This document shows, one piece after another, positions 1 to 36,858 of a stretch of 36,858 bases of DNA. The DNA comes from a virus. The DNA lies in the IMG/VR virus record IMGVR_UViG_3300044699_000020, positions 1 to 36,858 of that record; one strand, 5' to 3'. Numbering within the stretch: position 1 is the stretch's first letter; the number at the start of each line of letters is the position of its first letter. Both the position numbers and the translations under genes were made by a program. The notes below the pieces were generated by a model that worked only from the letters and a program-made list of their open reading frames with translations, was not told the origin of the DNA and ran no database searches.

Positions 1-261
1 ACGACCATTAAAATATTAAAATATTAAAACATCCGTACTGCCTAACAGTTAAAACATTGCATTATTCGCAATGCAACTTGAAAAACCCCGCCTAAAGTTT
101 TTTTCAATTATTATATTCTTATTAAATTAGGAAAAAATATGAGAATAATTTAATATTTGGCTTTTCAGCCATTATTCAACTTTCTACCTATATATATATA
201 CAACATTAATTGAATCAAGTTCGATTAATATCAACACATATATATGGAAGAATTAAGCAGG
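1..261. other. AT-rich non-coding region with short dyads
   Basis: I see no convincing gene here. The stretch lies 3' of the minus-strand gene that ends at 262. It holds several small dyads: CATTGC/GCAATG at 55-60 and 68-73, TGGCT/AGCCA around 159-172, and a (TA)n tract near 190-200. A 10-base word, CCCCGCCTAA at 86-95, recurs as its exact reverse complement at 692-701, so it brackets the minus-strand gene. No tRNA cloverleaf was recognised. Confidence 0.5.
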
Positions 262-277
262 CTAAAAGCCTGCTAAT
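251..277 (-). terminator. hairpin at the 3' end of the minus-strand gene
   Basis: AGCAGGCT (256-263) pairs with AGCCTGCT (267-274), an 8-bp perfect stem with a 3-nt loop, flanked by AATT on both sides. The stem overlaps the stop codon of the minus-strand gene ending at 262. The following bases on the minus strand are only moderately T-rich, so it may be a weak terminator or an mRNA 3'-end stabiliser. Confidence 0.45.
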
Positions 278-663
278 TCGTCTGCTGTGTAAGCCACTGC
301 TTTACCAGCAACATCATCAAAGTTATTCCAGTTCCCTGCTGGTTTACCAAGGATGTAACCATTGTACTTCTCTCCACTTTTATTAACAAGGTCTTCTCCA
401 TAGTACACTGGTAAGCTTAGCAATTGTAATTTGCTAACATCTCCTGCTCTGTACATATCATTAACAGGTTTACTTAACACTACAGTGATAGTTTCTTGAG
501 AGCCTGGCTTTCTTACCATAAAGGTTGCATTCTTATCAGCTCGCTTGTCTACGAAGAAAAATTCTAAACCTTTAAATGCTACAGGCAAAGTGCCTATTTC
601 AGTCATTTTAATACCATTAGCATTTTCTCTTGGTGCATTCCATTGAATTACGTGATTTTCCAT
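262..663 (-). CDS. conserved-looking small phage protein of unknown function
   Basis: A 133-residue protein transcribed leftward, the only minus-strand gene in the window. It is mostly polar, with alternating hydrophobic segments that suggest beta structure (for example GLEFFFVDKR and ITVVLSKPV), and it has no signal peptide or membrane segment. No known domain was recognised. The ATG at 663 is preceded by an A/T-rich stretch without a Shine-Dalgarno motif, as is usual for Bacteroidota phages. Its divergent orientation from everything downstream suggests that it belongs to the other transcriptional half of the crAss-like genome. A hairpin overlaps its stop codon. Confidence 0.75.
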   Translation of the reverse strand: MENHVIQWNAPRENANGIKMTEIGTLPVAFKGLEFFFVDKRADKNATFMVRKPGSQETITVVLSKPVNDMYRAGDVSKLQLLSLPVYYGEDLVNKSGEKYNGYILGKPAGNWNNFDDVAGKAVAYTADELAGF

Positions 664-751
664 TTTCTTAAATTTTTAAATTATTAGATTGTTAGGCGGG
701 GCTATTCCCACATTTTTATTCATAGGTGGGGTTGCGATGGGGAGTATGCAC

Positions 752-841
752 CCATTTATTTCACATAATAGGAGTGGACTACCATTTATATCACGTAATG
801 GGGAGTAACTACATACATTCTTCACATAAAAAATTTTAGAT
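752..841. repeat. tandem imperfect 30-bp repeats in the divergent intergenic region
   Basis: Units at 752-781 and 782-811 match at 22 of 30 positions without gaps; both begin CCATTTAT and end ACTA. A third, more diverged unit follows at 812-841. The core TCACATAA/TCACGTAA recurs at 761, 791 and 822, that is every 30-31 bp. A partial upstream copy of the GATGGGGAGTA part lies near 736-746. The spacing is about three helical turns, and the array ends in the candidate promoter of the gene at 882. This suggests an operator or initiator-binding array (inference). Confidence 0.6.
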
Positions 842-864
842 ATCACTTAATATAATTAACTTTG
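834..864 (+). promoter_or_regulatory. candidate Bacteroidota-type promoter for the structural module
   Basis: The -7 box TAACTTTG (857-864) is a perfect match to the Bacteroidota consensus TAnnTTTG. TTTT at 834-837 lies 19 nt upstream in the -33 position. It overlaps the end of the 30-bp repeat array and sits 17 nt before the ATG at 882, so the leader would be short. Confidence 0.55.
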
Positions 865-881
865 TTATAATTAATTACATT

Positions 882-1277
882 ATGGAAACAATGACTATAC
901 AAAAGTTGGAGAAGAATTTATCTGATAGCTTTACATTGGCTCAGCATTACTATAGTATACTTTCATCCCTTAATGATTTAGGGCTTACAGAGAGAGAAAT
1001 CCAGCTTATTGCTTTTGCTGCTGTTAGGGGGAGTATTTCTTATGCCACTGTTAGGGAGGAGTTTTGTTCTAAGTATAATTCATCTTTTCCTACTATTAAT
1101 AATATTGTGTCTAAACTTAAGAAGAGTAAGATATTTGTTAAGAAGGGGAAGTATATTGTTATTAATCCCGTTATAGCATTGGATTTTACTAAGCCTCTTA
1201 TTCTTCAAATAACACTTAATATGTATGGAAAAGAAAAGGTTGGAGAGAGTAGTGCCTTTGAAAGAATCTCTAATTAA
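882..1277 (+). CDS. winged-helix-like DNA-binding protein, first gene of the structural operon
   Basis: A 131-residue protein. Residues from about 35 to 100 look like a winged helix-turn-helix: a helix beginning LTEREIQLI, a helix with SYATVREEF, a recognition-like helix FPTINNIVSKLKKSK, then a beta wing KIFVKKGKYIVIN. Its function is not known from sequence. Position suggests either a regulator of the late operon or, because crAss-like phages lack a recognised small terminase and small terminases often carry helix-turn-helix folds, a DNA-recognition partner of TerL. The start at 882 lies just downstream of a good promoter. Its 3' end overlaps the likely GTG start of the next gene (1252) in another frame. 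Confidence 0.75.
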   Translation: METMTIQKLEKNLSDSFTLAQHYYSILSSLNDLGLTEREIQLIAFAAVRGSISYATVREEFCSKYNSSFPTINNIVSKLKKSKIFVKKGKYIVINPVIALDFTKPLILQITLNMYGKEKVGESSAFERISN

Positions 1278-1553
1278 GAAGGTAAGTGCTGAGGTGGGAA
1301 TATCTGAAGCTTGTAGCTAGTTTGATTATTAACAATCAGTTTGTGGAGATGGTTAGGGCTATGAGTTATTATAATAGTATTGAGATGGGTGGGTTTGGTA
1401 GATTCTTATTCAATCCTGTCAAAGCTAAAAAGTATATGGAGAAATATACTGCCTGTATGAGGAAATACGAAGTCTATACTTAATGATCCTAATACCAGTG
1501 AAGAGTTAAGGAAGAATACTCTAGCTAGGATTAATAGCCTTACAAGAGTATAG
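1252..1553 (+). CDS. small conserved phage protein, reading frame broken twice
   Basis: No single frame spans this gene, but three consecutive frames give one plausible protein of about 100 residues. GTG 1252 reads PLKESLIKKVSAEVGISE. A shift near 1300-1312 then leads to LVASLIINNQFVEMVRAM and GGFGRFLFNP. A second shift near 1476 leads to LNDPNTSEELRKNTLARI, and the stop is at 1551-1553. The GFGRFLFNPxKAKK segment followed by a charged helix resembles small proteins upstream of terL in other crAss-like phages (remembered pattern). It may be all-helical and cytoplasmic. Both breaks are probably sequencing indels, because the downstream gene starts at a normal distance. No function assigned. 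Confidence 0.6.
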
Positions 1554-1574
1554 AACATTTAAAGTTGAGGAAAG

Positions 1575-1871
1575 ATGGGAAATTTTAAGAGTATATTCGA
1601 GGGATGGAAGAATCATCTGTCTCCTGATAAATATTTAAAGGATACTATTGATGAAGTTTCTAAAAAGAGACTTATTATATGTAGGATGTGTCCCTATCAT
1701 AGTTCTAAGCATGGCACTATTAGACCAGATGAACATTGTACAGATTGTGGATGCAGCTTATTGCCTAAGACTAAGTGCTTATCATGTTCCTGTCCTCAGG
1801 ATAAGTGGGGAGCAGAAGTAACTAAAGAAGAACAAAAAATTATTAGTGATGAAACGAATGTTCAGGATTGA
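1575..1871 (+). CDS. zinc-ribbon protein
   Basis: A 98-residue protein whose centre holds at least eight cysteines in CxxCP, CTDCGC and CLSCSCP clusters (roughly residues 36-75), typical of a two-site zinc ribbon. A short amphipathic N-terminal helix and an acidic C-terminal tail flank it. GAGGAAAG sits just upstream of the ATG. The last 23 nt overlap the following gene. Small zinc-ribbon proteins are common upstream of terL in crAss-like phages; the role (DNA or RNA binding, transcription) is not known. Confidence 0.8.
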   Translation: MGNFKSIFEGWKNHLSPDKYLKDTIDEVSKKRLIICRMCPYHSSKHGTIRPDEHCTDCGCSLLPKTKCLSCSCPQDKWGAEVTKEEQKIISDETNVQD

Positions 1872-2115
1872 TAAGATTCCAGTTGAGAGTTTGATTAGTC
1901 TTCTTATGGAGTTGTATGAGAGTGGTGCTGATTATGTGGATATGTCTTCGGATAATAGTGTGCCTGGTCAGGATAGATTGATTATACAGACTAGAGATGA
2001 GTATATGAACCCAGAGATGCTGGAAGGTAGAAAGAGGGAGAAGCAGCTTCCTGCTACAACAACTGAAACAACAACTATTATTCTTTCTGAGGATAGTATA
2101 AATGATTTATTATGA
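1849..2115 (+). CDS. small acidic conserved protein
   Basis: About 88 residues from ATG 1849; GTG 1846 and ATG 1858 are alternative starts. The protein has an N-terminal helix (PVESLISLLMELYESG) followed by a short beta segment (RLIIQTRDEYM) and an acidic tail with a short Thr run. No domain recognised. It overlaps the zinc-ribbon gene by 23 nt and the next gene by 4 nt (ATGA), so translation is probably coupled along the cluster. Confidence 0.7.
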   Translation: MKRMFRIDKIPVESLISLLMELYESGADYVDMSSDNSVPGQDRLIIQTRDEYMNPEMLEGRKREKQLPATTTETTTIILSEDSINDLL

Positions 2116-2417
2116 AAGCTCCACAATTGTTGATAGAATATGAATTGGAGTTTCTTGAGAAAAAACTTAAGGAGCTTAAGGATTATATAGAGTCTAATCC
2201 TTTTAGTACGTTAGCTGATAGGATGGCTTGGAAAGAGACCAGAGCTGGAGGGGCTATTCCTATTTGTATAGCTAATAAGGAAGCTCAAAGGAAGGATTTG
2301 ACACAGGCGTTGAAGGATTATGTTGATATTCTTAGGTCTGTAGATGATTTGAGAAGGAGAGAGGAAGTTAAGAAGGAAGCTAGAGGATCTAGCACTGTTC
2401 CTCCAAGAATGCAATAA
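2112..2417 (+). CDS. small helical/coiled-coil protein immediately upstream of terL
   Basis: A 101-residue, highly charged protein. Residues 5-30 (IEYELEFLEKKLKELKDYI) and 60-95 look like two long helices separated by a GGAIPICIANKEAQR loop. It starts by ATGA overlap with the previous gene and ends 8 nt before terL. A basic, coiled-coil small protein in this position could be a terminase accessory factor, but no helix-turn-helix or other diagnostic motif is visible. Function unknown. Confidence 0.7.
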   Translation: MKAPQLLIEYELEFLEKKLKELKDYIESNPFSTLADRMAWKETRAGGAIPICIANKEAQRKDLTQALKDYVDILRSVDDLRRREEVKKEARGSSTVPPRMQ

Positions 2418-2425
2418 TTTGAAAT

Positions 2426-4456
2426 ATGGAGATAAAGACATCAGAGTTCTTCAGGAATATGAAAACCCTTCCTCCACCAGGAACAGAAGAATTTAGACAG
2501 TTAATTAAATGGGAGGAAGATAAAATTAAAGGGGGAGTCAACATTAATGGTGTATACATTAGTGGTTGGCTCTATTGGCATTTAAATCATTGGTGGATTA
2601 GAGTGGATGATATAGATGTACATGGGAATGATATACGTGTGGTACAGAGACCTGATTTGAGAGATAATGAGTGGATAAGAGCTGATGTTCTTGAGAAGTG
2701 TAAGTTATCAAAACAAGGGTATATTGAGGTGGGAGCTAGACAGGGAGGTAAGTCTGAAATGGAAGCTTCTTACTTTGGTATGAATGCCACATTGTTTGAG
2801 AATACACAGAATCTGATAGTGTGTGGTAATGATTATGATTTAGGGTTGTTAAAGGATAAAGTGGATTTTGGATTGAAGTCTTTGTGGACAGGTATAGGTA
2901 TACCTAGGTTGGATAAGACTTGGAGATCAAACCAGATTAGATTGGGGTATAAGAAGCCCGATGGAGAAGATGCTGTTTGGAGTTATATTGTTATTAGAAA
3001 TGCCTCCGATGGTAATACGACAGAGGTTGCTGCAGGTACTACAGCTAAGTCGCTTATTATGGATGAGATTGGTAAGTATTTATTTGCATCAGCTTTCAAA
3101 GCTGGTGAACCAGCCATAAAGGGTAAGAATGGGTGGAGAGCTGTTCCAATCTTCGTTGGTACGGGAGGGTCTTTTGAAAAAGGACAGGATGCAGAGAATT
3201 TCTTTTATCACCCAGAGTCTAATAATTTCTATGCTATTGATGATCCTAATACAGGAAAGAAAACAGGATTGTTTCTTTCAGGTATATATAGACAGGATTG
3301 TAAAAGACTGGTAACGCTTGATGTATTTCTTAAGGAGGAATATGGAATTGTTCCTAAGAATATTAATGAGTTGAAGAAGATTGAGATTCAGGTGAGTGAT
3401 AAATTGAAAGCCCTAGAGGTTATTGAAAAAGAGAGAGAACGAGCTAAGAGGAATCCAGACAGAACTATATATTTAAAGCAGGTGATGTATTACCCACTTA
3501 CTGTGGATGAGTGCTTTTTGTCTGACTCTGAAAATGATTTTGATATTGAGGGTGCTAAGAGACAAAAACAGAAGCTCCAGTCCACTGGGTATACAGGAAC
3601 TCCAGTGATCTTGTATGATGATGGTGAGGGTGTCAAACACCAGTTCACTGATAAGAAACCTATATCAAGCTTTCCAGTTAAGAAAGAAGATAATAAGGAT
3701 GCTCCTGTGGTGATACATGAGTTTCCTATAGAAGATCCTCCATATGGATTGTATGTGGCAGGAGTTGACCCATATAGACAAGGGAAAGCTGAATATAGTA
3801 AGTCATTAGGAGCTGTGTATATTTACAAGAGAATGCATACCATTACAGGAGAGAAGTATCAGGATATGTTTGTGGCAAGTTATGTAGCAAGACCTGATAG
3901 AAAAGATGTGTGGGAAGAACAGGCAAGACTATTGATTAAGTATTATAATGCTAGGACATTGGTGGAGAATGATGAGATAAGCTTTATTGATTATATGATT
4001 GGTAAAGGGGATAGTAGATATTTGGAGAGACAGCCTATTTGGTTGCAGGAGATTGTTCCTAATACCACAGTGCATAGAGATTTTGGAATTCATAGGTCAG
4101 CTGAAAAGATTAGACTATTTTTGCATGGATGTTTAAAGAAATACTCTGAAGAGATATTAATAACAGAGAAGGATGATGCTGGTAATGTTATTTCTGTTAC
4201 TAAAGGAATGACTAAGATATTTGATCCTATGTTATTGGAAGAGATGATTAAGTATAATGATGTGGATAACTTTGATAGGGTGGTAGCAGCAGAGTTGGCA
4301 ATAGCCTTAGCCATGAAGATGGATCCTATGATGGGGGCTGCTGGTGCTGATAAGGATATTAGGGTGAAAACACTATATGATAAGAATAGAAATAAGAGTA
4401 CATTGTTTACACAGAATAATGCACTGTTTTCAAATAATAATAAATTATTTAAATAA
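2426..4456 (+). CDS. terminase large subunit (TerL), DNA-packaging motor
   Basis: A 676-residue ATPase-nuclease that pumps DNA into the prohead through the portal. The ATPase half has Walker A GARQGGKS (residues 103-110), Walker B SLIMDE (209-214) and a coupling motif FVGTGGS (243-249). The nuclease half has the RNase H-like acidic residues D448 in GVDPY, E514 in TLVEND and D617 in NFDRVV. The tryptophan-rich N-terminal segment (YISGWLYWHLNHWW) is typical of crAss-like terminases. The length fits the family. The portal gene begins 2 nt after its stop. The frame is intact. Confidence 0.95.
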   Translation: MEIKTSEFFRNMKTLPPPGTEEFRQLIKWEEDKIKGGVNINGVYISGWLYWHLNHWWIRVDDIDVHGNDIRVVQRPDLRDNEWIRADVLEKCKLSKQGYIEVGARQGGKSEMEASYFGMNATLFENTQNLIVCGNDYDLGLLKDKVDFGLKSLWTGIGIPRLDKTWRSNQIRLGYKKPDGEDAVWSYIVIRNASDGNTTEVAAGTTAKSLIMDEIGKYLFASAFKAGEPAIKGKNGWRAVPIFVGTGGSFEKGQDAENFFYHPESNNFYAIDDPNTGKKTGLFLSGIYRQDCKRLVTLDVFLKEEYGIVPKNINELKKIEIQVSDKLKALEVIEKERERAKRNPDRTIYLKQVMYYPLTVDECFLSDSENDFDIEGAKRQKQKLQSTGYTGTPVILYDDGEGVKHQFTDKKPISSFPVKKEDNKDAPVVIHEFPIEDPPYGLYVAGVDPYRQGKAEYSKSLGAVYIYKRMHTITGEKYQDMFVASYVARPDRKDVWEEQARLLIKYYNARTLVENDEISFIDYMIGKGDSRYLERQPIWLQEIVPNTTVHRDFGIHRSAEKIRLFLHGCLKKYSEEILITEKDDAGNVISVTKGMTKIFDPMLLEEMIKYNDVDNFDRVVAAELAIALAMKMDPMMGAAGADKDIRVKTLYDKNRNKSTLFTQNNALFSNNNKLFK

Positions 4457-4458
4457 CG

Positions 4459-7042
4459 ATGGCAATTATCAGATATACGAAGGATGCTACTATTAGGTAT
4501 GCATATCTTAATATCTTCCCAGATCAGTTTAAAACTGAGGAGGAGAAGAAAGATGAGAGTTGGATTAAGAATACAATGGATTATTTTGCCAATAAGGCAT
4601 ATGCTGAGTATGTGAAGAATAGGGATACGTTTGTTGGTAATTATGATTTGGTTAAAGGTATTCTTAGAATGGAAGATTTCTATCAGGAACCTGATGTAAA
4701 GAGTTTCACTGATATGTTAGAGAAGGATATGGAGCTTCCTAAGTATGTTAAGCATTATTCCATAATGACTACACCAATTAATGAGTTAGTTGGAGAGTTG
4801 ACTAAAAGGCCAGATACATATAGAGTGAAGGCATTTGATGATGAATCCAAGGCTGAGGAGTTACAATATAAGACTCAGATATTACAGGATTATATTTTAG
4901 CTCAGGCTAGAGCAGAATTCTTGAGAAAGCTGCTATAGAAGGTGTAGAAATTGAGCCTGAACAGGTTCAACAGATGACAATGGAACAAATACAGGATGAG
5001 TTAACAGATTATACCTCTATGGCAGAGAAATGGTCTAATCATGTATTGACATGTACTAAAGCTGAATTTAATCTTAAGGAAAAGTCTGAGGATGCATTTA
5101 GAGACTTGATGATTTCTAATAGACAATTCTATCATTTGTATGAGGATAATTCAAAGTTAGGATTCAACATAGAAGTGTCTAATCCAAAGAATACGTGGTT
5201 CCTTACTACCCCAGATAGAAAATGGATATCAGATCCAACAGGAAGAGCACAAGGAGCTTATGCTGCAGGTACAGTACAAGTAATGGAACTATCAGAGATT
5301 ATAGAATCTATACCAGATTTGACTAAAGAAGAGATTGATCACTTAAGATCTTCACTACAGGATTATGGACTTATTAATGTTAGGGAGTCTAATTTAGGTA
5401 ATCCTAATGCAGCACCAGGTATTGATAGTATTCAATATGATACATTTGATCCATTAGTACTACAAACCAGAATGATCATTGAGTCTGAGATAAAAGAGAA
5501 TAATGATGGATTAAGAGATTTCTTAGGATTGACATCTAATGTATCTTCATTTGGTTATAAGTATGTAGTTATTAGATCATATTGGATATCTAAGAGAAAG
5601 ATAGGTAAGTTAGTTTATGTAGATGAGTTAGGACAACTACAGTCTATGCTTGTTGATGAGAATTATAAATCTAAAATCATTCCTACTCAAGTATCTTTAG
5701 AATGGGGGTGGGTTAATGAGTGGTATCAAGGAACTAAGATAGGTCCTGATATATATCATATTAAACCTTTTAAACTATTGGATTATTGTCCTATTATAGG
5801 GACAGTACATGAAATAAAGAATACAGAATCAAAATCTCTTATTGATTTAATGAAACCTTTCCAAGTGATTTATAATGTATGTATGAATCAATTGTTCCAG
5901 TTATTAGGAAAAGAGAAAGGTAAAGTACAATTGATGTCTATAAGACATGTACCCACTCCTAAGGATGGTGATGGACAAGATGCTTTAGATATGTGGGAAA
6001 TGGAAGCAAAAGAAAGAGGTGTTGTCTTTATAGATGATAGCCCTGAGAATCTTAAAGCTCCAAGCTCATTCAACCAATTTGCTGCATTAGATTTAACCAG
6101 AACCCAAGAGATACAATCCAGATATAACTTAGCTGTTCAAATGAAGAATGAATGTTGGGAGTTAGTAGGAATGTCAAAACAAAGAATGGGTAGTATCAGT
6201 GCTTCAGAATCTGCTACAGAACAAATACAGCCATCCAACAATCTTATTCACAAACAGAACCTTTATTTGTAGCCCATGAATATGTGATGGGACAATTGTA
6301 TCAGGCTATTATAGATGCTTCTCAATATATTGAATCCTCTAAGCCTCAATCAACAATCTCCTATGTTACAGGAGAAGGAGAAGCAGCTTTCATACAGGTG
6401 AATGGGAATGAACTTAAGTTTAGAGACTTAAAAGTGTTCTTGACTAATAGACCTGAAGATACTAAGATGTTTGAAGAAGTACGACTATTGTCTCAAGCTA
6501 TTATTCAGAATGGTGGAAGTGTATATGATATCATTGAACTTTATAGTACTAAGTCTATGAGAGCTATGAAGAAAACTTTCAAAGACTTGAGAGATAAACA
6601 AGAAGCTATGATGCAGCAACAAAATCAAATTAAACAACAAGAGCTTCAACAACAACAGCAACAATTCCAAATTCAAACGGAAGAAGCTGCTAGAATGAAA
6701 CAAGAAGAAACTGCCAATAAAAACTATCAAAATGAACTTGACAGAATCAATAAAAAAGAAGTGGCTCTTATTGGTGCTTTGGCTAGAAACCCAGAAGCAA
6801 CAGCTGACATTGATGAATCAGGGGTTGCAGATGCCCTTGAAATCTCTGATATGGCAAATGAAGAAGCAAGAGCATCAAGGGATTATAATGCTAAAATGTC
6901 AGAGATACAAGCTAAAACATCATCTGAACTCAATAAATTGCAACTTGAAAGGGAAAAACTCCAGGTTGATAGAGAAAACCAGAAGAATGACCTGGAAATA
7001 GCAAAAGTAAATGCTAGAAACAGGAATAATAAGAAAAAATAA
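4459..7042 (+). CDS. portal protein, frame broken twice
   Basis: Three consecutive frames read as one protein of about 860 residues: 4459 to about 4930, about 4935 to 6250, and about 6255 to 7042. Adding one base at each join restores RKAAIEGVEIEPEQVQ at the first and TEPLFVAHEYVMGQLY at the second. The protein forms the dodecameric DNA channel at one capsid vertex and docks TerL. Position (terL-portal-scaffold-MCP), length and the stem/crown-like central part fit crAss-like portals. The C-terminal 150 residues are a Gln-rich coiled coil (runs of Q near 6610-6670) followed by a basic tail. Two lost bases in one essential gene argue for sequencing error over programmed frameshifting. Confidence 0.88.
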
Positions 7043-7115
7043 ACCAACTCAGTTAAAAATAGAGGGGGTTATTGCTATATTATCCTAAAAATTATTCTAA
7101 CAGAGCTGATTATGC

Positions 7116-7146
7116 TTTGATGATAAGTTTCATCTTATTAATTTTA
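7116..7146 (+). promoter_or_regulatory. candidate promoter for the scaffold/MCP genes
   Basis: TTTG at 7116-7119 and TAATTTTA at 7139-7146 are separated by 19 nt, close to the Bacteroidota -33/-7 consensus (TTTG, TAnnTTTG). It lies in the 133-nt gap between the portal and scaffold genes, 29 nt before ATG 7176. A small ATAAG/CTTAT dyad lies between the two boxes. Confidence 0.5.
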
Positions 7147-7175
7147 CATAGGAAAACCAATAAATTTAACTACAT

Positions 7176-8420
7176 ATGGCAACTGAAAACACAGAAAACC
7201 AAGGATTTGGTGACTTTGGTATTAAAGACACCATGGAAATGGGATTAGGGAATGCTCAGCTATTAGCTGATTTATATGCTCCTGAAACCTCCACAACTGA
7301 GCCCACAGAAATAACTCCCATAGTTAAGGAAGCTGTTAGTGATGCTCCTCCTGCAGACCCAGAGAAAGTACCTCTTAAAGGAAAAGATATATCTCCTCCT
7401 AAAGATGGTGAAGAACCTTCCACTAAGACTAATATTATCAATAATTTCTTAGGTGATCATGAAGAAGAACAAACTGTAGAAGATGATGATGTAACTTCTA
7501 CTATAGTTGAGGATACTCAAACTACTACACAAGAGACACAATTCTCAGCATTATCAAGGGATTTATTTAAATTAGGTGTATTTACTTCAGAAGAAGATGA
7601 AGAAGAGCAACCTATTAATACTCCTGAAGAATTCTTAGATAGATTTCATAATGAGAAGAGAAAAGGAGCTATTGATATGGTGAATAACTTTATCAGTCAG
7701 TTTGGGGAAGATTATCAACAAGCGTTTGATGCCATATTTGTTAAAGGAGTTGATCCAAGAGATTATTTTCAAGCTTATAATACAGCTGTGAATTTTGCAG
7801 AGATGGATATGACAATTGAAAGTAATCAAGAAATGGTGATGAGAAGATCTCTTGCAGATCAAGGATTTGAACCAGATGATATTGATACAGAAATAGAAAG
7901 ACTGAAAAGTTATGGTGATTTAGAAGCAGTGTCTGTAAGGAATCATAAAGTGCTTATTAAGAAAGAAACTGTTAGGATGCAGGAGATGGAACAAAAAGCA
8001 CAACATGAATTAGCACAGAGACAAGCAGTAAAGAACCAATTTGTAACTAATGTTCAGTCTGTTATACAGGAAAAACTAAAAACTAAAGAATTTGATGGTA
8101 TTCCCTTGAATCCCAAGTTGGCTACAGAGCTACAAGATTTCTTGTTAGTTGATAAGTATAAGACTTCTTCAGGAGAGACACTTACGGATTTTGATAAGAT
8201 GATTTTAGACTTAAAACGTCCTGAGAATCATGCTCAGAAGGTAAAGATAGCTCTCCTGCTGAAAGTTTTAGAAAAAGATCCTACTCTTACAACAATTCAA
8301 AGAGCAGGTGTTACTAAAAAAACAGACCAGTTGTTTAGTGAAGTTGCCAGACAAGTTACTAAAGGGAAAGAAACAACATCAAATAATACAACAAATAAAC
8401 CAAATTCATGGTTTGTATAA
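7176..8420 (+). CDS. putative head scaffolding protein
   Basis: A 414-residue protein between portal and MCP, the classical place for a scaffold. The N-terminal 130 residues are acidic, low-complexity and probably disordered (PADPEKVP, HEEEQTVEDDD). The middle is helical and charged, with long coiled-coil stretches around residues 215-300 (RMQEMEQKAQHELAQRQ). The C-terminus is Thr/Asn/Lys-rich. No protease triad is evident. Scaffolds are internal and lost or cleaved during maturation, and they diverge fast, so the assignment is mainly from position and composition. A candidate promoter precedes it, and the MCP follows after 28 nt. Confidence 0.7.
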   Translation: MATENTENQGFGDFGIKDTMEMGLGNAQLLADLYAPETSTTEPTEITPIVKEAVSDAPPADPEKVPLKGKDISPPKDGEEPSTKTNIINNFLGDHEEEQTVEDDDVTSTIVEDTQTTTQETQFSALSRDLFKLGVFTSEEDEEEQPINTPEEFLDRFHNEKRKGAIDMVNNFISQFGEDYQQAFDAIFVKGVDPRDYFQAYNTAVNFAEMDMTIESNQEMVMRRSLADQGFEPDDIDTEIERLKSYGDLEAVSVRNHKVLIKKETVRMQEMEQKAQHELAQRQAVKNQFVTNVQSVIQEKLKTKEFDGIPLNPKLATELQDFLLVDKYKTSSGETLTDFDKMILDLKRPENHAQKVKIALLLKVLEKDPTLTTIQRAGVTKKTDQLFSEVARQVTKGKETTSNNTTNKPNSWFV

Positions 8421-8448
8421 TGATTAGTAACAAATAAAAAATAGTAAG

Positions 8449-10002
8449 ATGAGCATTCAAACAATCCCAGGATTGGTTGGCTTTACCTACGCGAGGGTGG
8501 CTTCAATGGACAAACGAGCTGTAGGTAAATTAACAGATTCTAATCACTTAGAATCCTTCCACTCCACAGAACCTGCAGACTATGACAAGAAGATCATCAG
8601 TCTCTACACCCAGAGTTCATTATATAGTAATGATTTTCTGGACATGATTAATAAAAGCACACCATTCTACATTGACAACAATAGTGATGCTTGGAAATGG
8701 GACATTGCTGTTCCATACAAATTCCCCAAAATCATTGATGTTCCACAGTCTACAGTGACTGATACCAAAGCTGGTATAGATGGACATGAATTCCAATTAG
8801 TATTGGATACCAATGAGTTTTCTAAAAATGCTATTGTTTCTGTTGGTTCACGTCAATATGGACCAAGATTCTATGTAGTTAAAGATCCTCTTCCTTGGAA
8901 TGCTGGTTACTTGTATTCATTCACATTAGTTTCTGCAAACCCTAAAGTTGATTTCGTTAACCCTACTTTCTTGAAAGTTGGTAATGAACTCGAATTAGTT
9001 GATGCTGCTATTGGTGAGTTTGATCAAGACTTATTAGGACTTCCTAGATTGGGTGAGAAAATCACCATGTTTGAATCCTTAAGCTCTGGTTACGGATATG
9101 AGCACAAGATTACAGAATGGGCTGATGACAGAATGCTTAGAGATTCTAATGGTAAAGCATTGGATATCTTAGTGTATGCTCCCCAAAGACGTGATCAATT
9201 ACCTCTTACACGTAATGATGTTAAATGGGAACCATTTATCGAGTTCTGGATGAGAAAATCTATGTTGGAACTAAAAGTTAAACGTATGATTTGGTCTCAA
9301 CCAGGTACAGTTAAAACAAATGGTGGAAGACAAGAGGTTAAACGTACATCTGCTGGTGTATACTACAGAATGCGTAACAATGGTAACTTAGTTCAGTATA
9401 ACAGAGGTGAGTTTAATGCTAACCTTTTACGTTCAGTGTTTGGAGATTTATTCTACAGACGTGTGGATGTTAAAGACAGACGTGTTAAAATGTACACTAA
9501 TGAAGCTGGATTTGATGTATTCCAACAAGCAGTTAAACAAGATGCACTTAACTCAGGACTTACCTTGGTTGCAGATTCTGGAAACAGATTTATGCAAGGT
9601 GAAGGACAACACATCACATATAACTTTGCATTTGATGCTATGGTTACTCGTGAAACAGGTAGAATTGAGTTGGTTCACCTTAAAGAATTAGATTTACCAC
9701 AAACTAACTTAGAGTTTGGACAAAACAAAAAATCAACACCAGTATTCTTTGTGTTTGATGTTTCTCCAATGTCTGATGGTTCAATGGTAAACAACATTCG
9801 TGAGGTGAGAATGAAAGGTGCACCTTCCATGACTTGGGGTTATATTGATGGTACAAGACACCACTTAGGATTTGCAAAATCTCATGGTATGTCTTCTGCT
9901 AACAAGTTCCCAGGATATGAACTATGGATGAAGGATAGATGTGATATTTTCATTGAGGATTTGTCTAGAACAGTTCTTATAGAAGAGATCCCACAATTTT
10001 GA
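8449..10002 (+). CDS. major capsid protein (crAss-like, expected HK97 fold)
   Basis: A 517-residue protein in a single intact frame. It lies directly after the scaffold gene and is rich in beta structure, with an N-terminal arm (SIQTIPGLVGFTYARVAS). The codon choice seems slightly more C/G-ended than in its neighbours, as in a strongly expressed gene. Segments such as DAWKWDIAVPYKFP, EFWMRKSMLELKVKRM and ELWMKDRCDIFIEDLSR resemble crAss-like MCPs (remembered). Many copies form the icosahedral shell. Its TGA stop overlaps the ATG of an HNH endonuclease gene, an insertion relative to the expected gene order. Confidence 0.9.
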   Translation: MSIQTIPGLVGFTYARVASMDKRAVGKLTDSNHLESFHSTEPADYDKKIISLYTQSSLYSNDFLDMINKSTPFYIDNNSDAWKWDIAVPYKFPKIIDVPQSTVTDTKAGIDGHEFQLVLDTNEFSKNAIVSVGSRQYGPRFYVVKDPLPWNAGYLYSFTLVSANPKVDFVNPTFLKVGNELELVDAAIGEFDQDLLGLPRLGEKITMFESLSSGYGYEHKITEWADDRMLRDSNGKALDILVYAPQRRDQLPLTRNDVKWEPFIEFWMRKSMLELKVKRMIWSQPGTVKTNGGRQEVKRTSAGVYYRMRNNGNLVQYNRGEFNANLLRSVFGDLFYRRVDVKDRRVKMYTNEAGFDVFQQAVKQDALNSGLTLVADSGNRFMQGEGQHITYNFAFDAMVTRETGRIELVHLKELDLPQTNLEFGQNKKSTPVFFVFDVSPMSDGSMVNNIREVRMKGAPSMTWGYIDGTRHHLGFAKSHGMSSANKFPGYELWMKDRCDIFIEDLSRTVLIEEIPQF

Positions 10003-10487
10003 TGGATATGTCAGTTAGTGAAGTTAAATGCTGCAAAAGTTGTGGTAAACCTTTGGAAAATAAAGAAGGTAAGAAAAAATTTAGAAGAGATAAAGAGTTT
10101 TGCAACCAAAAGTGTCATGATAAACATAAATATGAAACTGCTTCTAAACAGTTTAAAGAGTTTAAAGATGAGTTTGGTTTAAATAAATATACATTGTTAG
10201 GAATCCAAAAAAAGTTGCAATTGATAGAACTATTTGGAGGAAAATGCGAAATGTGTGGTTATAATAAAAATATCTCTGCTTTTGATTTTCATCACAGAAA
10301 TCCAGATGAGAAAAGCTTTGAAATCAAAGTTCAAGTTTTAAAATATCTAGATGATTCTGTAATTTTAGAGGAGGCTATGAAATGTATGCTTTTATGTTCT
10401 AATTGTCATAGAGAACTTCATAATCCTTTTATGGATAAAAAACATGTTGAAATGGTATTAGAGTTGCAAAATAAAAAACAATTCTAA
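10002..10487 (+). CDS. free-standing HNH endonuclease
   Basis: About 161 residues from ATG 10002, which overlaps the MCP stop as TGATG; TTG 9999 is an alternative start. The N-terminus has a zinc-finger pattern (CCKSCGKP, then FCNQKCHDKH). The C-terminal part is an HNH domain: CEMCGY, DFHHRNP with the catalytic His pair, and a second zinc pair in CMLLCSNCHRELHNP. Such genes are mobile (homing) elements that often sit beside conserved phage genes. The MCP ends in a typical way, so the insertion looks intergenic rather than an intron or intein. Base composition is more A-rich than that of the MCP. Confidence 0.88.
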   Translation: MDMSVSEVKCCKSCGKPLENKEGKKKFRRDKEFCNQKCHDKHKYETASKQFKEFKDEFGLNKYTLLGIQKKLQLIELFGGKCEMCGYNKNISAFDFHHRNPDEKSFEIKVQVLKYLDDSVILEEAMKCMLLCSNCHRELHNPFMDKKHVEMVLELQNKKQF

Positions 10488-10502
10488 TTCTAATCAGGGA
10501 TT

Positions 10503-10541
10503 GGTCCCCTTCCAACCACTTTCTCCCACAGGGAGGGGATT
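10503..10541 (+). terminator. strong GC-rich hairpin after the HNH gene
   Basis: TCCCCTTCC (10505-10513) pairs with GGGAGGGGA (10531-10539), nine pairs including one G-U, extended by two G-U pairs, with a 17-nt loop. It is the most GC-rich stem in this AT-rich window. The 3' flank TTCTTTCTC is only partly T-rich, so it could be a weak terminator or an mRNA stabiliser/processing site between the MCP-HNH message and the next gene. Confidence 0.45.
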
Positions 10542-10619
10542 CTTTCTCAATTTGAGTATCAGTGTGCTGTGAGCTTCGATGCTAAATACTCTCTAAAAAC
10601 CAATTAACTAAATATCGGT

Positions 10620-11588
10620 ATGGCAAAGATTGGAAGAATAGCTGTTATCAAGAAAGAATATAGCAGCGCAGAAATGCAGACTATGCAAGGTGGTCTGTCT
10701 CAAAAAGGACTAACAAGAATTCCAGGTACAGGAGTCTTTAAATTTCCTTATAAGGAAACAGATGGAAGATATAGAACTGGATTAGATCCTGATGCAGCGT
10801 ATATAAGAAGGATACAAGATCCTGTTGAAAGACAATTGGAGATTGAGAAAGTTACAGAGGCTAGAAAAAGATTGGAATATGAATTAGGAGATATAGATTT
10901 AGGACCACGCTCTGCATTCTGGAATTATGGTTTAGCTACTTCTATGAATGATCAAACACATGTTCAACCAGTTAAATTAATGGATGGAGATAATTTGTTT
11001 GATTTTTCTGTTCCATTTCAGGAAATTACCTTTTTATGGTTAAGAGTACATCCAACAATAGCTTCCAGTTATCAGGCTTGGGAAAGAGGAGAATATCCTG
11101 CTGACACACAGTTTTATGTAGCTGATGAAGAAATTGAAAATCAAATTCTTTACAAAAAGAAAACTCTTATCAACAAAGCTATTGTTAAGTTTGATTCTAT
11201 GACAATAGAGAAAAAACGTAAAGTGGCTAGGTTATTAGGATTACCTGTAACTGATGATTCTCAGGAAGAGATGGTTTATAACCAGATAGATAATCTTCTT
11301 AAGAAGTCTGAATTTGATAAAGGTAAATATGCAGGATTGAATCCTGTTGAAGTGTTTAACAGATTTGCAGACATGCAAGAAAATCTTCTCCATATCAAAG
11401 ATTTGGTAAAGCAAGCTATTGCACATTCCATATACCGAGTGAAATCAAGTGGTAAAGTATATGAGGGAGAATTTGAATTAGCTATAGATGAAGATGAATT
11501 AGTGAAACACTTGGCAGATGAAAGTAATCAGGAAGATCTAATAGTATTAGAACAGAAACTGAAAACAAAAAAACTAGCTGCTATATAA
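10620..11588 (+). CDS. conserved crAss-like structural-module protein downstream of MCP
   Basis: A 322-residue soluble protein with a basic N-terminus (MAKIGRIAVIKKEYSSAE), a central segment rich in W and aromatic residues (FWNYGLATSMND, ITFLWLRVHP) and a helical, charged C-terminal half. It has no signal peptide or membrane span. Proteins with this opening and size follow the MCP in crAss-like genomes (remembered synteny), so a virion or head-completion role is likely, but the fold was not recognised. It is preceded by a 132-nt gap carrying the HNH-associated hairpin and followed after 10 nt by the next structural gene. Confidence 0.7.
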   Translation: MAKIGRIAVIKKEYSSAEMQTMQGGLSQKGLTRIPGTGVFKFPYKETDGRYRTGLDPDAAYIRRIQDPVERQLEIEKVTEARKRLEYELGDIDLGPRSAFWNYGLATSMNDQTHVQPVKLMDGDNLFDFSVPFQEITFLWLRVHPTIASSYQAWERGEYPADTQFYVADEEIENQILYKKKTLINKAIVKFDSMTIEKKRKVARLLGLPVTDDSQEEMVYNQIDNLLKKSEFDKGKYAGLNPVEVFNRFADMQENLLHIKDLVKQAIAHSIYRVKSSGKVYEGEFELAIDEDELVKHLADESNQEDLIVLEQKLKTKKLAAI

Positions 11589-11598
11589 TTGCAAAGTA

Positions 11599-12330
11599 AT
11601 GATACCAATTGATAGTCTGTTATATAAAATTGATCAAAGGTTAAATAAGGTAGCAACTAATAACCATCAACAAATACCCCTAGAGGATAAGATCTTAGCT
11701 CTTAATGAAGCTCAGATTAAGTTGATTAAACAAAAGATGGATGGTATTAGTGTTGTTAGTGGATTAGGGTTTGATTCTTTTAAGAAGCGGTATGAGGATC
11801 TACAGAGTCTTATCATTGAATTTGATGAGGGTAAACTTCCCCTGGTTCTTAAGAATGAAACTATCCATGAATATACAGCTAAACTAGATGAGTTGAAACC
11901 TGATTATATGTTCTATGCAGATAGTTATGTATTAGCTGATAAGGGAAGATGTAAAGATAGAATTATATGGATTAATAAAGAGCTTGCAAAGCATGGTGAT
12001 TTACAATTCTTGCTCAATAATGAGCATTTTAGACCATCTTTTGAGTATCAGGAAACCTTTAATTTTATTTCTTCAGATGAAATCAGTATCTTTACGGATG
12101 GTACCTTTGAACCTAAGCATATTTACATAATGTATGTAAGATATCCCATACAGGTAGATAAGGTTGGATATATAAAATTTGATGGAACAGAATCGAAAGA
12201 TGTAGACTGTGAATTAGAATTATTCTTAGAAGATGAATTATTGGACTTAACAGTTCAGAATTTAGCAATGTATACAGAAAATCAATCTGCCATACAGACT
12301 TCTCAGATGAGAATACAAACGAATGAATAA
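11599..12330 (+). CDS. conserved crAss-like structural protein, candidate head-tail ring component
   Basis: A 243-residue protein with an N-terminal helical half (LLYKIDQRLNKVA, ALNEAQIKLIKQKMDG) and a beta-rich C-terminal half (YIMYVRYPIQVDKVGYIKF, then an acidic ELELFLEDELLDLTVQNLA helix). Helix-plus-strand proteins of this size occur among the stacked ring proteins between portal and tail in crAss-like virions, and the gene order fits. The exact ring position cannot be fixed without alignment. The frame is intact and it is tightly linked to its upstream neighbour. Confidence 0.62.
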   Translation: MIPIDSLLYKIDQRLNKVATNNHQQIPLEDKILALNEAQIKLIKQKMDGISVVSGLGFDSFKKRYEDLQSLIIEFDEGKLPLVLKNETIHEYTAKLDELKPDYMFYADSYVLADKGRCKDRIIWINKELAKHGDLQFLLNNEHFRPSFEYQETFNFISSDEISIFTDGTFEPKHIYIMYVRYPIQVDKVGYIKFDGTESKDVDCELELFLEDELLDLTVQNLAMYTENQSAIQTSQMRIQTNE

Positions 12331-12351
12331 TAACAATTAATTATAAACAAA

Positions 12352-13551
12352 ATGGCAGATTTCTCTTTAACCACGCTCTTCGTGGTGCCCAGTGGCTCAA
12401 CAATAGCTACTGCTGGTAGTACACAAGACTTGGCAGCAGGGCAAGTAGGTGTTTTTGGAACTAAGGCTAATGTCGCATATTCTGCATTAGCAGCAGGTGA
12501 TATGGCAGCAGTTCCTTATTTCTATGTAGCCCAAGGAAGACAGAACACATACTTGCAAGGAAGCAAGCGTTCTGACAAAATTAAAGGATGTGTAACAGGA
12601 ATGACCAATTGTCACTTAGGTAATGTTACTGAGTGGTATAAGGTTATTGGTTGTGGAACTCCTGTAGTACAAATCACTGATGTATCAGGATTTAATGTTC
12701 AATGTGGTGATGTAGTTACAGTGACTCTTAGAGCTCACTCTAGTTACTTAGACACTCTTTATTTTAATGGATTAACTAGATCAGCTACAGTACAAGCTCC
12801 TTGTTGTCAATGTGGTGCTGATCCTTGTGTTAACGTGGATGTTCCTGCTTTAATTGATCAGCTTATTGCTAAGTTTAAACAAGCAGCTCCTGGTAACAAT
12901 CCAGATAATATGATTCTTACTAATTTCTTTGATTTCCAAAGAGTAGGTACAGGTGCTGGTGCTATTCTTCGTATCACTGGAAAACCTTTGACAAAATATG
13001 GTGTTCCTTGTGATATTGCAGCATTTCCTTTTGAGTATGACAGAATGTGGTTCAGAACCTTTGTGTATGAAGGTCCTGCTACAACAGCAGACTATATTGT
13101 GGCAGATGCTTGTAATATAGTAGCAAATGCTGCAGTTGTACAAAGAGCTTCTTATGCTACAGGTACCCCTGAGGAAATTAGACAGTTAGAAAAGAACTAC
13201 TACAGCTATCAGGCAGGATACCTTAAGCATTTATACAGAATGATGGGGTATAACCAAAACTATGAATCATATGTAGTTGATACAGTTGCTGCTGTTCCAG
13301 CAGTTTATGATACATACTATATTAAATTCAATGAGTACTTCAAAGGAGAATACCAATGGGGTGATTTTATACCAACAGATGAGATGGTAATTATTGCTGC
13401 TGTTAAAGGTTCTGCTGAAGCTGCTGCTCTTGATGCTATTTTGGCTGCTGCATTAGGAACTCCTGCTGTAGAAAATGTTTGTCTTACAACAACTTCTACA
13501 ACTACTGTTGCTGGAACAACTACAACAACTACATCTACTTTATTCCCATAA
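12352..13551 (+). CDS. virion structural protein with a Thr-rich C-terminal tail
   Basis: A 399-residue protein. It has an N-terminal beta-rich domain (LFVVPSGSTIATAGSTQDLA, then VAQGRQNTYLQGSKRSDKIK), cysteine pairs (CCQCGADPC) near residues 151-159, an Ala-rich C-terminal domain, and a final 20-residue Thr/Ser run (TTTSTTTVAGTTTTTT). The same kind of Thr/Ser segment recurs in the proteins at 25826 and 27282. The gene lies in the head/tail-connection block and is followed by a strong terminator, suggesting high expression. The opening vaguely recalls phage sheath or tube proteins, but crAss-like phages have short tails, so an auxiliary capsid or tail-hub role is more likely. Confidence 0.62.
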   Translation: MADFSLTTLFVVPSGSTIATAGSTQDLAAGQVGVFGTKANVAYSALAAGDMAAVPYFYVAQGRQNTYLQGSKRSDKIKGCVTGMTNCHLGNVTEWYKVIGCGTPVVQITDVSGFNVQCGDVVTVTLRAHSSYLDTLYFNGLTRSATVQAPCCQCGADPCVNVDVPALIDQLIAKFKQAAPGNNPDNMILTNFFDFQRVGTGAGAILRITGKPLTKYGVPCDIAAFPFEYDRMWFRTFVYEGPATTADYIVADACNIVANAAVVQRASYATGTPEEIRQLEKNYYSYQAGYLKHLYRMMGYNQNYESYVVDTVAAVPAVYDTYYIKFNEYFKGEYQWGDFIPTDEMVIIAAVKGSAEAAALDAILAAALGTPAVENVCLTTTSTTTVAGTTTTTTSTLFP

Positions 13552-13576
13552 TTTAGTATAAAGGTTGTTTAACCCT

Positions 13577-13619
13577 ATGTCAGAGGTATGAGAGGATTTC
13601 TCTGTCCTCTGACATTTTT
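13577..13619 (+). terminator. rho-independent terminator inside the late block
   Basis: ATGTCAGAGG (13577-13586) pairs perfectly with CCTCTGACAT (13606-13615), followed by T5 (13615-13619). An inner AGAG/CTCT dyad may extend the fold. Only 12 nt separate its end from the next ATG, leaving no room for a new promoter, so downstream genes probably depend on read-through. Confidence 0.75.
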
Positions 13620-13631
13620 ATTTAAAGCAAT

Positions 13632-14183
13632 ATGGCTAGTTTAAATCTAAAAATAGTAATCCTGGATACCCATGATATAAGAGTCATGAATGTTGCTGAT
13701 GCTTCTACATATCCAGATGATCCTCCAGTGGTAGATAATCCTACTTTAAAGATTAGTCCACCAGGGTTTCTTCCTGCTTATACAATTTTTAAAGTGGGGA
13801 GTAATAACTTTATTACTTCAGACTTATTAGAATTGTCAGAAGATGATGTGCATAACCCTCTTCCAGATGGTGTATACCAAATTACATACTCTATTACTCC
13901 TTCAGATACTAACTTTGTTACTATCAATTTTATGAGAGTAGATGTATTAATGGAGAAATTTGATAGTGCATTTATGAAGTTGGATATGATGGAATGTGAT
14001 ATGGCTATCAAGAAGCAGGCTAAAGTTGAGTTAGAAAGTATTGAAATATTGATACATGGAGCTCAGGTAGCTGCTAATAAATGTGCTTTTAATGAAGCTT
14101 ATGAATTATACAATAAAGCTCATTGTATGCTGGAAAGAATGATTCATACTGATTGTGGATGTACTGGTAATAATTATTTCTAA
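13632..14183 (+). CDS. conserved crAss-like tail-region protein with Cys-rich C-terminus
   Basis: A 183-residue protein. Residues 1-105 are a beta-rich domain (LKIVILDTHDIRVM, GVYQITYSITPSD). Residues 115-170 form a TPR-like helical hairpin (AKVELESIEILIHGAQ, CAFNEAYELYNKAHCMLER), and it ends DCGCTGNNYF. A similar beta plus helical-hairpin plus CGC-tail architecture is conserved beside fibre genes in crAss-like phages (remembered), where it may help attach fibres at the tail hub. It heads a run of four tightly packed genes (13632-15644) sharing cysteine-rich motifs. Confidence 0.7.
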   Translation: MASLNLKIVILDTHDIRVMNVADASTYPDDPPVVDNPTLKISPPGFLPAYTIFKVGSNNFITSDLLELSEDDVHNPLPDGVYQITYSITPSDTNFVTINFMRVDVLMEKFDSAFMKLDMMECDMAIKKQAKVELESIEILIHGAQVAANKCAFNEAYELYNKAHCMLERMIHTDCGCTGNNYF

Positions 14184-14187
14184 GATT

Positions 14188-14289
14188 ATGAAAGCCTATT
14201 GTTCTGGATGTGGAGCTTATGTTGGATGTGGATGTCAACTTGTTAATGGGCTATGTCCTAGTTGTATATCTAACCCTAAACCTAAATGA
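14188..14289 (+). CDS. 33-residue zinc-ribbon microprotein
   Basis: An ATG at 14188, four nt after the upstream stop, opens a 33-residue frame ending in TGA 14287-14289. Six cysteines are arranged CSGCG, CGC and CPSC, enough for one zinc site or a small disulfide/zinc knot. It overlaps no other gene and fills the only gap between two conserved genes, and its CGxxVGCGCQLxxGxCxxC pattern is recalled from other crAss-like genomes. The role is unknown; a structural or assembly cofactor is possible. Confidence 0.65.
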   Translation: MKAYCSGCGAYVGCGCQLVNGLCPSCISNPKPK

Positions 14290-14290
14290 G

Positions 14291-14554
14291 ATGTTGTCTA
14301 ATATAACATATTGTGATAACTGTACTGATATTGAAGAGACTATTGCTTCTATAGACTGTAAATTGTTTGAAATAAGCAAGAGGCTATATAACAATATAAT
14401 ATTGTCTTTGAATAAGAGTATAGATATGCAGACTATGCTAACTCTCCTACGTTATAGGAGAATCTTAGTAGCTAAGTCTGTTAATGCTGAATATGCTTGT
14501 GGCTTTAGTATATTCTGTATAATTAGTAGAGTTAAATTTTTAATACATAGGTGA
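14291..14554 (+). CDS. small conserved crAss-like protein (87 aa)
   Basis: The ATG at 14291, two nt after the microprotein stop, is chosen over longer upstream extensions that would overlap the microprotein. The 87-residue product has CDNCTD near the N-terminus, long amphipathic helices (LYNNIILSLNKSID, LTLLRYRRILVAKSV) and EYACGFS near the C-terminus. The same short protein, with NCTD, YNNI and YACG landmarks, is remembered from many crAss-like phages next to fibre genes. Its function is unknown; a helical adaptor in the tail is plausible. Confidence 0.7.
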   Translation: MLSNITYCDNCTDIEETIASIDCKLFEISKRLYNNIILSLNKSIDMQTMLTLLRYRRILVAKSVNAEYACGFSIFCIISRVKFLIHR

Positions 14555-14555
14555 G

Positions 14556-15644
14556 ATGAAAAATTGCTCAAATTGTTTTAATGGGTGTGTAGAACCAACA
14601 TCTGATAAGTGTGTCAAGTACACTGGAGTAAGTATACCATCATTAGGTATAGATACTGGAGATCCATTAAACCTTATAGAAGAAATACTTATCAGTAAGA
14701 TACAAGATATTATAACTGGAGATGGAGTAATTCCTGTTATTAATGGTGCTGAATTATGTACTATTATCAGTTCCTATCTACCTGCATCAGGAGATATAAC
14801 TCTTAATCATGTTATCTCTGCATTAATAAGATCAATATGTGAGATTGATTCAAGTATATTAAGTATTGAAGGTGAACTTAATGAATTAAATGCTAGTTAT
14901 GTAGTAGACTGTTTAGTTGGGGTAGATGGAACATCAGATACACATGAAGTGGTTCAAGCTATTATAGAAGAACTATGTAATGTAAAAACTGAACTTGATG
15001 CTCTAGAACTTAGTATACCTGCAACATATGTTAGAAAGGATGAGCTTGATGGTCTTATTCAGGATTATATAGATGATGTTCCAACTACTAATTTAGTAAA
15101 TAGTAAGATGCTTGCATATGCTGCTATAGCTTATTTTGGTGATCTTGCAGGCAAGTTTGATGCTACAGGTGCAGGTATAGGTGATTGGGATAAAGTATAT
15201 CTATGTAATGGTCAACATGGAACTCCTGACTTAAGAGGTATTACTCTTGTTGGTGTTACTAATATGGCAGGAGGTGGAACTTATCCACCTGCTACAGATC
15301 CTGGTATAGCTGGGAATCCAACTTATACATTAAATGGTCCTATTCAGGGAAAAAATGTGGTTGTATTAACACCTGAACAATTACCTCCTCATAGTCATGG
15401 TGCTACTGCAACTGTAATAGATCCTGGTCATACTCATAATTATCAAATCAGACTGGAAGAAAAAAGAGCTGATTTTGCTAATAATGAGAATGTATCTGCT
15501 GCAAATTTGTATGAAACAAGAACTACAGCATCTTCTCAAGCTAATATTACTGTTTCTGTTGCTGTAAATGATGCTGGAGGAGGAATAGGTCATGAGAACG
15601 TACAACCTTCTAAAGGGGTAAATTATATAATGTTTATTCCATAA
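14556..15644 (+). CDS. tail-collar-domain fibre protein
   Basis: A 362-residue protein. The N-terminal ~60 residues share a CVKYTGVSIPSLGI-type opening with the N-terminus of the next protein, probably a common virion-anchoring module. Residues 90-190 are helical and acidic. The C-terminal half is a phage tail-collar domain: LCNGQHGTPDLRG, LPPHSHG, DPGHTHN and the terminal HENVQPSKGVNYIMFI. The histidine motifs typically bind metal along a trimeric fibre axis. A probable short fibre or collar trimer near the tail tip or capsid. Confidence 0.88.
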   Translation: MKNCSNCFNGCVEPTSDKCVKYTGVSIPSLGIDTGDPLNLIEEILISKIQDIITGDGVIPVINGAELCTIISSYLPASGDITLNHVISALIRSICEIDSSILSIEGELNELNASYVVDCLVGVDGTSDTHEVVQAIIEELCNVKTELDALELSIPATYVRKDELDGLIQDYIDDVPTTNLVNSKMLAYAAIAYFGDLAGKFDATGAGIGDWDKVYLCNGQHGTPDLRGITLVGVTNMAGGGTYPPATDPGIAGNPTYTLNGPIQGKNVVVLTPEQLPPHSHGATATVIDPGHTHNYQIRLEEKRADFANNENVSAANLYETRTTASSQANITVSVAVNDAGGGIGHENVQPSKGVNYIMFIP

Positions 15645-15648
15645 TGTC

Positions 15649-18600
15649 ATGACTAGAGGTCCTGTTTGCATAGATCTGAATAATAACTGTAATATGGTTA
15701 AATCTGATAATGTAATTTATACAGGTCCAGATCTTACATGCACTGCTATAGCTACAAAGGATAACCTTACTGATATTATTAAGAAATTAGATAAGGCAAT
15801 TTGCAGTATTCCATCCAGTACAATCACTCTCACTACCCTAGGAACTAGTGGCCCCTCTACATTAATAGATAATGTATTGAATATTCCTATATACTCAGAG
15901 GAATCTGTTATAGGAACAGGTACTACTAATTATATCACTAAGTGGATTAGTCCAAACTCTATAGGTGATTCTGGGATCTATGAAGACTCTATTGGAAATA
16001 TAGGTATTTCAACTAATGCACCTATAGCAGGAGGTGGTGGTGTTAAATGGATAACACTTAATGGAAACTCAGCATTTTCAGCAGGGATTATTTATAATAA
16101 ACCAGGTGTTGGTAATTTAACAGCTTATATTGATAACGATAATTATTTTTCATACCAAGCAAATCCTGGTATTGGTCAAAAGTTCTTTACTAACGGTTCT
16201 GAAAAATTAAGGATTGCTACTATTACGGGTAACTTACTATTAAATACCACAATAGATAATGGAGCTGATAAACTTCAAGTTAATGGTACAGCTAAGTTCT
16301 TTGGCATAAGACCTATAAAATTAGACTCAACAACAGGAACTGTAAATATCATTGCTCCTGATGGTGGGTGGGCAATGGGTACATTTGTTAGAAATACCAC
16401 GGATACAGCAGCAATTGGAGGTTTTGGGGTTATGGGGAATTATCACATACCACAATATCATTATATTGGAGCTGATTATCAAAATCCTTTAGCAGCTTTT
16501 TTCACAAATGGAAATGTAGGTATTGGTTTTGGGACAACTAACCAATCTGATAAATTTGCTGTCAATGGTTCAGGTTTATTTACAGGTGGATTGAAATATA
16601 CTAGAGGTGTGCTATCTGGATCAACTGATTTAAATACAGTAATTGTTGCTGGATTTTACACAGTATATGGTGGAGCACCAAATACTCCAGGTACAGGAGA
16701 TTTCTATCTGACTGTTGAGAATGGGTACGGAGATTCTAATTATGTGCATCAAGTAGCTACGTCTTTAGGTAATGGTATTGCTCAAAATATAGTGTTTACC
16801 AGAACTAAATTGGGAGGTACTTGGACTCCTTGGAAACAATTATCTTCTACAGCGGTATCAGGAGCAGGTACACCTAACTATATTCCAAGATGGGATGCTA
16901 ATGGAGATCTTGTGAATAGTGCAATATATCAGGATGCTAATGGAAATATAGGTATCAATAATGCTACTCCTAAAGATTATGGAGCTGCTTGGTCAGTGTT
17001 GACTATTGGTGGTACAACTAAGATAGGTGTATTGAAATTAAATCGTCCTAGTTTCTCTGATGGGCCTGAGATCTATCAGGATTCCAGTGGAAATGTATTT
17101 TTTAACTGGAATTCAGGTAATGTTGGATTTACCATGAATACTCTTGGGGTGAGTTTAAAAGGTGGTGCAGCGACACATCCACTAACTTTACCTTCAACAG
17201 CTGCTGCAAATGGTATTGCTTTATACACTACTGTTGACCAGGGTACTAATTATGAAAGACTAAGAATTTTCACAACTGGCTCTAATCTTTTTAATATAAC
17301 ATCTGAGGCTGGAGGAACTGGAATCCTTAGAACTATTAATATAAATGGTGTTAAGATAGATAGCAAAGGTTCAGTTGTTATCAGACCTATAGCTCCAACT
17401 CCTGGAGGTGGTATAATAAACCTTAGTGGTGGAACTTCTCAGCTTAACTACGGAGTATGGAAGAACTATACTAATACAGCTGACATAGCTTACTTCGGTT
17501 CTATGAATGGAAGTGTTGATCTTGGTGGCGCTGAGATGATTTTGGTTTAAAGACTCCTAATGGAGATTTGTATTTAATAACTGGTTCTGGTAGGAGTATA
17601 AGATTGAATGTTGGTAATGTCTTAATCAATAATGCTGTTAACAACGGAGTTGATAAATTGCAAGTTAACGGATCAGCTAGATTTACGGATGGGTTAAGAT
17701 ACGGCTACGGGCAGAGAATTACAGACGGCAGCGACTTGAACACTGTTTTAGAGGCTGGGTTTTATTCCGGACAGCTTTAGTTAATTCTCCTATTTAATGG
17801 TCCTTATTATACCATAACAATTGAGAGCTTTGGTGGTTACGTACACCAAACCGCGACATGTATAGCTTACGGAACAGTAAATAAAATATATTCAAGAGTT
17901 AGAGATGGAGCGACTACGACTTGGACTCCTTGGGTTGAGGTATTAACATCAGGAACAGGAGCTGCATCAGGAGCTATTCTTAACCAGACTGCTGTTCAGC
18001 AAACAGGTGCATTTTATATATCAGGTGATTCATATATTGGTGGAGTAAGGATTGGTAGAGGAATGGAAGTTTGTTTGGAAATACTATATTAGGGGAGGTC
18101 ACAGGAGCTTCAATAACTACAGGTTTAAGAAATACTAATATAGGTAGAGGAGCAGGCGGTAACATAACTACAGGTTCAGATAACACTAATATAGGAGAAG
18201 GTGCAGGAGCTTCCAATTCTATTTCAGGTGCAAATACCAATATAGGGCGTTCTAGTGGAAGTAGTAGCACATCTCCAGCTAACACAATGATTGGTTGTAT
18301 TGCAGGTTACGCTGTAAGTGCAGGTACTGGTTCAAATGTTATGGTTGGTTCTGAGTCGGGGAGTTTTGTAAGTTCTTCTGGCGCACCTTTAACAGATTGT
18401 AGTAATTCAGTGTTCTTAGGTCAAGGCATTAGACCATTAAATAACGCATCCAACAGTGAAATAATTATAGGACAAAATGGAAGAGGTCTTGGTTCTTATA
18501 CAACAGTTTTAGGTAACAGTTTCTACAATACAAACTTGGTTAGGCGGAAATGTAACTATAGGAACAACTTTTAATGATGGGGTTAATAGTTACAGGTTAC

Positions 18601-20449
18601 AGGCAACACTAGAATAAATGGGCAATTAGGTATTGGTGTAACAGCAACATCAGGTAATGCCTTGCAAGTTGGTGATGGAACAGCTACTTATTATCATTAT
18701 ATAAATATAGGTGGATCTTCTGTTGATTTATACTTAGGGCAGCCAGCTACAACTACTAATCTTTTCGGAATAGGAGCAGGAAATCACGGTTTAATATTAC
18801 AAGACAAGCCTGGTAAGTCGTTAGTGTTTGGTACTGGAAGTAACTCGGTGGATTTGCATTTTGTTACTAATGGTTCAGTTAGAGCGACTATTAAGAAGTC
18901 AACAGGATGTTTTTTAATTAATACTCTTACAGATAATGGAGTTGATGTACTGCAGGTTAATGGTTCTGTATTAGCAACTGGTTATAAAATACCAAGTGGT
19001 ACATCTAATCAAATATTATTAGCTAATGGTAGTGTAACTACTCTTCAAAATAGTATGGCTGTTGATGGTACAGGTAGAGTTGTTCCTACTGTAGATGCTG
19101 TTAATCAACAATCAAATAATATAGCTAGAGCAGTAGTAGCTACAGGATTCTTAGATACCACAGATACATTCAGACTTTCTAGAGTTGATGATAACACATT
19201 AGGTATTAGTGCTTCTGCATATGGTATTGCTTTTAGTCAAGTATTTAAAACTCCTCCTTTTGCTCCTTCTAGTGCTGTAGTAAATATAACTACCAGAAAT
19301 ATTCCATTATCTGCCATAGGATTAACAGGAACAGGAACTGCTATTAAGTTTGTAGGATATAGAATGTCAGATGATTCTATTTTGTTCTCTGACACTCAAT
19401 TTATACAATCTCCTTCTGTATCTCAGTTAGGGATTGTTTTAGTAAAATATGATGCAGGAGTTACAAGTTTTATAGATGCTGACAGAACAACTATTACCAT
19501 ACCTGATGTAGCAGCTTATAGTAATCTGGATACATCTTCTACTGGTATAAAAGTTTTTACAAGTATAGCTGCTATTCCTGGTACCCTAAGTCATAGTAAT
19601 ACTGCAGGAAAGTTAATAGGTATATCTGTAGCATGGGGAACAAGCAATAATGATATTCAGCTTATAGCAGCTTCTGCTCTAACTTCTTTTACAAGATTAC
19701 ATCCAGGAAACAAACTAACTGTTGTTCCTCCTGCTGTAGTTACAACAATGGATCCTACTCAATATTATGATGGAGCAGCTCTAATACCAATTCCTGGTAA
19801 CCCCAATCAAGCAACAGTACAAAGACTTCTCTTCACTGTGAGGGGTAACTTTGTTTGGCAATATGGAGAACAACTATATGCAAACTTAATTGCTGCTCAA
19901 AACAATATATTACAAGCAAAATTTACAGATATTCTTCCTGAAGGAACATTTGCAGAGGTAGGTAGAATGGCTATAACAGCTTCCTGTACAGACATATCAA
20001 GTTCATTAGCACAATACTATCCTACTGGTGCAGGAGGTGGTGGAGGAAGTTCTACAGCAGGACCTACTACTTGGGGAACTATTGTGGGTAGTATAGATGA
20101 TCAGCTTGATTTAAAAGCAAGATTGGATTCCAAAGCTAGTATTGATTTAAAACCTAGAAAAAATATTACAGGTGTTACCTATACAATTGTTGCAGGTGAT
20201 GAAAACTTTATCCTATATACCACCAATACATCTCCTGTAGTAATCACTATACCTTCAGGACTAGCCTCTAATAAAGAGTATGAAGTATTTCAGTATGGAG
20301 AAGGTCAAGTGTCTTATGTGGTATCAGGAACAACTTTACTCTATACCTCATACGAGCAGCCTAAACACGAAGAGGTTAATACAAGAGTATTTATAACTTG
20401 GGTGGACACTGAAAAATATCAATTAACAGGTCAACTCTCAGCTTATTAA
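15649..20449 (+). CDS. giant mosaic tail fibre, frame broken about six times between 17.5 and 18.6 kb
   Basis: Consecutive frames (15649-17550, 17568-17780, an open stretch 17790-18060, 18071-18574, 18662-20449) read as one fibre of about 1600 residues. The N-terminus NVIYTGPDLTCTAIA resembles that of the collar protein (anchor). Next come beta-rich repeats with NGNIGI and DKLQVNG motifs. Two pyocin-knob-like domains follow: TDLNTVIVAGFY...WTPWKQL near 16620-16850 and SDLNTVLEAGFY...WTPWVEV near 17725-17940. A YadA-head-like run is next (NTNIGRGAGG, NTNIGEGAGA, NTNIGRSSGS; 18070-18480). The C-terminus has a Gly-rich GAGGGGGSS linker and a beta module. Adding or removing single bases restores continuity at each join. 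A host-recognition fibre. Confidence 0.8.
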
Positions 20450-20450
20450 C

Positions 20451-23400
20451 ATGAGAAGCTTTAAAAAGACACTTAGAAGTATTAGTACTAGTAATATCTA
20501 TACTAAAAGACTTAGAAACAGAACATCTCTTAACGGAGGTGTTACTGTTGATCGTTTTATTGCTGTTGATAGAATAAGAAATAGTTCTATAGGATTAGGA
20601 AGAGATATACTGAAGCAAGGTAATATTCCTGTTTCACCATATAATCTAGCATTATATACTGAAGAAGTAGATAATACTTATTGGAATAGAAATGGTATAA
20701 CAACAATTGTAGATGCTATTGCGAATCCTATAAATGGGGCTATTAATGCTGATAAAATAGTTACTACTGCTGCATCTACTGACCATGTTTTTAGTCGAAG
20801 TTTTACTTCTGTTGCTCCAAAAAATATAGATTATACATATAGTGTATATTCTAAAGCTGCTGAATATACATCAATTGCTATAGGACTTAGTGATAATGCA
20901 TCAGGTTTTGTTGTAGGCACTTTTAACTTATCAACTGGTGCTGCCTCAGGTTCTGCAAATAATGCATTTTTTACAAATTTAACTTGGACAACAGTAGATG
21001 CTGGTGATGGTTGGTTTAGGTGTATTGTAACTTTTAGATATATTGGTGCTAGTGCAATAACGGGAATAATATATAATTATGCTAAACAAAATGGTTCATA
21101 TTTAGGTGATGGTGTAAGTGGTATATATGTATGGGGAATGCAATTAGAACAAGGTTTAGTAGCAACTACATATCAGAGAACACCAATAAATACAATAGGT
21201 CAAGGAGCTTCATTTGTTTACAATCCATCAAGCTATGGAGAAGGTAAAAACTATTCTGTTTATCCACAGTTGAATAACTTCATTAAATTTAGTGAGGATT
21301 TTGGTAATGCGAATTGGGGAAAACAATCAGTTATCATAAGTTCAAATGTAATTGCTAATCCTATTAATGGCTTAACAACAGCTTCTAAATTAATAGAGAA
21401 TACTACTCTTCAACAACATATACTATCGTCAACAAATTATAGTTTTGCAAGTGGTAATTTTTTTACATTTTCTGTTTATGCAAAAGCAGGGGAAAGAAAT
21501 TCAATTCAATTAAGGGTAAATGATATTAATCAAGCAGTTGCAGTAGTAGTTGATTTAAATACAGGATTAATAACAACACCTCCGACAAGTTCATCAGATT
21601 TTACAAATGTTTCAGCTACAATTGTAAATGCAAATAATGGATGGTATAGAATAATATTAACAGCTAAATTTATAGGAACTACCAATTTAATTTTAAATCC
21701 TGCAATATATTTGTTTCCTACTGTAGCAGGAGATGGAACTTCAGGATTTTATATTTATGGTGCTCAACTTGAGAAAGGCTCAACAGCCACAACCTACCAA
21801 AGAACAACAGATGATATAATAGACTTTCAATTCACAAGAGCAACGACTTCAACAGCTACAAATAAACTAGGGGTAATTGAGGATAGTTGCTATAACTATA
21901 TATCTCAAAGTGAAACTTTAAATGTTGGGCCTTGGACACTGTTTAATACAACTGTATCTGCTAATCAAATCCTTGCACCTAACGGTGCTTTAACCGCAGA
22001 TAAAATAGTAGAAAGTAATACAAATGCAAGCCATCAATTATATCAAGTGTTTACTACAGGATTTTCAAGTATCAATACCACATTTACTTTCTCAGTCTAC
22101 ATGAAAGCAGCAGGCAGAACACAAGGGTATTTTCAAGTGTCTAATCAATCACTTTCTTTTCAGCAAAGTACTGTTATTGATTTAACAAACGGAACATATG
22201 TTAATGGTAGTCCTGGAGTGTCTGTAACAGACGTAGGTAACGGTTGGTATTTATTAAGCAAAAGTTATAATTCAAATAATGGCTTTGGATTCTTAATAGG
22301 CCCTGCATTAGCGGGCAGTCCAACATATTTAGGTAATGGAGTAGATGGAATATACGCATGGGGTGCTCAAGTTGAACAAGGCTCAACGCCAAGACCATAT
22401 CTAAAAACAACCAACAGATTAGCGGTACCTAGGATAGATTACTCTTTAGATTTAACAAAGCCTAGTTTATTGATTGAGCCACAAGCAACTAATTTAGCTT
22501 TACAAAGTGAGAATTTCAATGTATCATGGTCTAAAGGTCAAGTTACAATAGGTACTGATTTAGATATAGCTCCCAGTGGAGTTAATACAGCAGATAGAAT
22601 AATAGAGGGAAGTACCAATGCTAATCACATGGTAGGTAGTAGTTTTGCAAGTGTAAGTGGAAATACCTATACGTGGAGTATTTATGTTAAAAAATATACT
22701 GGAGTTTTAAATACAAGGAGGTATTTGCAATTATTGTTTTTGACTAATACAGGTGGAAGTACTGCATGGGGAGTAAATTTTGATTTACAAACTGGATTAG
22801 TAGCAGATACTAAACTTCAAAATCCAGCAGGTTCTCCCATTATAAATAATACTTATAATGTAATTGATAAAGATTCCTATTGGAGACTTAGCATTACTGC
22901 AACAATACAATTTAGTGGTACAAGTTATTTTAGAGCTGAGATGTCAAATACTGCAATACCTACATATAGTGGTTTTGCTGAGCCAACATATCTAGGAGAT
23001 GGAGTTTCTTATATAGTTCTTTGGGGAGCACAAATGGAATCTGGTTTAAGAGCCACAACATACATTCCTACTACAACAGCAACAGTAACAAGAAACGGAG
23101 AAACTTCTTTTGTTGATTTGTGGAATAATAACTTATTGAATAAAGATAACTTTACTTTATATTGGGAGGGAACATTATTAGATGCACAATCAACGAGTCC
23201 ATCATTTTGCTTGTCAGATACTACCACAGCTTTAAATACCAATCAGATTGGTTGGATTAATGCTGTAGTTCCTGTATACAGCGTAGCAAATACAAGGAGT
23301 ATCTTAGTTGATAGTAATGTAAGAAGTGGATTTAATAAGTTCCTTATTACATATGCTATAGGTATTGCTAACTTCTATATAAATGGAGTAAATGTTTGGT

Positions 23401-25739
23401 CTAATAGAAGTATACCTGTATTTGATTATAGATATTTAGTCTTAAATAATGGAGGAAGTGTATTTACAACAGATAAGATAGAGTTATATAAAGAAACTTT
23501 TAGTGATGCACAAGCTGTTACAAAAACTACTAATGCAGGAACAGTAATTACTGTACCATTTTTTGAATCTACTTGGAATACTAATAATACCTCTACTGGT
23601 TCATCTACTGCAACACAAATTAAATTACCTCTTATAGCATCAGGAATTTATAATATGTTCGTTGATTGGGGGGATAATACTTCAAGTCTTATCACTGTTT
23701 ATAACCAAGCAGAGGTAACACATACTTATGCAGTAGCAGGAACTTATAATATTAAGATTAAAGGTACTTGTATAGGATTTCAATTTGCTAATATTGGAGA
23801 TAGATTAAAGATCTTATCTATTGAAAAATGGGGTATTTTAAAATTAGGTAATTTAGGAAACTATTTCCAAGGTTGTGGAAACCTTACATTAGATTCTGTT
23901 TCTGATATTCTTGATTTAAGGGGAACAACGAATTTTAATGGTCTTTTTAATCAATGTGGAAAACTAGTAACTGTAAATAGAATTAATGAATGGGATACTT
24001 CTTTAGTTACAAATATGCAGTTTATGTTCTATCAAGCTTATTTATTCAATCAAAATCTTAATGGATTAAATACATCTAACGTTACCAACTTTACTTCTAT
24101 GTTTCAAAGTACTGCAGCCTTCAATAATGGTTTAGCTTCAGGAGTTGGTGGAACAATGAGTTTTAATACTTCTAATGCAACCACTTTAGCATCTATGTTT
24201 AGTTCAGCTACTTCATTTAATCAGGATGTAAGTAATTGGAATACAATAAATGTAACTTCTTTAGCAAGTACATTTTCTAGTGCAAATAAATTTAATAATG
24301 GATTGGCTCCAGCTGTACCAGGAACGTTAAATTGGAATACTTCCAAAGTTACAAATATGGATACTATGTTTGCTGCCACTACTTCATTCAACCAAAATAT
24401 AGGTTCTTGGGATGTAAGTAAAGTGACTACTTTTAATAATATGTTCCAAAATAATCAAGTTTTCAATAATGGTGGAAGTCCAAGTATCAACAATTGGCAG
24501 ATTAATACAACTGCACCAGTTATTATGTCTTCCATGTTCTATGTTACTGCGTTTAACCAGCCAATAAACTCTTGGAATGTAAGTACTGTTTCAACTATGG
24601 CGAGTATGTTCTATACTACTCCATTTAATCAGAATTTGAACAGTTGGACTCCGATTAACTGCACAAACTTCTCTATGATGTTTGCATCTACTCAATTCAA
24701 TAATGGATTAGCCCCTGGAGTTTCAGGCAACATGACTTGGACTATCAATACATCATCTCCTGTGAATATGGGTAATATGTTTGGGTTCACACCTAATAAT
24801 AATGGTTTCAATCAAAACATAGATTCGTGGGATGTAAGTCAAGTTACTAATATGGCGAGTATGTTCATAAATTGTAGAGTTTACAATCAGCCAATGAATA
24901 GTTGGAATACTGGCAAGGTTACAAACTATAATTCAATGTTTAGTGGAACTACTTCATTCAATAATGGACTTGCAGCAGGAGTTTCAGGAGATATGACTTG
25001 GACTGTTAATAGTACAACTCCTTGTAGTATGAACTCAATGTTTGGTAATCCTTCTCTTGTTAACAATGCCTTTAATCAAAATCTTAATTCTTGGAATACA
25101 AGTACTGTAACTGATATGGGTTCATTGTTTTATAATTGTAGAGTTTATAATCAACCAATGAATACTTGGGATGTCTCAAAAGTGACTAATTTTAATAGTA
25201 TGTTCAGTGCAGCTATAAGTTTCAATAATGGGTTAGCTCCTGCAGTTTCAGGAGTAATGCCTTGGATAATAAATACTACTAATGCAGTTACAATGGCTTC
25301 TATGTTTGGAACTGGCGTGGTATTTAATAATGCTTTTAACCAGGATATATCTAGTTGGGATACAAGTAAAGTTACTAATATGAGTGGTATGTTTAGAAGT
25401 GTTCAGACTTTTAATCAACCTATTGGTATTTGGAATACTTCTAGTGTTACTAATATGAATGATATGTTTGGAAATACTGCTGCAGGTTTCAATCAAGATA
25501 TAGGATCTTGGGATGTATCAAATGTCACAGACTTTAATTTATTTATGCAAAATAAACCTGTATCAGGTTTCTCAGCGTCTAACTTAGATGCTATATATAA
25601 TGGATGGAGTTCAAGACCTGTTAAACCAGGAATAACAATTACTTTTGGATCAGCTAAATATACATCAGCTTCAAGTGCTGGTAGGGCTATATTAACAGGA
25701 GCACCAAATAACTGGGTAATCACTGATGGTGGTATATAA
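20451..25739 (+). CDS. giant BspA-like leucine-rich-repeat adhesin/fibre protein
   Basis: A 1762-residue single intact frame starting 1 nt after the fibre stop. Residues 1-60 are a basic N-terminus without a signal peptide. Residues ~64-880 hold four tandem ~200-residue beta modules sharing FSVYxKA, DAGDGWFR-like and WGAQLEQGxxATTYQRT motifs (carbohydrate-binding-like). Residues ~885-1030 are a LamG-like lectin module. Residues ~1038-1110 contain a PKD-like VDWGDNTS...HTYAVAGTYNIKI. Residues ~1180-1720 are about 19 BspA/DUF285 repeats (consensus SWDVSxVTNMxxMFxxxxxFNQ), capped by AILTGAPNNWVITDGGI. It probably binds a host-surface glycan or protein as part of the virion. With no secretion signal, it is more likely a fibre than a cell-surface protein. 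Confidence 0.85.
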   Translation: MRSFKKTLRSISTSNIYTKRLRNRTSLNGGVTVDRFIAVDRIRNSSIGLGRDILKQGNIPVSPYNLALYTEEVDNTYWNRNGITTIVDAIANPINGAINADKIVTTAASTDHVFSRSFTSVAPKNIDYTYSVYSKAAEYTSIAIGLSDNASGFVVGTFNLSTGAASGSANNAFFTNLTWTTVDAGDGWFRCIVTFRYIGASAITGIIYNYAKQNGSYLGDGVSGIYVWGMQLEQGLVATTYQRTPINTIGQGASFVYNPSSYGEGKNYSVYPQLNNFIKFSEDFGNANWGKQSVIISSNVIANPINGLTTASKLIENTTLQQHILSSTNYSFASGNFFTFSVYAKAGERNSIQLRVNDINQAVAVVVDLNTGLITTPPTSSSDFTNVSATIVNANNGWYRIILTAKFIGTTNLILNPAIYLFPTVAGDGTSGFYIYGAQLEKGSTATTYQRTTDDIIDFQFTRATTSTATNKLGVIEDSCYNYISQSETLNVGPWTLFNTTVSANQILAPNGALTADKIVESNTNASHQLYQVFTTGFSSINTTFTFSVYMKAAGRTQGYFQVSNQSLSFQQSTVIDLTNGTYVNGSPGVSVTDVGNGWYLLSKSYNSNNGFGFLIGPALAGSPTYLGNGVDGIYAWGAQVEQGSTPRPYLKTTNRLAVPRIDYSLDLTKPSLLIEPQATNLALQSENFNVSWSKGQVTIGTDLDIAPSGVNTADRIIEGSTNANHMVGSSFASVSGNTYTWSIYVKKYTGVLNTRRYLQLLFLTNTGGSTAWGVNFDLQTGLVADTKLQNPAGSPIINNTYNVIDKDSYWRLSITATIQFSGTSYFRAEMSNTAIPTYSGFAEPTYLGDGVSYIVLWGAQMESGLRATTYIPTTTATVTRNGETSFVDLWNNNLLNKDNFTLYWEGTLLDAQSTSPSFCLSDTTTALNTNQIGWINAVVPVYSVANTRSILVDSNVRSGFNKFLITYAIGIANFYINGVNVWSNRSIPVFDYRYLVLNNGGSVFTTDKIELYKETFSDAQAVTKTTNAGTVITVPFFESTWNTNNTSTGSSTATQIKLPLIASGIYNMFVDWGDNTSSLITVYNQAEVTHTYAVAGTYNIKIKGTCIGFQFANIGDRLKILSIEKWGILKLGNLGNYFQGCGNLTLDSVSDILDLRGTTNFNGLFNQCGKLVTVNRINEWDTSLVTNMQFMFYQAYLFNQNLNGLNTSNVTNFTSMFQSTAAFNNGLASGVGGTMSFNTSNATTLASMFSSATSFNQDVSNWNTINVTSLASTFSSANKFNNGLAPAVPGTLNWNTSKVTNMDTMFAATTSFNQNIGSWDVSKVTTFNNMFQNNQVFNNGGSPSINNWQINTTAPVIMSSMFYVTAFNQPINSWNVSTVSTMASMFYTTPFNQNLNSWTPINCTNFSMMFASTQFNNGLAPGVSGNMTWTINTSSPVNMGNMFGFTPNNNGFNQNIDSWDVSQVTNMASMFINCRVYNQPMNSWNTGKVTNYNSMFSGTTSFNNGLAAGVSGDMTWTVNSTTPCSMNSMFGNPSLVNNAFNQNLNSWNTSTVTDMGSLFYNCRVYNQPMNTWDVSKVTNFNSMFSAAISFNNGLAPAVSGVMPWIINTTNAVTMASMFGTGVVFNNAFNQDISSWDTSKVTNMSGMFRSVQTFNQPIGIWNTSSVTNMNDMFGNTAAGFNQDIGSWDVSNVTDFNLFMQNKPVSGFSASNLDAIYNGWSSRPVKPGITITFGSAKYTSASSAGRAILTGAPNNWVITDGGI

Positions 25740-25825
25740 AGCTTATAGTTTTAACATATATTTTTATAGGTGTAAAAGATGTCATATATTTGTATTTTAT
25801 TACTAATCTTTAATTAATTACCAAA

Positions 25826-26854
25826 ATGGTAGGGGTAAGATCAAAAGTAGCTCTTGAATTTGATGCAAGAGATGAGAGAACGGGTATAGTGGAAATCCAG
25901 GTGACTGGATGGAACTATATCCCACAAGGCCAGACGTATATTATAAATGTAGTTGATTATGCAATCACTATTATAGAGATACCAACTGGTGAGATTGATG
26001 AGGATGGAAATCCAGTTATGATGGAGTTTGAAACTAAAGAAATCATTAAGAATAATGTTGTCTACTATAATCCTGGAGCTTATGATGCTAAGGTTAAGGA
26101 TGTAGGTATAGATATTCAAAGTGATGAAAGTTTCACAGATCAGTTTGAGAATTTCTTAAGTGAGTTTATGTTACAATTAGTTCAGGATGAGCTTTTGTAT
26201 GGTTCTGAAGCAGATGATTGGGAAGTGATTTCTGATGATACTACTACAACCACTACATCTATGGTTCCTACTACCTCCAGTACAACTACTGTATTAGGTC
26301 AGACTACTAGTACTACAACCACTTTGTTTGGTCAAACTACAACTAGTACAACTACTCTTTTAGGACAAACTACTACAAGTAGTACAACACAAGTTGGGAA
26401 TACTACTACTACTAGTTCTACTACAGGTGGTGGTAACACTACTACTAGTTCTACTACTGTACTTGGGACTACTACTAGTACTACTACTATATTTGGTCAA
26501 ACTACTAGTACCAGTACAACTGTTATTGTAGATCCTAATGTAACTACTACTAGTAGCACAACTAATGCTAATCAGAGTACAACTAGTAGCACTACTAAAG
26601 CTAGTACAACTACAAGTACTACTACTGTGTATGTTGATCCACGTATTACAACTACTAGTACTACTAATATTGTAGATCCACATGTCACTAGTACTTCTAC
26701 TACTGTTATTGTAGATCCTCGTATTACTACAACTAGTACTACTGCTATTGTGGATCCACGTATTACTACTACTACTAGTACTACTCACAAGTGTCACAGT
26801 TATTGTAAAGAGCATCATCTTACAACTACTACAACAACTACAATTATGAGATAG
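25826..26854 (+). CDS. protein with long Thr/Ser-rich repetitive C-terminal domain
   Basis: A 342-residue protein. Residues 1-135 are a beta-rich domain (IVEIQVTGWNYIPQG, YAITIIEIPTG) ending in an acidic helix. Residues ~138-330 are almost entirely Thr/Ser, broken by two families of short words: xLGQTTTSTTT and VDPRITTTSTT. The tail is a His/Cys cluster (HKCHSYCKEHHL) followed by Thr7. The region is probably an extended, possibly O-glycosylated stalk, with the N-terminal domain docking to the virion. The upstream 86-nt gap is AT-rich without a clear promoter. Related Thr/Ser segments occur at 13484-13550 and 27500-27610. Function unknown. Confidence 0.75.
   Translation: MVGVRSKVALEFDARDERTGIVEIQVTGWNYIPQGQTYIINVVDYAITIIEIPTGEIDEDGNPVMMEFETKEIIKNNVVYYNPGAYDAKVKDVGIDIQSDESFTDQFENFLSEFMLQLVQDELLYGSEADDWEVISDDTTTTTTSMVPTTSSTTTVLGQTTSTTTTLFGQTTTSTTTLLGQTTTSSTTQVGNTTTTSSTTGGGNTTTSSTTVLGTTTSTTTIFGQTTSTSTTVIVDPNVTTTSSTTNANQSTTSSTTKASTTTSTTTVYVDPRITTTSTTNIVDPHVTSTSTTVIVDPRITTTSTTAIVDPRITTTTSTTHKCHSYCKEHHLTTTTTTTIMR
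26240..26850 (+). repeat. ACT/ACA/AGT triplet-rich low-complexity DNA encoding the Thr/Ser domain
   Basis: About 600 bp dominated by ACT, ACA and AGT codons. ACTAGT recurs many times, and higher-order units GTAGATCC(T/A)CGTATTAC recur near 26640, 26720 and 26755. Because the unit is a multiple of three, slippage would change stalk length without breaking the frame. Antisense open frames here are composition artefacts. Confidence 0.8.
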
Positions 26855-26858
26855 GAGG
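26853..26858 (+). promoter_or_regulatory. canonical Shine-Dalgarno AGGAGG
   Basis: AGGAGG ends 11 nt before ATG 26870 and overlaps the TAG stop of the upstream gene. Strong Shine-Dalgarno sites are rare in this window, where most starts follow A/T-rich leaders, so this gene may be translated differently. Confidence 0.6.
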
Positions 26859-26869
26859 AGAGGTGTATA

Positions 26870-27280
26870 ATGGGCTTTTTGATATCATTCTTAGGTCTAT
26901 TTCTGTTCATGGGAGTTTATATCATTGATACTTTTTTTAAATTATTCTATAAGATAATAAGGGGTAAATGGTATGAACTTACCAATGAACGGTTATTCAT
27001 AAAGTCCTATATGATAGATGTCTTTGGTAATTATATGTTTTCTGAATTTTGGAATTGTACTTTATCTGTTGGAGGATATAAGTTTGGAAGGTTTGGAGAG
27101 ACTATGTCTTCTGTGTTTGGTAAGAAGCTTGCAGAAGCTACATTATCTCCTGCAGGATATTTGTTAGCCTACTATCTAGACTTATTGTTTGTAACTGATT
27201 GGGAGAATGGAGGACATTGTTCTGCAAGTATCCTGAATGATTCTCAAATAGAGAATTTTTTAAATCTTAGAGATTGTTGA
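26870..27280 (+). CDS. small membrane protein
   Basis: 136 residues. An N-terminal hydrophobic helix (residues 2-30, FLISFLGLFLFMGVYIIDTF) is followed by a basic FYKIIRGKW, indicating a membrane anchor with a cytoplasmic remainder or a type II orientation. The soluble part has FGETMSSVFGKK and a C-terminal NGGHCSASI. A combination of E-T-x-S-S-x-x-G-K and H-C-x-x-S-I is recalled from small phage proteins of unknown function near lysis genes, so a lysis or envelope role is possible but unproven. It is preceded by a canonical Shine-Dalgarno and followed 1 nt later by the next gene. Confidence 0.65.
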   Translation: MGFLISFLGLFLFMGVYIIDTFFKLFYKIIRGKWYELTNERLFIKSYMIDVFGNYMFSEFWNCTLSVGGYKFGRFGETMSSVFGKKLAEATLSPAGYLLAYYLDLLFVTDWENGGHCSASILNDSQIENFLNLRDC

Positions 27281-27281
27281 A

Positions 27282-27866
27282 ATGAATGCTGTAATAAGAT
27301 TAACAACTGCAGGTCCTGATACAGGCCCATTTTATTTATATTCTAATATAGATGGTTATATAGGTGCATTTGCATCAAACCTAACTAGATCTCAATTGAT
27401 AGCTGGTTATGTAACTGATAAGCTACCTAATGGTTCTACTATAGTAAGAATTAAATCTTTTGGTGTATGCAATAATTATGTTGATGTTACAGTACCTTCT
27501 ACAATCACTACAACCACTATAGCTCCTACTACCACTACATCAACTACTATATTAGTTTCTACCACTACTAGTACTACTATAGCAGGTACAACTACTACAA
27601 CTACTACAGTATTTCCTACTCTATATAGGGTATCTGCTTCTTGTTGTAATCCTCCTAATAACACAGAAAGATTGGTTAATCTTCCTGGTCTTGATGGTTA
27701 TGGACCTACAGCAACCTTTACAGGTGATGATGGATTCCCATATACATTAATAAGTAGTATTAAAGTAGCAGGTACTGCTAATGTTTTCCAACATCCTGTA
27801 GATAGGGATATTTATCCTTCTTGTTTTGAATGGATTACTGTTTATGTAAATTGTCCTGGACAATAA
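27282..27866 (+). CDS. two-domain protein joined by a Thr-rich linker (paralogue A)
   Basis: 194 residues. The N-terminal ~72 residues share with the next gene the pattern TGPFxLYSxIDG, SNxxRSxLxxGY, TIxRxxSxGxC, then NxVDV. A ~42-residue Thr linker (about residues 74-112, TTTTTIAPTTTTSTT-like) follows, then a C-terminal domain with SCCNPPNN, GDDGFPYTLISSIKVAG and a final ITVYVNCPGQ. The layout of conserved base, flexible stalk and different tip looks like a short accessory fibre or decoration protein, but no virion evidence exists. It has no signal peptide or membrane span. Confidence 0.7.
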   Translation: MNAVIRLTTAGPDTGPFYLYSNIDGYIGAFASNLTRSQLIAGYVTDKLPNGSTIVRIKSFGVCNNYVDVTVPSTITTTTIAPTTTTSTTILVSTTTSTTIAGTTTTTTTVFPTLYRVSASCCNPPNNTERLVNLPGLDGYGPTATFTGDDGFPYTLISSIKVAGTANVFQHPVDRDIYPSCFEWITVYVNCPGQ

Positions 27867-27876
27867 TAATATAATC

Positions 27877-28371
27877 ATGAAAGTAGATATAACATTAACC
27901 ATAGCTGATACAGAAACTGGACCATTTGATATATACTCTGATATAGATGGATTTAATGTTCCATTTGAGTCTAATGTATCCAGAAGTGCTCTTGTATCTG
28001 GTTATACTTCTAGTATAGTACCTGATTATGCTACTATCCTTAGATTGCGGTCTAAAGGAATATGTCTAAACTCGGTTGATATTCCTATTAGTATAATCCC
28101 TGGTCCATATGAATTCTATGTTACCAATAGTTCTACTACAGCAGCAGCTGTATGTCCTGATATGGCTTATATAATAGCACTATGGTGTAATGAACAGATG
28201 CCTGCATTAGGAAGTATTATGTATGATGATGACACTATGCTCTTCCCTTATGTAGGTGGTAATCTTTATTTTAAGTTGATTCCTGCATTAGATCCCCCAG
28301 AGGAGAGTGCTATAGTTGTCAGAATAGATGATAATGGTACTGTTACTGATACTTACGTATGTACTCAATAG
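27877..28371 (+). CDS. paralogue B of the TGPF/YSxxDG domain, without Thr linker
   Basis: 164 residues. The N-terminal domain aligns with that of the upstream gene (TGPFDIYSDIDGF, SNVSRSALVSGYTSS, ILRLRSKGICLNSVDI). The Thr linker is replaced by a short PGPYEFYVTNSSTTAAA segment, and the C-terminal domain (MAYIIALWCNEQMP, VGGNLYFKLIPALD) differs from that of paralogue A. Tandem duplication with exchange of the distal part is the simplest reading. It is the last gene before a strong terminator, so it closes the long structural/adhesion operon. Confidence 0.7.
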   Translation: MKVDITLTIADTETGPFDIYSDIDGFNVPFESNVSRSALVSGYTSSIVPDYATILRLRSKGICLNSVDIPISIIPGPYEFYVTNSSTTAAAVCPDMAYIIALWCNEQMPALGSIMYDDDTMLFPYVGGNLYFKLIPALDPPEESAIVVRIDDNGTVTDTYVCTQ

Positions 28372-28399
28372 GATAATTTTAATTGGTTTCTTATCCTGT

Positions 28400-28438
28400 A
28401 ACCCTTCAATTATTTTTTTAAGTTGAAGGGTTTTTTTT
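28400..28438 (+). terminator. strong rho-independent terminator
   Basis: AACCCTTCAA (28400-28409) pairs perfectly with TTGAAGGGTT (28423-28432), with a 13-nt loop, followed by a run of eight T (28431-28438). It closes the operon ending at 28371. Confidence 0.88.
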
Positions 28439-28467
28439 GTGCTATGTAATTAAAATGATTATCTTTA
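28436..28467 (+). promoter_or_regulatory. candidate promoter overlapping the terminator T-tract
   Basis: TTTG (28436-28439) is built from the end of the terminator's T-run. TATCTTTA (28460-28467) follows after 20 nt and matches the Bacteroidota TAnnTTTG box except for the last base. It would start a message with a ~180-nt leader for the secreted-protein gene at 28654. Confidence 0.55.
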
Positions 28468-28522
28468 CAACATAATTCTAAACCATTTTATATGAAAAAA
28501 GATTGCATTACCCTAGTACTTA

Positions 28523-28552
28523 GTACAATTGTGAAATGTGCACAATCAGTAC
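28523..28552 (+). promoter_or_regulatory. imperfect dyad in the leader of the secreted-protein gene
   Basis: GTAC-a-ATTGTG (28523-28533), a 7-nt spacer, then CACAAT-ca-GTAC (28541-28552). It could be a protein-binding operator or the first stem of a leader RNA upstream of the terminator-like hairpin at 28582. Confidence 0.4.
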
Positions 28553-28581
28553 CTTTTGATGGTTAACCCCTATATGTATAA

Positions 28582-28613
28582 TTTCTAATCAGTCTGATCA
28601 GAAATTTTTTTTT
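28582..28613 (+). terminator. terminator-like hairpin in the leader (possible attenuator)
   Basis: TTTCTAATCAG (28582-28592) and CTGATCAGAAA (28594-28604) form a near-perfect palindrome with one mismatch, followed immediately by nine T (28605-28613). It lies between the candidate promoter and the ATG at 28654, so termination here would prevent expression unless relieved. Confidence 0.55.
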
Positions 28614-28653
28614 ACCCAAAACTTTTTTAATTCTTAATTTAATTTTATTTATC

Positions 28654-31268
28654 ATGGAAAAATTATTACCCTGTAGACTCAAAGTGACTCTACTATTTAT
28701 GTCTTTCGTAGCATTATTTACTACGAATAATTTGTCAGCTCAAGTGTGTCTTGATTCAAGAACACTTAATCCTGTAACTCTACAGCCTGCTCAGTTTGTG
28801 TGTGCTGGAGATAATCTATTGTGGACTACCACTTCTATTGGTTCTAGTGCTGGTTTAGCTATTACATGGACACTTGTAGATGGTACTGGTGGTGCATTCT
28901 TCGTAGCATCTGGTACTACTACTTATAGTACAGTGGTTAATGCTGGTACTCCTAACATTAACAGTGCTTTAGTTACTATGGGGCCTAATGCAGGTTCTGT
29001 AACTGTTACTATGCAGTTTGATGCTAACCCTAATCCTAACTCTTGCTCTTCTTCTGGTATAGCTAAAGTTCTTCAGGTAACTGGAACTCCTTCTGTTCAG
29101 AGATGTGCTCAGGATTTAGGCTCTATTCAAGCTACAGCTTTGACTAATCTTGGTTTCCCTATTGGTACTGTTAGTCTTCCTCCTTATCACTTTACATTGA
29201 ATCCTGGTGGTTTAACAAATGATACTGGTTTATTCTCAGGACTAGCTGCTGGTGTCTATACTGTTACTGTTACAGATGATGATGGATGTACTGCAACCTC
29301 TGGAAATATTAATCTTGTTAACCCTCAGGTAGTTGCTGTAAATGCTATATGCCCTGGTGATGTAACAAATAACTCTTGTTTTTATGCAGATCAAGCAGCT
29401 CTTGATGCAGCTGTTGCAGCTTGGAGAGCAGGATTTAGTTTTACTGGTGGTACTGGTGTAGTAACTGAAACTAGAAATGAGATAGGTGCTGCTCTTTTAT
29501 GTGGTGGAACTCTTACTATAAACTATAGTGTAATAGATGAATGTCAACAAGTTGATAACTGTAGTGCTTCATTTATAGTTACTGCTCCTGCTGTTGTAAA
29601 TGCACTTCTTCCTAATAATAGAGAAATTAATGCTTGTGATGTTATAGATGCAGATGCACTTAGAGCTCTTGTTGATGCTTATAGAGCTGAATTTAGAGCT
29701 GAAGGTGGTTGTGCTCCTAGAGTAGAATTGGATCCTTATGTTCTGCCTAATTTATGTGATGGTGTAATTAATATCACTGGACGTATCATAGACAGATGTA
29801 ATGTAAATATTCCTATAGCTAGACAGTTTATTATTAGACCTGCTGTTGCTTTGCAATTTGAAGCTCCTAATAATGATATCAAAGCTGCTTGTTTCTACCA
29901 AAATCAAGCTGAAGTGGTTGCTGCCTTCAATATTTGGGTACAAGGATTTAGAATCATAAGTGGTGGATGTGCTCCAACTATAGAAGTTCTTCCTGCTGTT
30001 ATTCCTAATTTCTGTGGTGGTGTAGTTACTGTTCGTGCTATTGTTAGAGACAGATGTTTTGATCAAAGAGAAATAGCTGCACAATTTGGTGTAGCAGATG
30101 CTACTCCTCCAGTAATTAATAACTGTCCTCCAGGTGCTCAATTAGGTTGTAATCCTATTATTCCTGTAGCATCTGTACTTGATGTTACATCTGCTTGTCC
30201 TTTCACAACTGATGTTCAAGAAAACATTGTGGCTGATGGTTGTAACAGAACTCTAACCAGAGTGTACGTTGTTGCAAATGGATGTATGGTGAAGCAAGAT
30301 GTACTCAAATATTTAATTATACAATAGATACTGATGTTCCTGTTATTACAGCTACAGGTAGTACACTTAACTTAGGAGAAAATCCTACAGCTGAACAAAT
30401 TGAAGCTGCATTAGGTGTTGCTACAATAGCAGATGCTTGTGGTGCTAATCTAGTAGTAACAACTGATCCTGTAATAGAAACAGAACCTTGTCACTTCTCT
30501 CAAACAAGAAGATGGAATGGTTCTGATAATTGTCTACATGTAGCAGCAGAAGTTACTCGTACAGTAACTTGGACAACTTCTGGTTGTGAATTGAATGGTT
30601 GTACTCTAGGATACTGGAAAAACCATACTCAAGCTTGGAATTGTTATTCAACATGTACATTGTATAAAGATGTATTCTCTGCTTCAACACTTGATGCTAA
30701 CTTAACATTACAACAAGCACTTAACTTAGGTGGTGGTGGTTGTAATAACTTAGCACGTCAATCTGTAGCAGCTTTATTGAACATTTGTGAAGGTTTACCT
30801 TATGGTGTTCGTACTACAGATGAGTTGATTGCACTTGTTAATGCAGCATTTACTAATGGTACATGTGGTGCTCTAGGTGCTCAATTGGATGCATTCAATA
30901 ATGAAGGTGGTGTAAATCACTGTAATGTTGAGAAATCTCCAAACACAACAGCTCCTTCAGCAGGATGTGGTGTTGGTGCTTCAAAAGATAAAGGAAAATC
31001 TCATCATTCTGGTTTAGAAGGAGAAGGAAAACTAAATAACTTTAAAGTTTATCCAAATCCTTTTACAAATACATTCAATGTTGGTAGTGATGCTACTGAT
31101 AATGTGAGTATGACTGTGTATGATTTACTAGGAAGAAAAATTGATGATCAAACAATTATCCCTGGTAATGAAGGGTTACCATTTGGTCAAGATTATCCAA
31201 CTGGTGTATATACCACTCTGTTTACCTTTGATGGTGGAACAAAGTTCATTAGAATTATAAAACAATAA
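28654..31268 (+). CDS. secreted Cys-rich repeat protein with T9SS sorting domain, one frameshift
   Basis: About 870 residues in two frames (28654 to ~30275, then ~30280 to 31268); one added base near 30275 joins VVANGC to GEARCTQIFNYT. A signal peptide (1-29, LLFMSFVALFTT, cleavage after LSA) is followed by beta-rich domains. Then come three or more ~90-residue repeats with an ACxxxxxAL helix, GGCAPxVE, PNxCxG and DRC landmarks. A GYWKNH domain (30598-30915) with RQSVAALLN follows. The C-terminal ~78 residues form a type A T9SS sorting domain (FKVYPNPFTNTF...VYDLLGRKI...PTGVYTTLF...KFIRIIKQ). Sec exports it to the periplasm and the host T9SS would place it on the cell surface. The gene has its own promoter and terminators. 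Superinfection exclusion or surface alteration is plausible. Confidence 0.88.
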
Positions 31269-31290
31269 TCTTCTTCATTCTTGTTTGGAA

Positions 31291-31326
31291 AGACCCTTAG
31301 TGTAAAAGCTAAGGGTTTTTCTTTTT
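31291..31326 (+). terminator. rho-independent terminator after the secreted-protein gene
   Basis: ACCCTTAG (31293-31300) pairs with CTAAGGGT (31309-31316), with an 8-nt loop, extendable by A-T and G-U pairs, followed by T5-C-T5 (31316-31326). Confidence 0.85.
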
Positions 31327-31353
31327 AATTGAGGTAATTATTTTATAACTTTA
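31323..31353 (+). promoter_or_regulatory. candidate promoter for the ring/muzzle genes
   Basis: TAACTTTA (31346-31353) matches the Bacteroidota -7 box at all but the last base. TTTT (31323-31326), 19 nt upstream, serves as the -33 element and comes from the terminator T-tract. The ATG at 31376 follows after 22 nt. Confidence 0.5.
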
Positions 31354-31375
31354 CGATATTTTTAATAATTATGCC

Positions 31376-32102
31376 ATGTCTACATTAAGAAGTCTTGTGA
31401 GTGATGTTAGATCTACTCATAAACTATTATCTACTGACTCTTTTATAACCGATAGAGCCATTTCTTCCGAGATTAGAAACAACACTTTACTCTTGGTAAA
31501 GCGTGAAACTAACCTAAGAAAGTTATGGGCAACTGACTCTATATTCACTACAATATCATGTATGGAAATGATTGAAGTTCCCATATCAGAATGTTGTAAT
31601 TACGTTGCAACATTGCACTATAGCAAGAACTAAACTCAAAGTCCCTAAGATAGCAGAGGGTAATTACCAATATGTTATTCAGGGTGTTTATTCTATTAAT
31701 GTAATGAGTGGTAAAGGAAAGAGATTAAAAGAAATATCCATTAATAGATATCTTAATCTATTAAAACTACGTATAATCAAGAGTGAGGAATACTTTTGGA
31801 TATCTAATGATTACCTATATGTAACCAATCCTAATATACAAACAATAAGATTAGTAGCTATGTTTGAAAGTGATGTACCCAGTGATGTTCTGTACCCAGA
31901 ATGTTGCTGTGGTACTAATTTCACTAATGAAGATTTACTGTAGAAATCCATTGGATAGAGAGTTCTCAATTCCTGGATACCTCAGAACACAGGTGCTCTC
32001 ATTAACATCACAGAAATTACTACAAACTACTTCAATCTTAAACAAGACATAGCTAATCAAGGATTAGAAGGACAATCAACTAATTCCCCACAAGGAGCAT
32101 GA
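31376..32102 (+). CDS. conserved crAss-like tail ring protein, frame broken three times
   Basis: The composite of about 242 residues opens MSTLRSLVSDVRSTHKLL, then LLLVKRETNLRKLWATDS and VPISECCNYVA. A shift near 31610 leads to CTIARTKLKVPKIAEGNYQY. A shift near 31940 leads to REFSIPGYLRTQVLSLTS. A shift near 32025 leads to YFNLKQDIANQGLEG, ending at TGA 32100-32102. This series of motifs is recalled as a highly conserved tail-module protein of crAss-like phages, probably one of the stacked ring proteins below the portal. The stop overlaps the next start (ATGA). A candidate promoter precedes it, so it starts a new unit after the secreted-protein cassette. Confidence 0.78.
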
Positions 32103-32581
32103 GAGTAGCTAATGACTATAGAACCACTAGTAAGGAGACATATGATGTCTTCTGTAAGAAGTATCCAAATATTAATGTACCTTTTGATACTTGGAAGAAA
32201 GTAATATACTCTTTCAATGGCCTGTATAAGGAACATCTTCTAGAAACTGGTGACAGAGAGAAGCTTCCTCAAGGATTAGGTCAATTTGCCATTATTAAAA
32301 AGAAAAGAAGAAAAGTTGTTAGTCATAATGGTACAGATTATATTAATCTTCCTATAGATTGGAAGAAAACAAAAGAGAAAGGAAAAATAATATATAATTT
32401 TAATTTTCATACAGAGGGTTATTTCTTTGGGTGGCATTGGTTTAAAGAGAATGCTACATTCAGGCATGCTGATTTATGGTATTTTAAAGCATGTAGATTC
32501 AGCTCAAGACTAATAACAGAATACATAAATAAGGATAATAAGTACCAACATCTCTATAAAGAATGGAAGTTGGTAAAATAA
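32099..32581 (+). CDS. conserved crAss-like tail-module protein
   Basis: A 160-residue intact protein with a helical N-terminus (SKETYDVFCKKYPN, FDTWKKVIYSFNGLY), a basic loop (IIKKKRRKVV) and an aromatic-rich C-terminal half (FHTEGYFFGWHWFKENATF). It is conserved between the ring protein and the adaptor gene in crAss-like phages (remembered synteny). The basic patch suggests contact with DNA or another acidic virion part, but no catalytic motif is visible. A tail-hub or ring-associated role is inferred from position only. It starts by ATGA overlap and its stop lies 8 nt before the next start. Confidence 0.72.
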   Translation: MRVANDYRTTSKETYDVFCKKYPNINVPFDTWKKVIYSFNGLYKEHLLETGDREKLPQGLGQFAIIKKKRRKVVSHNGTDYINLPIDWKKTKEKGKIIYNFNFHTEGYFFGWHWFKENATFRHADLWYFKACRFSSRLITEYINKDNKYQHLYKEWKLVK

Positions 32582-32589
32582 AAACAATC

Positions 32590-33452
32590 ATGTCTTACTA
32601 CTATAAATATAATTTCGTCAGTCCAGAACCTATTTATTCTGTGGTTAAAGAGGAGCTTAAGAGCTACTTTGATACAGGTGCAATAGATGATTTACTATTT
32701 CCTGTATATCTGGACAAATGTTTAAGAAGATTGGGAAGATCTTCTTATAAAATAGTGCCTGTTATCTTGGATGTGTTTGATTTTGAAGCACGTCTTCCAG
32801 ATAACTTCTATGCTGTTAGAGAAGCTTGGCTTTGTGCTGAGATGCCCTTAAGACCTTATCAGTCTCCAAATGCATTCTATTCACAAACTAATTGTGCTAC
32901 AGTTATACAAATTGGACCTACAATTACAGATCAAACCAGGATCATGTACCAATATAGATTGTGGTACTCTGCCTACAGATTGTAATGATTGTCCTCCTAA
33001 TATGGTACAAGTATGTATATAAAACAACTCATGAGATACAAAGATCTGTTACCAAAACCCATCTTCTTAAACCAGGTAATATATCAGTCCACAAAGATTG
33101 CTCTATGGACTGCAGAAATCTTGGTTCGTCTTCTATAGATTCTTTTGATATTAGAGATAATAAATTTATTACCAATTTCAGAGATGGTACAGTGTTTCTT
33201 GTTATGTATGAGATAGATTATGATGATCTGGGAAATCAATTGGTTCCTGATAATTTTCGTATCAGTGAATTTGTTGAAGCATTTATTAAATTCAAAGTAT
33301 TTGAAGTGCTGACTAATCAGATTACTGATGAGACTTTTAATCAGATGCAACAGAAAATGATACTCTATAAACAGCTGGCTGATGAGGCTTATATAATGGC
33401 TGATATAGAAATCAAGAAACAAGATGTATATGCTAAGCAAAGAAGATTATAA
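32590..33452 (+). CDS. head-tail adaptor/tail tubular protein (P22 gp4-like), frame broken twice
   Basis: About 287 residues. The ATG at 32590 (MSYYYKYNFVSPEPIYSVV) is preferred over 32563 because it matches the remembered family start and avoids overlapping the upstream gene. KSYFDTGAIDDLLFP, RLPDNFYAVREAW and FYSQTNC are landmarks of the crAss-like adaptor. Shifts near 32938 and 33015 must be bridged (GSCTNIDCGTLPTDCNDC lies between them) to reach KTTHEIQRSVTKTHLLKPG and the helical C-terminus. It forms the dodecameric ring under the portal and connects to the muzzle. Both shifts are corrected by removing one base. Confidence 0.82.
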
Positions 33453-33472
33453 AAGATAAGAATAGACTCAAT

Positions 33473-33535
33473 ATGTATGAATTACCTAGTAGGGTAAGAC
33501 GTGATGGTTATAATAAATATTTCAGAAATGAATAA
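33473..33535 (+). CDS. possible 20-residue basic microprotein
   Basis: The ATG at 33473 opens a 20-codon frame (ELPSRVRRDGYNKYFRNE) ending in TAA 33533-33535, located exactly between the adaptor and muzzle genes. It is very basic, has no signal and is too short for a domain call. It could instead be part of a neighbouring gene displaced by an indel, given the many breaks here. Low confidence. Confidence 0.35.
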   Translation: MYELPSRVRRDGYNKYFRNE

Positions 33536-33537
33536 TC

Positions 33538-36500
33538 ATGGCAGAAGATAAAAGGTAACAGTAATTTTCAACATAATTAGGCAGAGTTGGACTTAATATG
33601 GATTCTACCCCTGATCAGATTGAGAAGGGGTCACTATCCTATGCTCTTAATGCTGCTCTAGAGAATTTTGATTCTAATAGTATTAATTATCAGAATGAAC
33701 CTGGTAATGAATTCTGTTTAACATTCCCTAGGAACTATATACTTATAGGAACTCATTATATACAGGAGAGAAATAAACATATCTTTATGTTAGCTAACCC
33801 AACTACTAATGATAGTGAGATTGGGTATATGGATAATCATGACTGTGTTTATAAAACTCTTATTAATGATCCATGCTTGGGATTTGATGTAAACACACCA
33901 ATTCCTAAAATGGTCATAGAACTACTAATTGTTCTACAGAAATATATTGGCCTGATCAACATGGAAGAAGATATCTTGATATAGACAATATTCCATATAA
34001 GCTTACTTCAGGAACTAAAGTGTGTGATCCTATATACAGCACTGAAATAGATTGTAAATCAATTGTCTGTACAACCTAATTTTGAAATACCTTTAATAAG
34101 TATTAAGGGTATTATGAATGGAGGTAGTATAAACAGCTGGAACAGTACAGTTTGCTATTCAGTATGGAGATGCATTGGGTAATCCCTATACATCTTACTA
34201 TTCTGTTACTAATCCTACTCCTATAGCTGATCCTAATCTAATTACAGTTAATTTTGATTATCCTGTAGGTAAATCTGTTGCTCTTGAGATAGATCATATA
34301 GATACATCTGGAAGATTTGGATATTTCAATCTTGCAGTGATTAAAACAGTTAATGATATTACCTCTGTAGAGTTGGTAGGAACATTTCCTATAACTAATG
34401 ATCTACAGGAAATAATCTATACAGGGCAGAAAGTAGATAATATAAGACTTACAGTTAATGATATATTTGAGAAGTTCCCTGTATATGATAGAGCTGATGA
34501 TATTACAACAGCATCTGATGTATTGATATGGAAAGGAGTGTCTTCTCATGAGAGAATCAGTTATCAGAAGATTGCTAATAAGATAACTCTTCAATGGCAA
34601 ACATGGAGAATACCTCCTACAGAGAACTATGCTGATGAGGTGAATGCAACAAACTTAAGAGGATATATGAGAGATGAAATATATCCATTTGAGTTTGTTC
34701 CTATATTAAAGAGTGGTAACAAACTGATGCATTTCCATATACCTGGTAGAGTTAGAAATGAATTAGAATCTAGTTTACCATTGGTATATAGAAATAATCC
34801 TGATTTTATCTCTGCTGATCCAGATAGTGAATATGAACCTTATTGGAAGATATATAACACTGCTACTAATCTAGGTTTCTCTGCTGGATATAGTTCTGAT
34901 GAGGGGTATGAAGGACCATATCAATATGGTAATTTTGCATTCTGGGAATCTGAACTAACCTACCCATGTGATGAAGAAATATGGGGAGAATTAGCAGGAG
35001 AGAAGATAAGACATCATAAATTTCCTGATGTATTGGTTTCTCCTATTTTTGAATCTGATGGATTCAGTGGAATTGATAATCTGGTAATGGGGAACAGAGC
35101 TGTATTTCCTATTGGTGTAAAAATAAATATAGCTCAAATTAGATTGCTTATAGAAGAGTCAGATTTAACACAAGAACAAAAAGATGATATTGTAGGGTTT
35201 AAAATAGTTAGAGGAAATAGAGGTACAAACAAGTCTGTAGTTTGCCAAAGGTATCCTCCGTAATGTTAATAAGTACACTAGAGAGGAGCAAGACTTCTAC
35301 TTTCCAAACTATCCCTATAATGATATGCATGAAGATCCTTTCTTAAATGCTATTAATAATGCCTGGTCTGCAGAGTGTAAATCTTATACTGCTGAAGTAA
35401 CATCATTATCTCCTCCAGACAGTACTTCTTCTGTCCCATATGTAAGAATACAATTTGCTAGTTGTAGTAACAATAAAACTGATTCTAAGGTAATAGAATC
35501 AATAGGATCATATGAGATTTGTTCTCTTGATATTCCTATTAAAGTATCCCCTGGTGGGAGTGTAAAATTGGTGAATCAGATTATGAAGAATGGAATATAG
35601 TATCAAGTGGAGATCCTTCATCATTCTGTCAAGGATATAGAGCACAATGGAGAGATCAATATAATGTTGTTCATACAGAATGGGTAAGTGGATGGCCTAC
35701 AAATGAATATATTAATGCACAAGTTAAAAAAGGAACTAAACCCGTATGTATAGAAAATTGTGATGCGTGTGGAAAGTCAATTTTTAAAACAGGTGATATA
35801 ATTGGTTCTACTAGTTGTAAGACAGAAACACCTTTACCAGCTTTAACAACTCATAATGATGTTCCATATAGACTTATATTTAAACTCTCCTGAAACTAAT
35901 TTTGCACAACCCTTCTTAGGAGATGTTCTTAAGTTAGAAAGTGTAATGTATGGTAAAGGAAGAGCTCATTTTGTACAGGTAAAGGATAATGCTAAGTATA
36001 GATTGCTTACAGAAGAAGCTCAGAGAGATGCTTTGAAAAGTGCTCAGGCTGTAGGTAATATTACCAATCCTAACAATGCAGCTGCAATGTTTACTGTATA
36101 TCAATCTTATCTCACTATATATATTAATGGAATAACTAAAAAGAATTATGCATATTCATTTAATTCCATAGCTGATTATAATCATGCTGAAGGAGTTCCT
36201 AATAACCAAGGAGTTAAACAGAGAATGATAGATCTTAAGAGATATCTTATTCCTGTTATACAGTCTGTGGGAGAAGAGGATATTAATATAAACAATTATA
36301 ACAGAGAAACTTCTGTTTATATAAAAACAGATGAAGATGTAAGTCCTCTACCTTTTCCTGATAGTAGTCCTCCTATGTTAAATGGTGGTATATCAAAAAT
36401 GAAGGAGTATTCCAGATTTACTATTGGTGGTACATTTCATTGTGCCAGTCCTCAACTTGAGCAGGATATTAATGTAATATCATATTATGCCTCTATTAAG

Positions 36501-36858
36501 AATATCTTTATCAACCAATGGGGACAGATATATTCTTATGAGACTATTGATACAGGATTTCAAAGAAATTTAAGTACAGCTGAGTCTGAAGCTACTGTAT
36601 TTGGTGGAGATACATTTATTACCAGATTTGCTTTCAAGACTAAGCTTCCTTTCTTTGTTGATAATAGAGTGGGGGCTCCTGATGAGAGTGATATATTCTA
36701 TGATGAACTTGGTAATGTAGCCTATCCTAAATACTGGCACTCAGCTAGATCTATTTTAAAAGATTATTCGGTTGAAGGTTTAGGTACACTCACCAATATA
36801 ATTTCATATAAAGCACATAACTTTGATTGTCCTAATGATCAGTCACTAAAACCAGGAC
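33538..36858 (+). CDS. muzzle/stabilization protein, 5' part, frame broken at least seven times, runs off the window
   Basis: Frames add up to more than 1100 residues. ATG 33538 gives MAEDKR, then GNSNFQHN, then GLNMDSTPDQIEKGSLSYA after shifts near 33555 and 33580. Further breaks lie near 33935, 34070, 34135, 35245, 35580 and 35885, with long clean stretches between them (34175-35240; 35890 to the end, still open). Landmarks include ALNAALENFDSNSINYQNEPG, ILIGTHYIQERNKHIF, FPVYDRADDI and FKIVRGNRGTNKSV-type segments. This is the very large tail-nozzle ('muzzle', often annotated stabilization) protein of crAss-like phages, positioned after the adaptor. It closes the tail channel and is a beta-rich virion component. 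Confidence 0.82.

What the first reader, a model, noticed from the sequence alone, without database searches (positions are those of the whole stretch)
20451..25739. 1762-residue phage protein combining four lectin-like modules, LamG, PKD and about 19 BspA repeats
BspA/DUF285 leucine-rich repeats are typical of bacterial and protist surface adhesins. Here they form the C-terminal third of a protein without a signal peptide, just behind the tail fibre. Every second to fourth repeat carries a FNNGLAPGVSGxMTW insertion, giving a super-period within the solenoid. This looks like a modular receptor-binding device assembled by duplication and acquired from host adhesins.
Basis: partly seen in the sequence, partly recalled or inferred. 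Interest (0 to 1): 0.7.

Follow-up and report, generated by a model that had tools for sequence, protein, structure and literature searches.

The report
Phage four-lectin adhesin with mobile tip
A virus of bacteria carries one very large protein that joins four sugar-binding-type domains to a long repeat "tip"; the same tip is found on unrelated viruses, so it looks like an interchangeable part for gripping host cells, built from kinds of parts already known.

Summary
The 1762-aa ORF at 20451-25739 is real. It holds four copies of the GTA head-spike-fibre domain (NF048003, E 6e-114), a LamG-like domain and a C-terminal cassette: PKD-like cap, 18-19 DUF285/PARCEL ("BspA") repeats, end cap. The window is a crAss-like phage fragment; the gene sits 1 bp behind a (broken) tail-fibre gene. 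A relative with an 89%-identical capsid protein has a PARCEL gene in the same slot, without the four domains.

Best reading: a virion receptor-binding protein formed by end-to-end fusion of two phage genes. The tip cassette moves between phages: the window's copy is closer to that of a contractile-tailed phage than to its sibling's (AU p 1.5e-6 against pairing with the sibling), and among 80 sampled viral ORFs it lies behind at least 14 unrelated N-terminal parts.

"Acquired from host adhesins" is not supported: the insert pattern hit 18 BspA ORFs among 20 viral matches, but 0 among 13 matches in 84,980 species genomes. The four domains are not recent duplicates. Phage DUF285 proteins and head-spike domains are known already: a new variant of a known kind. 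Virion location and binding are inferred, not shown.

The parts
15649..20449 (+). tail-fibre gene directly upstream, broken into ORFs 15649-17550, 18071-18574, 18662-20449
   Evidence: PHROG tail fibre / tail spike hits; the kin genome has one intact 1005-aa ORF in this place
20451..25739 (+). whole ORF, 1762 aa, four-lectin plus PARCEL-tip protein
20451..20639 (+). N-terminal 63 residues, presumed attachment part, no signal peptide
   Evidence: role inferred
20640..21185 (+). module A, GTA head-spike-fibre domain
21273..21809 (+). module B, GTA head-spike-fibre domain; matches E217 baseplate gp45 (8env)
21888..22412 (+). module C, GTA head-spike-fibre domain (best NF048003 stretch)
22488..23075 (+). 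module D, GTA head-spike-fibre domain
23091..23543 (+). LamG/CBM-like domain; ends where the aligned viral tail proteins end
23544..23561 (+). fusion joint (residues 1032-1037) between tail-protein part and cassette
   Evidence: inference
23562..23945 (+). PKD-like N-cap of the PARCEL cassette
23946..25562 (+). 18-19 DUF285/PARCEL (BspA) repeats, predicted LRR-like solenoid
24120..24164 (+). insert-bearing repeat 1 (FNNGLASGVGG)
24291..24335 (+). insert-bearing repeat 2 (FNNGLAPAVPG)
24462..24506 (+). insert variant FNNGGSPSINN
24696..24740 (+). insert-bearing repeat 3 (FNNGLAPGVSG)
24957..25001 (+). insert-bearing repeat 4 (FNNGLAAGVSG)
25221..25265 (+). insert-bearing repeat 5 (FNNGLAPAVSG)
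25563..25736 (+). conserved C-terminal cap (LDAIYNGW...NNWVITDGGI)
27282..28371 (+). two downstream genes with an anchor-like domain that in other viral contigs carries the PARCEL cassette

Best explanation
A virion receptor-binding (adhesin) protein of a crAss-like phage, most likely part of the tail-fibre assembly. It arose by in-frame, end-to-end joining of two kinds of phage gene: (1) a tail/spike protein of NF048003 lectin-type domains ending in a LamG-like domain, and (2) a tip adhesin made of a PKD-like cap, a PARCEL (DUF285) solenoid and an end cap. Proposed mechanism: the short N-terminus docks the protein on the fibre or hub; modules A-D and LamG bind surface polysaccharide weakly and multivalently, as the RcGTA head spike fibre binds capsule; the solenoid at the far end gives strain-specific recognition. 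The tip cassette is exchanged between phages as a unit and its repeats turn over by duplication. Shown: domains, joint, gene place, phage-to-phage exchange. Inferred: virion location, orientation, glycan binding, specificity.
For: NF048003 x4 and PARCEL above curated cut-offs; RcGTA head spike fibre 6tb9 E 4.8e-20 and E217 gp45 8env E 3.2e-10 by sequence; D+LamG model best matched by Pa193/E217 baseplate proteins, Z 21.6 and 18.9, then lectin/CBM domains. crAss-like context: Crass_capsid above cut-off, terminase and portal PHROGs. The sibling G019 (MCP 89% identical) has fibre gene then PARCEL gene then anchor-domain genes in the same slot. Joint: the aligned viral module+LamG proteins end where P0001's LamG ends; stand-alone cassette proteins begin after 15-25 residues; L142 shows a second fusion at a like border. 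Exchange: cap 59.7% and end cap 71.1% identical to L060, from a contig with a tail sheath gene, against 40.5% and 59.8% to the sibling; AU p 1.5e-6 against pairing with the sibling and 1e-32 against one clade of five crAss-like relatives. Capsule binding by the RcGTA fibre: PMC10218006 section 3.3, PMC7296036 passages.
Against: No proteomic, structural or binding data. The NF048003-type fold also serves as a structural baseplate part (E217 gp45 anchors the fibre; PMC10329688 passages), so lectin function does not follow from the fold. Foldseek gave no match at E<=0.001 for the solenoid; the LRR assignment rests on VIA Z 17.6 and family knowledge. The N-terminus resembles no docking peptide that I know. 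The contig has frame breaks elsewhere, so an assembly fault cannot be wholly excluded.
Confidence: 0.68

Rival explanations
1. It is a head-surface fibre rather than a tail-fibre tip: the four domains are of the RcGTA head-spike type, and crassviruses carry head fibres as well as tail fibres.
For: NF048003 is named for the head spike fibre; phiCrAss001 has two head fibre proteins (PMC10172136 passages).
Against: The gene lies behind a tail-fibre gene and beside PHROG tail genes; the N-terminus lacks the Ile/Leu-rich docking peptide described for RcGTA (PMC7296036 passages; P0001 N-terminus); the same fold occurs in a baseplate.
Confidence: 0.17
2. It is made in the infected cell and displayed or released outside (a phage-encoded host adhesin or superinfection-exclusion factor), not a virion part.
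For: Bacterial cassette proteins are annotated as surface proteins, and two Salinibacter plasmid copies begin with apparent signal peptides. The same phage encodes an export-type protein nearby (28654-31268).
Against: No signal peptide in P0001 and no T9SS sorting domain; NF048003 modules are tail/spike parts; structural-gene synteny.
Confidence: 0.08
3. The joining of lectin array and PARCEL cassette is an assembly chimera.
For: The contig's fibre and muzzle genes are broken in several frames while kin have intact ORFs; no other record sampled has four modules plus the cassette.
Against: The joint is in frame at a domain border; both flanking neighbourhoods match the kin's gene order; GC does not step (0.315-0.334 over 21001-25500; 0.315-0.384 over the window); an independent fusion of the same kind exists in L142.
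Confidence: 0.06

Closest known systems
RcGTA head spike fibre Rcc01080 (NF048003; PDB 6tb9)
   Same: Same domain family, four stretches far above the curated cut-off; homologue binds capsulated cells better than capsule-free ones (PMC10218006 section 3.3).
   Different: 325 residues against four domains in 1762; different N-terminus; no PARCEL cassette.
Baseplate triplex protein gp45 of Pseudomonas phage E217 and its Pa193 counterpart (8env, 9b45)
   Same: Best fold match of module D + LamG (Z 18.9 and 21.6).
   Different: It is a structural part of a contractile baseplate that anchors the tail fibre (PMC10329688 passages).
DUF285 / PARCEL proteins of phages, e.g. Vibrio phage pir03 ORF200 and ORF287, Aeromonas phage LAh10, Sphingomonas phage PAU gp103
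   Same: Same repeat family; large phage proteins; PHROG 22899 is 1857 positions long, the length of PAU gp103, and aligns to cap and repeats.
   Different: Cap only 38% identical to PAU; no insert pattern in the PAU locus; four NF048003 modules in front were not seen in the ORFs examined.
Bacterial BspA-family surface proteins, e.g. Salinibacter ruber plasmid copies
   Same: Cap, repeats and end cap in the same order (97% of the cassette covered at 33% identity).
   Different: Apparent signal peptide directly before the cap; no insert-bearing repeats.
BACON tandem arrays of crAss-like phages
   Same: Tandem binding-type repeats next to tail genes in crAss-like phages, with both duplication and domain transfer (PMC6949934 abstract).
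   Different: Unrelated domain family.

Membership tests
GTA head-spike-fibre domain family (NF048003) | score above the curated cut-off | tested here: met
   378.8 bits, cut-off 36, 4 stretches
GTA head-spike-fibre domain family (NF048003) | Ile/Leu-rich N-terminal peptide that docks on the spike base (RcGTA head fibre as a whole) | tested here: not met
   P0001 starts MRSFKKTLRSISTSNIY against the Leu-Gly repeat in PMC7296036; it carries the domain and is not filed as a head spike fibre
GTA head-spike-fibre domain family (NF048003) | binding to capsular polysaccharide | not testable with these tools
   needs protein and cells
DUF285 / PARCEL (BspA) repeat family | profile score above curated cut-offs | tested here: met
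   PF03382 378.7 bits, cut-off 25; TIGR02167 82 bits, cut-off 30
DUF285 / PARCEL (BspA) repeat family | about 25-residue repeat predicted as LRR-like solenoid | tested here: met
   plain units of 24-26 residues; model pLDDT 83, pTM 0.75; VIA best 4fs7 Z 17.6, rmsd 4.3, 347 aligned; Foldseek itself gave nothing at E<=0.001
DUF285 / PARCEL (BspA) repeat family | dyad symmetry of the repeat DNA (PARCEL definition) | not tested
   no inverted-repeat test of single units was made
Bacterial BspA-type surface adhesin | signal peptide or sorting signal for export | tested here: not met
   inspection and crude test; no Por_Secre_tail or other Pfam hit besides DUF285 on P0001
crAss-like phage (host genome of the gene) | crassvirus major capsid protein | tested here: met
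   PF23898 96.8 bits, cut-off 27
crAss-like phage (host genome of the gene) | muzzle protein | tested here: inconclusive
   window pieces match an intact 1748-aa ORF of kin at 58-66%; Pfam muzzle match below cut-off (17.7, cut-off 27)
T-even gp37/gp38-like fibre plus tip-adhesin pair (recalled analogy) | adhesin gene directly behind the fibre gene | tested here: met
   1-bp gap in the window; 2-bp gap in kin L056
T-even gp37/gp38-like fibre plus tip-adhesin pair (recalled analogy) | adhesin sits at the fibre tip | not testable with these tools
   needs virion structure

The most novel reading that the evidence does not exclude
The PKD-cap + PARCEL + end-cap block is a mobile 'adhesin tip' cassette of phages, with a subfamily of insert-bearing repeats seen only in viruses. 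It moves as a unit between phages of different tail types, plugs on to many unrelated virion anchors (short peptides, Ig-like stalks, Thr/Pro-rich stalks, LamG parts, and here a four-lectin array), and diversifies by repeat turnover. A host-surface fold would then serve as a shared virus-side recognition device, the counterpart of exported bacterial BspA adhesins.
Probability: 0.55. Interest if true: 0.65.

Novelty: new variant of a known kind. Interest (0 to 1): 0.48.

Why it matters
If the cassette is the part that reads the host surface, phages with different tails can trade host recognition as one block. The cassette boundaries found here (cap start, end motif LDAIYNGW) give a handle for finding such proteins and for testing whether the cassette tracks host range across uncultured phages, where receptor-binding proteins are mostly unknown. 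It also shows the same repeat module used by bacteria behind a signal peptide and by phages behind virion parts.

Tried and rejected
Rejected: that the FNNG...GV repeat was borrowed from sampled hosts (13 genome matches, none a BspA protein). Limits: exact-match pattern; one genome per species; phages in GenBank were not pattern-scanned. DUF285 itself is uncommon in the two phyla sampled (2 of 299 and 2 of 299 genomes). Bacteroidota genomes could not be sampled by the genome tool, because no Bacteroidota genome handle was obtained.

Rejected: recent duplication of modules A-D. The quick tree of 116 modules needs 4 changes for the four window modules, as many as shuffled labels; deep branches are poorly supported and module D is on a long branch, and A and B fall together with one other phage's module. 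The careful tree did not finish.

Rejected: foreign base composition.

Led nowhere: whole-protein search of viral contigs (1 locus); phage records similar to the upstream ORF 18662-20449 (none); profile search with A2 (too little conserved); Pfam for the LamG part (none); Foldseek for the solenoid. PADLOC, Rfam, promoter and single-unit palindrome scans were not made.

Rows left out: two of 20 viral pattern loci (L005, L016) are not BspA ORFs. Of the 19 records, 16 were fetched for neighbourhood analysis; G001, G010 and G016 were not. In the cassette tree, 79 of 88 sequences had both caps; only two bacterial sequences were in it.

Full report
What is there. The ORF at 20451-25739 is intact, 1762 aa. 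Its N-terminal 63 residues are followed by four copies of the NCBI-curated GTA head-spike-fibre domain (NF048003, 378.8 bits against a cut-off of 36, 4 stretches) at residues 64-245, 275-453, 480-654 and 680-875. Next come a LamG/CBM-like domain (to about residue 1031) and a block of PKD-like cap, 18-19 DUF285/PARCEL repeats and end cap. By sequence, modules C-D match the RcGTA head spike fibre (6tb9, E 4.8e-20) and module B the E217 baseplate protein gp45 (8env, E 3.2e-10). The PKD label is only a sub-threshold match and LamG has no Pfam hit.

Repeat pattern. The insertion is seven residues longer than a plain unit and occurs at residues 1224, 1281, 1338 (variant), 1416, 1503 and 1591, with spacings of 57, 57, 78, 87 and 88. 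It is therefore a 2-unit then a 3-unit super-repeat. In 16 relatives the insert occurs 1 or 2 times, against 5 here. Super-units 1453-1540 and 1541-1628 are 61% identical, with 40 of 88 third codon positions different, so the duplication is old. Inserts 1 and 2 match other phages' inserts better than each other; for inserts 3 and 4 the other window copy is the best match, and insert 5 is nearer to that of L068.

Setting. The window is a virus record with terminase, portal and major capsid genes of crAss-like type. Its best kin among the records compared, G019, has an MCP 89.4% identical and a terminase 53% identical. In G019 the order is tail gene, fibre gene (1005 aa), PARCEL gene (1121 aa), anchor-domain genes; in the window it is tail gene, broken fibre gene, the 1762-aa gene, a Thr-rich gene and one more ORF, anchor-domain genes. 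The PARCEL gene is in the same slot, but the four modules are only in the window copy: the module profile hits none of the 16 relatives, and no match in 19 records begins before residue 1021.

A fusion joint. In viral proteins of module + LamG type the sequence ends with a motif like LTDSELxxLT, which is where P0001's LamG part ends. Stand-alone cassette proteins begin about 15-25 residues before the cap. So P0001 reads as one gene of each kind joined in frame. Of the best 80 loci found with the modules, one (L142, 795 aa, 1 module, 12 PARCEL hits) shows a second fusion of this kind. Of 80 viral ORFs sampled by the end motif, 0 carry the module.

Exchange between phages. The window's cap and end cap are 59.7% and 71.1% identical to those of L060, whose contig has a tail sheath gene (PHROG 23, E 1.9e-72), but 40.5% and 59.8% identical to those of its sibling L056. 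On a quick tree of 79 cassettes, holding the window with L056 is rejected (AU p 1.5e-6), as is one clade of five crAss-like relatives (p 1e-32). Of the 80 end-motif ORFs, 72 have the cap; those with more than 60 residues before it (48) fall into 14 unrelated N-terminal groups. One group (L170, L193, L195) uses the same anchor domain as the window's own downstream genes 27282 and 27877. In 9 of 14 relatives examined, the gene before the PARCEL gene ends in a shared domain of about 90 residues; the window's fibre does not match it by BLAST.

Host origin. The insert DNA pattern gave 20 viral loci, 18 in BspA ORFs, and 13 loci in 84,980 species genomes, none in a BspA ORF. Plasmid-borne bacterial copies of the whole cassette exist at about 33% identity (Salinibacter ruber) and begin with apparent signal peptides; none of the 23 loci L259-L281 (21 bacterial, 2 phage) has FNNG[LFM]A or its near forms. 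The family is thus shared, but the window's version sits among phage versions. The direction of the ancient transfer is open.

Fold. The cassette model (15 sequences, pLDDT 83.1, pTM 0.75) is LRR-like: VIA-align ranks the Bacteroides ovatus LRR protein 4fs7 first (Z 17.6, rmsd 4.3, 347 aligned), but Foldseek gave no match at E<=0.001. The module D + LamG model (pLDDT 77.6) matches the Pa193 and E217 baseplate proteins (Z 21.6 and 18.9), sialidase lectin domains for the LamG part (Z 12-13) and CBM modules for the module part (Z 11-12).

Function. A fluorescent RcGTA head spike fibre bound wild-type cells fully, but only about 4% bound to a capsule-less mutant (PMC10218006, section 3.3 read). 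The fold also serves structurally in E217, where gp45 anchors the tail fibre (PMC10329688, passages). phiCrAss001 tail fibres are flexible multi-protein assemblies docked through gp22 (PMC10172136, passages). From these I infer multivalent polysaccharide contact by A-D and LamG, and specific contact by the solenoid. Neither is shown.

Prior knowledge. PARCEL repeats were defined in bacteria and microbial eukaryotes with horizontal spread (PMC2996958, passages). [quoted passage not shown] My paper searches listed no description of the cassette moving between phages or joined to head-spike domains; the library holds open-licence papers only, and I read listings and passages, not all papers.

Caution about the contig. 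The muzzle gene is one 1748-aa ORF in the kin but four or more pieces in the window (33598-36857), and 32563-33452 and the fibre gene are also split. Indel errors are the likely cause. P0001 itself is unbroken, and GC is even across it.

Noticed in passing
28654-31268: Two overlapping ORFs in different frames, probably one gene: an apparent signal peptide, HYR-like sequence and a type IX secretion sorting domain (Por_Secre_tail 29.1 bits, cut-off 27). Another viral contig has a 47% relative (L282); phage-encoded T9SS cargo has been reported for 'Cryophage' (PMC7468147 passages). In kin and relatives (L258, L062, L066) other genes sit in this place.
   Followed up: partly
15649-20449, 32563-33452, 33598-36857: Fibre, neighbouring and muzzle genes are broken in several frames while kin have intact ORFs; likely indel errors in the contig.
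   Followed up: partly
25826-26854 and 27282-27866: Long Thr-rich stretches (TTTSTTT, VDPRITTTST repeats), stalk-like, next to the adhesin gene.
   Followed up: no
L021/L068: A cassette protein of 541 aa in a viral contig with an apparent signal peptide (MKKFLFLLLLPFVGFGQ), unlike the other relatives; perhaps a host-derived stretch or an exported phage version.
   Followed up: no
L142:5707-8091: Independent fusion of one head-spike module, a short LamG-like part, PKD-like cap and 12 PARCEL hits in one 795-aa ORF.
   Followed up: partly
L183:1802-7015: A 1737-aa viral ORF with 44 PARCEL profile hits and two end-cap motifs, as if two cassettes stand in tandem.
   Followed up: no

Follow-up and report, generated by a model that had tools for sequence, protein, structure and literature searches.

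A putative phage-encoded cargo of the host type IX secretion system and its homologues in other phage contigs

In Bacteroidota bearing a type IX secretion system (T9SS), proteins destined for this route are taken across the inner membrane by Sec and then across the outer membrane by the T9SS. Phage-encoded T9SS cargo has already been described. Cryophage (MT820023), a 76-kb Bacteroidetes phage from cryoconite reported in 2020, carries three variable genes with T9SS type A sorting domains, for which its authors already proposed a hijacking of the host and, possibly, superinfection exclusion (PMC7468147). A year earlier, in 2019, T9SS sorting-domain proteins were reported in BACON-carrying gut phage contigs (cluster 2), situated near head genes (PMC6949934). 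These earlier cases found in the literature are annotations only. The locus discussed here belongs to a linear virus record of 36,858 bases that derives from an environmental sample, the whole of which record was analysed and is referred to as the window. It resembles Cryophage in encoding a type A sorting domain within a variable accessory gene, but the Cryophage cargoes, compared by their published description, are an endoglucanase, a GH39 and a PA14 protein, whereas the window encodes a Cys-rich HYR/GYWKNH protein. The BACON phages likewise place T9SS sorting domains in gut Bacteroidota phages, there in association with BACON, for which the window cargo has no match. A third likeness is to chromosomal GYWKNH proteins of Flavobacterium and Christiangramia (L090, L089, L092 and others), which have the same helical domain and a sorting-domain-like tail, and which are 40–47% identical over the aligned part (tblastn); these are chromosomal, whereas the phage copies form a separate, long-branched clade in a sequence tree. 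What is new here, as judged from sequence, is a family of phage copies with apparent selection on the sorting tag, a single probable origin and a moron-like cassette. Export of phage genes via a dedicated host secretion system, if true, would be an under-studied route to change the infected cell, and since the tag appears to be kept by selection in five related copies, the idea lends itself to a direct test in laboratory Flavobacterium, using T9SS mutants.

The cargo region of the window, 28654–31268, holds two overlapping ORFs of 557 and 328 aa in different frames (Table 1), of which the first is 37% identical to the intact homologue at L002 and the second 42–55% identical to the four phage homologues known. 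The preliminary description had treated this region as a single gene, and this holds for the relatives, which read it as one ORF of 792–874 aa, but not for the window itself, where the frame breaks near position 30285; the L002 homologue (intact, 874 aa) aligns to both window ORFs over nearly their full length. Cys-rich repeats had also been proposed, and a match to HYR_4C (PF23237), below the cut-off in the window and above it in L085 and L087, bears this out. For the GYWKNH domain a Pfam scan returned no family, and no mention of the motif was found in the literature searched. A short ORF of 24 codons lies just upstream of the cargo gene, at 28492–28566; it begins like a signal peptide (MKKDCITLVLSTIVKCAQS), has a weak hairpin and T run behind it, and may be a leader peptide or a remnant.

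Table 1. Features of the cargo locus and its borders (positions in the window).
Feature	Positions	Strand	Evidence
Left flanking phage gene	27877-28371	+	In G001 and G009 its homologues lie immediately before the 31376 gene
Intrinsic terminator closing the upstream tail-gene unit	28400-28439	+	12-bp stem, T run, -14.8 kcal/mol, z -3.75
Candidate Bacteroidota-type promoter, TTTG-N20-TATCTTTA	28436-28467	+	Pattern match; weak
Predicted signal peptide, 29 residues, cleavage LSA/Q (Q-rule)	28654-28740	+	Heuristic Q-rule scan
5' part of cargo gene: signal peptide, N-terminal domain, Cys-rich Ig/HYR-like repeats	28654-30327	+	ORF of 557 aa
Frameshift joining the two ORFs, probably an assembly or sequencing error	30282-30300	+	Alignment to intact homologues
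3' part of cargo gene: last Cys-rich repeat, GYWKNH helical domain, sorting domain	30282-31268	+	ORF of 328 aa
HYR-like domain, 4 cysteines, below cut-off	30420-30566	+	PF23237, 19.3 bits (cut-off 27)
GCTLGYWKNH helical domain, also present in Bacteroidota secreted proteins	30588-30980	+	Alignment; model pLDDT ~85-98 mostly
T9SS type A C-terminal sorting domain	31047-31265	+	TIGR04183; PF18962; fold match to FspA, NucA and RemA CTDs
Intrinsic terminator ending the cargo unit	31287-31326	+	15-bp stem, T run, -21.4 kcal/mol, z -6.44
Right flanking phage gene, frameshifted in the window	31376-32090	+	Halves 83% and 55% identical, in two frames, to the intact G001 gene

The C-terminus of the cargo had been read as a canonical T9SS sorting domain, a reading that was to stand or fall with a match to the known sorting-domain families. 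A scan of the virus record aligned the type A family TIGR04183 over its full length (1–72 of 72) at 40.3 bits, and a protein scan of the 328-aa ORF gave 36.6 bits, against a cut-off of 23; PF18962 scored 29.1 bits on the window protein, above its gathering cut-off of 27. The type B family TIGR04131 was absent from the matches at E ≤ 1 in a profile scan of the same protein. All five phage copies (the window and its four homologues) exceed the cut-off for TIGR04183/PF18962, and the position of the domain at the very C-terminus is that of a T9SS type A cargo. The best match in a search against sequences of solved structures was a T9SS-bound C-terminal domain (CTD), 8glj_D (E 0.0017).

A predicted structure is in keeping with this assignment. 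Modelling of the last 226 residues of the window protein from an alignment of 33 sequences gave a confident model (pLDDT 86.7), in which the helical GYWKNH domain is joined through a disordered linker to a seven-strand sandwich. This sandwich superimposes on the T9SS-bound CTDs 8glj, 8glk and 8gl6, those of FspA, NucA and RemA, with TM scores (by target) of 0.77, 0.74 and 0.72, and a second structure comparison yielded Z values of 8.3 (8glj) and 8.9 (8glk). The modelled fold thus supports the identity of the sorting domain as a T9SS CTD but is not decisive by itself, since the PDB matches also include many unrelated Ig-like sandwiches scoring about as high. A full-length model of the L085 protein (pLDDT 43.7) was unusable.

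At the other end of the protein, the predicted signal peptide reads MEKLLPCRLKVTLLFMSFVALFTTNNLSA followed by Q, and the cargo ORF is the only one in the window to pass a Q-rule signal-peptide scan, a heuristic of the authors' own rather than a trained predictor; the Bacteroidota signal peptide and the sorting domain of the preliminary description are therefore both retained, the former by this heuristic. Alignment and scan place a predicted A/Q cleavage site in five of five phage copies (LSA/Q in the window and L086, TFA/Q in L002, SYA/Q in L085 and VFA/Q in L087), and these predicted sites agree with the Q-rule published for the signal peptidase I substrates of Bacteroidetes (PMC5837995, PMC10653852).

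With a predicted Sec signal peptide at one end and a type A sorting domain at the other, the cargo is likely exported through the host T9SS, so that the infected cell would probably display a viral protein on its outer surface. The cargo cassette would be transcribed on its own after infection, and its product made with a Sec signal peptide that is cleaved before Gln. The host T9SS, assumed to be present, would then recognise the type A sorting domain and carry the protein over the outer membrane, after which it would either stay on the infected cell's surface or be released. The displayed form may be envisaged as rod-like, built of Cys-rich Ig/HYR-like repeats together with the GYWKNH helical domain. 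Expression, secretion and anchoring are steps that we infer.

The last of these steps is where one alternative departs, namely that the product is a secreted effector not attached to the cell, released, for instance, as a binder of glycans or rival phages. Both release and anchoring occur among type A cargo of the T9SS, but domain scans of the window copy and its relatives found no enzyme domain in the cargo proteins, and the repeat-rod architecture would suit attachment better, making release the unlikely outcome of the two. If the cargo is indeed displayed, its effect is a matter for guesswork: it may, quite tentatively, change the cell surface in a way that blocks other phages, while the guess that it makes infected cells stick is more doubtful still. 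Superinfection exclusion, adhesion and altered gliding, the roles put forward in the preliminary description, are conjectural, as is its restriction of the host to T9SS-bearing lineages.

A search space of 2.9 million viral contigs contained the family in four other phage contigs, G001 (73 kb), G051 (27 kb), G052 (95 kb) and G053 (51 kb), in each of which the cargo gene is an intact single ORF that passes TIGR04183. The large terminase subunits (TerL) of G001 and G052 are 72–78% identical to that of the window and the TerL of G053 is remote (26%); G051 is a short contig without TerL whose neighbouring genes, by eye, are common with G001. Only one of the 80 records found by TerL, again G001, has a sorting domain at or above the cut-off, although many of these records are fragments and the true share may be higher. 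Absence of the domain from the other 79 suggests that the cargo gene is dispensable. Among isolate phages tblastn found no cargo gene, and TIGR04183 reached its cut-off in none of the six isolate or named phage genomes tested. In L087 the T9SS cargo gene is followed, after about 35 bases, by a phage tmRNA gene (10702–11030; Rfam RF00023, 83.8 bits).

Relatives of the C-terminal region, comprising the GYWKNH and sorting domains, occur in more than 40 contigs of Bacteroidota, mostly of Flavobacteriaceae and Hymenobacteraceae. A whole-protein search of genome contigs found nothing, and the C-terminal alignment used as query found 79 loci in such contigs. A tree of 48 sequences unites the five phage copies in one clade (support 100/99) that is present in all 200 bootstrap trees examined, its sister being a Flavobacterium gene whose contig carries ordinary chromosomal genes. 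The simplest reading of this tree is a single capture from a Flavobacteriia-like donor, followed by spread among phages including the remote lineage of G053. The gene is also a mosaic, as the DNA of L085 and L086 is ~99% identical over ~500 bases near the start and 45–67% identical in the middle.

Selection along the gene is uneven. Over the six pairs formed by the four intact copies, dN/dS is 0.13–0.41 in the last 75 codons and 0.57–0.68 in the rest, a contrast drawn from ~74 codons, partly saturated, of a mosaic gene (in two pairs the synonymous sites are saturated, and the 0.41 given for them is a raw pN/pS). For four pairs, at most 0.5% of same-length blocks elsewhere are as constrained by pN/pS, the values for the other two being 6.5% and 26%. 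Ratios for the sorting domain of the window copy (0.23–0.59) are less clear than those of the intact copies. Overall, the address tag appears to be kept by selection, as the most constrained part of the protein.

The genomic setting of the cargo gene bears on whether it might belong to the virion instead. It had been placed inside the tail module, and in the window it does lie among virion genes, but this position is not conserved in relatives and seems incidental. The genes flanking it adjoin in relatives, ~110 bases apart in G001 and ~20 in G009, and the junction is without a cargo gene in G001, G002 and G009. In G001 the cargo gene lies outside the virion gene block, on the opposite strand to TerL and ~17 kb away from it; in G052 and G053 it is again on the opposite strand, ~15–18 kb from TerL. 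Because the flanks adjoin in relatives and the cargo gene is found elsewhere in G001, G052 and G053, it is best described as a predicted insertion into a permissive site of the window rather than as a tail gene that relatives conserve. G002 has an HNH-type ORF between the two flanking-gene homologues; this HNH endonuclease-like ORF (L176:5885-6460), located at the window's cargo site, makes the site a likely insertion hot spot.

These positions weigh against regarding the protein as a virion (tail or fibre) component that gained a host adhesin together with its tail domain, the sorting domain being a structural Ig module. Ig-like domains are common on virions, and in the window the gene follows two paralogues of a tail-module gene; the conserved place in the tail module expected of a tail protein was, however, not seen across relatives, all copies have a cleavable-type signal peptide, the sorting domain is the most constrained part, and the gene is missing from nearly all of the TerL-related records, so that a virion role is decidedly improbable.

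The cargo unit, by comparison, is predicted to be a moron-like accessory cassette between two terminators. As in morons, it sits between phage genes that are adjacent in relatives. Of the moron's own promoter and terminator, terminators are clear on both sides, with strong hairpins spanning 28400–28432 and 31287–31322, and the promoter is a pattern match only, to the generally known Bacteroidota-type consensus, with four regular-expression matches in the 36.9-kb window; a sigma-70 promoter scan showed no excess over shuffled sequences.

Three of the phages (G001, G051 and G052) also encode, within ~7 kb of the cargo gene and in G051 right beside it, a small protein that resembles an outer-membrane barrel and has a Q-rule signal peptide. 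These proteins of ~200 aa (L085:5458-6066, L086:16046-16654, L002:17061-17699) have a weak OmpA_like match and a beta-barrel-like C-terminus, and a sequence search from the L085 copy matched only the L085 and L086 contigs. The proximity of the barrel-like protein fits surface remodelling. The fullest version of the surface-display reading is a mobile moron family, passed between distant Bacteroidota-phage lineages, that remodels the infected surface via the host T9SS, with a barrel nearby in three phages, thereby excluding competitors or sticking cells together; as a whole it is a possibility to be held with caution.

The frame break near 30285 is most simply a sequencing or assembly error, and probably not a loss of the cargo gene, since at least seven similar frame changes occur in other virion genes of the window (queried with proteins of two relatives) that are intact in those relatives. 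The portal gene and those beginning at 31376, 32563 and 33580 are frame-broken in the window and form one ORF each in relatives (broken virion genes: 4459–7042, 31376–32090, 32563–33529, 33580–36857), so that gene calls on this contig need care. A recently captured host gene decaying without a role could likewise explain a frameshifted window copy and rarity in relatives, but the four intact copies, purifying selection that is strongest on the sorting domain, and the occurrence of frameshifts contig-wide, in genes that are essential, led to the rejection of this very improbable account. Host DNA joined into the phage contig by misassembly, a concern raised in the preliminary description, is rejected as very unlikely, for although Bacteroidota chromosomes are the usual home of this protein family, the phage genes on both flanks are syntenic and adjoin in relatives, and the nearest homologues lie in the four other phage contigs (52–57% identity by alignment, against ≤43% for hosts) within a phage-only clade. 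The proposal that a phage gene addresses its product to the host T9SS is upheld by the sorting domain, the Q-rule peptide, the four intact homologues, the purifying selection and the phage insertion site taken together.

The phage itself had been called crAss-like, a designation that survives in part. Its TerL is ~26–30% identical to Crassvirales and Lightbulbvirus records, and its portal and major capsid protein (MCP) match PHROG head families, but tblastn matched the MCP to no Crassvirales record; with TerL and portal only remotely related, the phage appears only loosely crAss-like. The sole annotated phage with an MCP like that of the window is Leptolyngbya phage Lbo-JY46 (PP438436.1, L187), which is listed with the cyanobacterial host Leptolyngbya boryana and has a TerL that is 40% identical. 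This likeness to a phage with a cyanobacterial host may bear on the host assignment or on the breadth of the lineage. Elsewhere in the window, a 1762-aa protein (20451–25739) combines phage head spike fibre domains with many DUF285/PARCEL repeats, and long Thr/Ser runs (TTTTSTTT) occur in the virion-module proteins at 25826–26854, 27282–27866 and 12352–13551 and also in their homologues of G001 and G002.
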